NCBI GenBank assembly: GCA_004764695.1
Contig: SMSO01000031.1
Coordinates: 680,600 to 744,599, forward strand
Origin: Schizochytrium sp. TIO01
Lineage: Eukaryota; Sar; Bigyra; Thraustochytrida; Thraustochytriidae
Direction: 5' to 3'
DNA length: 64,000 nucleotides
Shown here: positions 1 through 64,000 of the stretch, in pieces
How the letters are laid out: each line of letters starts with the position of its first letter
Numbering within the stretch: the first letter of the stretch is position 1
The notes under the pieces: model-generated
Seen by the model: the letters and a program-made list of their open reading frames with translations, nothing else
Database searches by the model: none
What the model was told of the DNA's origin: nothing
Made by a program: the position numbers and the translations under genes

Positions 1-1724
1 TAATGGCGGGTATCAGTGTTACCCACCATGATACTCGGCACAGAGGGAGCATTGAAGATACGGTGAACCACTGAAGCAAGGACTCGGTACTGAGGCGAGT
101 CTGCAGGTGTAATAGGAGATGGCTCCCAAACAGGCTCACTTTCATATACAGATACTTTGACCCGTGGATCATTAATTACCTTTCGGTCATAGTCCAGAAC
201 GTATTCGTGGGATTTATCCACAGGGTGAATGCGGTGGTTAATGTAGGCGTTAACCTCACCAGGCAGGACATTGATTTTGGTTCCAGCGCGAACAATTGTC
301 ACAGCGGTAGTTGTTCTTACGCTTGCAGCAGTGGCACTCTTGGCAAGCAAAACTCTGCGAAGCAGCGGCTTAAAAAACCAACCATTTGCAAAAAGGGCGC
401 GGAGGCCAAACGGGAGCTCGCGACCCATCAGCTGCCAGTTGTCAATCATAAAATTCAAACCACTGGCTGGAAAGGGGCGTGCTTCAAGCCGTTTAATGGC
501 CGAAGACAAAATTCCAATGTTAGATTCCTGAACAGGCGGCATAGAGCTGTGGCCAGGAGGATTAGTTGAAACTGAAAGCTTAACGTTCACAGAGCCCTTC
601 TCGCTCGTACCGATGAGAGCAACAGGCTGGTTCAATCCAGGAAGCACATTCTTGATAAGAAAAGGGCCCTCATCAAGAAGGAAGGCAAGGGACTGGTTAC
701 GAGCATCAAGGCGGCGCTTGACCTCCTTACTAATGTATTTTGCGCCGTCTACTCCACCGAGTTCTTCATCGTGGCCCATTGCAAGGAAGACTGTACGTTC
801 CGGCTGCGTAACTCCTGCTTGGAGCAGGCTTTCCACGGCTTGCATTTGAGCAATCACGTTATGCTTATTATCGATAGCACCGCGCCCCCAAATGACACCG
901 TTGTCATCAATCTCGCCACTGAAGGGATCGGGAATAGACCAGCTGGCTGCGTTTGGCGTCGGTACCACATCCAGATGCGCACAGAGCATAATGGGTGGAA
1001 GTTCCTGAGACTTCCCCTTCCATTCATACAGTAAACTGTATTTGTTGATGACTGTGCGTTCAATGTGAGGCGACTCATGAACAAGAGGAAAGCTGTCCTG
1101 AAGCAGTTTGTGCAGGGCAAGGAATTGCGAGAAGTCAGTTTCCAAGCCCTCCAAATTGTCGGGTTCATAAGAGACTGTCTTGATCTGGATCGCCTTGGAG
1201 AGTGTCTTTGCCAGCTTCTCCGCACCAGTTGAGCCTTCCTTAATGTCAACTGAAGCAAGCTTCGCCTCGTCAAAAAGAGAAGGATTCTTGTGGTCGTCTC
1301 CCTTGCTGCCGAGGTACACTGCATTACCAACAATAAGAAAAGCCATGCTTGAAAGCGCGGCAAGGGCAGTAGCCACGATGCGCACAGTCTGAGCAGCATC
1401 CATGCTCTGGGAGCCAGAGGCCTCGACAAATGTGGATCCCGCCAAGAGCACGACGACAACCCACATGATGAGGTTCATTCGTTTTTGCACATTGCTGGCA
1501 AATTGCAAAATATGTCTGGCACTTCCCAGCATATCTGCATCCTCGAGCGTGACTTGCGCCTTGGTAAGAGCATCGGGTTCTTCAACAAAACCGTCTTCGC
1601 GAGACGCACAAACCCAGCAGTGATTTTTGCTCGGAAGAGAAAAGCTCTCCGTCAGATGCTCTGTCGCACCGCAGCACATTCCTTCCTCGCCATCGTGATG
1701 ATACTTTTGCTCTCCGCGACCCAT
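1..1724 (-). CDS. M20 family metallopeptidase (carboxypeptidase S / PM20D1-like), 3' end beyond the left edge
   Basis: Reading the minus strand from the ATG at 1724 gives about 574 codons without a stop, continuing past base 1. Visible M20 motifs are HLDVVP (residues 250-255, metal-binding His and Asp), WGRGAIDNK (bridging Asp285), GHDEELGG (catalytic and metal Glu pair near 320) and GNTDTRHY close to the edge (last metal His). This order matches yeast carboxypeptidase S and vertebrate PM20D1, zinc enzymes that cleave or form N-acyl amino-acid and peptide bonds. The first 150 residues lie outside the peptidase. They hold two hydrophobic segments (about 84-100 and 115-138), so the enzyme is probably membrane-anchored with its catalytic part in a lumen. 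Family lengths suggest only some tens of C-terminal residues are missing. The family call is firm; substrate and compartment are inferred. Confidence 0.9.
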   Translation of the reverse strand, partial: MGRGEQKYHHDGEEGMCCGATEHLTESFSLPSKNHCWVCASREDGFVEEPDALTKAQVTLEDADMLGSARHILQFASNVQKRMNLIMWVVVVLLAGSTFVEASGSQSMDAAQTVRIVATALAALSSMAFLIVGNAVYLGSKGDDHKNPSLFDEAKLASVDIKEGSTGAEKLAKTLSKAIQIKTVSYEPDNLEGLETDFSQFLALHKLLQDSFPLVHESPHIERTVINKYSLLYEWKGKSQELPPIMLCAHLDVVPTPNAASWSIPDPFSGEIDDNGVIWGRGAIDNKHNVIAQMQAVESLLQAGVTQPERTVFLAMGHDEELGGVDGAKYISKEVKRRLDARNQSLAFLLDEGPFLIKNVLPGLNQPVALIGTSEKGSVNVKLSVSTNPPGHSSMPPVQESNIGILSSAIKRLEARPFPASGLNFMIDNWQLMGRELPFGLRALFANGWFFKPLLRRVLLAKSATAASVRTTTAVTIVRAGTKINVLPGEVNAYINHRIHPVDKSHEYVLDYDRKVINDPRVKVSVYESEPVWEPSPITPADSPQYRVLASVVHRIFNAPSVPSIMVGNTDTRH

Positions 1725-3879
1725 GGTTAAATTGCTTCTTAACGCCACAAGGCAAGGCCCTTACTACCTGTCTACTTGTGAGTTTCTTTCGTTTCACTCG
1801 CCAAAAGGTCTTGGAGGTTTAAGAAGCAGGTCAACTTTACAGTATAAACTACTAAACTACTGATGAAGCAGTCTTTGCGAACTGCTTTCCCGAGTTCTAG
1901 CTCAACAACGAAGCTACAGAGTTCTTGGTTTGCCGCCAATATCTCTCGCTTCGCCAGAGCATTACTTTGGAATGGGGAGGTACTGCCCAGTACTGGGTAG
2001 TAGGTAGTAGTACTTTTGTTTTCGATCTTTACCAAAGATACAAAGAAACGAGGTCTGATCCTGATTTGATGCGATCAGAGCATCCACTTCGAGTTCAACT
2101 TTTCTTGCACTTAACAACAAAGAAACACTTTTTCTTCAGCAGCAGCGACAGACCCAAAGAAAACCAGTGTCCAGCTACCTAGGGGCCTACCTACCAACAC
2201 GTGATACAGCTTAGGTACTTCTTCCTTGGTGGCCTTCGAGTCAAGGCTGGAGGGATCCTCTCTCAACATACTGGGCTTCCGACAAGAGAAGAAGCCTGGA
2301 GCCAACTTGATTGTCCTCGTCAACTTGATTGTCCTCGTCAGCTCGTCCGCAAAGTTCTTGCTGTTCAACAAGCACTTGCGACGGCAGGTGCTTCTAAGCT
2401 TAGACTCAGATCGTCCCCCTCCGCATTGCATTTAAGTGAAAACGTCCTTCACGTCGAGTTCTTCACGTCGAGTTCTGTGGCGTTGTTTGTTTTCCATTCC
2501 TTCATTCTTTTCACGAGTTCCTAGACACCCAAGTAGTTCCTGCTACGTACTTGTAGAGAACAAAGCTCGTGCATTGGAACGAGATTGATTGACCTGGGAT
2601 GGCTTGCAGCAATCTAGGAGGCCGGGACCATCTTTCTCTCGAGATGCCTCTGCGATTTGGCGAACACGAAGCGGAAGTTGGAGACACCAAGGTCAGTGGT
2701 CAAAGGGCAGAGCACACGCAGCACAAGTAGTTTAACACAAACTTCGGGGGAGTGAACTTACTCGAGGGATCAGTTAACTTCAACTCGGCTTGTTTGCAAA
2801 GTAGGCCACAGCGTCGTACTAGTATCAGCGGCCTTCAAGCTCCTTCAAATCTGCGAAAGAAGCGTATGGCGACTTGGGGGAACTCGGCAGTCATGGCTTC
2901 TGTCGGTCGTCTTCGGAAGCGCCAAAGTATTGTTGGTAGATCTCGATCTGTTTTCCTGGACACCGGGAAGGACAAGGACACGATATTGTGCATCATGGAC
3001 CCTCAATGGTCAGGGTGCAGGACTTGATGCGGCGTTTACTCTGGGAAAGCGTAGTGATCTGACCATAAAAGGAGAGTATCCCTGAGCTTTATTTTGCTCG
3101 TACGAGTCAAGATCCGCGAGGATCAAGCACACTATTCGTATGTACACTTCTCAAAGCAAGCGCTAGGCTTGATGAGATCTTATCTGTGTCCGGATGAAAG
3201 CTCGCGAACCCGGCTTGGAGGGCCATACCTAAATTTAGTTTCGATTTCAAAGGAGATTCGGTGCTCAAAAGTGACTGGCGGCAATGTAGTGCCGGTGGCA
3301 GTGGCCGATGAACGAGGACCTTGAGTCGAGCTGGGTCTAAAGGGACAGCAAAAGACTGTCTAGGTGCGAGCAGATCTGCGGACGTTGAGACCTTTTCCTC
3401 CATCTTGGAAGCACATGCATACGGGATTGAAACTTGCAACGAGGCCTCCCCGGCTCAAGGTCTCTGCTGAGACAGCTTCTTATCAGCTTGAGGTTGTACA
3501 TAGCCGAGTTAGTGATGGTAATTCAGTGATTTCAAAGGGACAAAGTAGTCTCACCGAGTAATTGCGCATAGTAAGACTCACAAGAGGTTAACGAAAGAAT
3601 ACAAATTTAAGGTTATGAAAGGAAATGTTTGTTAGAAAAGCAATATGCCTTACCAACTCGAGCAGATCGATCGATTAAGCATAAATCCTCACGTAAAGAG
3701 AACTCAAGCTGGGATGAACGAAAAGAGGTTTATAAGGAAAGGCGGCCATATGTTTTTAAAACATACAGAAGGGGCCGAGCAGCGTGGTAACTTATTCAAG
3801 AAAAGTTGTTTACGGAGGATGGGCCTCGAGAGGCAAGCACATGAAATCGATGAACTTGCGCATCTCGGGTCTTATACAT
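1725..3879. other. Spacer between M20 peptidase and prenyltransferase genes
   Basis: No convincing gene is visible on either strand. Short open frames are present but none shows recognisable domains or composition. It contains short direct duplications (an 18-base unit around 2307-2342, a shorter one around 2450-2475). The promoter of the M20 gene should lie just right of 1724. Confidence 0.5.
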
Positions 3880-4791
3880 CTAGAGAATATTCTGGATATA
3901 GGCCGCTACTACGAGACAGAGGCAAAAGATCATATGAAACTGTGCATTACGCTCCGGTGCGTCAATCATGAGCCTGCGATCATCGACAAAGAGACGTACG
4001 TTGTCAACTGCAATAGGCAGAGTAAGGCCAGGCAAGATCATGTACCAGATATTTTTTTGATACATCGCAACAAGCAATACTGATACATAGATTGCAGCAA
4101 TGATAGCCTCATAAATAACTCGTGCACGCTTAAACCCCATGAGTGTGCAAATCGTGGTGATCCCAGATGCTTTGTCAGTGCGAATATCTCTTGAATTGTT
4201 TACAAAGAGAATCGCCTCAGTCACCAGCGCCACAGGAATGCTGAGCATGAATACCTCCTTCTGCATTTCCTTCGCCTGGAGAGTATCCATGCCATTCGTG
4301 AGCACCATAGCTGAAGACAACATTAGAATGGGCCCAAAACAGCCCATGATGACAATATCTCCGAGACCACGATACTTGAGCTGCAGCGGCGGTGACGTAT
4401 ACGAAAGTCCAAGCAGAAACCCTGCTCCAACTAGGATGCTAAGCACAGGTTCGGGCTCGATGGTGAAATATGCAATGCAAAATGCGCTGATGAGCGAAAA
4501 CGCTGCCATGAAAGCAACAGTTGCTTTAGACAATTTGGCATCTACAAGCGTGCGGTCTGATGCGTGCAGTTTGGTATCGACGCCGTCTCGAAAGTCGAAA
4601 TATGTGTTGGCTAAGTTTGATGCGAAATGGACAAAAATGCCCATGAACAGAGTAGCGCAAACTTTGACGGCATACTCACGATTGCAAAGAGTGTTCGTGA
4701 CCGCTGCCGTAAGGAGGACAGGAAAAACGCTCGCCGTTAAACTCCAAGGGCGGAGCGCAAGGGCCATCTCTGCCACCAAGCCGGACTTCAT
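3880..4791 (-). CDS. UBIAD1: UbiA-family prenyltransferase, UBIAD1-like
   Basis: A 303-residue polytopic membrane protein. The first Asp-rich motif is NTYFDFRDGVD followed by SDRTLVD; the second is NNSRDIRTDKASG. Both match UBIAD1/MenA-type enzymes, which bind a prenyl diphosphate through magnesium and transfer the prenyl chain to an aromatic ring, as in vertebrate menaquinone-4 synthesis at ER/Golgi membranes. Spacing of the motifs, the LGLSYTSPP and LGDIVIMGCFGP segments and total length fit UBIAD1 (338 residues in human) better than heme-O or CoQ2 enzymes. The start chosen is the first ATG in frame; upstream codons to 4884 are open but lack an ATG. The natural acceptor in this organism is unknown. 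Confidence 0.88.
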   Translation of the reverse strand: MKSGLVAEMALALRPWSLTASVFPVLLTAAVTNTLCNREYAVKVCATLFMGIFVHFASNLANTYFDFRDGVDTKLHASDRTLVDAKLSKATVAFMAAFSLISAFCIAYFTIEPEPVLSILVGAGFLLGLSYTSPPLQLKYRGLGDIVIMGCFGPILMLSSAMVLTNGMDTLQAKEMQKEVFMLSIPVALVTEAILFVNNSRDIRTDKASGITTICTLMGFKRARVIYEAIIAAIYVSVLLVAMYQKNIWYMILPGLTLPIAVDNVRLFVDDRRLMIDAPERNAQFHMIFCLCLVVAAYIQNIL

Positions 4792-5502
4792 GATGGCTCG
4801 ATTTAAGCAATGCCTCCTCTCGATGCAGATCTCACACCAGAATAGGCAAGTCCAAGTACTCTCTGTCGCACTCCTCAATCGCAACCTCCTCGAACGATCC
4901 CGGCTCCTCGTGGATCGAAGAGGGTCTTGTCGCGGGGATTCTTGTTTTGATTATTTATCTTTCTTACTGCCTCTTTGCTTTGTGACTTCCGACCTCAAAA
5001 GTCACAAGTCCAACTGCCATACTATCAGTTAACCGTAGCCAGGTTACTAGAACGGAATTCTCAGCGACACCGAGCAGACATCATAGATAGATAATTGCAA
5101 CAATCTTGCACGTGCTAAGCTTGTTCCAAAGCAGCAGCAATGGTGGATTCATTGTGGCACTATTATCGAGGTTTGCGCAGAGCTTTCATTCCCATAACCT
5201 TCGTTGAGGATTTGCAGTTGGGTCTCACTTTCGCTTTCTGGCAGTATCCTGAGCACGAGGAGGTTACCTCCACGGTACCAGACAGGCACTCCGATGAGCG
5301 TCATAAATTGAATACCGAAACGGTATCAGAAACGCACATCATCATCATCATATCGCCTCAGATTGATTGCAGTCGCAAGGTGATATGCAAAACGAAAGCC
5401 CAACACTGGTCTTGCCACAATTCACCAGCCACTCTTGGCCAAGCTCAAGCTCATCTGCAATTACCTCTTCAATATAGGGCAGACAGCATTCGATCAATGA
5501 GT

Positions 5503-5549
5503 AAATGAATGAATGAATGAATGAATCAATCAATCAATCAATCAATCAT
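5503..5549. repeat. Compound tetranucleotide microsatellite (TGAA)n(TCAA)n
   Basis: About five copies of a TGAA-type unit switch directly to about six copies of a TCAA-type unit, a one-base change of the repeat unit inside one tract. Confidence 0.9.
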
Positions 5550-6029
5550 CGATGATGCACCGCAGATGCTATTTCGATGATGATGCCCTCAGCTTTTCTT
5601 TCCTCCACTCGTTCCGGTGGGCTCTTGTCTCCCCCAGATACCTGGTCTACAACCACAATATCGTTGTACGTGGTATTACAAGACCCGGCGCACGCAGCGC
5701 CCTGCTTTGCCATCGAAATAGGGGGAAAATAGGAAGAAAATAGGGGAAAATGATCCAAATGTTGCAAATGTTGATCCATTTATCTGCCTAGCAGGGCGGT
5801 AGCACACAGGTAGCGGGTACTAGCGGTGTATAGGAGCTCCGTAGGAGTGCCTTGGTAGATTGTTGATGAAAATAATTAAACAATCAATTTAAAATTGAAG
5901 AGTTTTTTGGTTGTGAAGAATTGAAGATGGCCATCAACTTCGATCCCTGATGGGTTCGCAGCTTGGTTTAGACTGAGGTCGGGGACTGGGAACGCGAGCC
6001 GAAGATAGACTGCGATGGAGGCTTGGGTT

Positions 6030-6056
6030 GGACTGGCTGGACTGGCTGGACTGGCT
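6030..6056. repeat. Three tandem copies of GGACTGGCT
   Basis: Nine-base unit repeated three times without mismatch in non-coding DNA upstream of the lipoyl gene. Confidence 0.85.
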
Positions 6057-6649
6057 TAGGTTGGCCTGACCGGCGCTTCAAGGACTTGCTTGGCCTCGTG
6101 AAGTCTCGATATAAAAAGAAATCCGCCGCCATCCACAAAACTAATAAGGTACTTAAGTAGTGCTACAAAAAGCGATTGCAATCGCAATAGCTATGACAGG
6201 ATCTGCAGCCGAACTGATCAGGGAAAGGTCATCGAGCAATGAAACGTGGGCATGGTGCACTTGAGATCGGGCGGAGAAGTGCTCGCTAGCATCATGAATT
6301 GATATATTATAATACGTATATTTATATTCGTGTGTAATATATTGTGCATTGCTTTGCAAGATGCAAGATATTGTAGATGATGGAGATGCTGTGGAGAGCA
6401 AATCACAAAAGTTTGTTCATTCAACCTCAACCTTGACCACTCCAGACACGAGCCCTGTCCCAACCGTCGTGACTGGCCACATTCGAGTGGAGATGAATTA
6501 CGAAAAGACATGGCCATGGTCATGAGGATGGATCGTAGCGAAAGAAGGACTTTGGATCCCCCCTCGTCATCATGAATCGTGAACTAAAAACACCGCGTTG
6601 AAAGTCATTTGTTTGCTTTCTCCTATTTTATTTTATTCATCATGTTTCC

Positions 6650-6672
6650 TTTTATTTATTTATTTATTTATT
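6650..6672. repeat. (TTTA)n microsatellite
   Basis: About five to six copies of TTTA in an AT-rich stretch 250 bases upstream of the lipoyl-domain gene. Confidence 0.85.
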
Positions 6673-6918
6673 AATAAGTACTAGATGCCTACTAACTACG
6701 ACGATTGAAAATCATTGATCACAGAGAGAAAAGAGGAAAAGCACTTTATTTTTAATGACGAAGGTGATAAAATAAAAAAATAAAAAGAAAACTACCGATT
6801 CTGCTTTCGTGATGATGGACTTTGTGCCGCTGTCCGCAGAGCCCGAACCGCGTTCACTCCAGTCTTAAGCTCCGTTCACCTTAGGTGCACCTTCCCCGTT
6901 CTCCTCCCGCCATCCACC

Positions 6919-7668
6919 ATGTTCCGCACGGCACTTTCCCGCTCCTCGAGCCTCGCTGCTCGCTCCATGGCCGCCTCCACGGGCTCCATGCAGGTCTCCA
7001 TGCGATTCTCTGCGCTCCGTGGTCTCGCCTCGTGGCCCAGCCACACCGTGCTCTCCCTCCCTGCGTTGTCTCCTACCATGGAGAGTGGTGGCATTGCTGG
7101 CTGGACCCTCAAGGAGGGCGATGCCATCAACCCTGGTGAGTCTATCTGCGAGGTTGAGACTGACAAGGCCACCGTGGACTTCGAGGCGCAGGACGAGGGC
7201 TTCCTCGCCAAGATCCTCGTGCCCGCCGGCACCTCTGACGTTGCCGTCGGCACCCCGATCGGAGTCATGGTTGAGTCCGAGTCTGATATCGCTGCATTCA
7301 AGGACTTCACCGCCGCCGATGCCGGCGCCAAGCCTGCTGCATCCGCCGAGGAGCCCAAGAAGGCCGCCGAGGAGCCTAAGAAGCCCGTCGAGGAGCCCAA
7401 GAAGGCCGCTGAGGCGCCTAAGAAGCCCGTCGAGGAGCCCAAGAAGGCCGCCGAGCCCAAGCCCGCTGTGGCTTCTCAGCCAGCAGCCTCGCAGCCGAAC
7501 CCTCCCAAGACCACCGCTGCCAAGCCTAAGGCTAAGCAGTCCTTGCCCCAGATGAAGTCCCCGCTCCAGGCAATCTTGGAGAAGGCCCAGAGTGACTACG
7601 AGAAGCAGTACGGTATCACTGGACTCTACCACAAGAAGGCTGACAAGCCTGCTGCTGCATCTGCATAA
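6919..7668 (+). CDS. Mitochondrial lipoyl-domain protein (E2/E3BP-like, no catalytic domain)
   Basis: 249 residues. Residues 1-40 are rich in Arg, Ser and Ala with almost no acidic residues, as in a mitochondrial presequence. Residues 42-118 form a biotinyl/lipoyl domain like that of pyruvate dehydrogenase E2 ([13 protein letters not shown], then [12 protein letters not shown] with the lipoylated lysine at 83). Residues 137-205 are an Ala-Pro-Lys-Glu linker with repeated EEPKK units, typical of the mobile linkers of these complexes. The last 40 residues (from about 208) match neither the usual E3-binding domain nor the acyltransferase core, which is absent although the frame ends cleanly at a stop. 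It may be a protein-X-like accessory subunit or a free lipoyl carrier. The domain is certain; the role is inferred. Confidence 0.85.
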
Positions 7669-7740
7669 GTTAGTCGCGCTGGATTGATGGATCTGTCACT
7701 TGCCAGCTTGCATGTTCAAGTCGAGTAACGTCAAGTCACG

Positions 7741-7758
7741 TGCATGCATGCATGCATG
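7741..7758. repeat. (TGCA)n self-complementary microsatellite
   Basis: Four copies of TGCA just downstream of the lipoyl-domain gene. The tract is self-complementary. Confidence 0.85.
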
Positions 7759-8799
7759 AAATGTGTAATGCAACGCAGTGCAGATAGTCCTTGCCAACCT
7801 TTATCCTTGGTCGTGAATCAAATGTGCGATACACGCCCTGCGAAAGTTGCTGACCTCGAGGGGCTAGACTTCTGTGATGGATGAAGAACGCATGGTAGCT
7901 CGGCCTCAAGGAACAATAATCTGCAACAAAAAATAATACAATAATACTTAGTCCCAGCACGCTCCGCGATGAACTTATGGGCACCTTGATTGTATCACAA
8001 ATCGCCAAGGAAATTGCCCAAGAGTTGGGAGCGCCTAGGTCGCAAGAGACAACTTCCGTGGACACTCTCTCACCACTTCAACCTTCAGAAGTTGTTCTCG
8101 TCAACTCTTCTACTAATTCTACAAAGTAAAATCTTACAAAATAACATATCATTTGAAAACCATGAAATCAAAAATCGTGCCTGTAACAGCAGCAACTTTC
8201 GCATCATTGATACTTTTACAGAGTGTATTCTTCGTTGCAGTTGCCATTTAACGTCATTCTTAGTCACCTTGATGAAAGGAAAGATCCTGTCAACTTGGCA
8301 ATCAATATCCAATCATACGGTGTACAGCAAAATTAGCATTAACCGCTGCCTTCGTGGTATCCATGAGACAACGCAAAGGATAGATCAGCTTGGACGATCC
8401 TCTAACCCAAGCTGCTGCGCCTAACTTACACACTCGCACCAGTGCCACCAGTGCCAAACTGTGCAACACCACACATAAAAAGCAGTGCAGTTTCTGCCTA
8501 CGTAGTATCTTATCATCTAGGTACTTGATTTTTTCTCTTTTCTTTTCTTTCTTTTTAAATTGAAAAAAAAAATAGAAAGAAACATTTAGTACAGCAAAAA
8601 ACAAAAAGCACCGACCAATAAAAGCTTTAAACTCTAGATGACGACAAAAGCAATCGTGTGAAGAAAACTGCCTCCATCAACCTCTTCTCAGCCTGCAATA
8701 TACCGTAGCCCTGCTCGCTCCTCACGAAGGCCTCTCTTGCGTCCCTCCAAGGTATTCCAAGTCTTGGCCAATCTGGCCTTCTACCAGAACAGTTTTTTC

Positions 8800-8960
8800 A
8801 TAAGCGCCGCGGCAGCGTCATCACCGCCCTTGGTACCCACAGAATGGTCCCGTCGATGATGGCGCACACATTTGCCTAGACTTTACGCTAGGCCAGCTCC
8901 TACCCAGCGCAGATGCCGTCTGCGTCATCTCCAGAATCAGCTTAAGCTCGGCCGCTGCTT
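8800..8960 (-). pseudogene. Possible decayed DDE transposase fragment
   Basis: In one minus-strand frame near 8815-8880 the translation contains ANVCAIIDGTILWVP. This resembles the (V/C)xxIDGTxxxI block around the first catalytic Asp of PIF/Harbinger-type (DDE_Tnp_4) transposases. Stops interrupt the frame on both sides and no other catalytic block is clear. It is weak evidence from one short motif and could be coincidence. Confidence 0.2.
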
Positions 8961-11242
8961 GGACGTGCACCTGCGACGCAAGGTGCTACGGCGCAACTGC
9001 TTTGACGCGTAGTGATCGAACCACTCGAGGCAATTTTGTCTTCCGTAGCATCGAGTCATCTCGCTACTTTTATATGCAAAGGAATCAAGTGAGCAGTTTT
9101 GCATATAATTTATTGCTTATAGTGAAATGCAAAAATGCAATGCATGCAGAGGCGGCTCATGGCCAGATCCATGGTTTTTACATTTTACTTCACTCATTGG
9201 AGACGTTGCCTGCTCAAACAAGATCAATGCAGATGGCGCAGCTTGAATGCAATCTACCACTGCGTAGAGGCTGGGATTGTGTTGAATTCATAGGGACCCC
9301 TCAATTGGAATCAATCAACGCAAGGCGGCCACAATTAGCGCTTTTTCGGGCGTCATTTGTGCCCGTATTGTTATTATGCTATTATAGAGATGGCTCACCT
9401 CTATTGGGAACCCGCCGGAATGCCGCCACCAGCGCTTGAATGCCAACGAATGCAAAAGCTGCTAGCTACACAGAGGTTGATCCTCGCACGAATTGGCCAC
9501 CAGCACCGCCTTTATATGCGGTGCCTGTTTAGTATTATTTAGCATAGACAGGCTCAATCAGCTGGTCTGAAATGCAGTAGTGAATAGGTTTTCAGATCAA
9601 GCGGATTCCATTCTTTTAGCTTAGGAGTACCTCGGTGCTACGGTACGATTTCGTGCACGATAATAAGACTTGTTTATACCTGTTCATGGTCGAACTTGAG
9701 ACATTCTACTATTAGTGGGTAAGAGTATATGAAGCCAGAGAGGAAAATTCGAGCACGGTGAGAGTTAAGCTTCTATGAAAGCGAGGACCAGAGGAAAGAA
9801 CATGTATTGATATGATAAACTCAATAGTCAAAGGCTTTACCTCTTTTAATTACATGAACCAAGTCAGAATATATCTCCCTGACGATAGCATAACTGATGG
9901 CAACCGGATAAAAGAATTTTATAAGAGAGAACAAAACAGAAACAAAGAAGCAAAAAAAAAAACAATGATCAGCTTGTTGTTTTCTACTGTCCTGCTTGTA
10001 CCGTAGCAATCTATGATTCTGAGGACCGGGTATAAGGAACCTCAATGCCAGAGGGGAAAGCGCTAACGATCAACAAAGAAACTGATGTTAACGCACAATA
10101 GTGTAGGATACTTTGCTACGTTTCCGCGAGCTTAGTTGACTTACTTTAAAGACCCGCCTTGGCAGAGCGCCTTCCAAGATAGTGTTGCCCAAACGTTTTT
10201 ATATCATGATTGGTCTCATCTTGATTTAGATTGGGTCTATACCCCTATACCAAATTACAAGTGACTTAAATACAAGCACCTACAGAGTCTGGAGGTTCAC
10301 CAACTTAGAAAGTATGCAGTACAAAATAGATTGACCATAATGTGTCTTAATCTTTAGTGGGGTAGACATGGATCTAGACAACTTTGCGTCTCATCCATAC
10401 GTGTTATGACCTTGTTTGTCCATGCATTCGTATTTATCGGGCGGATTTTTGCTCTGTCTGAGAAAATTATCTTAGTTTTGAATCTAATGAGTAGCGATTT
10501 CCCACATGAATAAATCAAAAATTGATTGTTCACTATGTCACTGCCAATTCTTTGCAGTAGACTTAAGTCTGTTATGCGAGGGAACTGGTGCAAAAGAGAA
10601 AGGAGCCTACCGTAGCAAAGTTCCTGTATCAAGTCAGCGAAAACGAAATCCTGTTCGAATGCATGTTGTCACAAAACTTCCCACCCGGGCTCACGGGTTG
10701 TCTGTTCTCTTTGGCTAGCGTCTCCACCCGGACCCTCCTTGGAAAGAGTCAGCGAAAGTGCAAACAATGATCATCATGGTCGTCTTGTTCATCAAGACAA
10801 ATAGCCTGAATGTTCATATCTCATGACATAGAGAAGGAAACTTGAGAGCGCTCTGCCACAAAAACCGCCCTTCTGCAAAAGAAAGTTTTTTCTCTTTTTG
10901 AGTTTCGCGTAGAGCCGTCTCTCATACATCCAAAAATATCCTCAATATCTAAGTGCACCTCAACTGCTCAGATCCTCGTCGCTGAGATGCTGACGTAGTA
11001 ATACACCATCCATACCTTGGAAAACTACCTCCCCCCCCCTTACATTTCATTTCCCGGTTCATTTCAATGGTTGGTCTCAGGTTCTCCCAGTCGCATCTAA
11101 AAAGAGTCCATGAGTACCAGAGCGGGCCACACCCAAGAAACACCTAGTAGCTGGTTTCTCCCAAATCTCTCTTGGGAAAATGGGGCACCTTCTCGATACG
11201 CACACGCAGCTGTGCCTCTCGCTCGGTCGTGTCTCACCACTG

Positions 11243-11712
11243 TCAGCAGGCAGCGGCCATGGTCGCCTTGAGGAGCTGATGAAGCACCTCCGCGATTCCA
11301 TGTCCTCCCTTTTGCGAGTCCTTCCAATGAGCCTGCGAATCGAGGCCATCATATACTTGCTTCCTCTTCCACAACCTCTTGGAGGCAGCTGCCACGAATT
11401 TCTCCTTCTGCAAGCTCTCTTCTACCAAGCTAGTAGCACCCAAGCTCGCTCGAGCTGTAGCAGCTTCGTCTCAACCCCCTCGCGCTGCATTAGGGCTGTC
11501 GCGAGTCATCGCTCTCACGCCCGCTCGATATCTTCAAGCTGACTGAGCGTTTTAGGCATGCGTGCGTGCTGGATCTGGTTCAGAGCGAACCAGTCGGCAC
11601 TCGGGTTGCTCGATCTAGGAGCTATTCTGTCGATGGTCGCGGTGCTCAAGATGTGATTGCACATCTTCGAATGGTCATTGAAGTAACAGTGCTTTTTGGT
11701 AGCTGGATTCAT
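11243..11712 (-). pseudogene. Possible remnant of a coiled-coil coding region
   Basis: Minus-strand frames carry Leu/Glu/Lys-rich stretches (for example KTLSQLEDIERA near 11515-11550 and LVEESLQKEKF near 11405-11430) separated by stops and frame changes. The composition looks like former coding sequence, but no family is recognised and no frame is open for more than about 75 codons here. Confidence 0.2.
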
Positions 11713-13041
11713 GTGATGTTGTTTCGTTCATGATTTGATTGACTTAAGTACCATAGTATTTTAATTAATATTAATATCATTCTTTAATTTTTTTAATAAT
11801 TAATATGTGTGTATATATATATATTTTATTTTTATTTTTTTTAAAGTTGGCATAACTATAAAACTAATGAACTGATAAAATAAGAAGTCTAATCAGCTGC
11901 TCGCTGGCCACGTGCTGCTGGCTGCAAGCTTGGATACGTCGATGTCCGCTCTGGTTCGTACTCTATGCGTCGATGCTCAGCCCACATAGGTTGAACCCCC
12001 ATCATGGTTTATTGTATCTTTATTGGCGTCACCCTCATTCGGAATGGACATTTGCAGGTCTTTTTTTAACTATGCCATCGCGTCGTCCTGTGTAGTCCTA
12101 TATCCATGCCGAAAATACCTGTTTAAATAATCACATCCGCAATGTAAGCAATATTATACCAAGGGTAAGTGCGTCCATAATGATTGAGAGAACGAAAACT
12201 AAATTTAAATATTGCACCCGGCGCGCTTTCCTGCCACTTCCTGTTAGAAATGTGTTTGCGTCACCTCTTTTCCTTTTTTCTCTGTTCATTACAGAATAAA
12301 AGCTCTTTCAAAAATATTATTTAGAGAAAGTATTAGCACTTTACTATCCGCTGCTAGCAGTGTCTCCAATTTTTCAAAGTTTATATTTATAAAATAATAA
12401 TAATAAATAATAAACAAAGGAGAAGGAAGTTCGTCCTTATTATTATGATTAGTTTAGTTACTATCTTTTAGTGACTCGAAAGTGGTTTTCTTCCTGAGCA
12501 ACTTGGAAAAGATTGGTCAACCAAACAATCGACTCGCAGCCTCAACCAAGCCCAAAGAGCTTTGTCGCTGCCGTCGCAGTACCTTAACTCCTTCCCTCCT
12601 TCGTGCAGCGTGCTCCAGCCCGCTTGCTCGCCCCCTTACCAACGAGGACTTTTGACTTGTTTAGTCCGTTTCGTTTATCTCGAGAAACATCCGCTCGGGT
12701 CACAAGCGCCGCTCGGATCGGACTCGTGCCTCAGTACCCCGACTTACAAGTCGCCACGGCTCTAGTTGAGCTTGCACGAGCGCAGTCGCACAGTTTAATA
12801 CGTTGTGAGTGAGCATCGCCTCTTTGTCACGAATAAAGTCTGTTAAGAAGAGCGAGCTCAGCTTCTTCGAACTAGAACGCAAGAAATACAACTATAGTGA
12901 ACCGGGTTCCTACGTTTACAAGCCTTAGTGGAAGTCGCTTCAACGATATCACTGATCCCAAGCAAATCTCAAAGTGCTGTAGTGCATTTTGAGCAGTTTC
13001 GAGATCGGTTTTGAGGTTTCGAGATCGGTAGATATCGATCA

Positions 13042-13051
13042 TTTATATATT
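13042..13051 (+). promoter_or_regulatory. TATA-like element upstream of the pyruvate carrier gene
   Basis: TTTATATATT lies about 100 bases before the ATG at 13151, after repeated GAGATCGGT-like units. Position and sequence suit a TATA box; transcription start data would be needed to confirm it. Confidence 0.35.
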
Positions 13052-13150
13052 GTGGAGGTTCTCGCATCCTGTGTGGACGTGAACTCATAGACTCTAAAGC
13101 AAGCAAACCCGCTTGAGGTAAACTTGAATAACAAAACTCGCACAAGAACG

Positions 13151-13912
13151 ATGTCGTCTAACTTTAGCTTGGCTGCGGCACGGGCCGCCTTTTTGCACCC
13201 AGAGTATGGCTGGAAGACCACCCACTTCTGGGGACCGGTGGCTAACTGGGGCTTGGTTGCTGCTGCTGCCTTTGACATGAGCACTAAGGGACCCGAGGTG
13301 ATCTCGCTGCCCATGACCGCAACCCTCAGCATCTACTCTGGACTTTTCATGCTCTTCGCATGGCGCGTTCAGCCCCGTAACTACCTCCTCTTCACGTGCC
13401 ACGCCTTCAACGAAGCTGCGCAGCTCGTACAGCTTAAACGAGGAGTCGAGTACCAGAATGAGCTGGAGCGTAAGGGCGAGCCTGTGACCAGCAAGTTTAG
13501 CCCACTTGCCTATGGCGGCGCTGTGGCTACCACCATCGGCCTTGGCCTCACTGGTGGTCGCATTCAGACTGCTCTCCTTGGCATGAACTTGCCTTCTCCG
13601 GTAACCAACTTCATGAAGCACCCGGCTGGGCCTTTCACCATTCACTTCTGGGCGCCTAGCTTTAAATGGATGCTTTCTGTGTCAAACTTTCTCGACTTTG
13701 ATCGTCCTGTAGACCAGATCAGCACCATGCAACAGACTGCACTCTGTGCTACTGGATTTATTTGGTCTCGCTACAGCATGGTCATCACCCCCAAGAACTA
13801 CAACCTCTTCGCAGTTAACTGTGGTCTTGCTGTCACTGGTTCTTACCAGCTTGCTCGCAAGATCAAGAGCCAGTTCGGCTCCGGTGAGACCACAAAGGCC
13901 GCCTCTGCTTAA
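13151..13912 (+). CDS. Mitochondrial pyruvate carrier, natural MPC1-MPC2 fusion
   Basis: 253 residues with two complete MPC domains. Residues 10-98 match MPC1: [21 protein letters not shown], then [20 protein letters not shown]. Residues 156-240 match MPC2: [40 protein letters not shown]1 and MPC2 are normally separate proteins that form the inner-membrane heterodimer importing pyruvate; here both are in one chain. The linker (99-155) holds a stretch rich in small and hydrophobic residues (about 117-144) that could be an extra membrane helix, as TM4 joins the two halves of SWEET transporters of the same superfamily. The start is the first ATG; upstream codons in frame lack one. Domain calls are firm, the linker helix is inference. 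Confidence 0.92.
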
Positions 13913-14937
13913 ACTCGTGTCACATGTAATGCGTCTTGCGTTTCTCTTTGTCAAATGTCTTGTTGTGCAAACTTGTCGTCATGGGCTGGAAAACCTCTAG
14001 AATCACGACATCAACCAGCCAACTTAGAATTTCCCATGGTGTGGCGTTCCTGGGATCCATATCGCAAGTCCCGAAGTGCTTGCTTGCATCTCCATCGAGT
14101 GTGCAATAAGTTCAACATATGACGTGCTTTCCTCCTTATTTTCCTCTGCGAAGTTACCCTTCACGGAAAACTGTTAGGACGACCTGCTCATGCTAGCACA
14201 CGTACCCTTCTCAGCGCACGTCAATCTGTCAAAGTCGTGACCTCCGGATCACTCCTCTGCTCACTTACATCTCTTTCTTTTTTTAAACTAAATAACAATA
14301 ATATAGTAGAATCTATTTGCAAGAATACAGCGAACGATTATCTAGTCACCGTTAATGTAATATTCTACTTTCACACAGTAGGTCTGTGATCAGCATAGCT
14401 GCTGCCTGGATAGCGATGGCACTCACTCATAATCGTGTAGCTAACAGGGATGCAACTCCGCGCACTACAGCATAAATTAAAATATTCGTCGACCGAAATG
14501 AATATCCCTTCCAATGTGTAAAAAGAGATTAATAGCTAATTGGACGGCCGAAACTCCCTCCTCTTCGCTACATCTCTAAAGCTGCGTCGAGGATTAAGCG
14601 CAAAGCACTGGTGATGATAGCAAAGGGCAGGCAAATTTATGACATAGTATTACTAACTTAGAAAAACAATAGGTAGTACTTTTATGTACTACTACACCTT
14701 CGCCTAATTAGCGAGCCCAGAGGCGGACATTAACGCCCTCCAGAACTAGTAAAGTACCACTCCTGTTTCGATCGCCACGAAGACGTGCATCATGATGGCC
14801 AAGGGAAAGCAAATGCAATTGGCCTGCAAAGGAACGTCTGGCAGTATCAGTTAGAGCACCGAAAACACCGGCTTGGCAAGGAGGAGATCGCTCCACGGAG
14901 GAGCGTCTCCAAGAGGTCATCGTTTCAGGGACTCACG
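13913..14937. other. Spacer between pyruvate carrier and CYFIP genes
   Basis: No gene recognised. The frame of the following CYFIP gene is open back to about 14785 but without an ATG, so this part is taken as leader or promoter. Confidence 0.5.
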
Positions 14938-17900
14938 ATGGTGTCTCAACCCACTCAGACGGGAGCGGGTCTGCGCGAGTCTGCCTGCACGGCAGCAGCG
15001 CAGTACTCGATGGCTGAAGAACTCGGATTTCTTTCGCAGGAAATTGATGGCCTGCAGGCTAGTTTGGCACAGAGGTGTGGACTTCCTGCGCAAGGAGTAC
15101 AAGAGGCGCTTGTCAGGTTTCGCATGGCAGCTGGAGAGACCGCATCTGGTATGTTTCATGATGAGAACTCAGCCCGATTCCGTGATCTTGCCAGTCATGC
15201 GAAACATTTGACTGGAGAAAACTTTAAGGATGACGAATGGGACAATATCGCACTGACACTTGCGGAATGTGAAGACCTAAAAACTCGAGGTCTTGGTGTA
15301 TTTCACGAACTTTATGCGCTGAGAACACATGCATCTGCCGTCCCCACGCTAAAGTCAAATGATCACGAAGAAAAGTTAATGTACTACCAGGAAGTTTACG
15401 ATATATTGCGCCCCGAAGTTGAACTCATTGCCGACCTTGCCGAGCTTCAGGAGGATATTGCAAGTCTCTTTAAGCAGGTTTTCGAGAGGGTTGCCTCCAA
15501 ACGAGAGCTGGAAGTTAGACTCTTTATGCCTCCTCTCTTGCACCTTTTAGACCTTACCATTCTTCTTGATTGTCTTAAAGATAGTAAGCCGTGTCTGCAA
15601 AATGACTTTGCGGCCTATAAACGTGCCTTTCACATGGTAAAAGGGAAAATGCCGTCAAGTCAGGTTAACGAACTCACAACCGAGCAGGAAACAATTCAAT
15701 TCTTTCTCGCAGATCCAAAATGCCCTAAAAGCACGTTTTTCAACCATCTTATGGAAGGTATTCATCCTGTGCGTCATTCAGTCCAAACCCTCGGCGAAAT
15801 CCTAGCCTGGACTGCTAAGCGTCTTCGCACACGAGACTATTTTACCCCCGAAAGTAAATGGCAGCTTGAACGCACTTTGCCATTCATTGTACTTGCTCTC
15901 GATTTGAGCAAGGACGAGAAAGGTAATGATATTAACATTTTCAAGTCAAAAAAAGTGATGACGTCGGATGTTATGAAAACTATTAAGGCTCACCCTGTAC
16001 TTCGCATTCAAGCTGACATGCATCTCACTACAGAGTCTATTCTCTTGCGATGTCCACATTTTGGACCAAACCTTCGGGACGCATACTACACTGATCCTCG
16101 TGATCCCAAATTTCAGGTTGAAAATAGTTTGGCTAATCTCTGGCCTTATTTTAAGTTACAATACGAAGTGTTTCAAACAGACTTCCAAGCGTTACTATTT
16201 CGGCTTGATACTGCTCAGCGATCAGCGCTCACTGCGGCAGGAGATTCTACGGGTATTGACATTGATTTAGCACATCAAGCTCATGCATGTGTATTGAGAG
16301 GTTTGTCATTACTATCTGAGTGGCGAGAAGCCATTCTGTATGAAGCGGCTTGTAAATTTGTGTGCCCAGCAGATGATAAAGCACTCTCTAAACATCGAAT
16401 TCCACCATCTGACCCTGGTGCTGCATACGCCAAAGGTGGCGTTGCAAATTATTCTTCCACAGACATTGCCGTGCTTTCTGATACGATTGCCTTGCTTAAA
16501 TCTTTAGGAGCCAGTCTTCAAACGCAAGAGCACACACTTGCACCATTCATCCGTGCAAGTATTTATGATCGTCTTCAAGGTATTCTTGATGAAACCCCCG
16601 AGTCGTTCTCTGCTGCACTCAGCATCAAGAAGCGCAAGGCTCTAAAGGATCTTATTTCTTCTCTGCGTCTTGTCATCGGCGACCCACGGCGTGCAAGTGC
16701 AAGCGGCCTCAACGGAAGTGCAAATGATGGGAAGAAATCTGACAAGAAGAAAAAATCAGGAGGAGTGTTTACATCGAGTCGTAAGCTAATGGCTTCGTCG
16801 TCCTCGTCGTCGTCGGCTTCAGATACCACCTCTGGCAACCTCGGCCGTGTGCACATTGTCATTCCTTCAGCTACGCAGTTGCACGTTGCTTACAACATCC
16901 TTCGAACGATAATCCCAGAAGCTGAGGATTCAAGAGCTGCCAAGGCATCTGGACTTTTCAATCAAACATCCTCCTCATCGTTAGTGGACTCCAACTCTAC
17001 ACAGGGAAGCCTATCCTCAACAAGCTTGAGTGCAGCATCTTCATCTCTGCCTGTTTCGAATAATGCAAATGCAGCTTTCTATGAAAGTATTCGCGGACCC
17101 ACTGTCGGACGTGCCCGTCTTCCTGTTCCGCTACACTTGCTATTAGATACACTTCGCACCGCTACGGCCGCGTGCGATTTAGGCGGATCTATCCACCAAC
17201 TCACAAATCTGGGAGAGCTATATTTCCGTGAGTTCTATCTGGACCTCGCCCGTGAACCCCAGTTCTCCAAGAGCCTCTCCTTAACTTATGCGTTAGCAAA
17301 GTCCACCCTATCGAGTCCTGCAAGCGTTGAAATGAATGCAACCTTACATGTGCTTGATATCTACAACGATGCAGCCCACATGGCAATTAAAGCGTATAAG
17401 CAGCAGCACCTTTTCGATGAAGTAGAAGGAGAAGCAAATTGTGCTCTTGACTATGCTATAAAGACTCTTTCACGCATGATATATATGCACCAAAAGACTT
17501 TGCAAGCTGCCGCGCATATGGATGCCCGATTTCGAGCAAAGCTGGAGCGTGCGAAGCATTCAGGTAGTACTATGCAACCTACACCTTTTAGGAATTTCCC
17601 TCTCATTAATGAAACAAACCTGCGTATGGTGGGCCGCCATGTTGACCTTGCTGGGTGTATTGCGGAGCAAGTAGAGATGATCCTTCTGCATGATGTCGAG
17701 GCTGCCCTAGAGACTTTTGAGAACAACTCCTTTTGCGGCATAATGCAACTCGAGTCTCACCTGTCCGTTATCCAGCTTACACGAGACGCACTAGACGACA
17801 TGTTACCCACAAGCTCCATTTTAGGTATGCGAGATCTTCTGGTTGAATCGAATGCCTGTGGAGTTGGCCGTGATATATCCAAAGGTCGAATTCCTTGCTC

Positions 17901-19085
17901 ATGTAATAAACATGATTCCTCAAATATTGCTTGATTTCACATATAATCACACGACAGACCGTTTTACACTCAGCGAGGATCAACTTACATTGAGGGAACA
18001 AGACTTTGTGCCTGCAGGGCCATTTGCATCTCATCTATTGTATGGTAGTAGTGCTACACAATGGTTCGAAGTTGTTCATAAACGAGAGCGTGGATACTTA
18101 GGCATTGAACACTTTCTTTCAATGATTCGTGTATTAGGACAAGCTCAGCTGGGTATTGTTATCGAAGGTCTCTTACAAGGACTTGCCCGGCATTTCTATG
18201 ATCGCGTGGAGCCCCATGTTCAAAATGGCAGCACGTGCCATGACGTCATTTGAGGCGCCCAGTGTGACAGTGCCTTTGCGGACGCGTATCACCAACTTCG
18301 AGAGGTATACAAACGCAGTTTTTAATAACGAAGAATCTAAAGGCATGGCAATGCAGGCCTTTCGTGTTTTTGGCAACGGTATCTCTATTATGAGACTGAT
18401 ACAGGGGGCCTTGGACGAGGTCGAAATCGCAGAATTTACACAACTTGCACCTTTTTTTGGATTTTACTCCACCAAGCAACTAGACTTTATCACAGAATGC
18501 AACGATGAAACCAAGGAACGCCACTTAAATGCGCGAACTCCTGTCTTCGCATCTTTTCTTGAGCGACTTGGAGCTGTGTTTGCTCAAAGCGGCACGACAG
18601 GTTTTTGTGAAATCTCCAGCGTTATACAAGCACTGCTTGTAAGGCCAAATGAACGTTGGCTAGCGATTTATGGTGATGGGATCGCTCTTGCAACGTTTTT
18701 GCTCATTCACTTTGCAACAGATTTCCATACTTTTAGCATACGCGGGTTTTGCGAGCAAGTCCTTCAGGCTCACTTCCTTCAAGGAGATGTTCAAGGTGAT
18801 GACCAGGAGGCAATTCGAACAATTATTGCTCGCGCTAAGCTTCTTCATGAACAGGGGCAATCTACGCTGGCTGCGTTCGACTGTGCCTTCCCTAGGGCAC
18901 AATATGTTCGTATGCAAATATATCATCCCCCGACCTTGGCCACACTCAAGATCGAGAAAGAGCCCGAGTACACGCCGACTTCAACAAGTCCTCGGGATTC
19001 TAAGATTTCACAAGAGCCCAAAAGCCCCGAAGCTGTAATTCGAAAACCAATGCATATCCGCAGAAGTGTCTATTATAAGTCATAG
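14938..19085 (+). CDS. CYFIP/Sra-1-like subunit of the WAVE (SCAR) complex; frame moves +1 twice
   Basis: CYFIP binds activated Rac and holds the WAVE complex inactive, controlling Arp2/3-driven actin assembly. The sequence aligns along most of the CYFIP family: LFMPPLLHLLDLTI..NDFAAYKRAFH early, LFREFxLxL-like YFREFYLDLA, then LDIYNDAAHMAIKAYKQQ and MVGRHVDLAGCI. The first frame (14938 to about 17855) continues in the next frame (about 17855-18225, TYNHTTDRF) and then the third (about 18225-19085, AFRVFGNGISIM). Each junction needs one base to be skipped, and the alignment with animal and plant homologues has no gap there, so ordinary introns do not fit. Joined length would be about 1380 residues against about 1250 in animals; Ser-rich inserts (near 16780-17060) explain the excess. 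Start is the first ATG; homology begins soon after it. Confidence 0.85.
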
Positions 19086-19385
19086 AATTGGTCATCCAAG
19101 GCAATATCCCTCGAATTTCCGGATCAAAACCAAAATATAGTTTGTATAGATGATTCAAATCCACCACTAGATCCTTTTTATTCTACAGATAAAGCTTTCT
19201 TCGAAGCCCACGCTCTATGCTTCTCTCTATAAGAGCTATGTGGCAAACTGTCTTCAGCTGCTTCATCTAAAATATAGCAACAAATTTCAAAATTAATCTT
19301 AATTTCAGATAGATAGTAATAGATACTTGCGATTCAAAGAATATATTATATTGCCTTTGGAAATGAGTTTATGCCTCCAGTTTTT

Positions 19386-22300
19386 TCAAAGATCCTGAGA
19401 TAAAAAGTCTTGCCACAGCTCCGTAAAAGGTTTGACAGTCACTGCCTTTTCAATAGCTTCCCAGTCTGTCTCACGTTTTGTTTGCTCACCAGTTTCTTGT
19501 TCACCGCCAAAGAGAACTTTCTTTAACAATCCAACCTTGTCTCCATTTACAATATTGCTAGCTCCAGCATTGCCAAACAGTGATCCCGATGAACTCCGGC
19601 GAGGCAAAATTAGTCCAAGAGCTTCACGATCCGACTCTCCCATGTTGAGCAAATTAGCAAGTAGGGTTAGTAACTCCCGCTGTGACTGATAGCTTCCTGT
19701 TTGCTTCTGTACAAAGTACGTTACCACAAGTTTTTTCATCATCTCGCGATCCACACGTCCATCGTCATCGCTTTGTTCACGAGGAGACTTTTGCTGCTGG
19801 CCCTCGACAGTCTTTTCAATCTCCTCAAGACCAGACGGGTCAAGCTCGCTAGACTGCTGCCGTTGCAGTTCCTGCCGGCGAGCTGCATCCTGCGAATTTG
19901 TCCAGTCTTCTTCGGCACGCTTTAAGGCATCAACCTCCGCACGTAGCACTTGAATCGTACGATCTGCAGCAGCGGCAGCAAGTCGTGACTCGTGTGCCTC
20001 CTTTGCAAGCTCTACTCGGTCCGTATCGAAGTTTTCTTTGTTTTTCTCCATAGTGGTGCGCTGTTCCTGAACCTCACGCTTGAGGTCCTCGATCTTTCTC
20101 TTGTAAACTCGGGCTCTCTGCTCTACCTCTGTGTTAAGTTGTGCCAGAGCTGCATTTAAGGTTTCTCGCTCCGAACGAAGACGATCAAGGTCTGTCTCTG
20201 CGACCTTGAGTTCAGCTTGAGTTACCTTCAATTCTGCAGTTAAACGGTGAACTTGCTGATGTTGCCCAGTTTGGGTTGAGAGATCCTCGCGCAATGTGGC
20301 TTCACGCTCAAGAGCGTCTTCAAGCTCTTCTTTGAGACGTTCAATCTCCTGATGTTGTGTGGAAATCTTGCTAGCTCCTTCCTTCTTACCACGGGAAAGA
20401 TCTTCTAATTTCTTCTGTAAAGTTCCAATTTTATAGATCAACTCTTCTTTTTCTTCACTGCTCTCCCGCAAATTTTCTTTTAGAGCACGTGATTCATCTT
20501 CAAGTTCGAGGAGAATCTCCTCGTATTCCTGACATTTCTCTTGTAAAGAATCATGCGATCGCAAGGTTTTCTTCCATTTGTCCTCAAGCTCTTGATATGC
20601 ATCTCCAAGCTTTTCCTTTGCTGATTTCAACATATTCTTCTCAGTTTCAACGCGCTGATTAAGTTCGTCAAGTTCTTTATTCTCTAAGACAAGCTCTTCA
20701 ACACGGTGCCGCAAAATTGAAATTTCGTTTTCTGTATCAGAGCCCCTTTGGATTTGCTCACGAAGCAAGTCACGCTCATGTGACGCAAGATCAAGGGCGT
20801 GCCGGAGTTTATCGCATTCACTTGCATGAGACTTCTGAAGTTGGTCAAGCTCGTTCTGCAAAATTGCTTCTTGCGCTTCAAATTTATCAGTGAGCGCCTG
20901 CATGCTACATTCATGCTCGGAGCTCATGCTCACTTTTACTTCCTCCATACTATTTTCCATTTCTTCTCGAAGAGCTTCCAGGGCGCGAATTTTATCAGTT
21001 TCGAGCGACTGCCTAAGCTCTTGTATAGCTTCTCTGTGTTTCTTTGAAGCCCTCTCCACGGCATCTGATATCCTTGCTTCAATGGATGTTTCTTCAGAAT
21101 CATTGTTACGAAGCTCAACCTCATAGCGCTTGGCTTCTGCACTCATTTTGCTATCCGATTCGCGCTGGGAAGTTACTGCTGCGTTGAGCTTTTCGGTAGA
21201 TGATCGTTCAATTTCACAGAGCTCCCCTTGGTGTCGAATTTGTAGTTCCTCTATTTCTGTATTGTGAGACCTCTTCAGTTGCTCCAGCTCGGCTTGCAGT
21301 TCAAAAACTTGTTTGCGTACCTTTTCTTCTTCTAAAGAGGCGATTTTGACGTGTGTTGTTGCTGTTTCAGCTAATGAAGATAGCCCATTCTTCTCCTTTT
21401 CGAGAGATTCTAGTTTACTTTGCAGGGCTGCTATTTCAGCAGAACTCTGTTCTGCAAGTTGCTTTAAGTTTTTCACATTGCATTCAGCATTGTTTCGAGC
21501 ATTCACTGCCGCATATGTGTCAGCTTGCAATTGCTGTGCGGTTTCTCTTGCCTTTCCTAATTCAAGATTGGCTTCTTCCAGGCTTTTAAGTAGGTTGGCA
21601 TTATCTGCACGAGCTGCCTCGGCATCGCCCCGAGCTTGTTGAGCTTCGGCGAGTGCGGCGTTTAGGTCTTCTTGCGAAATCGAGGAACTTTGGCTGTCAA
21701 AAGTCCTGCATTGTTGAGAATGACTTTTAGTGCTTTGGGCATCTCCAGTCTGACCTTCGCCCAGAGGCGAACTTGGCGCATTCCAAACAGTCTCTTCTTC
21801 TTCTTCTTCTTCTTCTTCTTCTTCTTCTTCTTCTTCTTCTTCCTCTCCCATCATGACCTTCATCTTGTCATCGTCGTCGTCATCATCAACGTGTACAGTT
21901 TCTGCCTTGATGTGCAGCCTTGAGGTTTCAAGTTCCTCAGTTTCAAATACCCGTGATGGTTTTAGAGTTGGTGGAAAACTGGCTGGCTCCAGAGTTGAAG
22001 TAGGTTCGGGTTCCGTCAAATTTTGCAACCGTTCACTATCAAGATGTGCCTTAGCTAAATCATGAGCTGATAATGTTTCTGCAACAGATTCTGGTTTGAT
22101 CAAAGATGAGTCATTTACAGGAAAGGATGAACCTCCGAGTTCAGCTTCGCTGAGCTCAGAATCAGACCACGAGTTACTTTCCTTGTCAGATGAGGACTCC
22201 GCTAGCTTTTGAACATCTTTTTCAACATCATGATCGAGGATATTATCATTGTCTCTGATATTAACCTGGGTAGGTTCATTATGGTCGGTCTCACTGTCAT

Positions 22301-23076
22301 CACCATGAGAAGGATGCCGATCTTGATAATGTGCAATTCCGCTATGTTCACTGTTGCTATCATCGATGTTGGTATGAATGGCATCTTCATTATCGCCTCC
22401 ACTGCCGCCATCCTCGTCACCGTCATCAATCTCGTCAGACCATCTCTTAAATTTAGCTTCTCCTGATTGTTGTAGTGTTGTCTCATTATCGCCTCCACTG
22501 CCGCCATCCTCGTCACCGTCATCAATCTCGTCAGACCATCTCTTAAATTTAGCTTCTCCTGATTGTTGTAATGTTGTCTCATTATCGCCTCCACTGGCAC
22601 CATCCCCATCATCGTCATCATCCTCGTCAGACCATCTCTCAAATTCAGCTTCTCCTGAATGTTGTAATGCTGTCTCAGGTTTTGAAACTTGCTTCTCTCC
22701 CAGGGCTGTGTCTCCAAAAGGGCCTCCATGCTGATAGTTATTGTCAGAATCTTCAATTCGGTGATGTTTCGAATCTTGCATACCAGCAGCTTCATTGAAT
22801 CTTGTATTATAATAAGAGTCGTCTCTAGATTCCTTTGTGGTGGCTATCTGTATGGTGGTGTTCATCTGCTGCTACTGCTGACGAATAGCCTTGATCCCCG
22901 TAATCGTTTTGAGCGTTGTTATAGCCATCTTCCTCCTCATCGCGCCTCTCCTGTTCGTAGTAGTCATCGTCGTTGTCATCGTACGAGTTATTGTACTGTG
23001 CTTGGTGTTGATGCGCTTCATCGATAACATCTTGCAAGGCTTCACCGAATTTTGAGACAACACTTGAAAGCCACAT
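19386..23076 (-). CDS. Golgin-like long coiled-coil protein (GMAP-210/Rud3 or TMF type)
   Basis: From the ATG at 23076 the protein opens with an amphipathic segment (MWLSSVVSKFGEALQDV) like the membrane-sensing N-termini of TMF1 and GMAP-210. An acidic, low-complexity region follows, then about 750 residues of heptad-rich coiled coil. Near the C-terminus (19.6-19.75 kb) KKLVVTYFVQ..ELLTLLANLLNM resembles the GRIP-related Arf-binding (GRAB) domain that brings Rud3/GMAP-210 to the cis-Golgi. Such golgins tether vesicles. The N-terminal frame ends at 22825, while the main frame opens right of 22865, one base forward, so a one-base offset, a tiny intron or a wrong start must lie between 22825 and 22870. 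If the N-terminal part is excluded, the main frame starts at the ATG at 22865 (1159 residues). Family by architecture, not by close sequence match. Confidence 0.7.
21794..21843. repeat. (TTC)n microsatellite coding poly-Glu
   Basis: About 16 TTC units on the plus strand, read as GAA on the minus strand, give an uninterrupted run of Glu in the acidic region of the golgin. Length is likely variable between strains. Confidence 0.95.
22395..22682. repeat. Three tandem 96-bp repeats inside the golgin gene
   Basis: Units start at 22395, 22491 and 22587. The first two are nearly identical, the third has diverged. Each encodes 32 residues containing LQQSGEAKFKRWSDE and an Asp-rich stretch. The 96-base period keeps the frame. 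Confidence 0.95.
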
Positions 23077-23989
23077 CCTCAAGTCACGAAGTTGTTGGCA
23101 CCGACGTTAGAAAATCCTGCCTCGTTTTCAACCTGATTTAGAAAACCAAAGACACTTTTACCCGTTACTTGGCTCGAATGATTTCCGTCGCGTTCAACGT
23201 CGTCCACGTCCAGGTGGCTGCCAGCTTGGGCCGAGCAGGAGTCGATCTTCGCTACAAAGGCGATGCAAGGCAACTCCACAAGAGAAGTACAGTCTCGTGT
23301 GACCACAGCAGCCCTCAGACCACTGGGTGTAAGTTCGAACTGCGTCTACGTTCTGCGCTCGCCTTCCGTGGCGGCGTGGTGATTCTCACGAACCAGTTTT
23401 AGTTGAAATTGCAGAAAAAGCGGAATTTCTTAGGATCGTTCGACTCACTACTTGGAAATGAGGGTAGTAGGACTCGCTTAGAAGTCCCAACGGGTAACTC
23501 TTACTAAGCACTTAATGCTTTCTTTAGTAATCCCCAGTCGAGTTACTCTTGCAAGCGGAGGTAGTGTCGTGTTATTTGGTTTTATGTTTTTTCTAAATGA
23601 AGCCTTGTAGACGAGGTTTGGCGAATCCTTTGAGACTGAGATATAACGAGTTATGCATTACATGTATGTCTTAATATAAGGCTCTTCAGCGATCGAGGTT
23701 TGAAGAATTGAAGAGGTGATACGAAGGACAATTAAAGAGATGCATAAGGACATTGTAAGTTTAATGATAAGAATGGCCAGGGTTGCTTGCTTGCTACAAT
23801 TTTTGTAAAGCGCGTGCATTGTTTGAGAGATTGCAACCTAAGGTTAGGGTGACAAACTCACGAGTATGGTGAAGTGAAAAAAGCGCTTAACAGAGAAGGA
23901 ATTAGACTAGGGTGGTTACTATGATTCCAGGTGTTGTTTGTTATCAAAGACAATATCGTCACCCCATGTATAGCATGAAGATGAGCGCG
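23077..23989. other. Spacer upstream of the golgin gene
   Basis: No gene recognised. It carries the promoter side of the golgin gene and the 3' flank of the small secreted protein gene. Confidence 0.5.
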
Positions 23990-24409
23990 TTAGTCGGAGT
24001 AAGTGCAAATTCCGATACCAGTAAAGATGATCTGGCATGAGGCACCATCGCCGCAGTTTGTGTCCTTGCCACATGCAAGAGCACAGTACTTGTTGCCAGA
24101 GCTAGCATCTTGGAGAATGCACTGCGGTTTGGCATCACAGCCCGAAGGCACGTCACTTGGGCACTGCATGGAGCTGCACTTGGGCGAACAAAGAGCACCC
24201 TCGATGCCCTGGATGCGAACGGCAACCTCATCATCCTTGCATCCATCTGAAGGATCTCCGTAGTGGCTCGCGACACCCAGAAACTCAGGCACAATGCTCA
24301 GCTCAAGGAATTGCGGGGTGTCATCCACGATAAGAGACTTGAAGCCGCGACCCATAGCAGCGACAGTGGTCATAGCAAGCACGACGAGGACCAGTTGAAG
24401 CTTCATCAT
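23990..24409 (-). CDS. Small secreted cysteine-rich protein
   Basis: 139 residues. An N-terminal signal peptide is clear (two Met, Lys, then LQLVLVVLAMTTVAA, with cleavage expected near residue 19-22). The mature part has 11 cysteines, ending in the pattern YCALAC..TNCGDGASC..GICTY. I recall similar CALxC/GAxC/GICTY tails in secreted proteins of stramenopiles and dinoflagellates, but I know of no function and give none. An odd number of cysteines leaves one unpaired unless the protein dimerises. Two adjacent ATGs (24409 and 24406) are equally good starts. Confidence 0.8.
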   Translation of the reverse strand: MMKLQLVLVVLAMTTVAAMGRGFKSLIVDDTPQFLELSIVPEFLGVASHYGDPSDGCKDDEVAVRIQGIEGALCSPKCSSMQCPSDVPSGCDAKPQCILQDASSGNKYCALACGKDTNCGDGASCQIIFTGIGICTYSD

Positions 24410-25485
24410 CTTTTTGTATCTTTTAAGTCTTTCTCAGAAAAGCTCACGACTTTGATCTTGTGTTAAGCTCGCTGGGACAAGTAGGTTAGTCATTCCAGAT
24501 ATTGCAGAACCATGAAAAATAGATATGCACAGGTTCGCGAGTTGCGGCGAAAATAAAACTCAGCACAAACGTCAGTCAGTCTTCCATACACCGCCATTCA
24601 AGCCACTCGCACCAGCTGGTCACCCAGCAACTTTCTTGTACAACGATATCGGCGCCTTCTTCACTTGTTCATTCAACTGCCAGCCCAAAAGATTTTTCTC
24701 GGTCTACTCAAGACAATCTATCCACGACCCAAGGTTGGGTCGTCGCTACGACGAAGCTACCCGGTGCATACGCAGCGTGCCTTCACAGCACAGCAATTAC
24801 TTTCGCGCGGGCGACGCTGAGAGCTTACCTTGAAGCCTGCAATCTTCGACGTGATTGTGGATTTGCAATCAGCTTTTCTATGAACTTATCTCGATTCCTG
24901 AAATGGTTGAAAAGGATTGAAAGACCTTTGTTTCTTAGTATTTAATAGATAGAAATCTGTAGGTATATAACTTTTTAATCATAGAATAGAGAATAAAAAC
25001 AAAAAAAACGATGGGAAAAACAGTTAACAGTTGAATAAAGAAAAGTATTACTCATAGGTACCCTCGAAAAAGAAAGATATTGTGAAGACCTTAATTTGCC
25101 TCCTATGCAAAACCATAGGCTTTGAGAGATTGTGGGAAAGGTCCGCTACTGCACCGTTGCCACAGCTTTCAGCTGAGTTAGCTGAGTTACTTGAATATCA
25201 TCTTCGATTGAAGAGTCGAATGCGTCCGAAGAACTGAAGGCTTATGTGATCATGGTACCTTCTTACCAGGCTGGTGCTCCAGATCGTGCTTTACTATGAA
25301 AAGTAGCTGCTAAGTTGCGTCATAGTAGAATCAAGATGGTGTTTCGAATGTCTGAGACTTGAAGACTGTACCTAAGTCTCGAAATAACACAGATTAACAC
25401 AGATTGATTATTTGTTTATTGTACATGACTGATTCAGTCAACCGGCGCGAGGCCCAATATAATAAAGCCCTTTGCTTCTGTTTGA
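24410..25485. other. Spacer between small secreted protein and protease genes
   Basis: No gene recognised. It is AT-rich with A/T tracts near 24940-25030. Both flanking genes are on the minus strand, so the small secreted protein's promoter lies at its left end. Confidence 0.5.
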
Positions 25486-27195
25486 TTAATCTTGTAATAG
25501 CTCAATAATTCTCCATCGTGCGTACAGCATGATTAGGATACTACCCGCGACGAAACTTAAAGTAAGAAAAACAATTCCATCTGTTGGGTCATTTGAGGTT
25601 GTTGGCTCGATAGCACTAACAAGCGCGTCGAGTTCATCTTGGACAGGCTGCACGCTACCAAAGGCCACAATTGTAAGTGTGCTATTAAGAACACCAGCTA
25701 CATAGCCACGATATTGTGCAAGCAAATTAGCGTCTTCACCAAATGAATCAAACTCGTCTTGAGTAACTGTGAAAACATCGACGTATTTGGTAGAGATATA
25801 TACACCATCTTGCAAGTAAGCATAGACAGTTGGGTCGGCGCTCTCAGATAAACTTGTCGAAGCTCCACAGCTTGTTTCGCTGATGCATACATCCGTGCCA
25901 ACACAAACAGAGCTACTCGTTGATGACGCTGCGTCTGTTATTTCACAGTCTGTGTCTTGATCAAGATTTGATCCACTTCCAGTACTTGCAGAACATTTGA
26001 GAGGACAATCACCTCCGTCAAACGTAGCAACACTGTTATTCACATTACCGCAACCATCACAACGATAGCACCTGCCACCGTTAATGTTAGCACAGTACGC
26101 ATCATCATCGCAATTATCATGCGCTAAGCAAACTATCCCAAGTACCTTATATTGTGCTGCCGAATCTTCAGAGAATGACTTTTTTTTTGCGGTCTCTAAA
26201 TGTGAATAAAATTCTGAGGCAAGAATGCAGACATTGACACGCGAAGAGGTGATTGTTTTAACATGAAGCCCAGCAATCTGCACCGATCCATCATCCCCGC
26301 GAATCGTGACAGGACCTCCGCTTGACCCACCATATGTGTTGATAGTATAGGAGCCCTCGGCAGAGGACAGACGCGTCATAGTGCCTTCTCCTTCGCAGAG
26401 TGTATAACCATAGTTACAGTGAGAATGAGAGGCATATCCAGACACGTACACATCCACTTCGTCATCAACAAAGGGCACAGACGAGTACAGACTAAGCCAA
26501 CCGTACCTTGTGCCCACGGACTCACGCGTGTAGAGAAACATCCAGTCCCTATCAGCGTAATATAAAAAAGATTCTTCATCCATATAACCATACATGCCCA
26601 CAATCGCATATTCTTCGTAAGTATCTTCATAGATCATGTCAGGCTGAAAGTATATTTCCTCGAGTATCTCACCAGTATCCTTATTGATCGCGCAGTGCCC
26701 AGCTGTGAGAATTACATTTGGTGCCACAAGCGAGCCCGTGCACAGGTATTCTACTCCATTTTCAACAATGCGGATACGGCCAATCGCTGTATACGGCCAA
26801 ATTCGCTTCGAAATGCGCTGCCATGACGCTAGGCTACTGAAGACGTCAAGTCTTCGTTCATGTGACTCATGAACCTGTTCTGCGAGACGACGTGCAGAAT
26901 CTTTTCCAATCGGTACAACATTTGCAGTGTCCACGATAGAGATAGTGCCATTATCGTCTTCGTAAACGTCTCTAGAGTATATGAGCTTTGACGATATGCC
27001 CACAGAAGAGGATCTTGACTCTGTTGAAGTCGGACTCTCTGTTGTTTCCGATGATTCAGACGGAGACGTCGTCGGAGAGGTCGTAGTTGTCGAGTCCGTG
27101 CTCGGTGAAGATGTACTCGAGTCATCCTCGTAAATTGTTCCGGCAAACCGGAGCGAAGGCATCGCGCAGATGCCAGAGCATGACGGACCACCCAT
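25486..27195 (-). CDS. Trypsin-fold serine protease with cysteine-rich region and C-terminal membrane anchor
   Basis: 569 residues. After a Ser/Thr-rich stretch (about 25-65) a chymotrypsin-fold domain spans about 130-335. The triad is visible as VILTAGHCA (His167), ADRDWMFL (Asp217) and YGGSSGGPV (Ser292). Its short loops and motif spacing look more like V8/glutamyl-endopeptidase-type S1 enzymes than digestive trypsins. A cysteine-rich stretch (about 355-445) contains CYRCDGCG. Near the C-terminus a hydrophobic segment (about 541-560) is followed by Arg-rich ARWR, a single-pass anchor with a short cytosolic tail. No good signal peptide follows the ATG at 27195, so an upstream exon or unusual targeting is possible. 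Substrate unknown. Confidence 0.82.
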   Translation of the reverse strand: MGGPSCSGICAMPSLRFAGTIYEDDSSTSSPSTDSTTTTSPTTSPSESSETTESPTSTESRSSSVGISSKLIYSRDVYEDDNGTISIVDTANVVPIGKDSARRLAEQVHESHERRLDVFSSLASWQRISKRIWPYTAIGRIRIVENGVEYLCTGSLVAPNVILTAGHCAINKDTGEILEEIYFQPDMIYEDTYEEYAIVGMYGYMDEESFLYYADRDWMFLYTRESVGTRYGWLSLYSSVPFVDDEVDVYVSGYASHSHCNYGYTLCEGEGTMTRLSSAEGSYTINTYGGSSGGPVTIRGDDGSVQIAGLHVKTITSSRVNVCILASEFYSHLETAKKKSFSEDSAAQYKVLGIVCLAHDNCDDDAYCANINGGRCYRCDGCGNVNNSVATFDGGDCPLKCSASTGSGSNLDQDTDCEITDAASSTSSSVCVGTDVCISETSCGASTSLSESADPTVYAYLQDGVYISTKYVDVFTVTQDEFDSFGEDANLLAQYRGYVAGVLNSTLTIVAFGSVQPVQDELDALVSAIEPTTSNDPTDGIVFLTLSFVAGSILIMLYARWRIIELLQD

Positions 27196-27576
27196 GGTGC
27201 GTTTTAGTCAGCACAAGCGTGACCTAAACGCAGGCGCGTCGCAGCTATTTGCTCGCGGAATTCGCAATTGCAATACCAGGGTAAGCAAGTGTTACTCAGG
27301 AGCCCGACCGGTATTTCAACGAGCTCATAAGGCTCGCTCAAATATCCAAAAGTTGCTAGATAATGTAACGTATCGGAAGGAAGGATTATGAAGTACCATA
27401 GTAGGAAAACATAGGAGCCCAGAGCTTAATTGTTTCACAATTATTCGAGCTTTGATGGGATAGCTGGTAAGGGCAAACCTTTTGGAGCGCAAAGGAAATA
27501 TTGTTCTTGGTCTCTTAAACTTTAATCACGTCACAAGGACTTTGAGAAGTTGTTTGAGAATACCGGTGTATGAAAT
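27196..27576. promoter_or_regulatory. Divergent intergenic region between protease and EF-hand genes
   Basis: The protease (minus) and the EF-hand protein (plus) start 381 bases apart and point away from each other, so both promoters must fit here. No TATA or other element stands out. Confidence 0.5.
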
Positions 27577-28707
27577 ATGATTGACTCCAAGGAAGCTGCT
27601 CAAAGCTCTTCTCCGGCAGAGGTATTGGAGAACCCCGTAAATCGGGATCAGCTAGCTTCTCAGAAATCCGCAAGAAGTAGTACACAAACGTCTCAAAAGG
27701 CAGAGTCTCAAAACGAAAAGAATGGACAGAGTAAAGGTCAGGTTAACAGCCAACCGGGCTCCAGACGAAGCTCATCTGCCGTCGTTCCAGAAACTAATGA
27801 AACTATGTCTGGTAAAGGAAAGGAAAAGGAGAAGGATGAAGGCGCAGCAGAACTTAAGGAATCTCCAGAGAAGATGATAGAACCAAACACTGCAGATGCG
27901 CAAATTGGTTTCTGGGGAAAGTTTAAGCGTCTACTCTTTGGAGATCCAAAAGAATCTGAACGTGTGTGGAACCTAAGTGAGTGTGACCTTAGCGAGGAGG
28001 ACCTCGAGGAGCTCCGTATGTTGAGTGTATTTTCAGAACATGAAATCAAGGTTCTTCGACTTCGTTTTAAGGATGTGGCTGAAAACAAGGAGTGGATAAA
28101 ACGCGAAAAAATCGCAGCACTACCAGAACTAATTTACAACCCACTTGCGCATCGCGTGGTGGATTGCTTTGATACGGATGAGGATGGCTTTCTTGATTTC
28201 CGCGAGTTTGTTACAACATCATCAAATTTCAGCCCGAATGGACCTCGTGAGAAGAAACTCTTGCTCGCCTTTAAAATGCATGATTATGATGGTGATGATA
28301 AAATTAGCAAGAATGATTTGCGCTCATATTTAGCCGATATCACTTCATTTAAACGCACCGAGGAGGAAATAGCTGAGGAAGCCCGCTGTTTGGCGAACGA
28401 AGAGGCTGCTGGCGTTGCTGGTAGTGTAGACAAGCAAGTGGAATGGAATCGCAATCAACTCGCTTCTTTAAAAGAAGCAGCGGTTCAAGCCAAGACCAAA
28501 GTAGATCCTATTGAGAAAAATCGCATTACAAACCGTATTAAGTTTTTAGAAACAGAAGGAGTACTTGATGAAGTAGTAGAGCGCACATTTGAGGAATCAA
28601 GCTCAGATCGAGAGTTTTTGACTCGTGAGGATTTCATTAGGGTACTTGGTCACTCAGATTTTCAGGGTAAGCTTGTCATTGATTTTTGCCAAATTAAAGC
28701 AAAGTGA
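27577..28707 (+). CDS. Calcineurin-B-like EF-hand protein with N-terminal extension and internal insert
   Basis: 376 residues. Residues 150-260 and 328-370 follow calcineurin B: FSEHEIKVLRLRFK, LPELIYNPLAHRVVDCF, then DTDEDGFLDFRE (199-210, a full EF-hand loop) and DYDGDDKISKND (236-247, Asp at the last position), and a final GKLVIDF. Loops one (166-177) and four (about 339-352) lack most calcium ligands. Calcineurin B is the regulatory subunit of the Ca2+/calmodulin-activated phosphatase. Two departures stand out: a charged low-complexity extension of about 110 residues replaces the short myristoylated N-terminus, and about 65 residues are inserted between EF3 and EF4. It may be a divergent regulatory subunit or a calcineurin-B relative with another partner. 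Confidence 0.8.
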   Translation: MIDSKEAAQSSSPAEVLENPVNRDQLASQKSARSSTQTSQKAESQNEKNGQSKGQVNSQPGSRRSSSAVVPETNETMSGKGKEKEKDEGAAELKESPEKMIEPNTADAQIGFWGKFKRLLFGDPKESERVWNLSECDLSEEDLEELRMLSVFSEHEIKVLRLRFKDVAENKEWIKREKIAALPELIYNPLAHRVVDCFDTDEDGFLDFREFVTTSSNFSPNGPREKKLLLAFKMHDYDGDDKISKNDLRSYLADITSFKRTEEEIAEEARCLANEEAAGVAGSVDKQVEWNRNQLASLKEAAVQAKTKVDPIEKNRITNRIKFLETEGVLDEVVERTFEESSSDREFLTREDFIRVLGHSDFQGKLVIDFCQIKAK

Positions 28708-29169
28708 ATATTACAATTGTGATTTAGGACGACACATGCTACAAGTAAAAAACTTCTTTTTTCAGTTTAAGAATACGCAAGTTTAGAAGAAGAACAGAAC
28801 AGCAAAAATGAATGGACTGGTGTACAGGAAGTCCATCACATAGACATGAAGGCAGGTTATATTGACATGAAAGGGGTCGTTTGAATAAAAACATGAGCGT
28901 AGTATAAAATAATGCATCATGATTTCCAATACCTATGAAAGCTGTGGTTTTGAATACTCGTCAATGTGCCCACTTTGCATTACCTTTCATACAAATAAAG
29001 TAGACACCTTGCAGGGAAGTCCTTTGAACCCTACTTTGTGAACGGAAATAGATGTTAGAACAACAATTGAGGACAGGGAAGCGCCCATAGTTCACTCCTA
29101 GCACAAGCCTTGGTAATCTCAAGGCACACAGCCTAGGAGCTGGGCTTTACTCCGCTATAACATCTACAA
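28708..29169. other. Short spacer between convergent genes
   Basis: 3' flanks of the EF-hand gene (plus) and the VWA/RCC1 gene (minus). Nothing else seen. Confidence 0.5.
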
Positions 29170-32007
29170 TCATATATCTCCTGGTCCACTGCTGCCACTA
29201 CCATCATCATCACTGTCGCCATCATCGCCACCGGCGTCGCTACCGTCACCTGAGTTATCAGATCCGTCATCGTCACTATCATCAGAACTCCCAATGCTTG
29301 CAGAGCAGGAGAGTGCCGGAATGACATGGGTTTGGTTGAAGAGGTTGTCCGCGCTTGCAGCACCCAATCCAAATTGGCCATAAGAATTACTGCCAAAACA
29401 TGTCGTAGTCACGTTGGAAACAGAGCTGGAACCTGTTCCGATGCAAAAAGTTGAGGTGGCTTCACTATAGGATGGCAAAGCAGTGTAGCCGATTTCTTCG
29501 ATCGGAAGAAGGTGGTAATACTCGGGAGTAAGACCTGTGCAAACAACTCGTCCATTACTTAGAATTGCACACGTTTTCCCGTTACCTAGGATTAGCGAGG
29601 CAACATTTTTAGCAAAGACACCTACAGTACGAGGCGTACCTACATCTGATGTGTCTCCATTGTTTGTAACCTCCGAGTAGTTGTTGTCGCCCCAGCAATA
29701 TGTCTTTCCACGCAACTTCAAGGCGCAAGTATGAGTACTACTCATGAAGACGGATCGGACACGGCCCAAACCTTCAGCTTCTATAGGAGTGTAGCTGTAC
29801 AAGTAAAGGTTGGATCCAATTCCAAGTTGAAGGTTTTCATTGGTACCCCAGCACATGAGCTTGCGTGTCCGAAGAAGACCACAAGTGACCTCTCCTGCAG
29901 CATAGATGCTCATGACCTTGGAGATATCATCCACATTCTGTGGGATGTTGTAATCTTTTGTGATGTCATCCTGACCAGCTTGCCCTCGTGCGTTTGAGCC
30001 CCAGCATTTAACCTTGCCGCTATCCAAGAGCGCACAAGAGTGCTGGTCCCCAACAACCACCTGAACTGCATTATTGATTCCCAAGGCCTGAACAGGGATG
30101 TTTCGGTCATAGGTAGTACCGTCACCGAGCTGACCATTAATGTTCGAACCCCAGCAGTAAACAGAGCCCGATGAATCCACGAGGCAGCTGTGCGTGTTGC
30201 GTGTACTAATAGAAATTGCGGAGTAATTTTCAGGAAGACTAGTTACAGGCTCAATAAGGCTTTCATCACTGCGGCCAAGGCCAAGAGTTCCCTCGACATT
30301 GGTTCCCCAAGTCGATACTTGTTGAGTTTCGTAGTTCAATTGGATACCACCGTATTTCCCGATGTCGATGCGATTACAAGGGCATACCTTAGGTCCAGAT
30401 ACATATCCTCTTGACTCTTTGTGCATGTACATAACATGGGTGATTGACGAGTACATGTAGCACCGACCAAACTTGTTCATGTGTGACCAGTATGCGCAGT
30501 CAGACTCGTCTTGGCACATCGTTTGGCAGTCATCGCTGGTATCAGCGAGGTAGTACTCTTTGCTTGAGATTGTTGTACCTGTATAGGAAAGGTCTAGCAG
30601 TAAGCAGTCCTCGCGCACGGGATCAAGAGTGGGCTCTTCGCAGTAGTCGTTAACCATTTCGTTGACCTGAGCGAGTAATGTGGCGTAGCTGCTCGATTCA
30701 TAGACATCAACCTCAGGGTCAACATCATTGTAGAGCGAGGAGTCTGCTGAATCACCAATACGGACCGAGGTGTATGTAACCTTATCTTGAATTGCCTGAG
30801 CATATACTGCGGTACAAGCCTGTGCTGCCTTCTTGGGATACTGGCTGGATTTATCATATCCATCACACGTAGACGGAAGTTGACCGTTAGCCCAGTCCAA
30901 AGAGGGGTTATCTGTTCCAATATGAATGACCAGAGCGCGACGATCAGTACCATTTTCGTAGGTGCTGACGGTTCTGTTCACAACATCAAGAGCTGTTTGC
31001 AAAGCAAGAGGCATGTTAGCATCCTGTGCAGAAACATTACGCTCGTAGTTCCATACAGCTTCACGAAAATCACTCTGCCCCACAAATGTAGCATAACCAG
31101 TTTCTTCGTCAATAAAAGGGTAAACCTCGTCAACCTCTGTGGAGTATTGCATGTAAGCAAAACGAGTGGCCCTGTTCCCAGTAATCGTCCAACGAGATGC
31201 AAATTCTGCAACAAAGTCGTGTACAAGAGCAAGATAAGTGTCTCTAACATCTGAGGAGGCCTGAACCACAAACATAATATCAACTGTGGCATTAGCGCAT
31301 GTTGCAGTAGGCACCGGGAGGCAGAGGGCTGTAATAGCAGCATTTGTAGTTTCTGTGATAGTGACGAGGCCCCCAAGGTAGTCCTCAATGCCATCGGTCT
31401 CATATTCCTCATCAATGGGAACATAGATAACTGTGACGCCGTTGTTGTCGACAGCATCCTCGACGAGGTATACCATGCATTGTTCGATGGTCTGAATTCC
31501 TACTTCGCCGTCGCCGGGCCCAACTTTCGAGCACGTTTCCGCAACATAAGCTTCACTAGTGGTTGAGTTTGCAATGTTAATACCCCGTGAAATCACGACG
31601 ACAAACTTGTCTGCACCTGACCTCGCATTGTTCTCAAGCATTTCGAAGGCTACATCAAAGGAGTAGATAAGGTTGCTCTGTTTATCTACGTTGTTCCATG
31701 ACATCTGATTGACGGCTGTGTTAAAGTCGCTTTGAGAGGTAAGGTTTCCAAACGAGTACTCATCGTACGGCTCTGCATCAAACGCAAAAGTTGCCACCCG
31801 GTCGTCAGAGTCGCTGCTGCCAAAGTTGAAAGTCTTCGCAATTCTCAGGGCCCTCTTGCGGATCTGGTTGTTAAAGACTGACTTGGAGCTCGTGGCATCA
31901 AGCATCACCACGACATCCCGAGGGTTGCAGCTGTCGCCGGCCCCCAGCACGACGGCACAAAGGGCTGCAAGGATTCCCACCCACCTCCTTGCTGCGGCCC
32001 CTATCAT
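29170..32007 (-). CDS. Secreted VWA-VWA-PAN-RCC1 multidomain protein
   Basis: 945 residues. Signal peptide at 1-23. The first von Willebrand A domain (about 29-220) begins DVVVMLDATSSKS, a MIDAS-like site with Thr in place of the first Ser. The second (about 241-455) begins VDIMFVVQASSD, where Gln replaces the MIDAS Asp. Residues 466-543 look like a PAN/apple domain (Cys-rich, CQTMCQDESDCAYW). From about 555 to 895 there are about six RCC1-type blades (HSCLVDSSGSVYCWGSN, HSCALLDSGKVKCWGSN, HTCALKLRGKTYCWGDN). The tail is Asp/Ser/Gly-rich. VWA and PAN are adhesion or carbohydrate/protein-binding modules; Cys-bearing RCC1 propellers occur in secreted proteins of bacteria and protists. Likely a cell-surface or wall adhesion protein; ligand unknown. 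Confidence 0.85.
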   Translation of the reverse strand: MIGAAARRWVGILAALCAVVLGAGDSCNPRDVVVMLDATSSKSVFNNQIRKRALRIAKTFNFGSSDSDDRVATFAFDAEPYDEYSFGNLTSQSDFNTAVNQMSWNNVDKQSNLIYSFDVAFEMLENNARSGADKFVVVISRGINIANSTTSEAYVAETCSKVGPGDGEVGIQTIEQCMVYLVEDAVDNNGVTVIYVPIDEEYETDGIEDYLGGLVTITETTNAAITALCLPVPTATCANATVDIMFVVQASSDVRDTYLALVHDFVAEFASRWTITGNRATRFAYMQYSTEVDEVYPFIDEETGYATFVGQSDFREAVWNYERNVSAQDANMPLALQTALDVVNRTVSTYENGTDRRALVIHIGTDNPSLDWANGQLPSTCDGYDKSSQYPKKAAQACTAVYAQAIQDKVTYTSVRIGDSADSSLYNDVDPEVDVYESSSYATLLAQVNEMVNDYCEEPTLDPVREDCLLLDLSYTGTTISSKEYYLADTSDDCQTMCQDESDCAYWSHMNKFGRCYMYSSITHVMYMHKESRGYVSGPKVCPCNRIDIGKYGGIQLNYETQQVSTWGTNVEGTLGLGRSDESLIEPVTSLPENYSAISISTRNTHSCLVDSSGSVYCWGSNINGQLGDGTTYDRNIPVQALGINNAVQVVVGDQHSCALLDSGKVKCWGSNARGQAGQDDITKDYNIPQNVDDISKVMSIYAAGEVTCGLLRTRKLMCWGTNENLQLGIGSNLYLYSYTPIEAEGLGRVRSVFMSSTHTCALKLRGKTYCWGDNNYSEVTNNGDTSDVGTPRTVGVFAKNVASLILGNGKTCAILSNGRVVCTGLTPEYYHLLPIEEIGYTALPSYSEATSTFCIGTGSSSVSNVTTTCFGSNSYGQFGLGAASADNLFNQTHVIPALSCSASIGSSDDSDDDGSDNSGDGSDAGGDDGDSDDDGSGSSGPGDI

Positions 32008-32294
32008 CCTTCAGCTCTGTGTTTTTTCGCAGTCTGCCCAATGCGGGTTTGCTGCCGCACAACTTCTGAAGCATGCCATCATCGCGCCCGCATTCCCAGT
32101 ACTTGCGCACTTTCCGCTACAACTACTTCGACTACTACCATTGCCACTACCTTACTCCTACGCTCCTTTTTATTCTTTTCTTTCTCGCTCTTTCTCTAAC
32201 AGCAAAACCATTCTCTTTTCGCGTAAAAAAGTACTTTTTTTCTCGCGCACTTTTCTCCTTCTTCCTTTTTTCGCTAGGCTCCTTCACTAAGAGA

Positions 32295-32600
32295 CACTTT
32301 CTTTCTTTCTTTCTTTCTTACTTTCTCTCTTTTCCCATGATTGCCTATTGCCATTCTGCGCTTCTTCGCCGACCCGTGTGCCTGAGCTTGTGCACTGCAC
32401 ATCTGCCTCTACCTGGAACCGAATTCCTCGCAGCGCCGCCGCTTTGCCGTTTCTTCGTGCGATTGGCTCTCCGAGTTCAACATTGACGATTTCCGTTTTC
32501 GCCCTCATTTTCATCTTCTTCTTCTTCAATTTCTTTTCAATTTCTTTTCAATTTCTTTTCATTTTTTTTTTCAATCTCCCTTTCAATTTCTTTTCAATCT
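32295..32600. repeat. TTTC / TTTCAA pyrimidine-rich repeats
   Basis: (TTTC)n near 32295-32325 and repeated CAATTTCTTTT units near 32526-32600, upstream of the VWA/RCC1 gene. Confidence 0.8.
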
Positions 32601-32920
32601 CCTTTCATTCTTGGTAGAAAGCGCTGAAAAGGAAGGGCACCAACAACATGGAGGCCCGACTCACATACAGTAAGTAGTAGATCCGTAGCGCCGCGATCGA
32701 TATTTAGGCGTGGCTCCCGGCTCAACGGAGAGGAAAAGGCCTCTGTCCTGCCGTTCCTGTCGCGTCCCCTGCACGCATATCCATTGGACGGACGCACTCT
32801 CTGCAGAGAAAACGAAATGTGCAGCCACGATGACCATCTTATTTTGTAAATTGAGCTTCGCTTTGAGCCCTACTCGATAGTCCTAGGCCGCACCTTAGTG
32901 CCTTTACGAGTGGCGCCATC

Positions 32921-32972
32921 TTTTTTTTCTTTTTCTTTTTTCTTCTTCTTCTTCTTCTTCTTCGTCTTCTTT
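32921..32972. repeat. Poly-pyrimidine tract with (TTC)n
   Basis: T-rich run leading into about nine TTC units. Confidence 0.85.
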
Positions 32973-33208
32973 TCTCGCGCTTTTTAGCGCTTCTCTTTCC
33001 TTCTGCTACTGTCTCCTGAGTCAAATCTAGAATCAATCGCTGCTTTCTTTTGCTTTCAGGATGGAGGCCCAATCTCAAGCTCGCTCAGGCAAAGATCTCG
33101 CTCGAACTACGCTGTTTTCAGGAGCACGCACTCAATGCACGGATGGTTGGTTCATCAGCACCTCAGCTAGCATTCTGCCTCCAAGCCTGCTGACCTGAGA
33201 TCAGATCG

Positions 33209-33242
33209 CAACTTGAGATCTCAACTTGAGATCTCAAGTTGG
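33209..33242. repeat. Tandem unit ending in a perfect 20-bp palindrome
   Basis: CAACTTGAGATCT occurs twice in tandem; the second copy joins AAGTTG to make a perfect 20-base palindrome (33222-33241) centred on AGATCT. Confidence 0.9.
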
Positions 33243-34300
33243 CTTACAGCTAACTGGGTAGGATAGTAGTGGCACGGACCACGCGTGCAATAATCAGTAA
33301 TATTGACCTTCGCGCGCTTTTTGTTTTTGCGCAGAGTCGGTGTTTGCAGATCTCTGAGTACAGTTCTCTCTGAAAATGTGCGAAATGGCCACTCGTCACG
33401 CTTAGTAAGTCACCATCCATGCACACAACCCAGCGATCTTCGAGGGCAGAAAACCCGGGGTGCAGATTCCTTCGAGGCCTGAGCAGAAGCTAGCACGAAG
33501 GATCGATTCCCAGCCTGAAATCGAGCTAACCCGAGTGTGTATGTGTGTTGTTTTTCTCTGACACAGCGCTCAATTTGTGCATTGTTTTGCAAGTGCTTCT
33601 TCTTCTTCTGATTGGCTTGCGATTTCTACATTTCCAAATTGGGTGCAAAGCATTTGTTTTTAAATTATATTAAGCGTGAAATAAAAATATTTTGGAAATA
33701 AATAAGAGAGAAATGTTAAAAGGCTGTGTTGCACGAGACCTTCGCAATTGTCGCTCTTCTACGGACGCTCGGACCGAACCAGGATTCCCGCGCAGCGGGA
33801 GAGGACAAGGCCCGCACGCCTTCGGCCGACCCAGAAGGGTGCTCCTCGGCGAGGATTCCCGACCGTCCGCAGCGCTTTCGGACGATCTCTGAGCTCCCGC
33901 CCGCAAAGAGGGCCTCGCTATACAATGAGTGGTTCTTCCTTTCCTTTCTGCTATTATTCTTTTCCTTTGGATTCCTTTCAAGAATAACTCAAAGTGTGCT
34001 TACACATACAGAGATGTATACGCTATAATGTAACAATAGTTCGTATGCACTTATTAGCCACCAGTAGCATTTCCTTTTGTTTTAGTTAAAAGGGGGATAT
34101 AGGAAGAACTTGAGTTCCGTGCGTCTATTCTCTACAGCAGAGTTCGTGGTCATTTCCATTCCAACACTTCGAGGCTTGGCTAACTTGAGAATACTGCCGT
34201 GCGCCCTACAATTGTAAGCCCTTGTAGCCAACCATCATGTGGTGTCACCCATCAGCCAGCCAGCGCATCTCTTGTTCGACTTTTGATTTTAATGCAATTG

Positions 34301-34361
34301 AGAATGCGAATGCGAATGCGAATGCGAATGCGAATGCGAATGCGAATGCGAATGCGAATGT
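34301..34361. repeat. (GAATGC)n hexanucleotide repeat
   Basis: About ten near-perfect hexamer copies in spacer DNA. Confidence 0.95.
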
Positions 34362-37300
34362 GAAATGCCAATCATAAAGGTCACGTCAATCGCCAAGGCC
34401 GCTTGGTCTATGAAGCAGGCGTACTGCCTCAAGTTTCCATCGTCATCAGAGGCGGCCTGGCCAGCCTCTGGAGCTTGCTCAGAAGCAGGGCATGGTTTGC
34501 ATTCTACCTGGGTACTAGTCACCTGAAAGCTGCTCGCACTTTTGATATTCACTCGCTGCCGCTCTTAATCATCGTCTTGCTGGTAACCAAACTTTGCACG
34601 CTGCTCTGCGGAGCATAATAGAGAACGAGCGATAGATACTCCGAAGTGAAGTTAGAGCGACGATCCAAGCTTAAAGGAACCAAACCACTTCTTCACAGAA
34701 TGAACTTCGTAAAGGGCTAGAAAGAGCGTGCGCAAGATGGAGCCCCGTTATAATGGCAAGGATGAAGAGCGAGAAAAGAAGTACCTAGTGTGATAAAGGA
34801 AGGGCAGTCAGACCAAGGCTGAAAGAATTGAAGCGAGAAGTCCTCTGAAGCCTCTCGCGAATCTTCGTGGATCTCTAATGCGCCAAAAGAATTATAGATA
34901 GGGCTGCTTCTTGCCACTCATTGCCCGCCCGTGTTCTGGGCGGCGGCACGTGCGGCAATTCTATTTTTTATTTTTTTTTTAAAACTAAATTTATTTTAGT
35001 CTAAACATAAATTTGAGAACATTTTATTTTTTATTTTTCTCTCCCCTCCTTTTCAGTAATCAAAGGGAAAAGGAAGATTTAAAATAATGTTATACCTGGA
35101 ATCTTAAAAAAAATGCTTCGGAAAATGAACAATGGGTAGAGCAATAGCAGACAGCTCCTAGTTTTATTTTCCCTTCGAGATAATGTTCTTCACAAACACC
35201 TGATCGTGTCATACCCTTACACTCAGGCTGTTTCTATGTTTATATTTGCATTCATGAAAGAATCCCCTTCGTGTCGTGCTTCGAATTGTCAGAAGTGGTA
35301 AATAGCAGGTAGCACCCATCTATTAAACAACTCTAGTCACAAGAAAGATGAAAGGAAAAACGTATGGGCCATCAGTTGAGAAACTTTTGGGCTAGTTGAC
35401 TCCAGCACTGGTGAAGAAGCGAGCCCAGCTTAGAGACCATAGCTCCTTTTGCTTTTCTGCATACAAATTATACTCTAGCTAATTCATGGGTCCAAGGGCA
35501 ACTTGCGGAGGCGACCACAACATCGCTCACTTCCTTTGGACCAAGCTAATGTATTTTGGTGAAACGAAAGCAAATAAGTACCCTATAGCTTCTCAGCACT
35601 TTAGAACCTAGGTTCCCTCCTCGTAGTCTGCTTCTTGTTTTGGTTTTCTGAACCAGAGGGTCAACTTGAAGCTACCTACTCCCAGTCGAAGCTACAAAGA
35701 GCTCAACAGATGACTTTCTTGCGTCGAAACCAGGGCATCAATGGAATTCTCGCGAGAACTTTCTCAGTCGCGAAGCTCGAATACTGCGAAGACTCCGTCG
35801 TTTCTGTGCTCTAGTTACTTAATATTATCAATCCCTTAATATGGGATAATGGAGCCTCAAAGTTGCCGCTCAAGCTGCGATATTACTGCTATTCTTCTTC
35901 TCTGGATAAAAGTAAGCGCCAGACTGTCCAAGCCTTTACGTTTGAATGCTTAAAGGCGATTACTTTCCAAAATTGTTGCTAATGGTGATGAATCTGAAAC
36001 ATTAGTCAAATAAGTATGGACGTACGTTGTGCCCTTGAATTGATATCTCATAAGATATACTGACACTCGAAACGTTGGCAATAATATCTTCTCGAAACTA
36101 ACTCCTTTAACTGACAAGCCACGCTGCTGGCAATGAATGTTACCGAGGGAGCTGAATGGTCGGCATGGGTATAGCGGCGATAAATCCTACCAGGGAACTA
36201 AATCTATGAAGATATGAAAATTGTTGTCTGGAAATATCAGTTTGATTCAACCGTTTATTTTTATTCTATCAATTGTATCCTATTTCTCAATCCAAAATCT
36301 TTATTGGTTTATTAGCATTTAACCTTTCATTTTTTATAGCTGACAGTTACTCAAAGCTAGTAACTACTACTAGGCATGCTAAATGTTCTATATATTTTAT
36401 AATTGTTAAAAAATAAAATAATAAATTAACTTACTGCCTAAGTCATGAATATTTAAACCATAATAAACAAGGGAAATATAATAGATCCCGGTTATCCGAC
36501 CATTGTGTTCAACACGGTCAGAGAAAGCGAGCCAAAGCATTTGCAAGAGCTCACCCAATGAAATTACGCTCAATGAAATACTAATCCACGATTGAGAAAA
36601 AATAGGCAGCATATGAAAAAGGAACTTGGTAGCGTGCTCACTTTCAAAAAAGAAGTACGTACGTATCAGTTCAAGATGGTGTCAATTATTTCTTGATCGC
36701 AGTGTTTTGAAGAATGTACAAGCTCTTTGAAGCCAAAAAATAGATCACTGATTAGACCCGCTTACGTTTCCTCTCTCTGCAGTAGGGAAAGGAGCAAGAG
36801 TAAGCCTGCAGTAGCTATTCCAGGTCGAGCCAGGTCTACTCGTCACTAACTCGAACCCACTTACACTAGTCTGAAAACCTCGTGCACATGAAAGACACGC
36901 CCCTTCTGCTACTGTAGAGCGTGCTGACAATTGAGTGGATCTCTAAAGTCGACTTTTGTTCTCCAAAGGACATTCATCAAAGAGTTGAAGGTAGCAGGAC
37001 TTAACGGTGAGTATTTCACCCATAGGATCTTCGAAGGGAGAAAACCTGCGGTAAAGCCACTTTGAGCTGCGAAAGAAATGGATTCTGATCGCAAGAAATC
37101 GCAGCTGTCTGTATCATTTTGCAACCCAAATGACAACTACAATCGATCGTGCTCTCGCATGATCCAATCACCAGTGGACTGAGCCAATTCGCATTTGCGA
37201 AACGGAGAAAGAAAATTAAAAAAAAAAAATGTAACGCGCCAACCTGAGGAATATTTTCGACCCATCATCAAACAATCCTGTCTGCAAGGCGTTCAAATTT

Positions 37301-38391
37301 CAAGTCTCGCTAAGGTTCTTTGTCAAGTCGACCATAAACTTCGCTTTGCTATCGCCTTTGCCCGCCCCCACTTCGGAGCATCTCACTTCGACTGCAAATG
37401 CAATTTCCACTCGCAAGACCTAATTCCTGCAAACTTAAAGCCGCCATGGCGGTGCTGGTACCTAACGCAACGCATTTGATAGTTAGCATCTTCTCCCATT
37501 ACATTCTTTTAACCTCTCTGCACGCGTCCTCCACTTGCCAAACTTCCTTAAGGCTGAAAGCATTTTTTTCTGCGGCTGTCGAACTGTGGTAACCTTACAA
37601 CTTCTTTTTAATCTCATAACATTACACGACTTACTAACTACAAATGAAAACGTGCCGCTCCAAGTGGCATTGCAAATTCGCCACGGCAGGGTACAATAAG
37701 TACGTGTCAAATCAGCCCTCGCTCTCAGAGACAGCTTTGGGTATCTAGTTAGAGCTAGGCACTAAACATCAAAGCCCTCGAAGTCCAATCAGATGAGTGC
37801 CACTGCAAAAAGGATCTCCGATATCAACTTCAGTTCTCGCCATGCTACGATGGCTGATTAAATCAGTCCAATGGCAAACAAACCCTTCAAGACTACTCAA
37901 ACTTTCTGGTTCTCGCTGGATGGCGGGTTCTTCGTCCTCGGATTGCTCTCGCGACTTGCAGAGCGGGTGCCACTCGGCCTTCGCCGAGTATCCTGAAATC
38001 GACGGCTGGTTCTTCACATGGTGACGACAACCTCGCGAGTTGAAGCGCCGTGCCAGTCAGGTCAGTGGCTTCTTCGAATGAATGCAGACAGTCCACGAAT
38101 TTGCAACGAACTGGGATAGGCATTCAGGCCAAGATCTTCGAGCTCCACCATCGTAGCAACAACGTGCGTCGAGCATTACTCAAACTCCGGGGTCTTTCCT
38201 CTTCTCTGAGCGCGGTACCAAAAGCGATGCAAGCGAGCTAAGCTACCTATCGAGACCGAGCCAGGGCCGAGCGGCCAACGCGGCGGCGTGCGAGGGCCCT
38301 CAGGCTCTTCTCTCCTGAAGGTTTGGCAGCGCCAGAGTCGGCCTCAGCGAGGAACTCATGGAGCAATTGAGCCGCCTTCGCCACAAGTTTG

Positions 38392-38429
38392 TTCTGCTCT
38401 GCTCTGCTCTGCTCTGCTCTGCTCTGCTC
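38392..38429. repeat. (CTCTG)n pentanucleotide repeat
   Basis: About seven perfect pentamer copies. Confidence 0.95.
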
Positions 38430-38650
38430 GCTTGGCTCCGCAAGAATTACAAGTCACCATTCATTGCCAGCTTCGCCGCCAACGCCATCATCAGCTCAGT
38501 GGCAGGTCGCCAAGGGCGGAGAAGGCCTGCGAGAAAGGGCGCCGAAGAGCGCAGACAGAATATTTCGCGACGCCTGCGCTGCGTAGATGAAAATGTAAAT
38601 CGAAATCGTCGCCGCGATGCGGAAAAGCAATAACTTTAGAGGTGTGCGTA

Positions 38651-38654
38651 TCTC

Positions 38655-38685
<31 letters not shown>

Positions 38686-38724
38686 GTATATGTGTGTGTG
38701 AGAGAGAGAGAGAGTGTGTGTGTA
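38651..38724. repeat. (ATCT)n, then (TG)n and (GA)n microsatellite cluster
   Basis: Tetranucleotide tract followed by TG and GA dinucleotide tracts. Confidence 0.9.
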
Positions 38725-38860
38725 AATGTGGGTGTGCGAAAAGGGATCTCCACATTGGACACGAAGTTATGAAGTTGGGGCTACTTAGTTAGTTTGGATA
38801 GTAAGCTGCAAGAGATTAGTTCATGTCAGCGCGTACCTCGTGGTTCAGGTTCCTCGCCTA

Positions 38861-38922
38861 GGCGAAGACGAAGACGAAGACGAAGACGACGACGAAGATT
38901 AAAAAGAAGACGAAGACGAAGT
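38861..38922. repeat. (GACGAA)n-like purine-rich repeat
   Basis: About ten imperfect hexamers; in one frame it gives an Arg run, which explains spurious open frames here. Confidence 0.85.
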
Positions 38923-39668
38923 TTGATTGGGTCACGAAGGCATTGCCTCGCTCAGAAAGTTCAAGAGAAAGCTGCTTGGCATGGCGTTTATGCAGAGTCA
39001 GAGGGCCAGACTTGGAGAACGAAGAGCCGAGGAAGTCCTCGTACTGAGGACGTGTTGCAGAAGAGTAGGTGTGGGTCACGCATTCTCCGAGAGCTGCGGA
39101 AGAGAGCTCAAGCGCTCGACTTTACTTGGGAGTTGGCGTGATGGGCAGCATGGGAGCGTTATCTACCTGGGTGCGAAAGCTCTGCGAAGACAATGGTCGC
39201 CTCTGTACGAAGGACCTTCTTAATACGGGAGGCTCTGAGCGAGCGAGAAGGTGATCGCAATTTTGGGTGGAGACTTTTGTGGAGAATAGAGACATGAGTT
39301 CGGCGTGCCACAACGATGCAAAGGCCAAGATGCGTCACGAAGCAGCCAAAAGTGGATTCGTCAATATCAAAACGGGACCCATTTATTCCAGATCACCGGT
39401 ACCCCTGGCCTGCTCAGGGTTCTATGGTCTGGTATTCGTTTCATCCTTCATTTCTAAGATGAAGGAAGCCGATCAGCATATCGAACGTTACATCCTACTC
39501 TGACCGACTGCTTTGCATGATAAGTAATGCTGTCCGTCCTTGAGGTCATACCATATTCATGTGCAAACTAGGTTGCATCGCATCGCCACACGAGAGGTCA
39601 ACATTCACTGAAGAGGTCCTGTCCAGCTCACGAAGAACGATCATTGAAAGGTCATAACTTAGAAGGAC

Positions 39669-39694
39669 AAAAAAAAAAAAAAAAAAAAAAAAAA
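39669..39694. repeat. Run of 26 A
   Basis: Uninterrupted A run. It could be a retroposed poly(A) tail, but no source gene is recognised to its left. Confidence 0.95.
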
Positions 39695-40948
39695 GAACCA
39701 ACATTTAATACGTGCTCAGCTGAATTGATTATAACGTGGGAATTATAGCACGAGCAGACCGAACTGTCAAGCCTTGCACAAAGGATTTAAAATTCCCACG
39801 GGGGCACCAGAATTGATTGTCTGACCTCATTGTGAGCTTCTTGGCTACAGAGCTAAGTGGCCTGATACATGCCGTTAGGGAACAACCTTGCGAAAAGGAC
39901 TGAGATATTGCATGCTTCCATATAAGCAGCCAGCATACTCAGACTATTCTCATAAATGTCAGCGTAAAGCGAAGAGGAGCAGAAGCATCCCCAACAAAAG
40001 AGTTGGATAGTTAAGAATCTAAATGTTTTACAAATCAGATTAGATATATATTTAAGTTTGAAATGTAGTCGAGGTGCTTCCAAAGTGTCCCGTGGCTAAT
40101 GCATTTCAGAACCTTTGTAGCGCTGTCAACACATGATCTCATGTCTTCGGTAAGGAGTTGTCTCCAGAATTCTCACAAACATATTTGGTCTCATGGGTGG
40201 GAATTTATCCTCAAAAGCTTGAAGGAACCGCCACTATATTTAAAGACTCTCACATTGATTTCAAACCTGGAGGGAATTATTCGATTGATCTATTCTCAGA
40301 ATTTTCTCAGAGCCCGTCAATCAGTAAGAAAAAAAAAACTTTGTACTTTGCAACGCCTCATTTCCTGATCCCTGAAGACACGAAATGAAACAGAAAACAG
40401 TGAAATGCCTCTGGCCAGATTGTGAATCTCCAGCACCAGAAAATGCCAAATCATTTTTTGGCTCTCCTGCATACATTGTCTAAAGGGGCATTCGATAGAA
40501 ACTTAATATTTGACATATGCTCAGGACCGAAAAAAAAAAAATGGTAACTATACAGCGCTAATATTTATAACTACACGTGTAGGGTCCAATACACCTCAAA
40601 CTTCATGAATAATTATTTCACTAAAATCAAGGCTCGTCCAAAGTTTTCACAAATTCTCTGCATCGATTTCAGATTATCCTTACTAGCCTCTGGCTTATCT
40701 GCACATTCTATCGTAGGATACTCATTGCTATCACAAAACACAAGATCTTAGATGCTGCTGCTCTCTGCTGATTTTGCTTACACATAACGTCTATCTTTTA
40801 TTGAAAAAGGGTGGGCAGGAGAGAAAATGAGAATCTTGTTACTAGATGAAGCAAAATGAATGATGATGATGATAAGAAGTAGGGAGAAGAGTGGATGCCA
40901 ACAAAAGCGTCAAGTCTATTCTCCTTAAAGAAAGATAGGAAAAAAGAG

Positions 40949-43900
40949 TTAAAAACCTTGCGATGATGGCGGCTGTTGCTGCTGTGACGACGCTGATGTC
41001 GGTTGTTGGTAACCTTGCGAATAGCCACCTTGTGAAGAATAACCTTGACCTCCTTGTGGTGGTTGGCCTGCATACCCGGTCGCGCCAGGCGCTTGATACA
41101 TACGGCGTTGATTCACCTGCAGTTGTTGCTGCGAAAGCTGTTGGGTGTTGGGCCCTGGAGCTTGCTGGGGGTACATAGGACGGGGACCAGGTCTTGGGTA
41201 GCTTCCTTGCTGAGGATGGTGTCCATACTGCCCTTGGTTTTGCGCGTAAGGAGGTCTTGGGCCTTGTGGAGAGCTCGCTTGCGGGTGCATGCCTTGTTGA
41301 TACCCAGTGGGAGGTGGCGGCGGACCTGTGCCAGCACCGTGCGCAGGATAGTTTCCAGGGCCCCTAGAATCTCCATAGTACCCTGCAGGTTTGTTTGCCA
41401 TGGGCGCCCCGCGTGGTGAGGGCCCAGGACCGCCAGGGTGACCACCTGCGGGCCCCCGAGGACCTGAATAGTTACCACCCATGGGAGGACGAGCACCTGC
41501 GACGCCGTGCATGGATTGGTAATCTACGGGCTGGGCACCAAGGCGAGGGTGCGGCTGCCCAGGCTGTCCAGGCTGTCCAGGCATGCGCGGAATGGGCTGA
41601 GGACGTGCTGGACGGCGCATTTGAGGATTCATAGGTGGACGCAGTGACTCGGGTCCGAATCTATAATCCCAAACCTTGACCATCCAATCTTCACAGCCCG
41701 TAACGATACGGCCATCAGGAAGAGGCAGTACGCACAAGATCCAGTCTTCGTGCTTTTGCAGCTTCGTACACCATTTATCCTCCTCCAGGGACTGCAGACG
41801 GTCCAGCATGTGCTCGTCAGAGTCGATGCGACGGACCTCCACATCGCCATCGCGAATTCCACACACCAAACTCGTAGGGTAACCTTTGACCACCCTCACA
41901 GCCAGCGACCAGCATACGCCGACAGGCCAGATAAAAGTTTCATTTAGCAACACGAGCTTTTCTGCATCCCAGACCCGAATATAACAATCCCAGGATGCGG
42001 AGAATACTCTGTTCTCGTGAGACGTGAGTGCCGTAATGATACCAAAAGAACGCCGCTCGCGGTCAGACTCTGGTCGTTCCAACTGCTTCTCGTGCTTTAA
42101 TGGGTCACTGGTAGACCACACCATGAGCTTGCTGTCGCGTCCACCACTAAACAAGTAAGAATTGCAAATTTCAAGGGCAGTGACCATATCTGTATGCTTA
42201 TCAAATGTGGAAAGAAGTTCGTACGTGCTTGAGTTCCACACCTTGATCTTTTTATCTGCGCCACCAGTAAAGATTTTGTTGGCTCGTGCATGTACAGCGA
42301 TAGCTTTCACAGCTCCTTCGTGAGCCTGAATCTTCTTATTCTCTCGTTGAGTGTCTTTAGAGTCCATGATCATGCGAATAATGAGATAACCGTCTTCGAG
42401 GCCAATAAACAGAACTTTCTCAAGAACAGTAAGAGCGGTCACTGCATTCGTGCGTTCGCTATCGTCCGTGACCCTACCGCCTTTTGGCTGTTTGCCCTGA
42501 GGAACCAAGCTTTGTTGTTGTGAAGGCTGGTTAGGCAACGGTGAAACGTTTACGGTTCGCTCACATGCCCAAGTACGGCTATTCCAGATTTTGATTTTGC
42601 CATCTGCAGACCCACTAAAGACAAAATGACTCACCTTGATAAGGACATTGATTGGCCCGATGTGTCCTTTTAAATCCTTTACGAGGGTCATTGCCTTCAT
42701 TCTCCATTCCTTGGTTGATACTACCGCGTCCTTGCATTTCTTCGATGCGATCGTTATGGCCATCATCGTTTCATAGTCACAGTATGGCGCGATGCGTACC
42801 ATATGGTCCTCTATTGTTTGCCCCATACGCTTGCTCGCGCGGGCGTGGATCTTGGCTGCGTTCCCAGTCAATCCAGAGCTCGCTGCTCGCTTCATGCTGG
42901 CCCGGCCACTGTTGCTGCTACTACTGCTGGAGATCTCTGCCAGAGGTTGTGGCGTGGGCGCCGGTGACGGCGATGCAAATGAGTGCTGCTTATTGATCAG
43001 ACCCGCAGGAGACGGTGGCACTGCAGCGCTTCCAGGCGTCGTAGGGCTCAGCAATGGTCCTCCAGTAGACCCCGGAGTTGCAGTTGGGTTTGCGGCACTA
43101 GGTGTTGAGGAATTCAAGCCTCCATCCGCAGCTGAGGATGACGACGACAAGTTGTTGTTCATATTATTGTTGTTGTTGACATTGTTGCCGCTGCTGTTCG
43201 GATTCGAGTTTTGCCTGCTGTTGTGAGGTCCTGCCTGATGATAGTTTGATGAACTTTGTGAGTCCTTCATCTCAACATCACCTTGGCCTTGAGAACCACC
43301 TGGGCCCGAGTTGGCTTGGGAGCTTGCATCGTTGCCTAAGGATGACGGTCCTGATGAGGTTGAGGACGTGCCCGCGCCCTGCTGCTGCTGTGGCGCGGAA
43401 GTGTTGTGACCTCCTGCCGCAGAGCCTGTCTGAGCGTTCGATCTAGGCCCAGACCCACCAGGCCCTCCTGACGCAACGGACGAAGCGTTTGCAGACTGAT
43501 CAGGTGCGGCCACCGGAGCTCCAGGGTCTCCTCCACCTGGACGGGAGGACCCCCCCGTGGAATTATTAGCGCTTGGACCATGGGGACCTGCAGAAGAGTT
43601 TGTGTTGTTTGTTGCGAGATGCCGATGGTTTTCGCCATTACTGCCACCGTCAATGCCATTGTTGCCAGCACCATCTGCGGACGTCGAGGTGGATGAGCTG
43701 TTCAAATTGGCGGTATTGTTTTGATTATTGCCGTTCGAGGTTGATGAAGAGTTCATGTTGTTGCTGTTGTTGTTGCTGCCGGAGGAGCTTGGTCCGTCTA
43801 ATGAGCCTGGGTCCAGATTGTCGGAACTGACCATTGGAATATCTCCAAAGTCCATCAAAGCTGAGCTCATTGACATTGTAGACGATGTACTATGCAACGG

Positions 43901-44038
43901 TGCAGGCGAAGCGGCTAAGGGTGAAGTCATATCATGATTCAGATCACCGCTGCCCCCGAAATCATCTGTAGACATGCCGGGCCCGTCAAGAAGGTTTGAG
44001 TCTGTGAGGGCCGCGCCTTGATCACTACCGTCGGCCAT
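40949..44038 (-). CDS. WD40-repeat protein with long low-complexity termini
   Basis: 1029 residues. Residues 1 to about 395 are Ser/Asn/Gly-rich with runs of Asn and Ser. A helical, F-box-like stretch (about 410-450, MVRIAPYCDYETMMAI..SKKCKD) leads into about seven WD40 blades (about 455-800): HFVFSGSADGKIKIWN, KIFTGGADKKIKVWN, YLFSGGRDSKLMVWS, RVFSASWDCYIRVWD and RIVTGCEDWMVKVWD are all visible. The last 230 residues are Pro/Gly/Gln-rich (PGQPGQPGQP, GPPPPPTGY), as in proteins that enter condensates. The repeats resemble plant ZFWD proteins, but no CCCH finger is present. A scaffold role, perhaps ubiquitin- or RNA-linked, is only a guess. Confidence 0.85.
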   Translation of the reverse strand: MADGSDQGAALTDSNLLDGPGMSTDDFGGSGDLNHDMTSPLAASPAPLHSTSSTMSMSSALMDFGDIPMVSSDNLDPGSLDGPSSSGSNNNSNNMNSSSTSNGNNQNNTANLNSSSTSTSADGAGNNGIDGGSNGENHRHLATNNTNSSAGPHGPSANNSTGGSSRPGGGDPGAPVAAPDQSANASSVASGGPGGSGPRSNAQTGSAAGGHNTSAPQQQQGAGTSSTSSGPSSLGNDASSQANSGPGGSQGQGDVEMKDSQSSSNYHQAGPHNSRQNSNPNSSGNNVNNNNNMNNNLSSSSSAADGGLNSSTPSAANPTATPGSTGGPLLSPTTPGSAAVPPSPAGLINKQHSFASPSPAPTPQPLAEISSSSSSNSGRASMKRAASSGLTGNAAKIHARASKRMGQTIEDHMVRIAPYCDYETMMAITIASKKCKDAVVSTKEWRMKAMTLVKDLKGHIGPINVLIKVSHFVFSGSADGKIKIWNSRTWACERTVNVSPLPNQPSQQQSLVPQGKQPKGGRVTDDSERTNAVTALTVLEKVLFIGLEDGYLIIRMIMDSKDTQRENKKIQAHEGAVKAIAVHARANKIFTGGADKKIKVWNSSTYELLSTFDKHTDMVTALEICNSYLFSGGRDSKLMVWSTSDPLKHEKQLERPESDRERRSFGIITALTSHENRVFSASWDCYIRVWDAEKLVLLNETFIWPVGVCWSLAVRVVKGYPTSLVCGIRDGDVEVRRIDSDEHMLDRLQSLEEDKWCTKLQKHEDWILCVLPLPDGRIVTGCEDWMVKVWDYRFGPESLRPPMNPQMRRPARPQPIPRMPGQPGQPGQPHPRLGAQPVDYQSMHGVAGARPPMGGNYSGPRGPAGGHPGGPGPSPRGAPMANKPAGYYGDSRGPGNYPAHGAGTGPPPPPTGYQQGMHPQASSPQGPRPPYAQNQGQYGHHPQQGSYPRPGPRPMYPQQAPGPNTQQLSQQQLQVNQRRMYQAPGATGYAGQPPQGGQGYSSQGGYSQGYQQPTSASSQQQQPPSSQGF

Positions 44039-45185
44039 GTTTGCTTGCTTTTGCGTGTGCTTTTGCCTTTGCTTGAACTTTAGCGTATGCTTGAGCTTGC
44101 TCAGCGATTGATAGATTAATCGATAAATGGGTTTAAAGAGTCAGAATATCTCTGTTGAATCAAACAAATATAGGTCACAAACAGTTTTCGTTTCGCAAGT
44201 TTGCAAAGTTAGTTAGTGTGCGTTCAGCAAGATACGCTTCAGAGCCCTGGTCATGCATACATATCCCGTCTCCGCCGCCAAATTAATAAAACCGAAACAC
44301 CCAAAGAAGAGCCTCTAAGCGTTGAAGTATTAAACACAAACCAAAACTTAAAGAAATAAAAAGATACACGAAAATTCAATCTTGCTGTGTTGTCAAGATT
44401 CTTTCGATAGTTCAACAGTTCGTGCAAGAAACAAGCCCTGGCCTGAATTTGCGGCCTTCCTTCTACTCACCACCCCAGGTGCAAAGACCTGCCTCCAATC
44501 ACTTCGCAATAGAACCCTGGTTTTATGAGGCAATTTCTTCGCTTTCTATATGAGCAATTTGAACACACAAATTGTGAAGGCAAAAAAATAGTACTACTTA
44601 CCGATCAAAAAGGACGACAAGGATGCCTGCGAGCGGGCGCACGACGAGCTGCGACTGCAGGAAGATGTGACGTGAGTAGACCTTTCAGATATTAATCCGT
44701 GTCCGCGTCCGCCAGGTCAATGGCGCGAGCACAGCGCCACGCTCAGAAGCGGAGGCGCCAACGAATCGAAAAGGCCTCTGAAAAGGAGTAGCTTGAGGCG
44801 GATCTGTCCGCAGTCAGGCGCCCTCCGGGCTGCCTCGGGCCTCGCGGGAGCCCTTCACCAGTCCTTCTCAGTCTTTCCGCAAGCCCAAGTCCCCAAGAGC
44901 TGCGCGGGCGTGCCTGGGTACCGTCTGAACGGAGCTTGAGTAGATTAATATGGCCAAGCTGCGCGATGAACGAGCGAAGGCAAATCGAATGGAATGAACA
45001 ATATGGACAACAGCCAACCCGAGGCGCGGGGCCGACCGGCGGCGTCTAGGCGGCGCTCGCACGCTCCGAAGCGGCTCGGACTCGCAGCACCTCCTCCGCC
45101 TCCACCGCCGCGACGGGCTCTTCTCTATCTAGAGGCGCCGCCGAGCTCTCGTGCGCTCTGCTCTCTCTACCGACAGCAACAAAGA

Positions 45186-45219
45186 AACAAACAAACAAAC
45201 AAACAAACAAACAAACAAA
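45186..45219. repeat. (CAAA)n microsatellite
   Basis: About eight tetramer copies. Confidence 0.95.
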
Positions 45220-45589
45220 GAGATTAATTAATCAACAAACAAAAGGGGCAAAGCAGAGAGAAACAGAGGGAAGACGGGAAACGCTATAGCCCACTTGTGC
45301 CTCCTATACCCCACTGTGCGCCCCCCTCTTGCAAGCGCCTTAAACTCCCTCCACACTAGAGTATTCCTCGCCGTAAGTGGAGTATAACCACGCGAGGGCG
45401 GATCGCCTCCTCGAAAGAGAGGGAGAAAAAAGGCGCGGCGGAGAACGGAACGCAGGCGGCCAATATGGGCGGGAAGAGAACGGCAGGCGGCAAAAGGGGC
45501 GAGCACCGGGAGATGGAATGGGCAAATTAGAGAATGCAAAGGAAAAGTAAATGGATACCTAAGAAAAGCAACTTCAACCTCAAAGAAGA

Positions 45590-45647
45590 AATGAAAATGA
45601 AAATGAAAATGAAACAAACAAACAAACAAACAAACAAACAAACAAAG

Positions 45648-45720
<73 letters not shown>

Positions 45721-45744
45721 GAGAGAGAGAGAGAGAGAGAGAGA
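45590..45744. repeat. Compound (GAAAAT)n, (CAAA)n, (GAAACAAA)n and (GA)n tract
   Basis: Four repeat types follow each other over about 150 bases; the octamer part has about six copies. Confidence 0.95.
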
Positions 45745-46870
45745 AAACTGGAGACCAAGACCTCGAGCACCACAACCGAGCAGCGGAGCAGACCCACGCA
45801 GCGGAGGGCGGGCCGCGGAGAGAGCAGGAAGGCCTCGAGCAGAGGCCTCCTTCGGCCTGGGCTGTGCCCTGGGGCGCCCCGCGGGCCGAGCGCGGGCGGC
45901 CTGTGAGCGCAGACGCGGCGGCTGTCTGATTGTCTGTCTCTTCTTCTCTCTCTTTCGCCCTTTCTTTCTCTTTAAAGTTATATGGAATTTTAGCAGAAAA
46001 AAGAATTGAAAATATGGTGAACGAATGATCTTTTTAACCTTTCTTTGTCAAGAACAAAGAAAGAAATTAAGAGACGAGAAGATTTGTGAATGTAAAATAG
46101 ATAGATATTCTGCTCGGGTGCCAATACCTGTGGAAATACCCGCCCAAGCCGCCGCTCAAGCTCGCGCTGAGGCCAGAGGCTCTGGCCTTCACCAGGCTGC
46201 CTTCGGCCTCGATTTCGAGAGCATCGCGCGAGCTTGAGCTCGAAATCCACCCTCGAGAAGTGCCACGATTTGCATACATTCCTAGTCCTAATTTTTCTCT
46301 TTCGCTCATCTCATAACCGCGGGTGCTACAGTTTCCGCTGAGCGCACGCTAAGAGCGGGAAGAGGCGCTATTTTTTCCCTTCGCGCCTCCGCGCTAATAA
46401 ACCCATAGCGACAGTTAGCGAAAAGGCGAACTCACTCATCCTCTTTAGTGTACTTTCTCTTCAGATTGATTTGCTTTCGAAGCTCTTTTGTTTATCATAG
46501 ATAGCAGAAATGAGCAATTTAAATGAGCAATTTCGAGACTGATGGAGATAATAATATAACACTTTCTTCACTTATCTGTCTATCGAATGATGTTAATTGA
46601 CGGCGACGACTCCGGAAAGAAATGTATTCCTTCGCTTTCTTCGATCGCAGAGCAGGCCAAGACGAGCCTGCGCGGGCCTCTGCTGCGGACGACGTGAGGG
46701 CGTGGCTGCGGCGCCTCCTCGATGGCCGCCAGGTCCTCCCTCGCGAGGGCCACGCAGCTCCAGAGCAGTGATTCGAGGAGAAGAAAGAAAGCACCTGCTG
46801 CTTCGGTTGGTTTTTTCCCAGCGATTTTGATTGACAGTTTTATTGATTGATCAGTCAATTGAAAAGGCCC

Positions 46871-47035
46871 AATCATATCTATCTATTATCTCTATAGATT
46901 CATCTATCCATCGATCGATCTATGTATTTATCTATCTGTCTAATATACAGATATCATATGATCTATCTATCTATGTATCTATGTAACTATGTATCTATGT
47001 ATCTATTCATCTAGCTATCTATCTGTCTATGGATG
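46871..47035. repeat. Imperfect (TCTA)n microsatellite
   Basis: About 160 bases of imperfect TCTA/TGTA/TCTG units, an old tetranucleotide tract. Confidence 0.9.
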
Positions 47036-49129
47036 CTTCTAAGTATTCTCTTTCTATTCGTTTTCGCTTTTTAATTAGAATAAAAATAAAGGTATACCAT
47101 CGTGGCGGTGTTTTAGAAATTAAGAGCGCCTAGATGAGCGCTGCCCGCCTGTGCTAGCAAAAACCTGGGCACTTGGAACACCTTGCGGCTCTATGAGCCC
47201 GGATCATGGACGACTGGAGTTCATGGTTTCGTGGAGTGTGTGTATTCGTCTCCTTTCGTGATGTGATCATATCGTTTGGGTGGTTTTATCGATCTACTTC
47301 TTTTGTTGATTTTATTTCTTTCTTCTCCGCGCCATAAAATGGGCTATTATTCCCGGTTAGGTTTGGGTGGCTGCTACCCATACTTTTGCTCTACCTATTT
47401 AAAGGTCTAAAAGTAGGCGGCCGTATCGCTGCGCATCCGGTTAGGTTAGAAGCAAGGATTTTTTTTTTTTCGCCATTCTTTATCTTCTCTGCAGCATGCA
47501 ATTTTGCAATTTGCAAGACAGGAAACAGGACAGCCATCAATTGAAGTTGGAGACCATTTCAAAGGAGGACGATGCGCTGGGATAGGCTGAAAATTATAAC
47601 GTTTCCTTGTATTGCCTTAAGGTATCTCAGCTGTGCACCACTTCGGACAAAGTAAGGCTGGGAAGAGGAAAGTTTCTTTTCTTTTCTTTTCTTTATCAAA
47701 ATAAAAAGCATATAGAATTTTTTTTTTTAAGTAGCGAAACGGTAAGTACTATGTCAAAAAAACTGACGAACAGAACTATGAACAGAAGTCGAAACTACTC
47801 GCTTGCTGTAGCAGGATGACCCTTGAGGTGAAACAATCCTGATGCACTCCTGCACTTTTATAAAGCAAGCTGAACGCAGCAAGCGCAGCATGAGCATGTC
47901 TGTGGCAGCAGTTATCCTTGTTTTGTATTGTCTTTTTGTAAATCATAGAAGAAATGAAAATACATTAATTTATTTTTATTTTTTATCTCTTTCTGTTTTT
48001 TACTTCAAAGTTATATGATTCGTTCATAGGTAAGAGTGTGCACAAGTACATGTAATGAATTGCGCAAAGTGCAAAATACGACCCAGATTATTGTGTCAAT
48101 GCAATATATAGTACATAGTACATTTGGAATTGGCTCTATGAACCACACAGTTCTTTTCTGAATTGCGTTTGCTTTGTATGGTTTTGCTTGCTTGCTTGTT
48201 TTATTCAAAATTTTGTTCATCGTTATGCCTATGCAAGTTGATTTGCCATTGTTTTTTTGTCTGACATGACGTCATCAAGTTACCGGTAATCTCGGATAAT
48301 GTGGGGATCATCTCATGGAACTGGGTCGGATTTTTAAGTTGTAAGAACGTAAAATGCGGATTTGAAACTATGTCAATGTTCCACGAAGACTAGCGACTGA
48401 GCGTAGCGACTCTCCTCGAGATGCAAAATCATGGCTTCGCAATGGATAACAGCCTTATTTAGAACATCCAATCAGACTAAGCTCCAATTGGCAAAGAATT
48501 GAATTTGAGAAAATTTCTAACAATGGCATTTCTAGTTCTGTGAAGAAGCTTTCATTATTAAAAGTTTTATTTTACAAATAGCAGAACTTCATCTATGGCT
48601 GGCTGAAATAATCTACATTCGCGATGGCCATGACCATTTTTATGTATATGCACCACCTTTATTCTGATATGGGACGTAGTAGACCAGGGCCTGTATTACA
48701 TCAATGCACAAGCCTGCGCCAGAGCGAGGAGGTGATTAATATGCACGCACAAAAACATGCATCTGCAGTAATAATGACAATAACCACGTCTGGCATAAGT
48801 ACTACAACTCCAACATCGATAGTAACACCAACAAGAAGGAGATCATAAGGGAATGACAAGATAAAACAAAAGAGAGTTAGAACTGACCAAGAAATCATCA
48901 GTTTCATCAGTGGAATATCAAATCAATTTCAAGCATGAGTATAACAGAAAAAATGGCGATAACTGCGTCGAAAGAACGCACACAAAGCTTAACACACAAC
49001 AGCGCAAAAAGGAAGCGAGAGCAAAAAGGGAGGAGTAAGTGAAAGAGGCCCGCTAGGCCTGATGCAAATGTTCATCTGATATTATCTTTTCTTTTCTTTT
49101 TTCTTTTTTTCTCGTCATTTCTTGTTGTT

Positions 49130-50713
49130 TTATTCATCGTCACCAGCATCGTCCCCAAGGTCCCTTGATGATGATGATGAGACAGCGCCGGCATCATCCT
49201 CAATCTCAAAGCCATAGCGCTTTGAATAGTACTCGCCTTCAGCCTTCATCTTCTTGTCGACCTTGCTTGCAAACACCTCCTCGTTGGTGAGGATGCGGTT
49301 GATGATCTCTTGCACAGAGAGGTCCGACTCAGAGTTAATGGTCTGAAGGATGCCAAGCTCTTTCGGGATCTTGTACGCGGACGAGGTCTCCACAACATCG
49401 TACGGGTGGTCGCTCACGGTGCCGCGGGCAACGACGTCAATGCGGAGCGAAGCGATCATCTCACGGGTAATGTGCCATGGGGCATCAATGAGCACATCAC
49501 TGACGTAACGGCAACCAAGTACACTCAAGAGACGCTCATTGAGGTTCATGATCGGGTAGTTCTTGCCACGACGTTCGTTCACAACCTTGTCTCCGTGAAC
49601 ACCCACGATGAGGTAGTCACCAAGCTCCCGAGCCATCTGCAGGGTCTTAACATGGCCCATGTGGAACATATCCCAGGCACCATCAATGTAGACAACCTTG
49701 GCGCCAGGAGGAGGGTCGCGGGTACCAGCAGAGAAGATGCGTAGCATGCGAGAGGTAGTAAGAAAGCGGGAAGGGCGGAAAAATCCGCTGCTGTTTGAGG
49801 CGTCAGCCAGGGAACCCTCAGAGTGTACACTAGACATGGAGTTGCTCCGCTTGCGTTCCCGAGAAACAAGATCCGGTCGCTCGGTGTGGCCCTTGTCGTG
49901 ATGGTCACGCGAGGTGTACAGCATACGACCAACAATATCAGTGGTAGACACACCCTCCGTGCGCGGAATGCTACGGTAAATGCCGCGCTTTTTGGCATCC
50001 TCGTACACGTCCTTGCCATCCACAATGCACGGGTCGTCACCGTGAACAACGTAGTCAATCTGGTACTTTTCAATGACCATGTTCAGGTATTCTGGGGTCA
50101 TGATGTAGGGTGCGCCGGGAACAATTTCGTCAACCCACTTGCATCCAGCCACGGCAGCACTGCGCTCCTCATCGTTCATGACAGGTGCAGTACCCTTGCA
50201 CTCCTTGATACTGGCGTCGCTGTTGATGCCAACCACAAGATAGGTACCGAGGGAACGACCCTGGCGGAAAGCGTTCATATGACCGTAGTGCATCATATCA
50301 AAGGCGCCGTCCATCCAAACGCGAATCGGGCGCTCGTTCTCGTCAAATTCATCCTCAGAATCCAAATCATCGATTTGGCGCTCAAGTTCAGCCACCTTAC
50401 GCTCCGCCTCAGCGAGCTTGGTGGCCAACACAGAGCGCTTGCGCTCGTGGCGCTTGCCAAAGAACACATAGTACAGTACCAGGGTGAGGATCATGATACT
50501 CACGGTGGCCAAGAGCTGCTCCTCAGAAGGGTACGGCTCCGCATAGCCTCCAGCACGCATGAGCCTGTGAAGGCCCACCTTGAAGGTTCTCATCGGTCCA
50601 GACTGCTTCACAGCCTCGTAAACAGGTTCCACGCTGCGAGTGTCTACAACATCCTTGATCAGCTCCTTGCCAGCTTTCACGGTCGCACCCACGCTTGCAG
50701 AAGCTCCCGCCAT
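49130..50713 (-). CDS. PCYT2: Ethanolamine-phosphate cytidylyltransferase (ECT/PCYT2)
   Basis: 527 residues from the ATG at 50713. It joins CTP and phosphoethanolamine to CDP-ethanolamine, the controlling step of the Kennedy route to phosphatidylethanolamine. Two cytidylyltransferase domains are visible. The first has VWMDGAFDMMHYGHMNA (HxGH nucleotide-binding motif) and RTEGVSTTDIVGRM. The second has VYIDGAWDMFHMGHVKT and later HITREMIASLRIDVVARG. This double domain separates ECT from the single-domain choline enzyme. An N-terminal membrane helix (about 66-86, SIMILTLVLYYVFF) and a short coiled coil precede the first domain; plant ECT has a similar N-terminal anchor. A Ser/Arg-rich linker joins the domains. 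The tail is acidic. The frame is open upstream to 50758 without an ATG. Confidence 0.93.
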   Translation of the reverse strand: MAGASASVGATVKAGKELIKDVVDTRSVEPVYEAVKQSGPMRTFKVGLHRLMRAGGYAEPYPSEEQLLATVSIMILTLVLYYVFFGKRHERKRSVLATKLAEAERKVAELERQIDDLDSEDEFDENERPIRVWMDGAFDMMHYGHMNAFRQGRSLGTYLVVGINSDASIKECKGTAPVMNDEERSAAVAGCKWVDEIVPGAPYIMTPEYLNMVIEKYQIDYVVHGDDPCIVDGKDVYEDAKKRGIYRSIPRTEGVSTTDIVGRMLYTSRDHHDKGHTERPDLVSRERKRSNSMSSVHSEGSLADASNSSGFFRPSRFLTTSRMLRIFSAGTRDPPPGAKVVYIDGAWDMFHMGHVKTLQMARELGDYLIVGVHGDKVVNERRGKNYPIMNLNERLLSVLGCRYVSDVLIDAPWHITREMIASLRIDVVARGTVSDHPYDVVETSSAYKIPKELGILQTINSESDLSVQEIINRILTNEEVFASKVDKKMKAEGEYYSKRYGFEIEDDAGAVSSSSSRDLGDDAGDDE

Positions 50714-53412
50714 TGTGCAGAACAAAATCTCAAATGAATCCAATCCAATGCAATGCAATGCAGTCTAATCCAGCTTTGTCTAATTTAAGAAATCCACAGA
50801 GCACAGCCAGTCCCGAAAGCAGTGTTTGCTGACTCCAAAGGTTGCACGTAGAGTCAGATCTCGTTTGGATATGATATTGTGAACGTATGTTTAGTGTCAA
50901 TTAGACAGTGATGCCGCGATTCGCACGCCGATGCGCCGGCGAAGCAGGTGCTTGCGGGTAGTTAGCCGGGCCCTCAAGACGTCGGCCTAATCGTAGGCTC
51001 TCTCCCTCGCGCGGGGAAGCCTTCCCAGGCTCTCCGAAGCTCGCGCAGTCGCCTCCAGAGCGCGCAAACTAGGACTGCCGCGCAAGATCGCTGAGTCCAT
51101 CCTCGTCCAAGAAGAAAGAAAAGAAGAATCATAAGAAAATAGCTGGCCTCTGGAGCATGCTAAAATCTGAGTACTAATACACATACCTCCTGGCACAGTA
51201 AGTATGTGTAAAAGTATGCTAAGTGGGCATTGTGTACACCGGTCCGGTGCTGCCTCCTTGGGCGAGGCCTCAGTTTGCACAGGCGCTACCGGGGTGCTTG
51301 TGGGCCTCAAGGGAGTTTAATGGGAGGCCAGTGAGGGTTTTCGTGGAGCTTGTGCGAGTATTTTATGGCCGGAGAGGCACTTTTGGCGCAGGGCCACAAG
51401 TTTCTGAGAAAAGGATTCCAAGGCGACAGGGTTGGTGCGGATATTCAAGACCAGGAGCCATCCTTGGGAAAATGAAGAACGTCGCGAATTTTGTACCACA
51501 AGTTCTTCTTTTTCTTCAAGAAGAAGAAGGAAATCAAGAAAGCTGCTACTCCACCCTCCATCAGCGCCACGCTTCACAAATGAATCGGGTCGTGGGCGGC
51601 CGAAGCCTGGCACAGGAGATCCTAGCGTAGAACTTGAGAGACTACTTGCGAGCAGAAAGGCTTGTACCTACCTACCAGGTACCTGCGTGAACAAGAGCGG
51701 TTTTGGTGAAAGTCGGGTAGGTACAGCATCGCAGTAGTAGCTGGTTAGGAGTAACCCTATGGCAGATGCAAGGACGGCGACCTCGACTTGGACATTGATA
51801 TGAAGAAGTACTGCGCCTTGTGGGTGAAATTACTGGCGGATAAGCTCAGGAATAAACTGAATTGAAGTCAGAAAGACTGTGACCCTGCCTTTGGATACGA
51901 CCAGACAAAAACAAAACAAATTAAAAAAGACTAAGCGAAGAATTACACGGGCCGCGGCACGAAGAAGCCTAACGTCGAGTAGTGAAACCTCGTGAAAGGT
52001 TGGAAAGTCTCTGCCCAGCATGAGTTTTGCAAGCTACGTGTGTTGTATAGATGGCGATACCTTAAAACTTTAATATTCTTGGTATGTAAACAGGTACCTA
52101 ATGCCTTTGAGCGAGCTGAAGTGCACCACATCGTTAAGATTTTGAGCAAGATCGCTACGATTTGCAATTGAGAAGGGTTGTACTATTGTCTAAATCCCTT
52201 CTACGATTGGCAACACCAAATACAACACGAGTACAAGCACAGTATAGGCCAGCTGGCTGTTGAGTCTCTGGAATTGATCAGTCCTATCAAGAAGCTAAAT
52301 GTAGATTGGAAAGGTGAAACGATCATAAAAATCTGGAAAACCTCAGGTCATTCCTTCTCATATCGCGAGCAACTAAAACAATTTAGGTGTCTGAAGAAAT
52401 CTGCTAAACATCTAGAGCTCTTCAAGTATAGTGTCACAATGCACGAAGGCATGGTAGCGGCGCTTCGGAGATTGCGATATTCTTGGCTAGCTATACAGTT
52501 TCATGGTCCAGGACTTGACGAGAAGAAGTCTTATGGTATTACGAGCAGTCTTCCGAAGTTTCTGTGCATGTGCCAGGCCTTCGTATAAAAACCGCTATTG
52601 CGAATACAACCGCTACTCAACAACAAGACGGGTCAAGCAAACATTGCGGACGCTACAGATCTTACACTCTGACGGAGCAATTTCTGCGCAATCTAGTGAC
52701 ACATTCGCCAACTTCGAAATTCCGCAGTGGTGTATATATGAACATGAACATACATTACGCTTCGCAAAAAAAGCAGCTCTGTCATTCCTCCTTGTGAACT
52801 TGATATATTTAGCTAGTAGTTCAATGTTGCAAGAGTTCATCTGGATGCACATTTAAATAATCGCTGATACCGAACGAAATGCCAAATAGGGTTGATGAAA
52901 GGTACAAAACAATTTTTAAAGCCCTAAGAATGTGTAAAATTTAATCCCAATGACTCCAAAGGATTACATGGCAATTATAATTTGATTGTAACGAGTTCTT
53001 GTGGAAAGTTTGTCCCAGGTTGCTCGAATAGTGGATTGGAACTCGTCTCAAAATGAATCCGCCAGCTTTTCCTGTCCTTAATAAAAGAAGAAGAAAAATC
53101 TAATTTACAGTGCCGATAAAAACGTTAGAACTTCTACAAACAAACTCAGAATGGTAGTGACCGTTTCATACGAAAGATATATTATTATCGTTTAGGTCTT
53201 TGTTAAGGAGTGGAGGTTGGGTAAGAAAGTAACATGGCCAAGAAACCATCAATTCAAATGATCAAAGTTCTTCAAACCTTCAATTTAAATTATCAAAGTA
53301 CTTCAACCATAAGTTTGGCGTCTCAGCGAGTGCCCTTCGGGCACTTCTCCGGAGGCAAACGCAAGTACACGAACGACGAAGTTGAGGAAACCTATGGCTG
53401 CGGTCACTTCCA

Positions 53413-53856
53413 ATGGCCGCGAGCAACGCAGCACTGGCCATAACCCCGTACCATAATCTAAGCAAAGAAGCGAATTTCAAACGCCGGATTGGTGACATCC
53501 AGCGTGCCTTTCCGGACGCATCCGCCGTCTACAAAGACATCAGTGGAGGGGTCAAAAAAACAGGTCGGGCTTGCGCGCCCTTCTGGACTACTAAGATTCG
53601 CCACAAGCTTGAACTTTGGCCCTGCGAAAGCTACGGTGTTAACCTTTTGCCTGAATTTGAAGTTAACAAGAAGGATCAAAATCAAGACAATTCGAATGAT
53701 GTGTCGTTGGCTTCAGACAAGCGCTCATTCACAAAGCCGAGCCTCTTCACTGGTGCTAACTGGCTGTTTGCCGAGAGGATTGCACTGCAAAGACATGTAA
53801 TGAATGCGGTGGTTCGGAGCATCGGTTTCAAATGCCCTGGAAATGTAGACTCGTAG
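53413..53856 (+). CDS. Uncertain open reading frame, 147 codons
   Basis: It starts with ATG and runs MAASNAALAITPYHNLSKEA to a clean stop. Composition is ordinary and no domain is recognised. The minus strand is also open over parts of the same region, so coding is not certain and the true strand cannot be chosen by eye. It may be a fragment of an older gene. Confidence 0.25.
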   Translation: MAASNAALAITPYHNLSKEANFKRRIGDIQRAFPDASAVYKDISGGVKKTGRACAPFWTTKIRHKLELWPCESYGVNLLPEFEVNKKDQNQDNSNDVSLASDKRSFTKPSLFTGANWLFAERIALQRHVMNAVVRSIGFKCPGNVDS

Positions 53857-54532
53857 CCGCTCGTGACATCCACACCGCTAGAGGCGTCCCTTTTTTTTGC
53901 GCTACCTATCCAAGGCCACGATCTGCACATTGTCTTTGAGTCACCCGCGATTGGGCCGTAGCCCCACTTTGTCACCAAAGGAAATGCAAGTTTTGCAAAT
54001 TTTACAGGTTAAATACCAAGTGTTCTTTTTCGTTTTTTTTATTAATTAATTTAAAAAATTAATTCTATAAAGGTCCTTGTTTGCATGGCCAATCTCAAAT
54101 GTCAAATACCCAAGCCTCCTCTTGGATCGCCGTGCTCCAGCTGCATTGGCGACTGCCAAGAGGGTTTGCGGCTGAGCGGTCTGCCAGAAAAGAGTGTCAA
54201 CTCGCTTCTTAGTCTGAGAGATTTACCGAGCCAGAAGGCGACGCGAATCGCTACTCGGCATCTTTTTCAGTTTATATAAATCTTTGCCTCGTGACAGCTA
54301 AAGCTTATCCTTGGAAACGCGGCGAAGCAGCTGCAAGGCACTTGCCTGCAACTAGGAACGAAAGATTGAGTGAGCTCGAAATTATTAGCAAGCAGCTTGT
54401 TAAAACGAAGACCCAAAATACAGCTTGCAAAGCTATCTCAGGAAAGGTGAAAAGCAAGTCGCTTGAGCGGAGACCACAACGTTATCAACATAAGCTTCGT
54501 CAACACAAGTAATAAACAAACAAAAACAGCTG

Positions 54533-54575
54533 TGCAGCAGTGCAGCAGTACAGCAGTACAGCAGTGGAACAGCAG
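54533..54575. repeat. CAG-rich imperfect triplet tract
   Basis: Repeated CAGCAGT/ACAGCAGT units about 80 bases upstream of the GPI mannosyltransferase start. Confidence 0.8.
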
Positions 54576-54653
54576 CTCTCTACTTTACGTCAGGGCTACA
54601 AGCTCAGTCGGAGGCACTGAATCTGGGTTGCTTAAGGAGGCTTAAGGAATAAC

Positions 54654-56373
54654 ATGGTGACCCGCGATGATATTCTGTCAAGCACGTATTCGAGTGATGT
54701 CCCGTTTGGCGTCATGCTTCGGTTAATGATGGTCTTCGCACCAGGATACATTCATCCAGGTGAGTGCAAAACCCTAACCTCCCTATATGACAAGAAAATA
54801 GGCATTCCTACATACAAAGGCTTCTTTATGACTAACGTAGTTGCAATTCGTTTTGCTTGCTGTGGACATGACATATACAGATGAATTTTTTCAGACCCAA
54901 GAAGTTGCATCAAAATGGGTCATGGGCTATGACACCTTTGTGCCGTGGGAGTTCTCTTGCGAGAACGATGGGTTACTTTACCGAAGCGTCCTACCTCCAC
55001 TACTTAGCTGTGGTATTCCATACGAGTTTCTAAAGTTAACATGGTTGCGGAACTCTAGTCTCTGGGTGCTTGTCCTTCCGCGTATGTTTATATTCGGTGT
55101 TTCCCTCATTGCAGATAGGTGTGTTCAACGAGTCTTTGGACCTCGAACTTTTTATGTTTACCGATCCTCCTGGGTAAGTGTTATTTTATTGGCGCGGCCG
55201 CTTTCGAATTCTCTTGCAGTGCTCCTTTTTGTATTCTGTATATGTGCTGGCTGGACACGGCGACCCTTCCTTTTAGGTGCTATTACAGTAGCTGGAGTTT
55301 TTATTCACATAACATTTATTGCATTCGCTATTCCTGTCATTTGCTTGTGGGCTTTAGAGGAATCTACTTTTGCATTGCAGGCATACGCCAAGAAACATGA
55401 TAATGAGGATAGTGAAGATGAGTCGAGCTCTACTCAACACACCTGGATTGAAAAAGCAAGGATCATCTGCCCTGCAATGTTGCCTCAAATTCTCAAACTT
55501 GGACTTGGAACACTTCTCTGCTTCATTACTTTCGTCGCTGCAGATTCAATATATGTCAGTAATCATGCAAGCTGTTCTGCCAAATTCTCTCCGCTGCCCC
55601 AGTGGCTTAGTGAACCTTGGGAAGGCGTGCAAATAACGTTCACCCCTCTGAACAATCTCATTTACAATCTGGAAATAAGCAACCTTGCGAAACACGGCCT
55701 CCACCCATGGTACCTTCATCTGCTCGTCAATATGCAAATCCTCTTTTCACCCATCTGGATTTTTGCTCTTCTTTGGACATCGCCATTCAATTCACGAAGA
55801 CGAACAGCAATGTTTGCGAGTTTAGTACTAGGCGTTGGACTTTTGTCTCTTGCGCCTCACCAAGAACCTCGCTTTCTAATGCCCCTTATCGTTCCTGTGG
55901 CGTTTCTTACTACCGAGCTCGTCACTCGCCATACGGGTGTGCGCGTTTTTTGGCTATGGTTCAATACAATCCTTGGCATTTTCTATGGTTTTATCCACCA
56001 GGGAGGAGTTGTACCAGCATTGCTTGCAATTGAAGGAGAACTCTTTAACGAACAGTCTGTGCGCTGCATTGCAATGTATGAGACCTACATGATGCCTCGC
56101 TTCCTTTTCACAAATAATGCAGTCACGGAAATTGATCTCATGAGCACACCCCCTGATCAAATTCACCGTGTACTTAGCGAAGCAAAGTGCTCTGACAATG
56201 ATTGGTATTTCTTATTCCCAAATTCGGCTCGACATGATTTTCCAAAACTTGCTAAAAAGATCCCCGTAGCGGAATTTTTTCCCCACTTCTCTGGTGAACG
56301 CCCGCCTAGTAATTTCGAGGATCTAACTCTTCAGCTGTACAAGATCACCCTTGAGGAAGCTGAACACTTTTGA
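54654..56373 (+). CDS. PIGZ: GPI mannosyltransferase 4 (PIG-Z/Smp3), two exons
   Basis: Exon 1 is 54654-54759 and exon 2 is 54881-56373, giving 532 residues. Splicing restores GYIHPDEFFQTQEV, the signature loop of the GT22 mannosyltransferases Smp3/PIG-Z, with the catalytic acidic residues. PWEF and YRSVLPPLL follow as in the family. Many hydrophobic segments fit a polytopic ER membrane enzyme. It adds the fourth mannose, from dolichol-phosphate mannose, to GPI anchor precursors in the ER lumen. The related PIG-B, ALG9 and ALG12 lack the HPDEFFQ form of the loop. Without splicing the first frame ends at 54884, so the intron is required. Confidence 0.9.
54760..54880 (+). other. Spliceosomal intron in the GPI mannosyltransferase gene
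   Basis: 121 nt, starting GTGAGTGC and ending ACATATACAG, phase 1 (splits the Asp codon of HPDE). It contains stops in the upstream frame. It is the only intron in the window for which protein homology gives exact borders. Confidence 0.9.
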
Positions 56374-57886
56374 TAAATGTTGACTGTAGATAATTAATTT
56401 CAAGAGCCTATTCGAGGAGGACAGGGAGAGCGGCGAGACTTCCTCAATAATAGACTCGAAAATATTTATATCCCAGCATTTAGTCGAGACAATGTTTCGG
56501 CCTTCCTCGAACTCAATCCTTTCTCTCTGGTATGATGTCCATGAATAGCACAAAAACCCTTCGCCTCGTTTCAAGTTTTGCCCTACAAGCACCTAGATGA
56601 TTTTTAAAATTAACAGATTCAAAACCATCATTGACTACATCCGGCATTTTCAGCTTTTGTCGCATATGATCGAACAGGGGCGCAGATGTATCTGGTTCCC
56701 AAGATGAATAGCGCTCTAGATCTTCGCAGGTCAACCATGATTGTTTTGGTTAGCTGCTCATCTACATGCATTCTATACAAATTCGCTTGCCTTCTTCACA
56801 AATTCGCTTGCCTTCTTCATCGTGACCATCTCAATATGCAATTTAAACCAAGTATAACATAACTTAATCGGCAGTTCTCTAGCTAGAAAATTGAGGGGAA
56901 TGCCTAGGTATGGATTTTTTAGTTTCAAGTCTTTTGTCCTTTTCTTTCTGTCCCTGCGGTGGTAGCCGTAGGTACCTACCTACCTGGATACAAAGGAGGT
57001 AGTCAGTACTGAAAGATGATTCTGGTCAGCTTGAGGTTGACTTTCAAGATGAAGGCAAAGGTCTTGATGAAGGCATTAAGAAGGTTTGTTTAAGAGTTAG
57101 CGCACTGCTGTCCTGGAGAATGAATTTCAGGACAGATGGATTCATGTAGTAATTAAGGAGGTCAAGACATTCTTGAAAGGTGTCAGAGATAACCGATGGG
57201 GTTAGATTAATTCAACCTCTTCAACCATCGATTCAAGTTACTCCATACGTTGGATGTAGGTAATGTGTCATCACACTTTGAACTCTTGTCTCTGGCAGTC
57301 GCATGAGTCTGGCTGCCTACTTTGCTCTATTGTAAAGTATGTTAGCGAGGGTTTCACAAAAGGGACACAAAGAACTCTAGCAACATATTGTCCACTAGCT
57401 CCTTCGATTGGAGATCTCAGGAGCCAGCTAGAGGCATAGACGTATTATATAGTATTTTTATTTACTTAGATATCGTAGTGAGAGGAATCTGGTCAGTTAG
57501 AGGTTGACTATGAAGATGAAAGCAAGAGACTAGATAAAGGTTCCAAGGGGACTTTAGAAGGCATGATAATCTGTGGATTATTAGTTGGAGATCTTTTGTC
57601 CTTGGCATCTAAATCCAAGGCAGACTGCTTTATGATGCTTTATGATGTAATTAGGAGACTTTGACATACTTGAACTGCGTAAGACATAATTGAACTTAAC
57701 TTGTCTCTTTAATCATCAATTCAGATTCCACCATTGCTTCTAGGAAAAGTGTATGTACACTTTTGGCTCTTGGCTTCTAAACTAGGCAAGTCTGGTTGTC
57801 TAGTTGTTTTCTATCCTACACCTTATGTTCATAGGTTCTTGTAAAGGATGTAATGTCTTGTCAACTAGTTCCTTCAATTAGAGATC
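56374..57886. other. Duplicated 3' flank of the kinase/armadillo gene
   Basis: No gene seen. About 56.62-57.01 kb is a diverged copy of 63.26-63.64 kb. The part 57.02-57.43 kb is itself a diverged tandem copy of 57.48-57.90 kb. See the repeat entries. Confidence 0.6.
56620..57010. repeat. Segmental duplicate, left copy
   Basis: Matches 63260-63640 in the same orientation with substitutions and small indels. Strongly matching parts include AATGCCTAGGTATG, GTTTCAAGTCTTTTG and CCGTAGGTACCTACC. Both copies lie at the 3' side of a kinase/armadillo gene on the minus strand. Confidence 0.85.
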
Positions 57887-57895
57887 TCAGCATAG
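57020..57895. repeat. Diverged tandem repeat, period about 465 bp
   Basis: Two copies (about 57020-57430 and 57485-57895) share blocks such as TCTGGTCAG..GAGGTTGACT at their left ends and CTAG(C/T)TCCTTC(G/A)ATT(G/A)GAGATCTCAG at their right ends. The right copy runs into the 3' end of the kinase gene, so an end of the gene's flank was duplicated. Confidence 0.75.
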
Positions 57896-60800
57896 CCTTT
57901 CTAAAGCTTCCTGGCAGATTTTTGATGACGGAAATTCTTCATGTGCCTTCGAAACATACCAATTCGCACCCGCTTCCATGAGAATAAGAAAGACGTACCC
58001 ATGAAAGGCAAGATTCTTCAATGCCTTACATGCGTTTTCTTGCACGCCTACATTCGTTGGATGTGCGCGCATGGCGGCCATAATCTCTGCACCCGCATTC
58101 AAATCTTCTCCCAAGATCTCTCTGTTGCGATCATTTACAGCAAGACTGCCCAATGCCGCACATGCGTTTTCTTGCACGCCTACATTCGTTGGATGTGCGC
58201 GCATGGCGGCCATAATCTCTGCGCCCGCGTTTAAATCTTCTCCCAAGATCTCTCTGTTGCGTCTTATACATGTAACAAGAATACACAATACCTCACATGC
58301 TTTTGCTTGTACACCTGCATTCGCTAGATGTTCGCGCATGGCGGCAACAATCTCTGCGCCCGCATTCAAATCTTGTCCCAGGATTTCTCTGTTGCGTTCG
58401 TTTAAAGCAAGAATCCGCAAGGTTTCACATGCTTGTTCTTGGACGTCCGCATTCGTTCGATGTTCACGCATGGCCGCCACAATCTCTGTGCCCACATTCA
58501 ACTCTTGTTCTAATATCTCTCTGTCGCGGTCAGTCTGGGCAGCGAAATTCCCCAATGCTGCACATGCGTGTACTTGCACGTTTGCATTCGTTCGATGCTC
58601 GCGCATGGCGGCCACAATCCTTTTGATCATATACCGGGGTATTCTATCGATCTTTGAGAAGGGAAATTTAAAAGAAAGATTCCGCAATGCCTCACATGCT
58701 CTTTCTTGCACGCCTGCATTCGTTCGATGTTCGACCATGGCGTCAACAATCGTTGCACTCGAATTTTCTGCGAATTCATAGCCCCAATCGTTAGATAAAG
58801 CAATATACGACGACAACGCCAGACATGCTTCTTCTTGCACGTTTGCATTCGTTCGGTGTATGCGCATGACGGCCACAATCTCTGCGCCCACATTCAAATC
58901 TTGTTCTAGGATCTCTCTGTTGCGGTCATCTAAAGCAAGATACATCAATGCCCAACATGCAATTATTTGTACGTCTGCATTCGTTCCATGTTCGCGCATG
59001 GCGGCCACAATCTCTACGCCCACATTCAAATCTTGTCCTAGGATCTCTCTGCTGCGTTCATGTTTAGCAAGATCGATCAATGCCTCAAACGCTCTTATTT
59101 GCATGTCCGCATTCGTTCGATTTGCGCGCATGGTGGTCACAATCTCTGCGCCCTGGATCTCTGCGTTGTTATACTTGATAGCCTTCATAACAAGAGAAAA
59201 TGCCCCAAGCCTTTCTGCTTTCACTCCTGCATTCGTTAGATGTACGCGCATGGCGAGCACAATGTCTAAGCCCACATTCAGTTTATCTAACAGGCTCTCA
59301 CAGTCGTGCTCGTTATTAGCGAGACTCCATAATGTCAAACAAGCGTACCTTTGAACGTCCGTATTCGTTGGATGTGCGCGCATAGCGGTCACAATCTCTG
59401 CGCCCACATTCAAATCTTGTCCCAGGATCTTTCTGTTGCGATCGTTGTCAGCAATATTCATTAATGTCCCACATGCACTTATTTGCACGTTTGCATTCGT
59501 TCCATGTTCGCGCATGGCAACCACAATCTCTGCGCCCGCATTCAAGTCTTGTCCCAGTCTCTCTTTGTTGCGATCGTCCTTGTAGGCAAGATTCATCAAT
59601 GCGTCACATGCTTGTTTTTGCACGTCTACATTGCTTCGATTTGCGCGCATGGCGGCCACAATCTCTGCGCCCACCTTCAAATCTTGTCGCAGGACCTCTC
59701 TGTTGCGATCATCATTGTAGGCAAGATTACACACTGCCGCACATGCGTACTTTTGCACGTCGGCATTTGTTGGATGTGCGCGCATCGCGGCCGCAATCTC
59801 TATGCCCACATTCAGATCTTGTACCAGGATGTCTTGGTTGCGAGCGTTTACAGCAAGAATGCACAAGGCCACACATGCTTGTTCTTGCACATTTGCATTC
59901 ATTCGAGGTGCGCGCATGGCAGCCACGATCTCTGCACCCACATTCAGATCTTGTACCAGGATCTCTCTGTTGCGATCATTTTCAGCAAGATTGTTCAATG
60001 CCGCACATGCTTGTTCTTGTACGTTTGCATTCGTTCGATGTGCGCGCATGGCGGCCACAATCTCTGTGCCCACATTCAAATATTGTCCCAGGATCTCTCT
60101 GTTGCGATCAGTGAAAGCAAGATTCCGCAATGCCCCACATGCTTGTTCTTGCACGTTTGCATTCGTTCGATGTACGCGCATGGCGGCCACAATCTCTGCG
60201 CCCAGATATAAATCGTGTGCTAGGACAATTGCGTTATTTGTATTACTGTATGCGAGGCTCCTGACACAAGCACATGCTGCGGCCTGCACTGCTGTTTCGC
60301 TCGCATGCTCTTGCATGATACTTAACACTACAGGTCCTATACCATACCTTTCCATTGCTGCCTTAGTGTATTCACCGAAAGCTTCACGATGAAACGCGTA
60401 ATGGAATATCCAAAGTGCTTCGGAAATCACCTCGGCATCGCGTTGCTCTTCCTTTAGGATTCTATGCAAATGAACAAGAATACCCCGCTCACGAACAACT
60501 CTCCTCAGCTCATCATCGCCACCTACGGTCTCAGCAGCTTTGAATTCGCCTTCCAGAGCATCATGCAAGCTCTGTAGTGTTCGTAGCAGATCCGTTCTAT
60601 CGCCTCGATCAGCCAGATCTCGAAGTAGACCCCGCACCATTTCGACATTCACATTTCGTTTTGCAGATGTGCGATGGATTCTCTTTATAAATCCACCAGC
60701 AAGCCCGCGAATGATGCGGCTCGATCGGCGTTCACCACCTCGAGACTCGAAACTCTTTAGAATATCCTTAGCAGTTGGTCTGTTAGCAGGCTCCTCGTCC

Positions 60801-62190
60801 CAACAAGACTTCATGATGCGGACTATCCAGTGTTTCACAGGTACTTCGTCAGAGATTTCAGGACGCTCACCTGCGAGAACCCTGCTTTCAAGCTCTCCTG
60901 GATGATACACGAGATGCTCGTATGGCATCTCCTCGTGGTACATCTCCCACATAATCAGGCCTAGAGAATATATGTCTGCCTTTGTTGTCCAACGAGCAGG
61001 AGCTTGAAGTACTTCTGGAGCCATGTACACCCGGGTTCCGGCCACCGAAATGGTCTCTGCAAAACTTGTATTTGGGCTCGTTCTGTCTGCAAGACCAAAG
61101 TCGGTAAGCTTTACCAGGCCCAGGTCTTGGCTGAGGAGCACATTGGCAGGTTTCAGATCACCATGAATCACATTTTCACTATGCAGATAGCGGAGCCCTC
61201 GTGTGACACCGCGCAAAATGGCCTCTTTATCATCTAGTCCAAGGGTAATGCGTGTGCCGCTCGGTTCTGTCCTGTGCAGTAACTCATCTAGAGGGAAGTC
61301 GCACTTGTCCATAACCAAATGAAACCGGTTCTGAATGATGCATGTGCCGAGAAGGCAGACGATGTTTTTGTGATTCAACCCTTGCCAGCTTTGGGCCTCT
61401 TCAATCAATGCCTTTTGCTCAGAAAGCTGAAGGTGGCCACGGATTTGTCGAACTCTCTTGATAGCAACTGGTATGTTTATTCCATCCTCTCCTTCGAGAA
61501 CACCTGACAGGACTTGTCCAAAGCTGCCTTCACCAAGAATATGCTCGGGATAGTCTATGGTAACCTTTTCCAGTGGTATTGTAGCCATCTCAGACTCTTG
61601 AGTTTCTCGCACTGCACTAATAAGCTCTTGCAGCGCTCGTCGCTGTCTTCGCGTCCCAGCACGACCTGCTTATGATATCTGTAAGGTTGATGTCAGGATG
61701 GTCTTTGAGCAATAACAGTATGGCTTCAACTTGGTCGTGACCTTCGTCTTGGTATTGCTTGATCATGTTTTCAAGACGAAGGTGGTCTTCTTCGGCATCG
61801 TCGAGATCGATTTGCTCGATGGCTGCAGGCGGGGACGGGAACTCGAAGCGGATTCGGCAAACTTGGATCAATGTTTGCAGACGCTGCTCTACATCTGCGA
61901 GCACTTGAGTAGCTCTCTTGGTGTCCATGAGTTGTAAAATTATGGTGGATCTATCATCACTAGGATCGAAGAACTCGCGAAGCAACGCGATGATGTTGCG
62001 CATATTTGCCTCAACTTGGAAAAAGTTGATCTTAGCATGGTGGAGGGGTTTCCAGGAAACTGGCAAGCTTGGTGAAGACATTGTTGAGATGTGCAGCTCT
62101 TCGGCGACACGTGTCTGTATGCTCGAGAAGTGTCGCGGCCTCGCGGGCTAGCTGAAGCGAAGAAGTGAAGTTTGGCATAATGCTCGGCAT
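57887..62190 (-). CDS. TKL-type protein kinase with N-terminal helical bundle and about 18 armadillo repeats
   Basis: The main frame, from the ATG at 61588, gives 1233 residues. A kinase domain (about 10-285) has GEGSFG, VAIK (Lys44), HGDLKPANV (Asp144), DFG (163-165) and APE (190-192), so it looks active; HGD in place of HRD is common in TKL kinases. From about 400 on there are about 18 repeats of 42-45 residues with consensus R-H-x-TNA-VQ--AC-AL--LA, then NREIL-QDLNVGAEIVAAM, an armadillo/Vac8-like array. Upstream, helical sequence in two frames (62190 to about 62045, AREAATLLEHTDTCRRRAAHL; about 62045-61640, VEANMRNIIALL) probably belongs to the same protein. Joining them needs two one-base (+1) steps, or introns. 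The helical part resembles MLKL/HeLo bundles, a tentative call. A role in sensing or defence signalling is inference. Confidence 0.8.
57990..60330. repeat. Array of about 18 coding repeats of 126-135 bp
   Basis: Each unit encodes one armadillo repeat. Several units are nearly identical in DNA: the two at about 58030-58130 and 58158-58258 share a block of over 50 bases without mismatch. A few units (near 58600-58830 and 59150-59300) have diverged strongly. The pattern fits unequal crossing-over or gene conversion. Confidence 0.9.
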
Positions 62191-63682
62191 GTTATGTGGC
62201 TCTGCGTGACCCAGGCCGTGCTGGAGAGCTCAAACAGTACTGATTGCTCTGAGAAGATGGTTATCTCTGAAAATTGTCTTGACTCTCGACCTACGTACCT
62301 ACCAACTAGGTACCCTCATAGTTTGTAATAGTTAGAGTCATTGAGTGATTGTTTTCACTTGAGTTTTTACCCAAGTTAATTAAAAAAGACTTTAAATCAG
62401 TACCTCTAACTACTATTGTTAATACTATCTGATATTAGGAGTACTCATAGACTCCCTTTGGAAGTCTTTCTAAATTTATTTTCATAGAAAACATTCAGTT
62501 AAGCCACTCTTACTAGTCAAAGGGTATTCCTTAAAATCTTGGGCAGAATTAAGTCCAACCATTGTATAGTAGGCCTTCTTGGCCTGACATCAAATAAACA
62601 AATTCCACCCATCTCACAAAGTAGCTTACTACTAGTACATCCCAGTTTTTGAGAGAGACTTTTCGAAGCTAGTTTCTACAAAAGCCCTACTATGGTTCAA
62701 TTTGATATTTTAATCAGAAGGAGAATGAATAGGACTAGCCTTCAAGGGAAGAAACTCATTCAATAAGGCTTCACATTGTTGGAGTATCTATTGAAGTATA
62801 ATAACTTAGTGTGTAGATAGTTAGTTATGTATATCTGAAAACATCCCAACTAAAACGTACACAATACCAAAGTCCTAGACTTTGACTGTAGACTTTGACA
62901 GCAGTTCCTGAATGCTAAGTCGAACCATGATTGTCCTTCATCTCTCTACCCACACTATTTGTTGCTGATCTCCCTCACGTTAACTTGCAATAGTTTTCTA
63001 CCTACAGAAAGATTCTTCTCTTCATTTATTTCCCTAAGTAGCATAAGGTATTCATTAGCGCTCTTGAAATAAATAAACTATATTTTAAAAAGAAAGTACT
63101 CAAATAAAATAAAGTAGGTCACTTGAGAAAAATTATGATGTGCTTCGTCTAGTCTACTATCTACCATTAATACATTACCACTACGAGTTTTTTTTTAAAT
63201 GGGGAAAACTTAAATTAAAAAACGTTTCTTTTAAAAGCTAATTTTTTTAAATATCAAAACAATTATTGGCTAACGCCGGTCTTTTTAGCTGTTGTCACAC
63301 ATGTTCGAACAAGCACGCAAACAAATATATCGCAATTCCAAGATAGATAACGGTCTAGCTCTTCGCAGCTCAATTATGATTGTTTTCATTTGCTGATCAT
63401 CTACATCCGTTCTACATGCGTTCTATACAAAGCAAAGGAGCTTGCCTTCTTCATCGAAACAATCTCAATATGCAACTTAAACTAGGTATACCATGACTTA
63501 ATTAGCATTTCTCTAGATAGAAAAACGAGGGCAATGCCTAGGTATGACAACTTTAGTTTCAAGTCTTTTGGTCCTTTCTTTCTGTCCATGCGCTGGTAGC
63601 CGTAGGTACCTACCTACCTGCATGCAAAGGAGGTAGCCAGCTAGAAGCACAGAAGTATTCTATAGACATATATATTTATCAC
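62191..63682. other. AT-rich spacer between two kinase/armadillo genes
   Basis: Upstream region of the left kinase gene (62.2-63.2 kb, AT-rich, no gene seen) followed by the right copy of the duplicated 3' flank (63260-63640). Confidence 0.55.
63260..63640. repeat. Segmental duplicate, right copy
   Basis: Partner of 56620-57010, same orientation. It is followed by the 3' end of a second armadillo gene, as its partner is followed, with an insertion, by the first. Confidence 0.85.
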
Positions 63683-64000
63683 TTATTGTAGTTTTGCAAA
63701 AGCTTTCTGACAAATGCTCGATGACGGAAATCTTTGGTGTGCGTCCGAAACGCACTCGCGTGCACCCAACTTGATAAGAATTTGAAGCACTTGAGCATTC
63801 GACGATAAATTCAAAATTGTCGAACATGCTTGTTCTTGCACGTCTGCATTCGTTCGATGTGCGCGCATGGCGGTCACAATCTCTGCGCCCACATTCAAAT
63901 GTTGTCCCAGGATCTCTTTGTTACTATCATTATTGTAGGCGAGATTCATCAATGCTCCACATGCACTCTTTTGCACGCCCGCATTCGTTCGATGGGCACG
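63683..64000 (-). CDS. Armadillo-repeat protein, C-terminal part of a paralogue of the kinase at 57.9-62.2 kb
   Basis: The minus-strand frame is open to the right edge, so the start lies outside the window. It encodes about two and a half repeats of the same type (ILGQHLNVGAEIVTAMRAH, VQEQACSTILNLSS) and ends like the left gene: both finish with a degenerate last repeat, then FPSSKICQ or FPSSSICQ and a short helix. The shared tail and shared 3' flank show that a whole gene unit was duplicated in the same orientation. Whether this copy also has a kinase domain cannot be seen. Confidence 0.85.
   Translation of the reverse strand, partial: RAHRTNAGVQKSACGALMNLAYNNDSNKEILGQHLNVGAEIVTAMRAHRTNADVQEQACSTILNLSSNAQVLQILIKLGARECVSDAHQRFPSSSICQKAFAKLQ

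Follow-up and report, generated by a model that had tools for sequence, protein, structure and literature searches.

A probable single-chain mitochondrial pyruvate carrier in a labyrinthulomycete, with MPC1 and MPC2 halves joined by a likely membrane-spanning linker

Introduction

Several 7-segment proteins of the mitochondrial pyruvate carrier (MPC) family, with a 3+1+3 topology, were described by Medrano-Soto et al. in 2020 (PMC7176098). In the example C5K6B0 (TC 2.A.105.1.8), the best alignment partner of segments 1-3 is an MPC1 homologue (46.7%), and that of segments 5-7 is an MPC2 homologue (55.3%) (PMC7176098). The authors favour duplication of a 4-segment precursor and could not eliminate a fusion of MPC1 and MPC2 into which a central segment had been inserted (PMC7176098). 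Among the matches listed by literature searches on MPC fusions and on MPC in such protists, judged by title and the start of the abstract, we recognised no report besides Medrano-Soto et al. 2020; a literature search with the accession C5K6B0 likewise returned that paper only (PMC7176098).

The human carrier and the SWEET proteins provide the structural frame of reference. Each subunit of the human complex has three membrane helices, and the two lie parallel; a model proposed earlier had a different orientation and gave MPC1 two helices (PMC12007569). SWEET proteins, which are sugar carriers (PMC7408425), consist of two three-helix bundles plus a linking helix, and in both SWEET and cystinosin it is an extra helix that joins the domains (PMC12007569). 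SemiSWEET likewise pairs three-helix bundles, as a bacterial homodimer of separate chains from which the linker is absent (PMC12007569, PMC7408425).

The window, by which we mean the whole 64,000-nucleotide stretch of DNA analyzed, contains a single-chain MPC1-MPC2 carrier gene at 13151..13912 (+; 253 codons plus stop), identified from its frame translation, Pfam matches, and a genome match. Its host is a marine fungus-like protist, and C5K6B0 is a protein that we take to be from Perkinsus marinus. We propose that the gene probably encodes a seven-helix (3+1+3) single-chain mitochondrial pyruvate carrier. The original prediction, made by a reader unable to search, suggested that such a fusion might be undescribed; 7-segment MPC proteins have been in print since 2020 (PMC7176098). 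A joined MPC is not new as a kind, and the present gene is a further clear example, which adds a labyrinthulomycete.

As in the published 7-segment MPC proteins, an MPC1-like half is followed by an MPC2-like half in one chain. The order of the halves, the putative central segment, and the proposed 3+1+3 topology are those given for C5K6B0 (PMC7176098); the host here is a labyrinthulomycete, and the likeness is to the published description. The fusion is also the sole MPC locus found in its own genome. The human MPC1/MPC2 and MPC1L/MPC2 heterodimers (PDB 9mnw, 8yw6, and 9giv) are homologous to the two halves and have 11 of 12 pocket residues in common with them, but are formed by two chains rather than one. 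Relative to human MPC2, the N-terminal amphipathic helix is apparently replaced by a hydrophobic linker, and K66, E21, N33, and R39 are changed. The arrangement proposed here is analogous to that of SWEET and would differ from SemiSWEET in being one chain with a linker.

Results

The reading frame and its linker

The frame at 13151-13912 (+) translates to 253 residues as one open frame, with a stop codon at the terminus only. The frame corresponds to 693750-694508 of contig C30 (100% identical and stop-free), which belongs to the same assembly as the window and is no independent check. Coding bias was measured as the mean codon log2-odds per codon. The linker region (residues 103-152, 13457..13606, +), supported by in-frame coding bias and hydropathy and overlapping at its end the part aligned with human MPC2 (from residue 143), scores 0.58 per codon in frame 0, and residues 113-145 score 0.65. 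For comparison, the two halves score 0.40 and 0.36, and 158 overlapping 99-base stretches of window sequence presumed to be noncoding have a mean of -0.47 and a maximum of 0.27. For residues 113-145 the bias is shared by the two strands, since the reverse strand reaches 0.55 in one frame. The linker DNA behaves like coding DNA, and in the frame used by the two halves.

An intron inside the linker was also considered. In-frame GT..AG pairs of 40-160 bases were sought in the linker region, and 13 were listed, with starts GTACAG, GTCGAG, GTACCA, GTGACC, and GTGGCT; none of the 13 (0/13) has a GTRAGT donor. Given this list and the in-frame coding bias throughout the linker, the intron was rejected. 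The MPC1-MPC2 fusion is real in the genome sequence. It is scarcely credible that assembly or reading joined two separate genes because a stop was lost or an intron overlooked: a sole assembly stands behind the frame, but same-frame coding bias crosses the linker, the listed pairs include no GTRAGT donor, and 7-segment proteins of a similar kind are already in print.

Identity and origin of the two halves

In a Pfam-A scan, MPC (PF03650) was the sole family listed, in two stretches, and the whole protein (E 1.5e-64, 215.4 bits) exceeded the curated cut-off of 27 for PF03650, the family classified as TC 2.A.105. With E values up to 1, the scan still gave MPC alone, with no match to the SWEET (MtN3/saliva) families. 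Searched with phmmer against PDB chains, residues 22-102 resemble human MPC1 (E 3.5e-25) and residues 143-236 resemble human MPC2 (E 4.5e-26). The MPC1 half (residues 1-102, 13151..13456, +), aligned to human MPC1 from residue 22, is identical to it at 48 of 80 aligned residues (60%). The MPC2 half (residues 153-253, 13607..13909, +), assigned from bit scores and identity to human MPC2, is identical to that protein at 46 of 94 aligned residues (49%). Scored alone against the human chains, the first half gives 94 bits with MPC1 versus 42 bits with MPC2, and residues 142-253 give 95.5 bits with MPC2 versus 41 with MPC1L and 32 with MPC1. These bit-score gaps and the identities to the human paralogs indicate that the halves are MPC1 and MPC2 and not recent copies of each other. 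The phmmer ranges and bit scores thus bear out the fusion as first claimed, with MPC1 first and MPC2 second, and the family hallmark motifs cited with that claim are present in both halves.

On the same scores, a fusion of two pre-existing genes, MPC1 and MPC2, is favoured over a lineage-specific duplication. That the protein arose by internal duplication within one gene, and not by fusion of MPC1 and MPC2, would fit the homology of the halves to each other and a 3+1+3 plan typical of the superfamily (PMC7176098). Each half is nevertheless far closer to its own human paralog (94 versus 42 bits and 95.5 versus 32-41 bits, in a comparison covering human chains only), which makes this origin improbable. 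Such a human-only comparison would also be compatible with a fusion of great age that other lineages subsequently split again.

Conservation of the pyruvate pocket

The paper on the human MPC1L/MPC2 structure names 12 pyruvate-pocket residues (PMC12007569). By alignment, 11 of the 12 are identical in the fusion: L35, Y62, F66, F69, L80, and H84 in the first half and K172, T201, W205, L219, and N223 in the second. At the remaining position, S35 of MPC1L, the fusion has N32, and human MPC1 likewise has an Asn (N33); among the pocket variants, in which transport was severely affected, the alanine change at S35 was the exception (PMC12007569). H86 of MPC1L and K49 of MPC2 are essential for pyruvate binding, their alanine changes having abolished the binding signal (PMC12007569), and both are kept: H86 of MPC1L (H84 of MPC1) as H84 and K49 of MPC2 as K172. 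Both cis-prolines are also kept (P75 and P214).

Other positions have changed. K66 of human MPC2, which in the outward-open human state forms an inter-subunit salt bridge with E51 of MPC1L (PMC12007569), is Q189 here; its partner is kept as E49. The glycines of the bending region of human MPC2, G51 and G56, are M174 and N179; together with the change at K66, these count against the carrier proposed here. Human MPC2 residues E21, N33, and R39, which belong to the helix-turn-helix network and with D18 make the turn from the amphipathic helix to the linker helix (PMC12007569), are G144, K156, and F162, changes that count in favour of the proposal.

The only MPC locus found in the genome

The genome (64.06 Mb, 37 contigs) was covered by six-frame searches that ignore introns. 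The PF03650 profile gave two matches, both within the fusion frame. With E values up to 10, the fusion protein itself matched one place in the whole genome, its own locus. Under the same limit, human MPC1 matched two places, both in the fusion frame (60% identity in the first half and 29% in the second), as did human MPC2 (49% in the second half and 34% in the first). No separate MPC1 or MPC2 gene was found with these queries (PF03650, fusion, human MPC1, and human MPC2) in six frames across the whole genome; because the searches ignore introns, a very fragmented MPC gene could escape detection. As a control, the Tim17 family of small mitochondrial membrane proteins gave six genome matches, four of them above the cut-off, so the method does find another family of this type. 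No relatives of the fusion were confirmed in collections of prokaryote genome contigs and viral contigs, a result that is silent on other eukaryotes because the collections comprise prokaryotes and viruses.

A likely seventh membrane helix

If both subunits are parallel three-helix bundles, a single-chain dimer needs one more crossing, or an odd number of crossings, between its halves. From hydropathy, we place the proposed extra membrane helix at residues about 116-137 (13496..13561, +). Residues 116-136 form a 21-residue run devoid of D, E, K, and R, and acidic residues are absent from 111-152. For the linker, the best 19-residue hydropathy mean is 1.10 (at 116-134), a value within the span of the six carrier helices of the fusion (0.54-1.56, with boundaries that we set from the alignment), below the helices of human MPC2 (1.36-1.45), and above or near those of human MPC1 (0.59-1.06). 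In their N-terminal regions, human MPC2 and human MPC1 score -0.07 and -0.35, respectively. With a hydrophobic moment no higher than 0.18, compared with 0.53 in the N-terminal region of human MPC2, the linker stretch is unlike a surface amphipathic helix. When aligned with human MPC2, the hydrophobic stretch falls opposite the first MPC2 residues, where the amphipathic helix starts, and just before them.

A control set of 607 overlapping 50-residue stretches was drawn from 10 presumed soluble proteins of the same genome. Hydropathy of 1.10 is reached by 80 of these stretches, a charge-free run of at least 21 residues occurs in 48, and 3 have both. Linker hydropathy alone is weak evidence for a membrane helix. 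The stretch is rich in Gly and Thr, and a crude sum of Hessa-type residue values is +5.7 at 116-134; by this measure the fusion's own carrier helices also give positive best sums. AlphaFold, run on the single sequence without relatives, draws a helix at 118-133 with too low a confidence to count (pLDDT 36.4, pTM 0.25). The membrane linker helix of the original prediction is thus favoured by hydropathy and by the parallel human topology and gains no support from the AlphaFold model. On this evidence, an extra membrane-spanning linker helix is likely.

Two other readings of the linker have to be weighed. The linker could lie outside the membrane, with the MPC1 half of one chain pairing with the MPC2 half of another, or with the two halves running antiparallel. 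The AlphaFold model is of low confidence (pLDDT 36.4), and the moderate hydropathy of the proposed helix is matched by 80/607 control stretches; against this, the pocket residues kept in both halves point to normal parallel pairing, and the 21 charge-free residues have a low hydrophobic moment. We regard a linker that does not cross the membrane as quite improbable. Alternatively, the chain could be a precursor whose linker is cleaved once it has been imported, and an ordinary heterodimer of two chains would then do the transport. The length of the linker (~50 residues) would suit such processing, as would its polar, charged opening stretch (103-115), which is possibly exposed, but a charge-free hydrophobic stretch would have no purpose in a spacer destined for cutting, and cleavage seems unlikely.

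Genomic neighborhood

At 12996-13029, about 120-155 bases upstream of the fusion start codon, a 14-base sequence occurs in two exact copies whose starts are 20 bases apart, possibly by chance. Approximately 5.5 kb upstream of the fusion, 6919-7668 (+) encodes a 249-residue protein with a presequence-like start. It contains one lipoyl domain (PF00364, E 4.9e-17), which begins LPALSPTME as in the gene designated L015, and a Lys/Pro/Glu tandem repeat at 7343-7455; Pfam finds no E3-binding or acyltransferase domain in it. Four genes in the genome combine lipoyl and acyltransferase domains, and for two of the four (L013 and L015) the scanned frames yielded no E3-binding domain. Downstream of the fusion, 14938-19085 (+) carries a CYFIP/Sra1-like (FragX_IP) gene in two open frames. 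Tandem repeats occur farther along the window: a 96-base unit in three copies (93% matches) at 22387-22677, within the minus-strand frame 19386-22865, and a large degenerate array of a 132-base unit (16.8 copies, 72% matches) at 58008-60225, within the minus-strand frame 57887-61588. The product of the latter frame combines a protein kinase domain with armadillo repeats of the LRRK2 type, and the long plus-strand frames overlapping it are probably spurious.

Host genome and pyruvate metabolism

LABY primers amplify labyrinthulomycete 18S rRNA genes (PMC9171235). A 69-base 18S rRNA probe matched four places in the genome, and in all three of the 18S loci that were read (3/3), the LABY-A primer site is exact and the LABY-Y site has two mismatches. 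The LABY-A site is typical of labyrinthulomycetes, and its match places the genome in Labyrinthulomycetes. Aurantiochytrium-like genomes have rDNA at many contig ends; with four 18S places found here, the assignment is kept at class level. A fusion of triosephosphate isomerase (TIM) with GAPDH is typical of stramenopiles. No such fusion was found in this genome, where the frames of the two TIM genes, with 281 and 267 residues, leave no room for GAPDH; TIM genes without GAPDH count slightly against a typical stramenopile.

The pyruvate kinase family has four genome matches, corresponding to three full-length genes and a short match (a 54-residue frame with an internal stop). In one of the three (L011; contig C4, match 1640178-1641146; 592 aa), the first ~50 residues are rich in Arg, Ala, and Ser, contain no acidic residue, and look presequence-like by eye. 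Of the other two, L009 (525 aa) has no presequence-like start and L010 (867 aa) carries a long extension at its N-terminus. Stramenopiles have mitochondrially targeted enzymes of late glycolysis, pyruvate kinase having been shown in Phytophthora infestans (PMC5715807). Mitochondrial late glycolysis is possible in the present host. If its pyruvate kinase is mitochondrial too, pyruvate may arise on either side of the inner membrane, and transport could run in either direction.

Discussion

Our preferred reading remains an intact, seven-helix single-chain carrier. In such a protein, two three-helix bundles would lie side by side and parallel, as in the human heterodimer, and H84 of the first half and K172 of the second would handle pyruvate plus a proton between them. 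Residues ~116-137 would constitute the seventh membrane helix. The MPC1 half would end on the matrix side, and this helix would lead the chain back across the membrane to the start of the MPC2 half on the intermembrane-space side. Having one chain would fix the stoichiometry at 1:1 and yield a SWEET-like 3+1+3 architecture.

More speculatively, and with considerable doubt, Labyrinthulomycetes may have replayed the step from SemiSWEET to SWEET. The MPC genes would have fused and the amphipathic helix of MPC2 would have become a crossing helix, independently of the other 7-segment MPC proteins; the resulting obligate single-chain carrier may have to work in both directions if, as one presequence-like pyruvate kinase suggests, the cell makes pyruvate on each side of the inner membrane.

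Since cryo-EM has by now resolved the heterodimer along with its topology, the finding is only modestly surprising. The fusion nonetheless bears on the published question of whether joined MPC proteins originated by duplication or by fusion. A single-chain carrier of fixed stoichiometry would be usable for structural and inhibitor work. As the only MPC found in its genome, the fusion would provide independent evolutionary evidence that the working unit of the carrier is one MPC1 and one MPC2, arranged in parallel.
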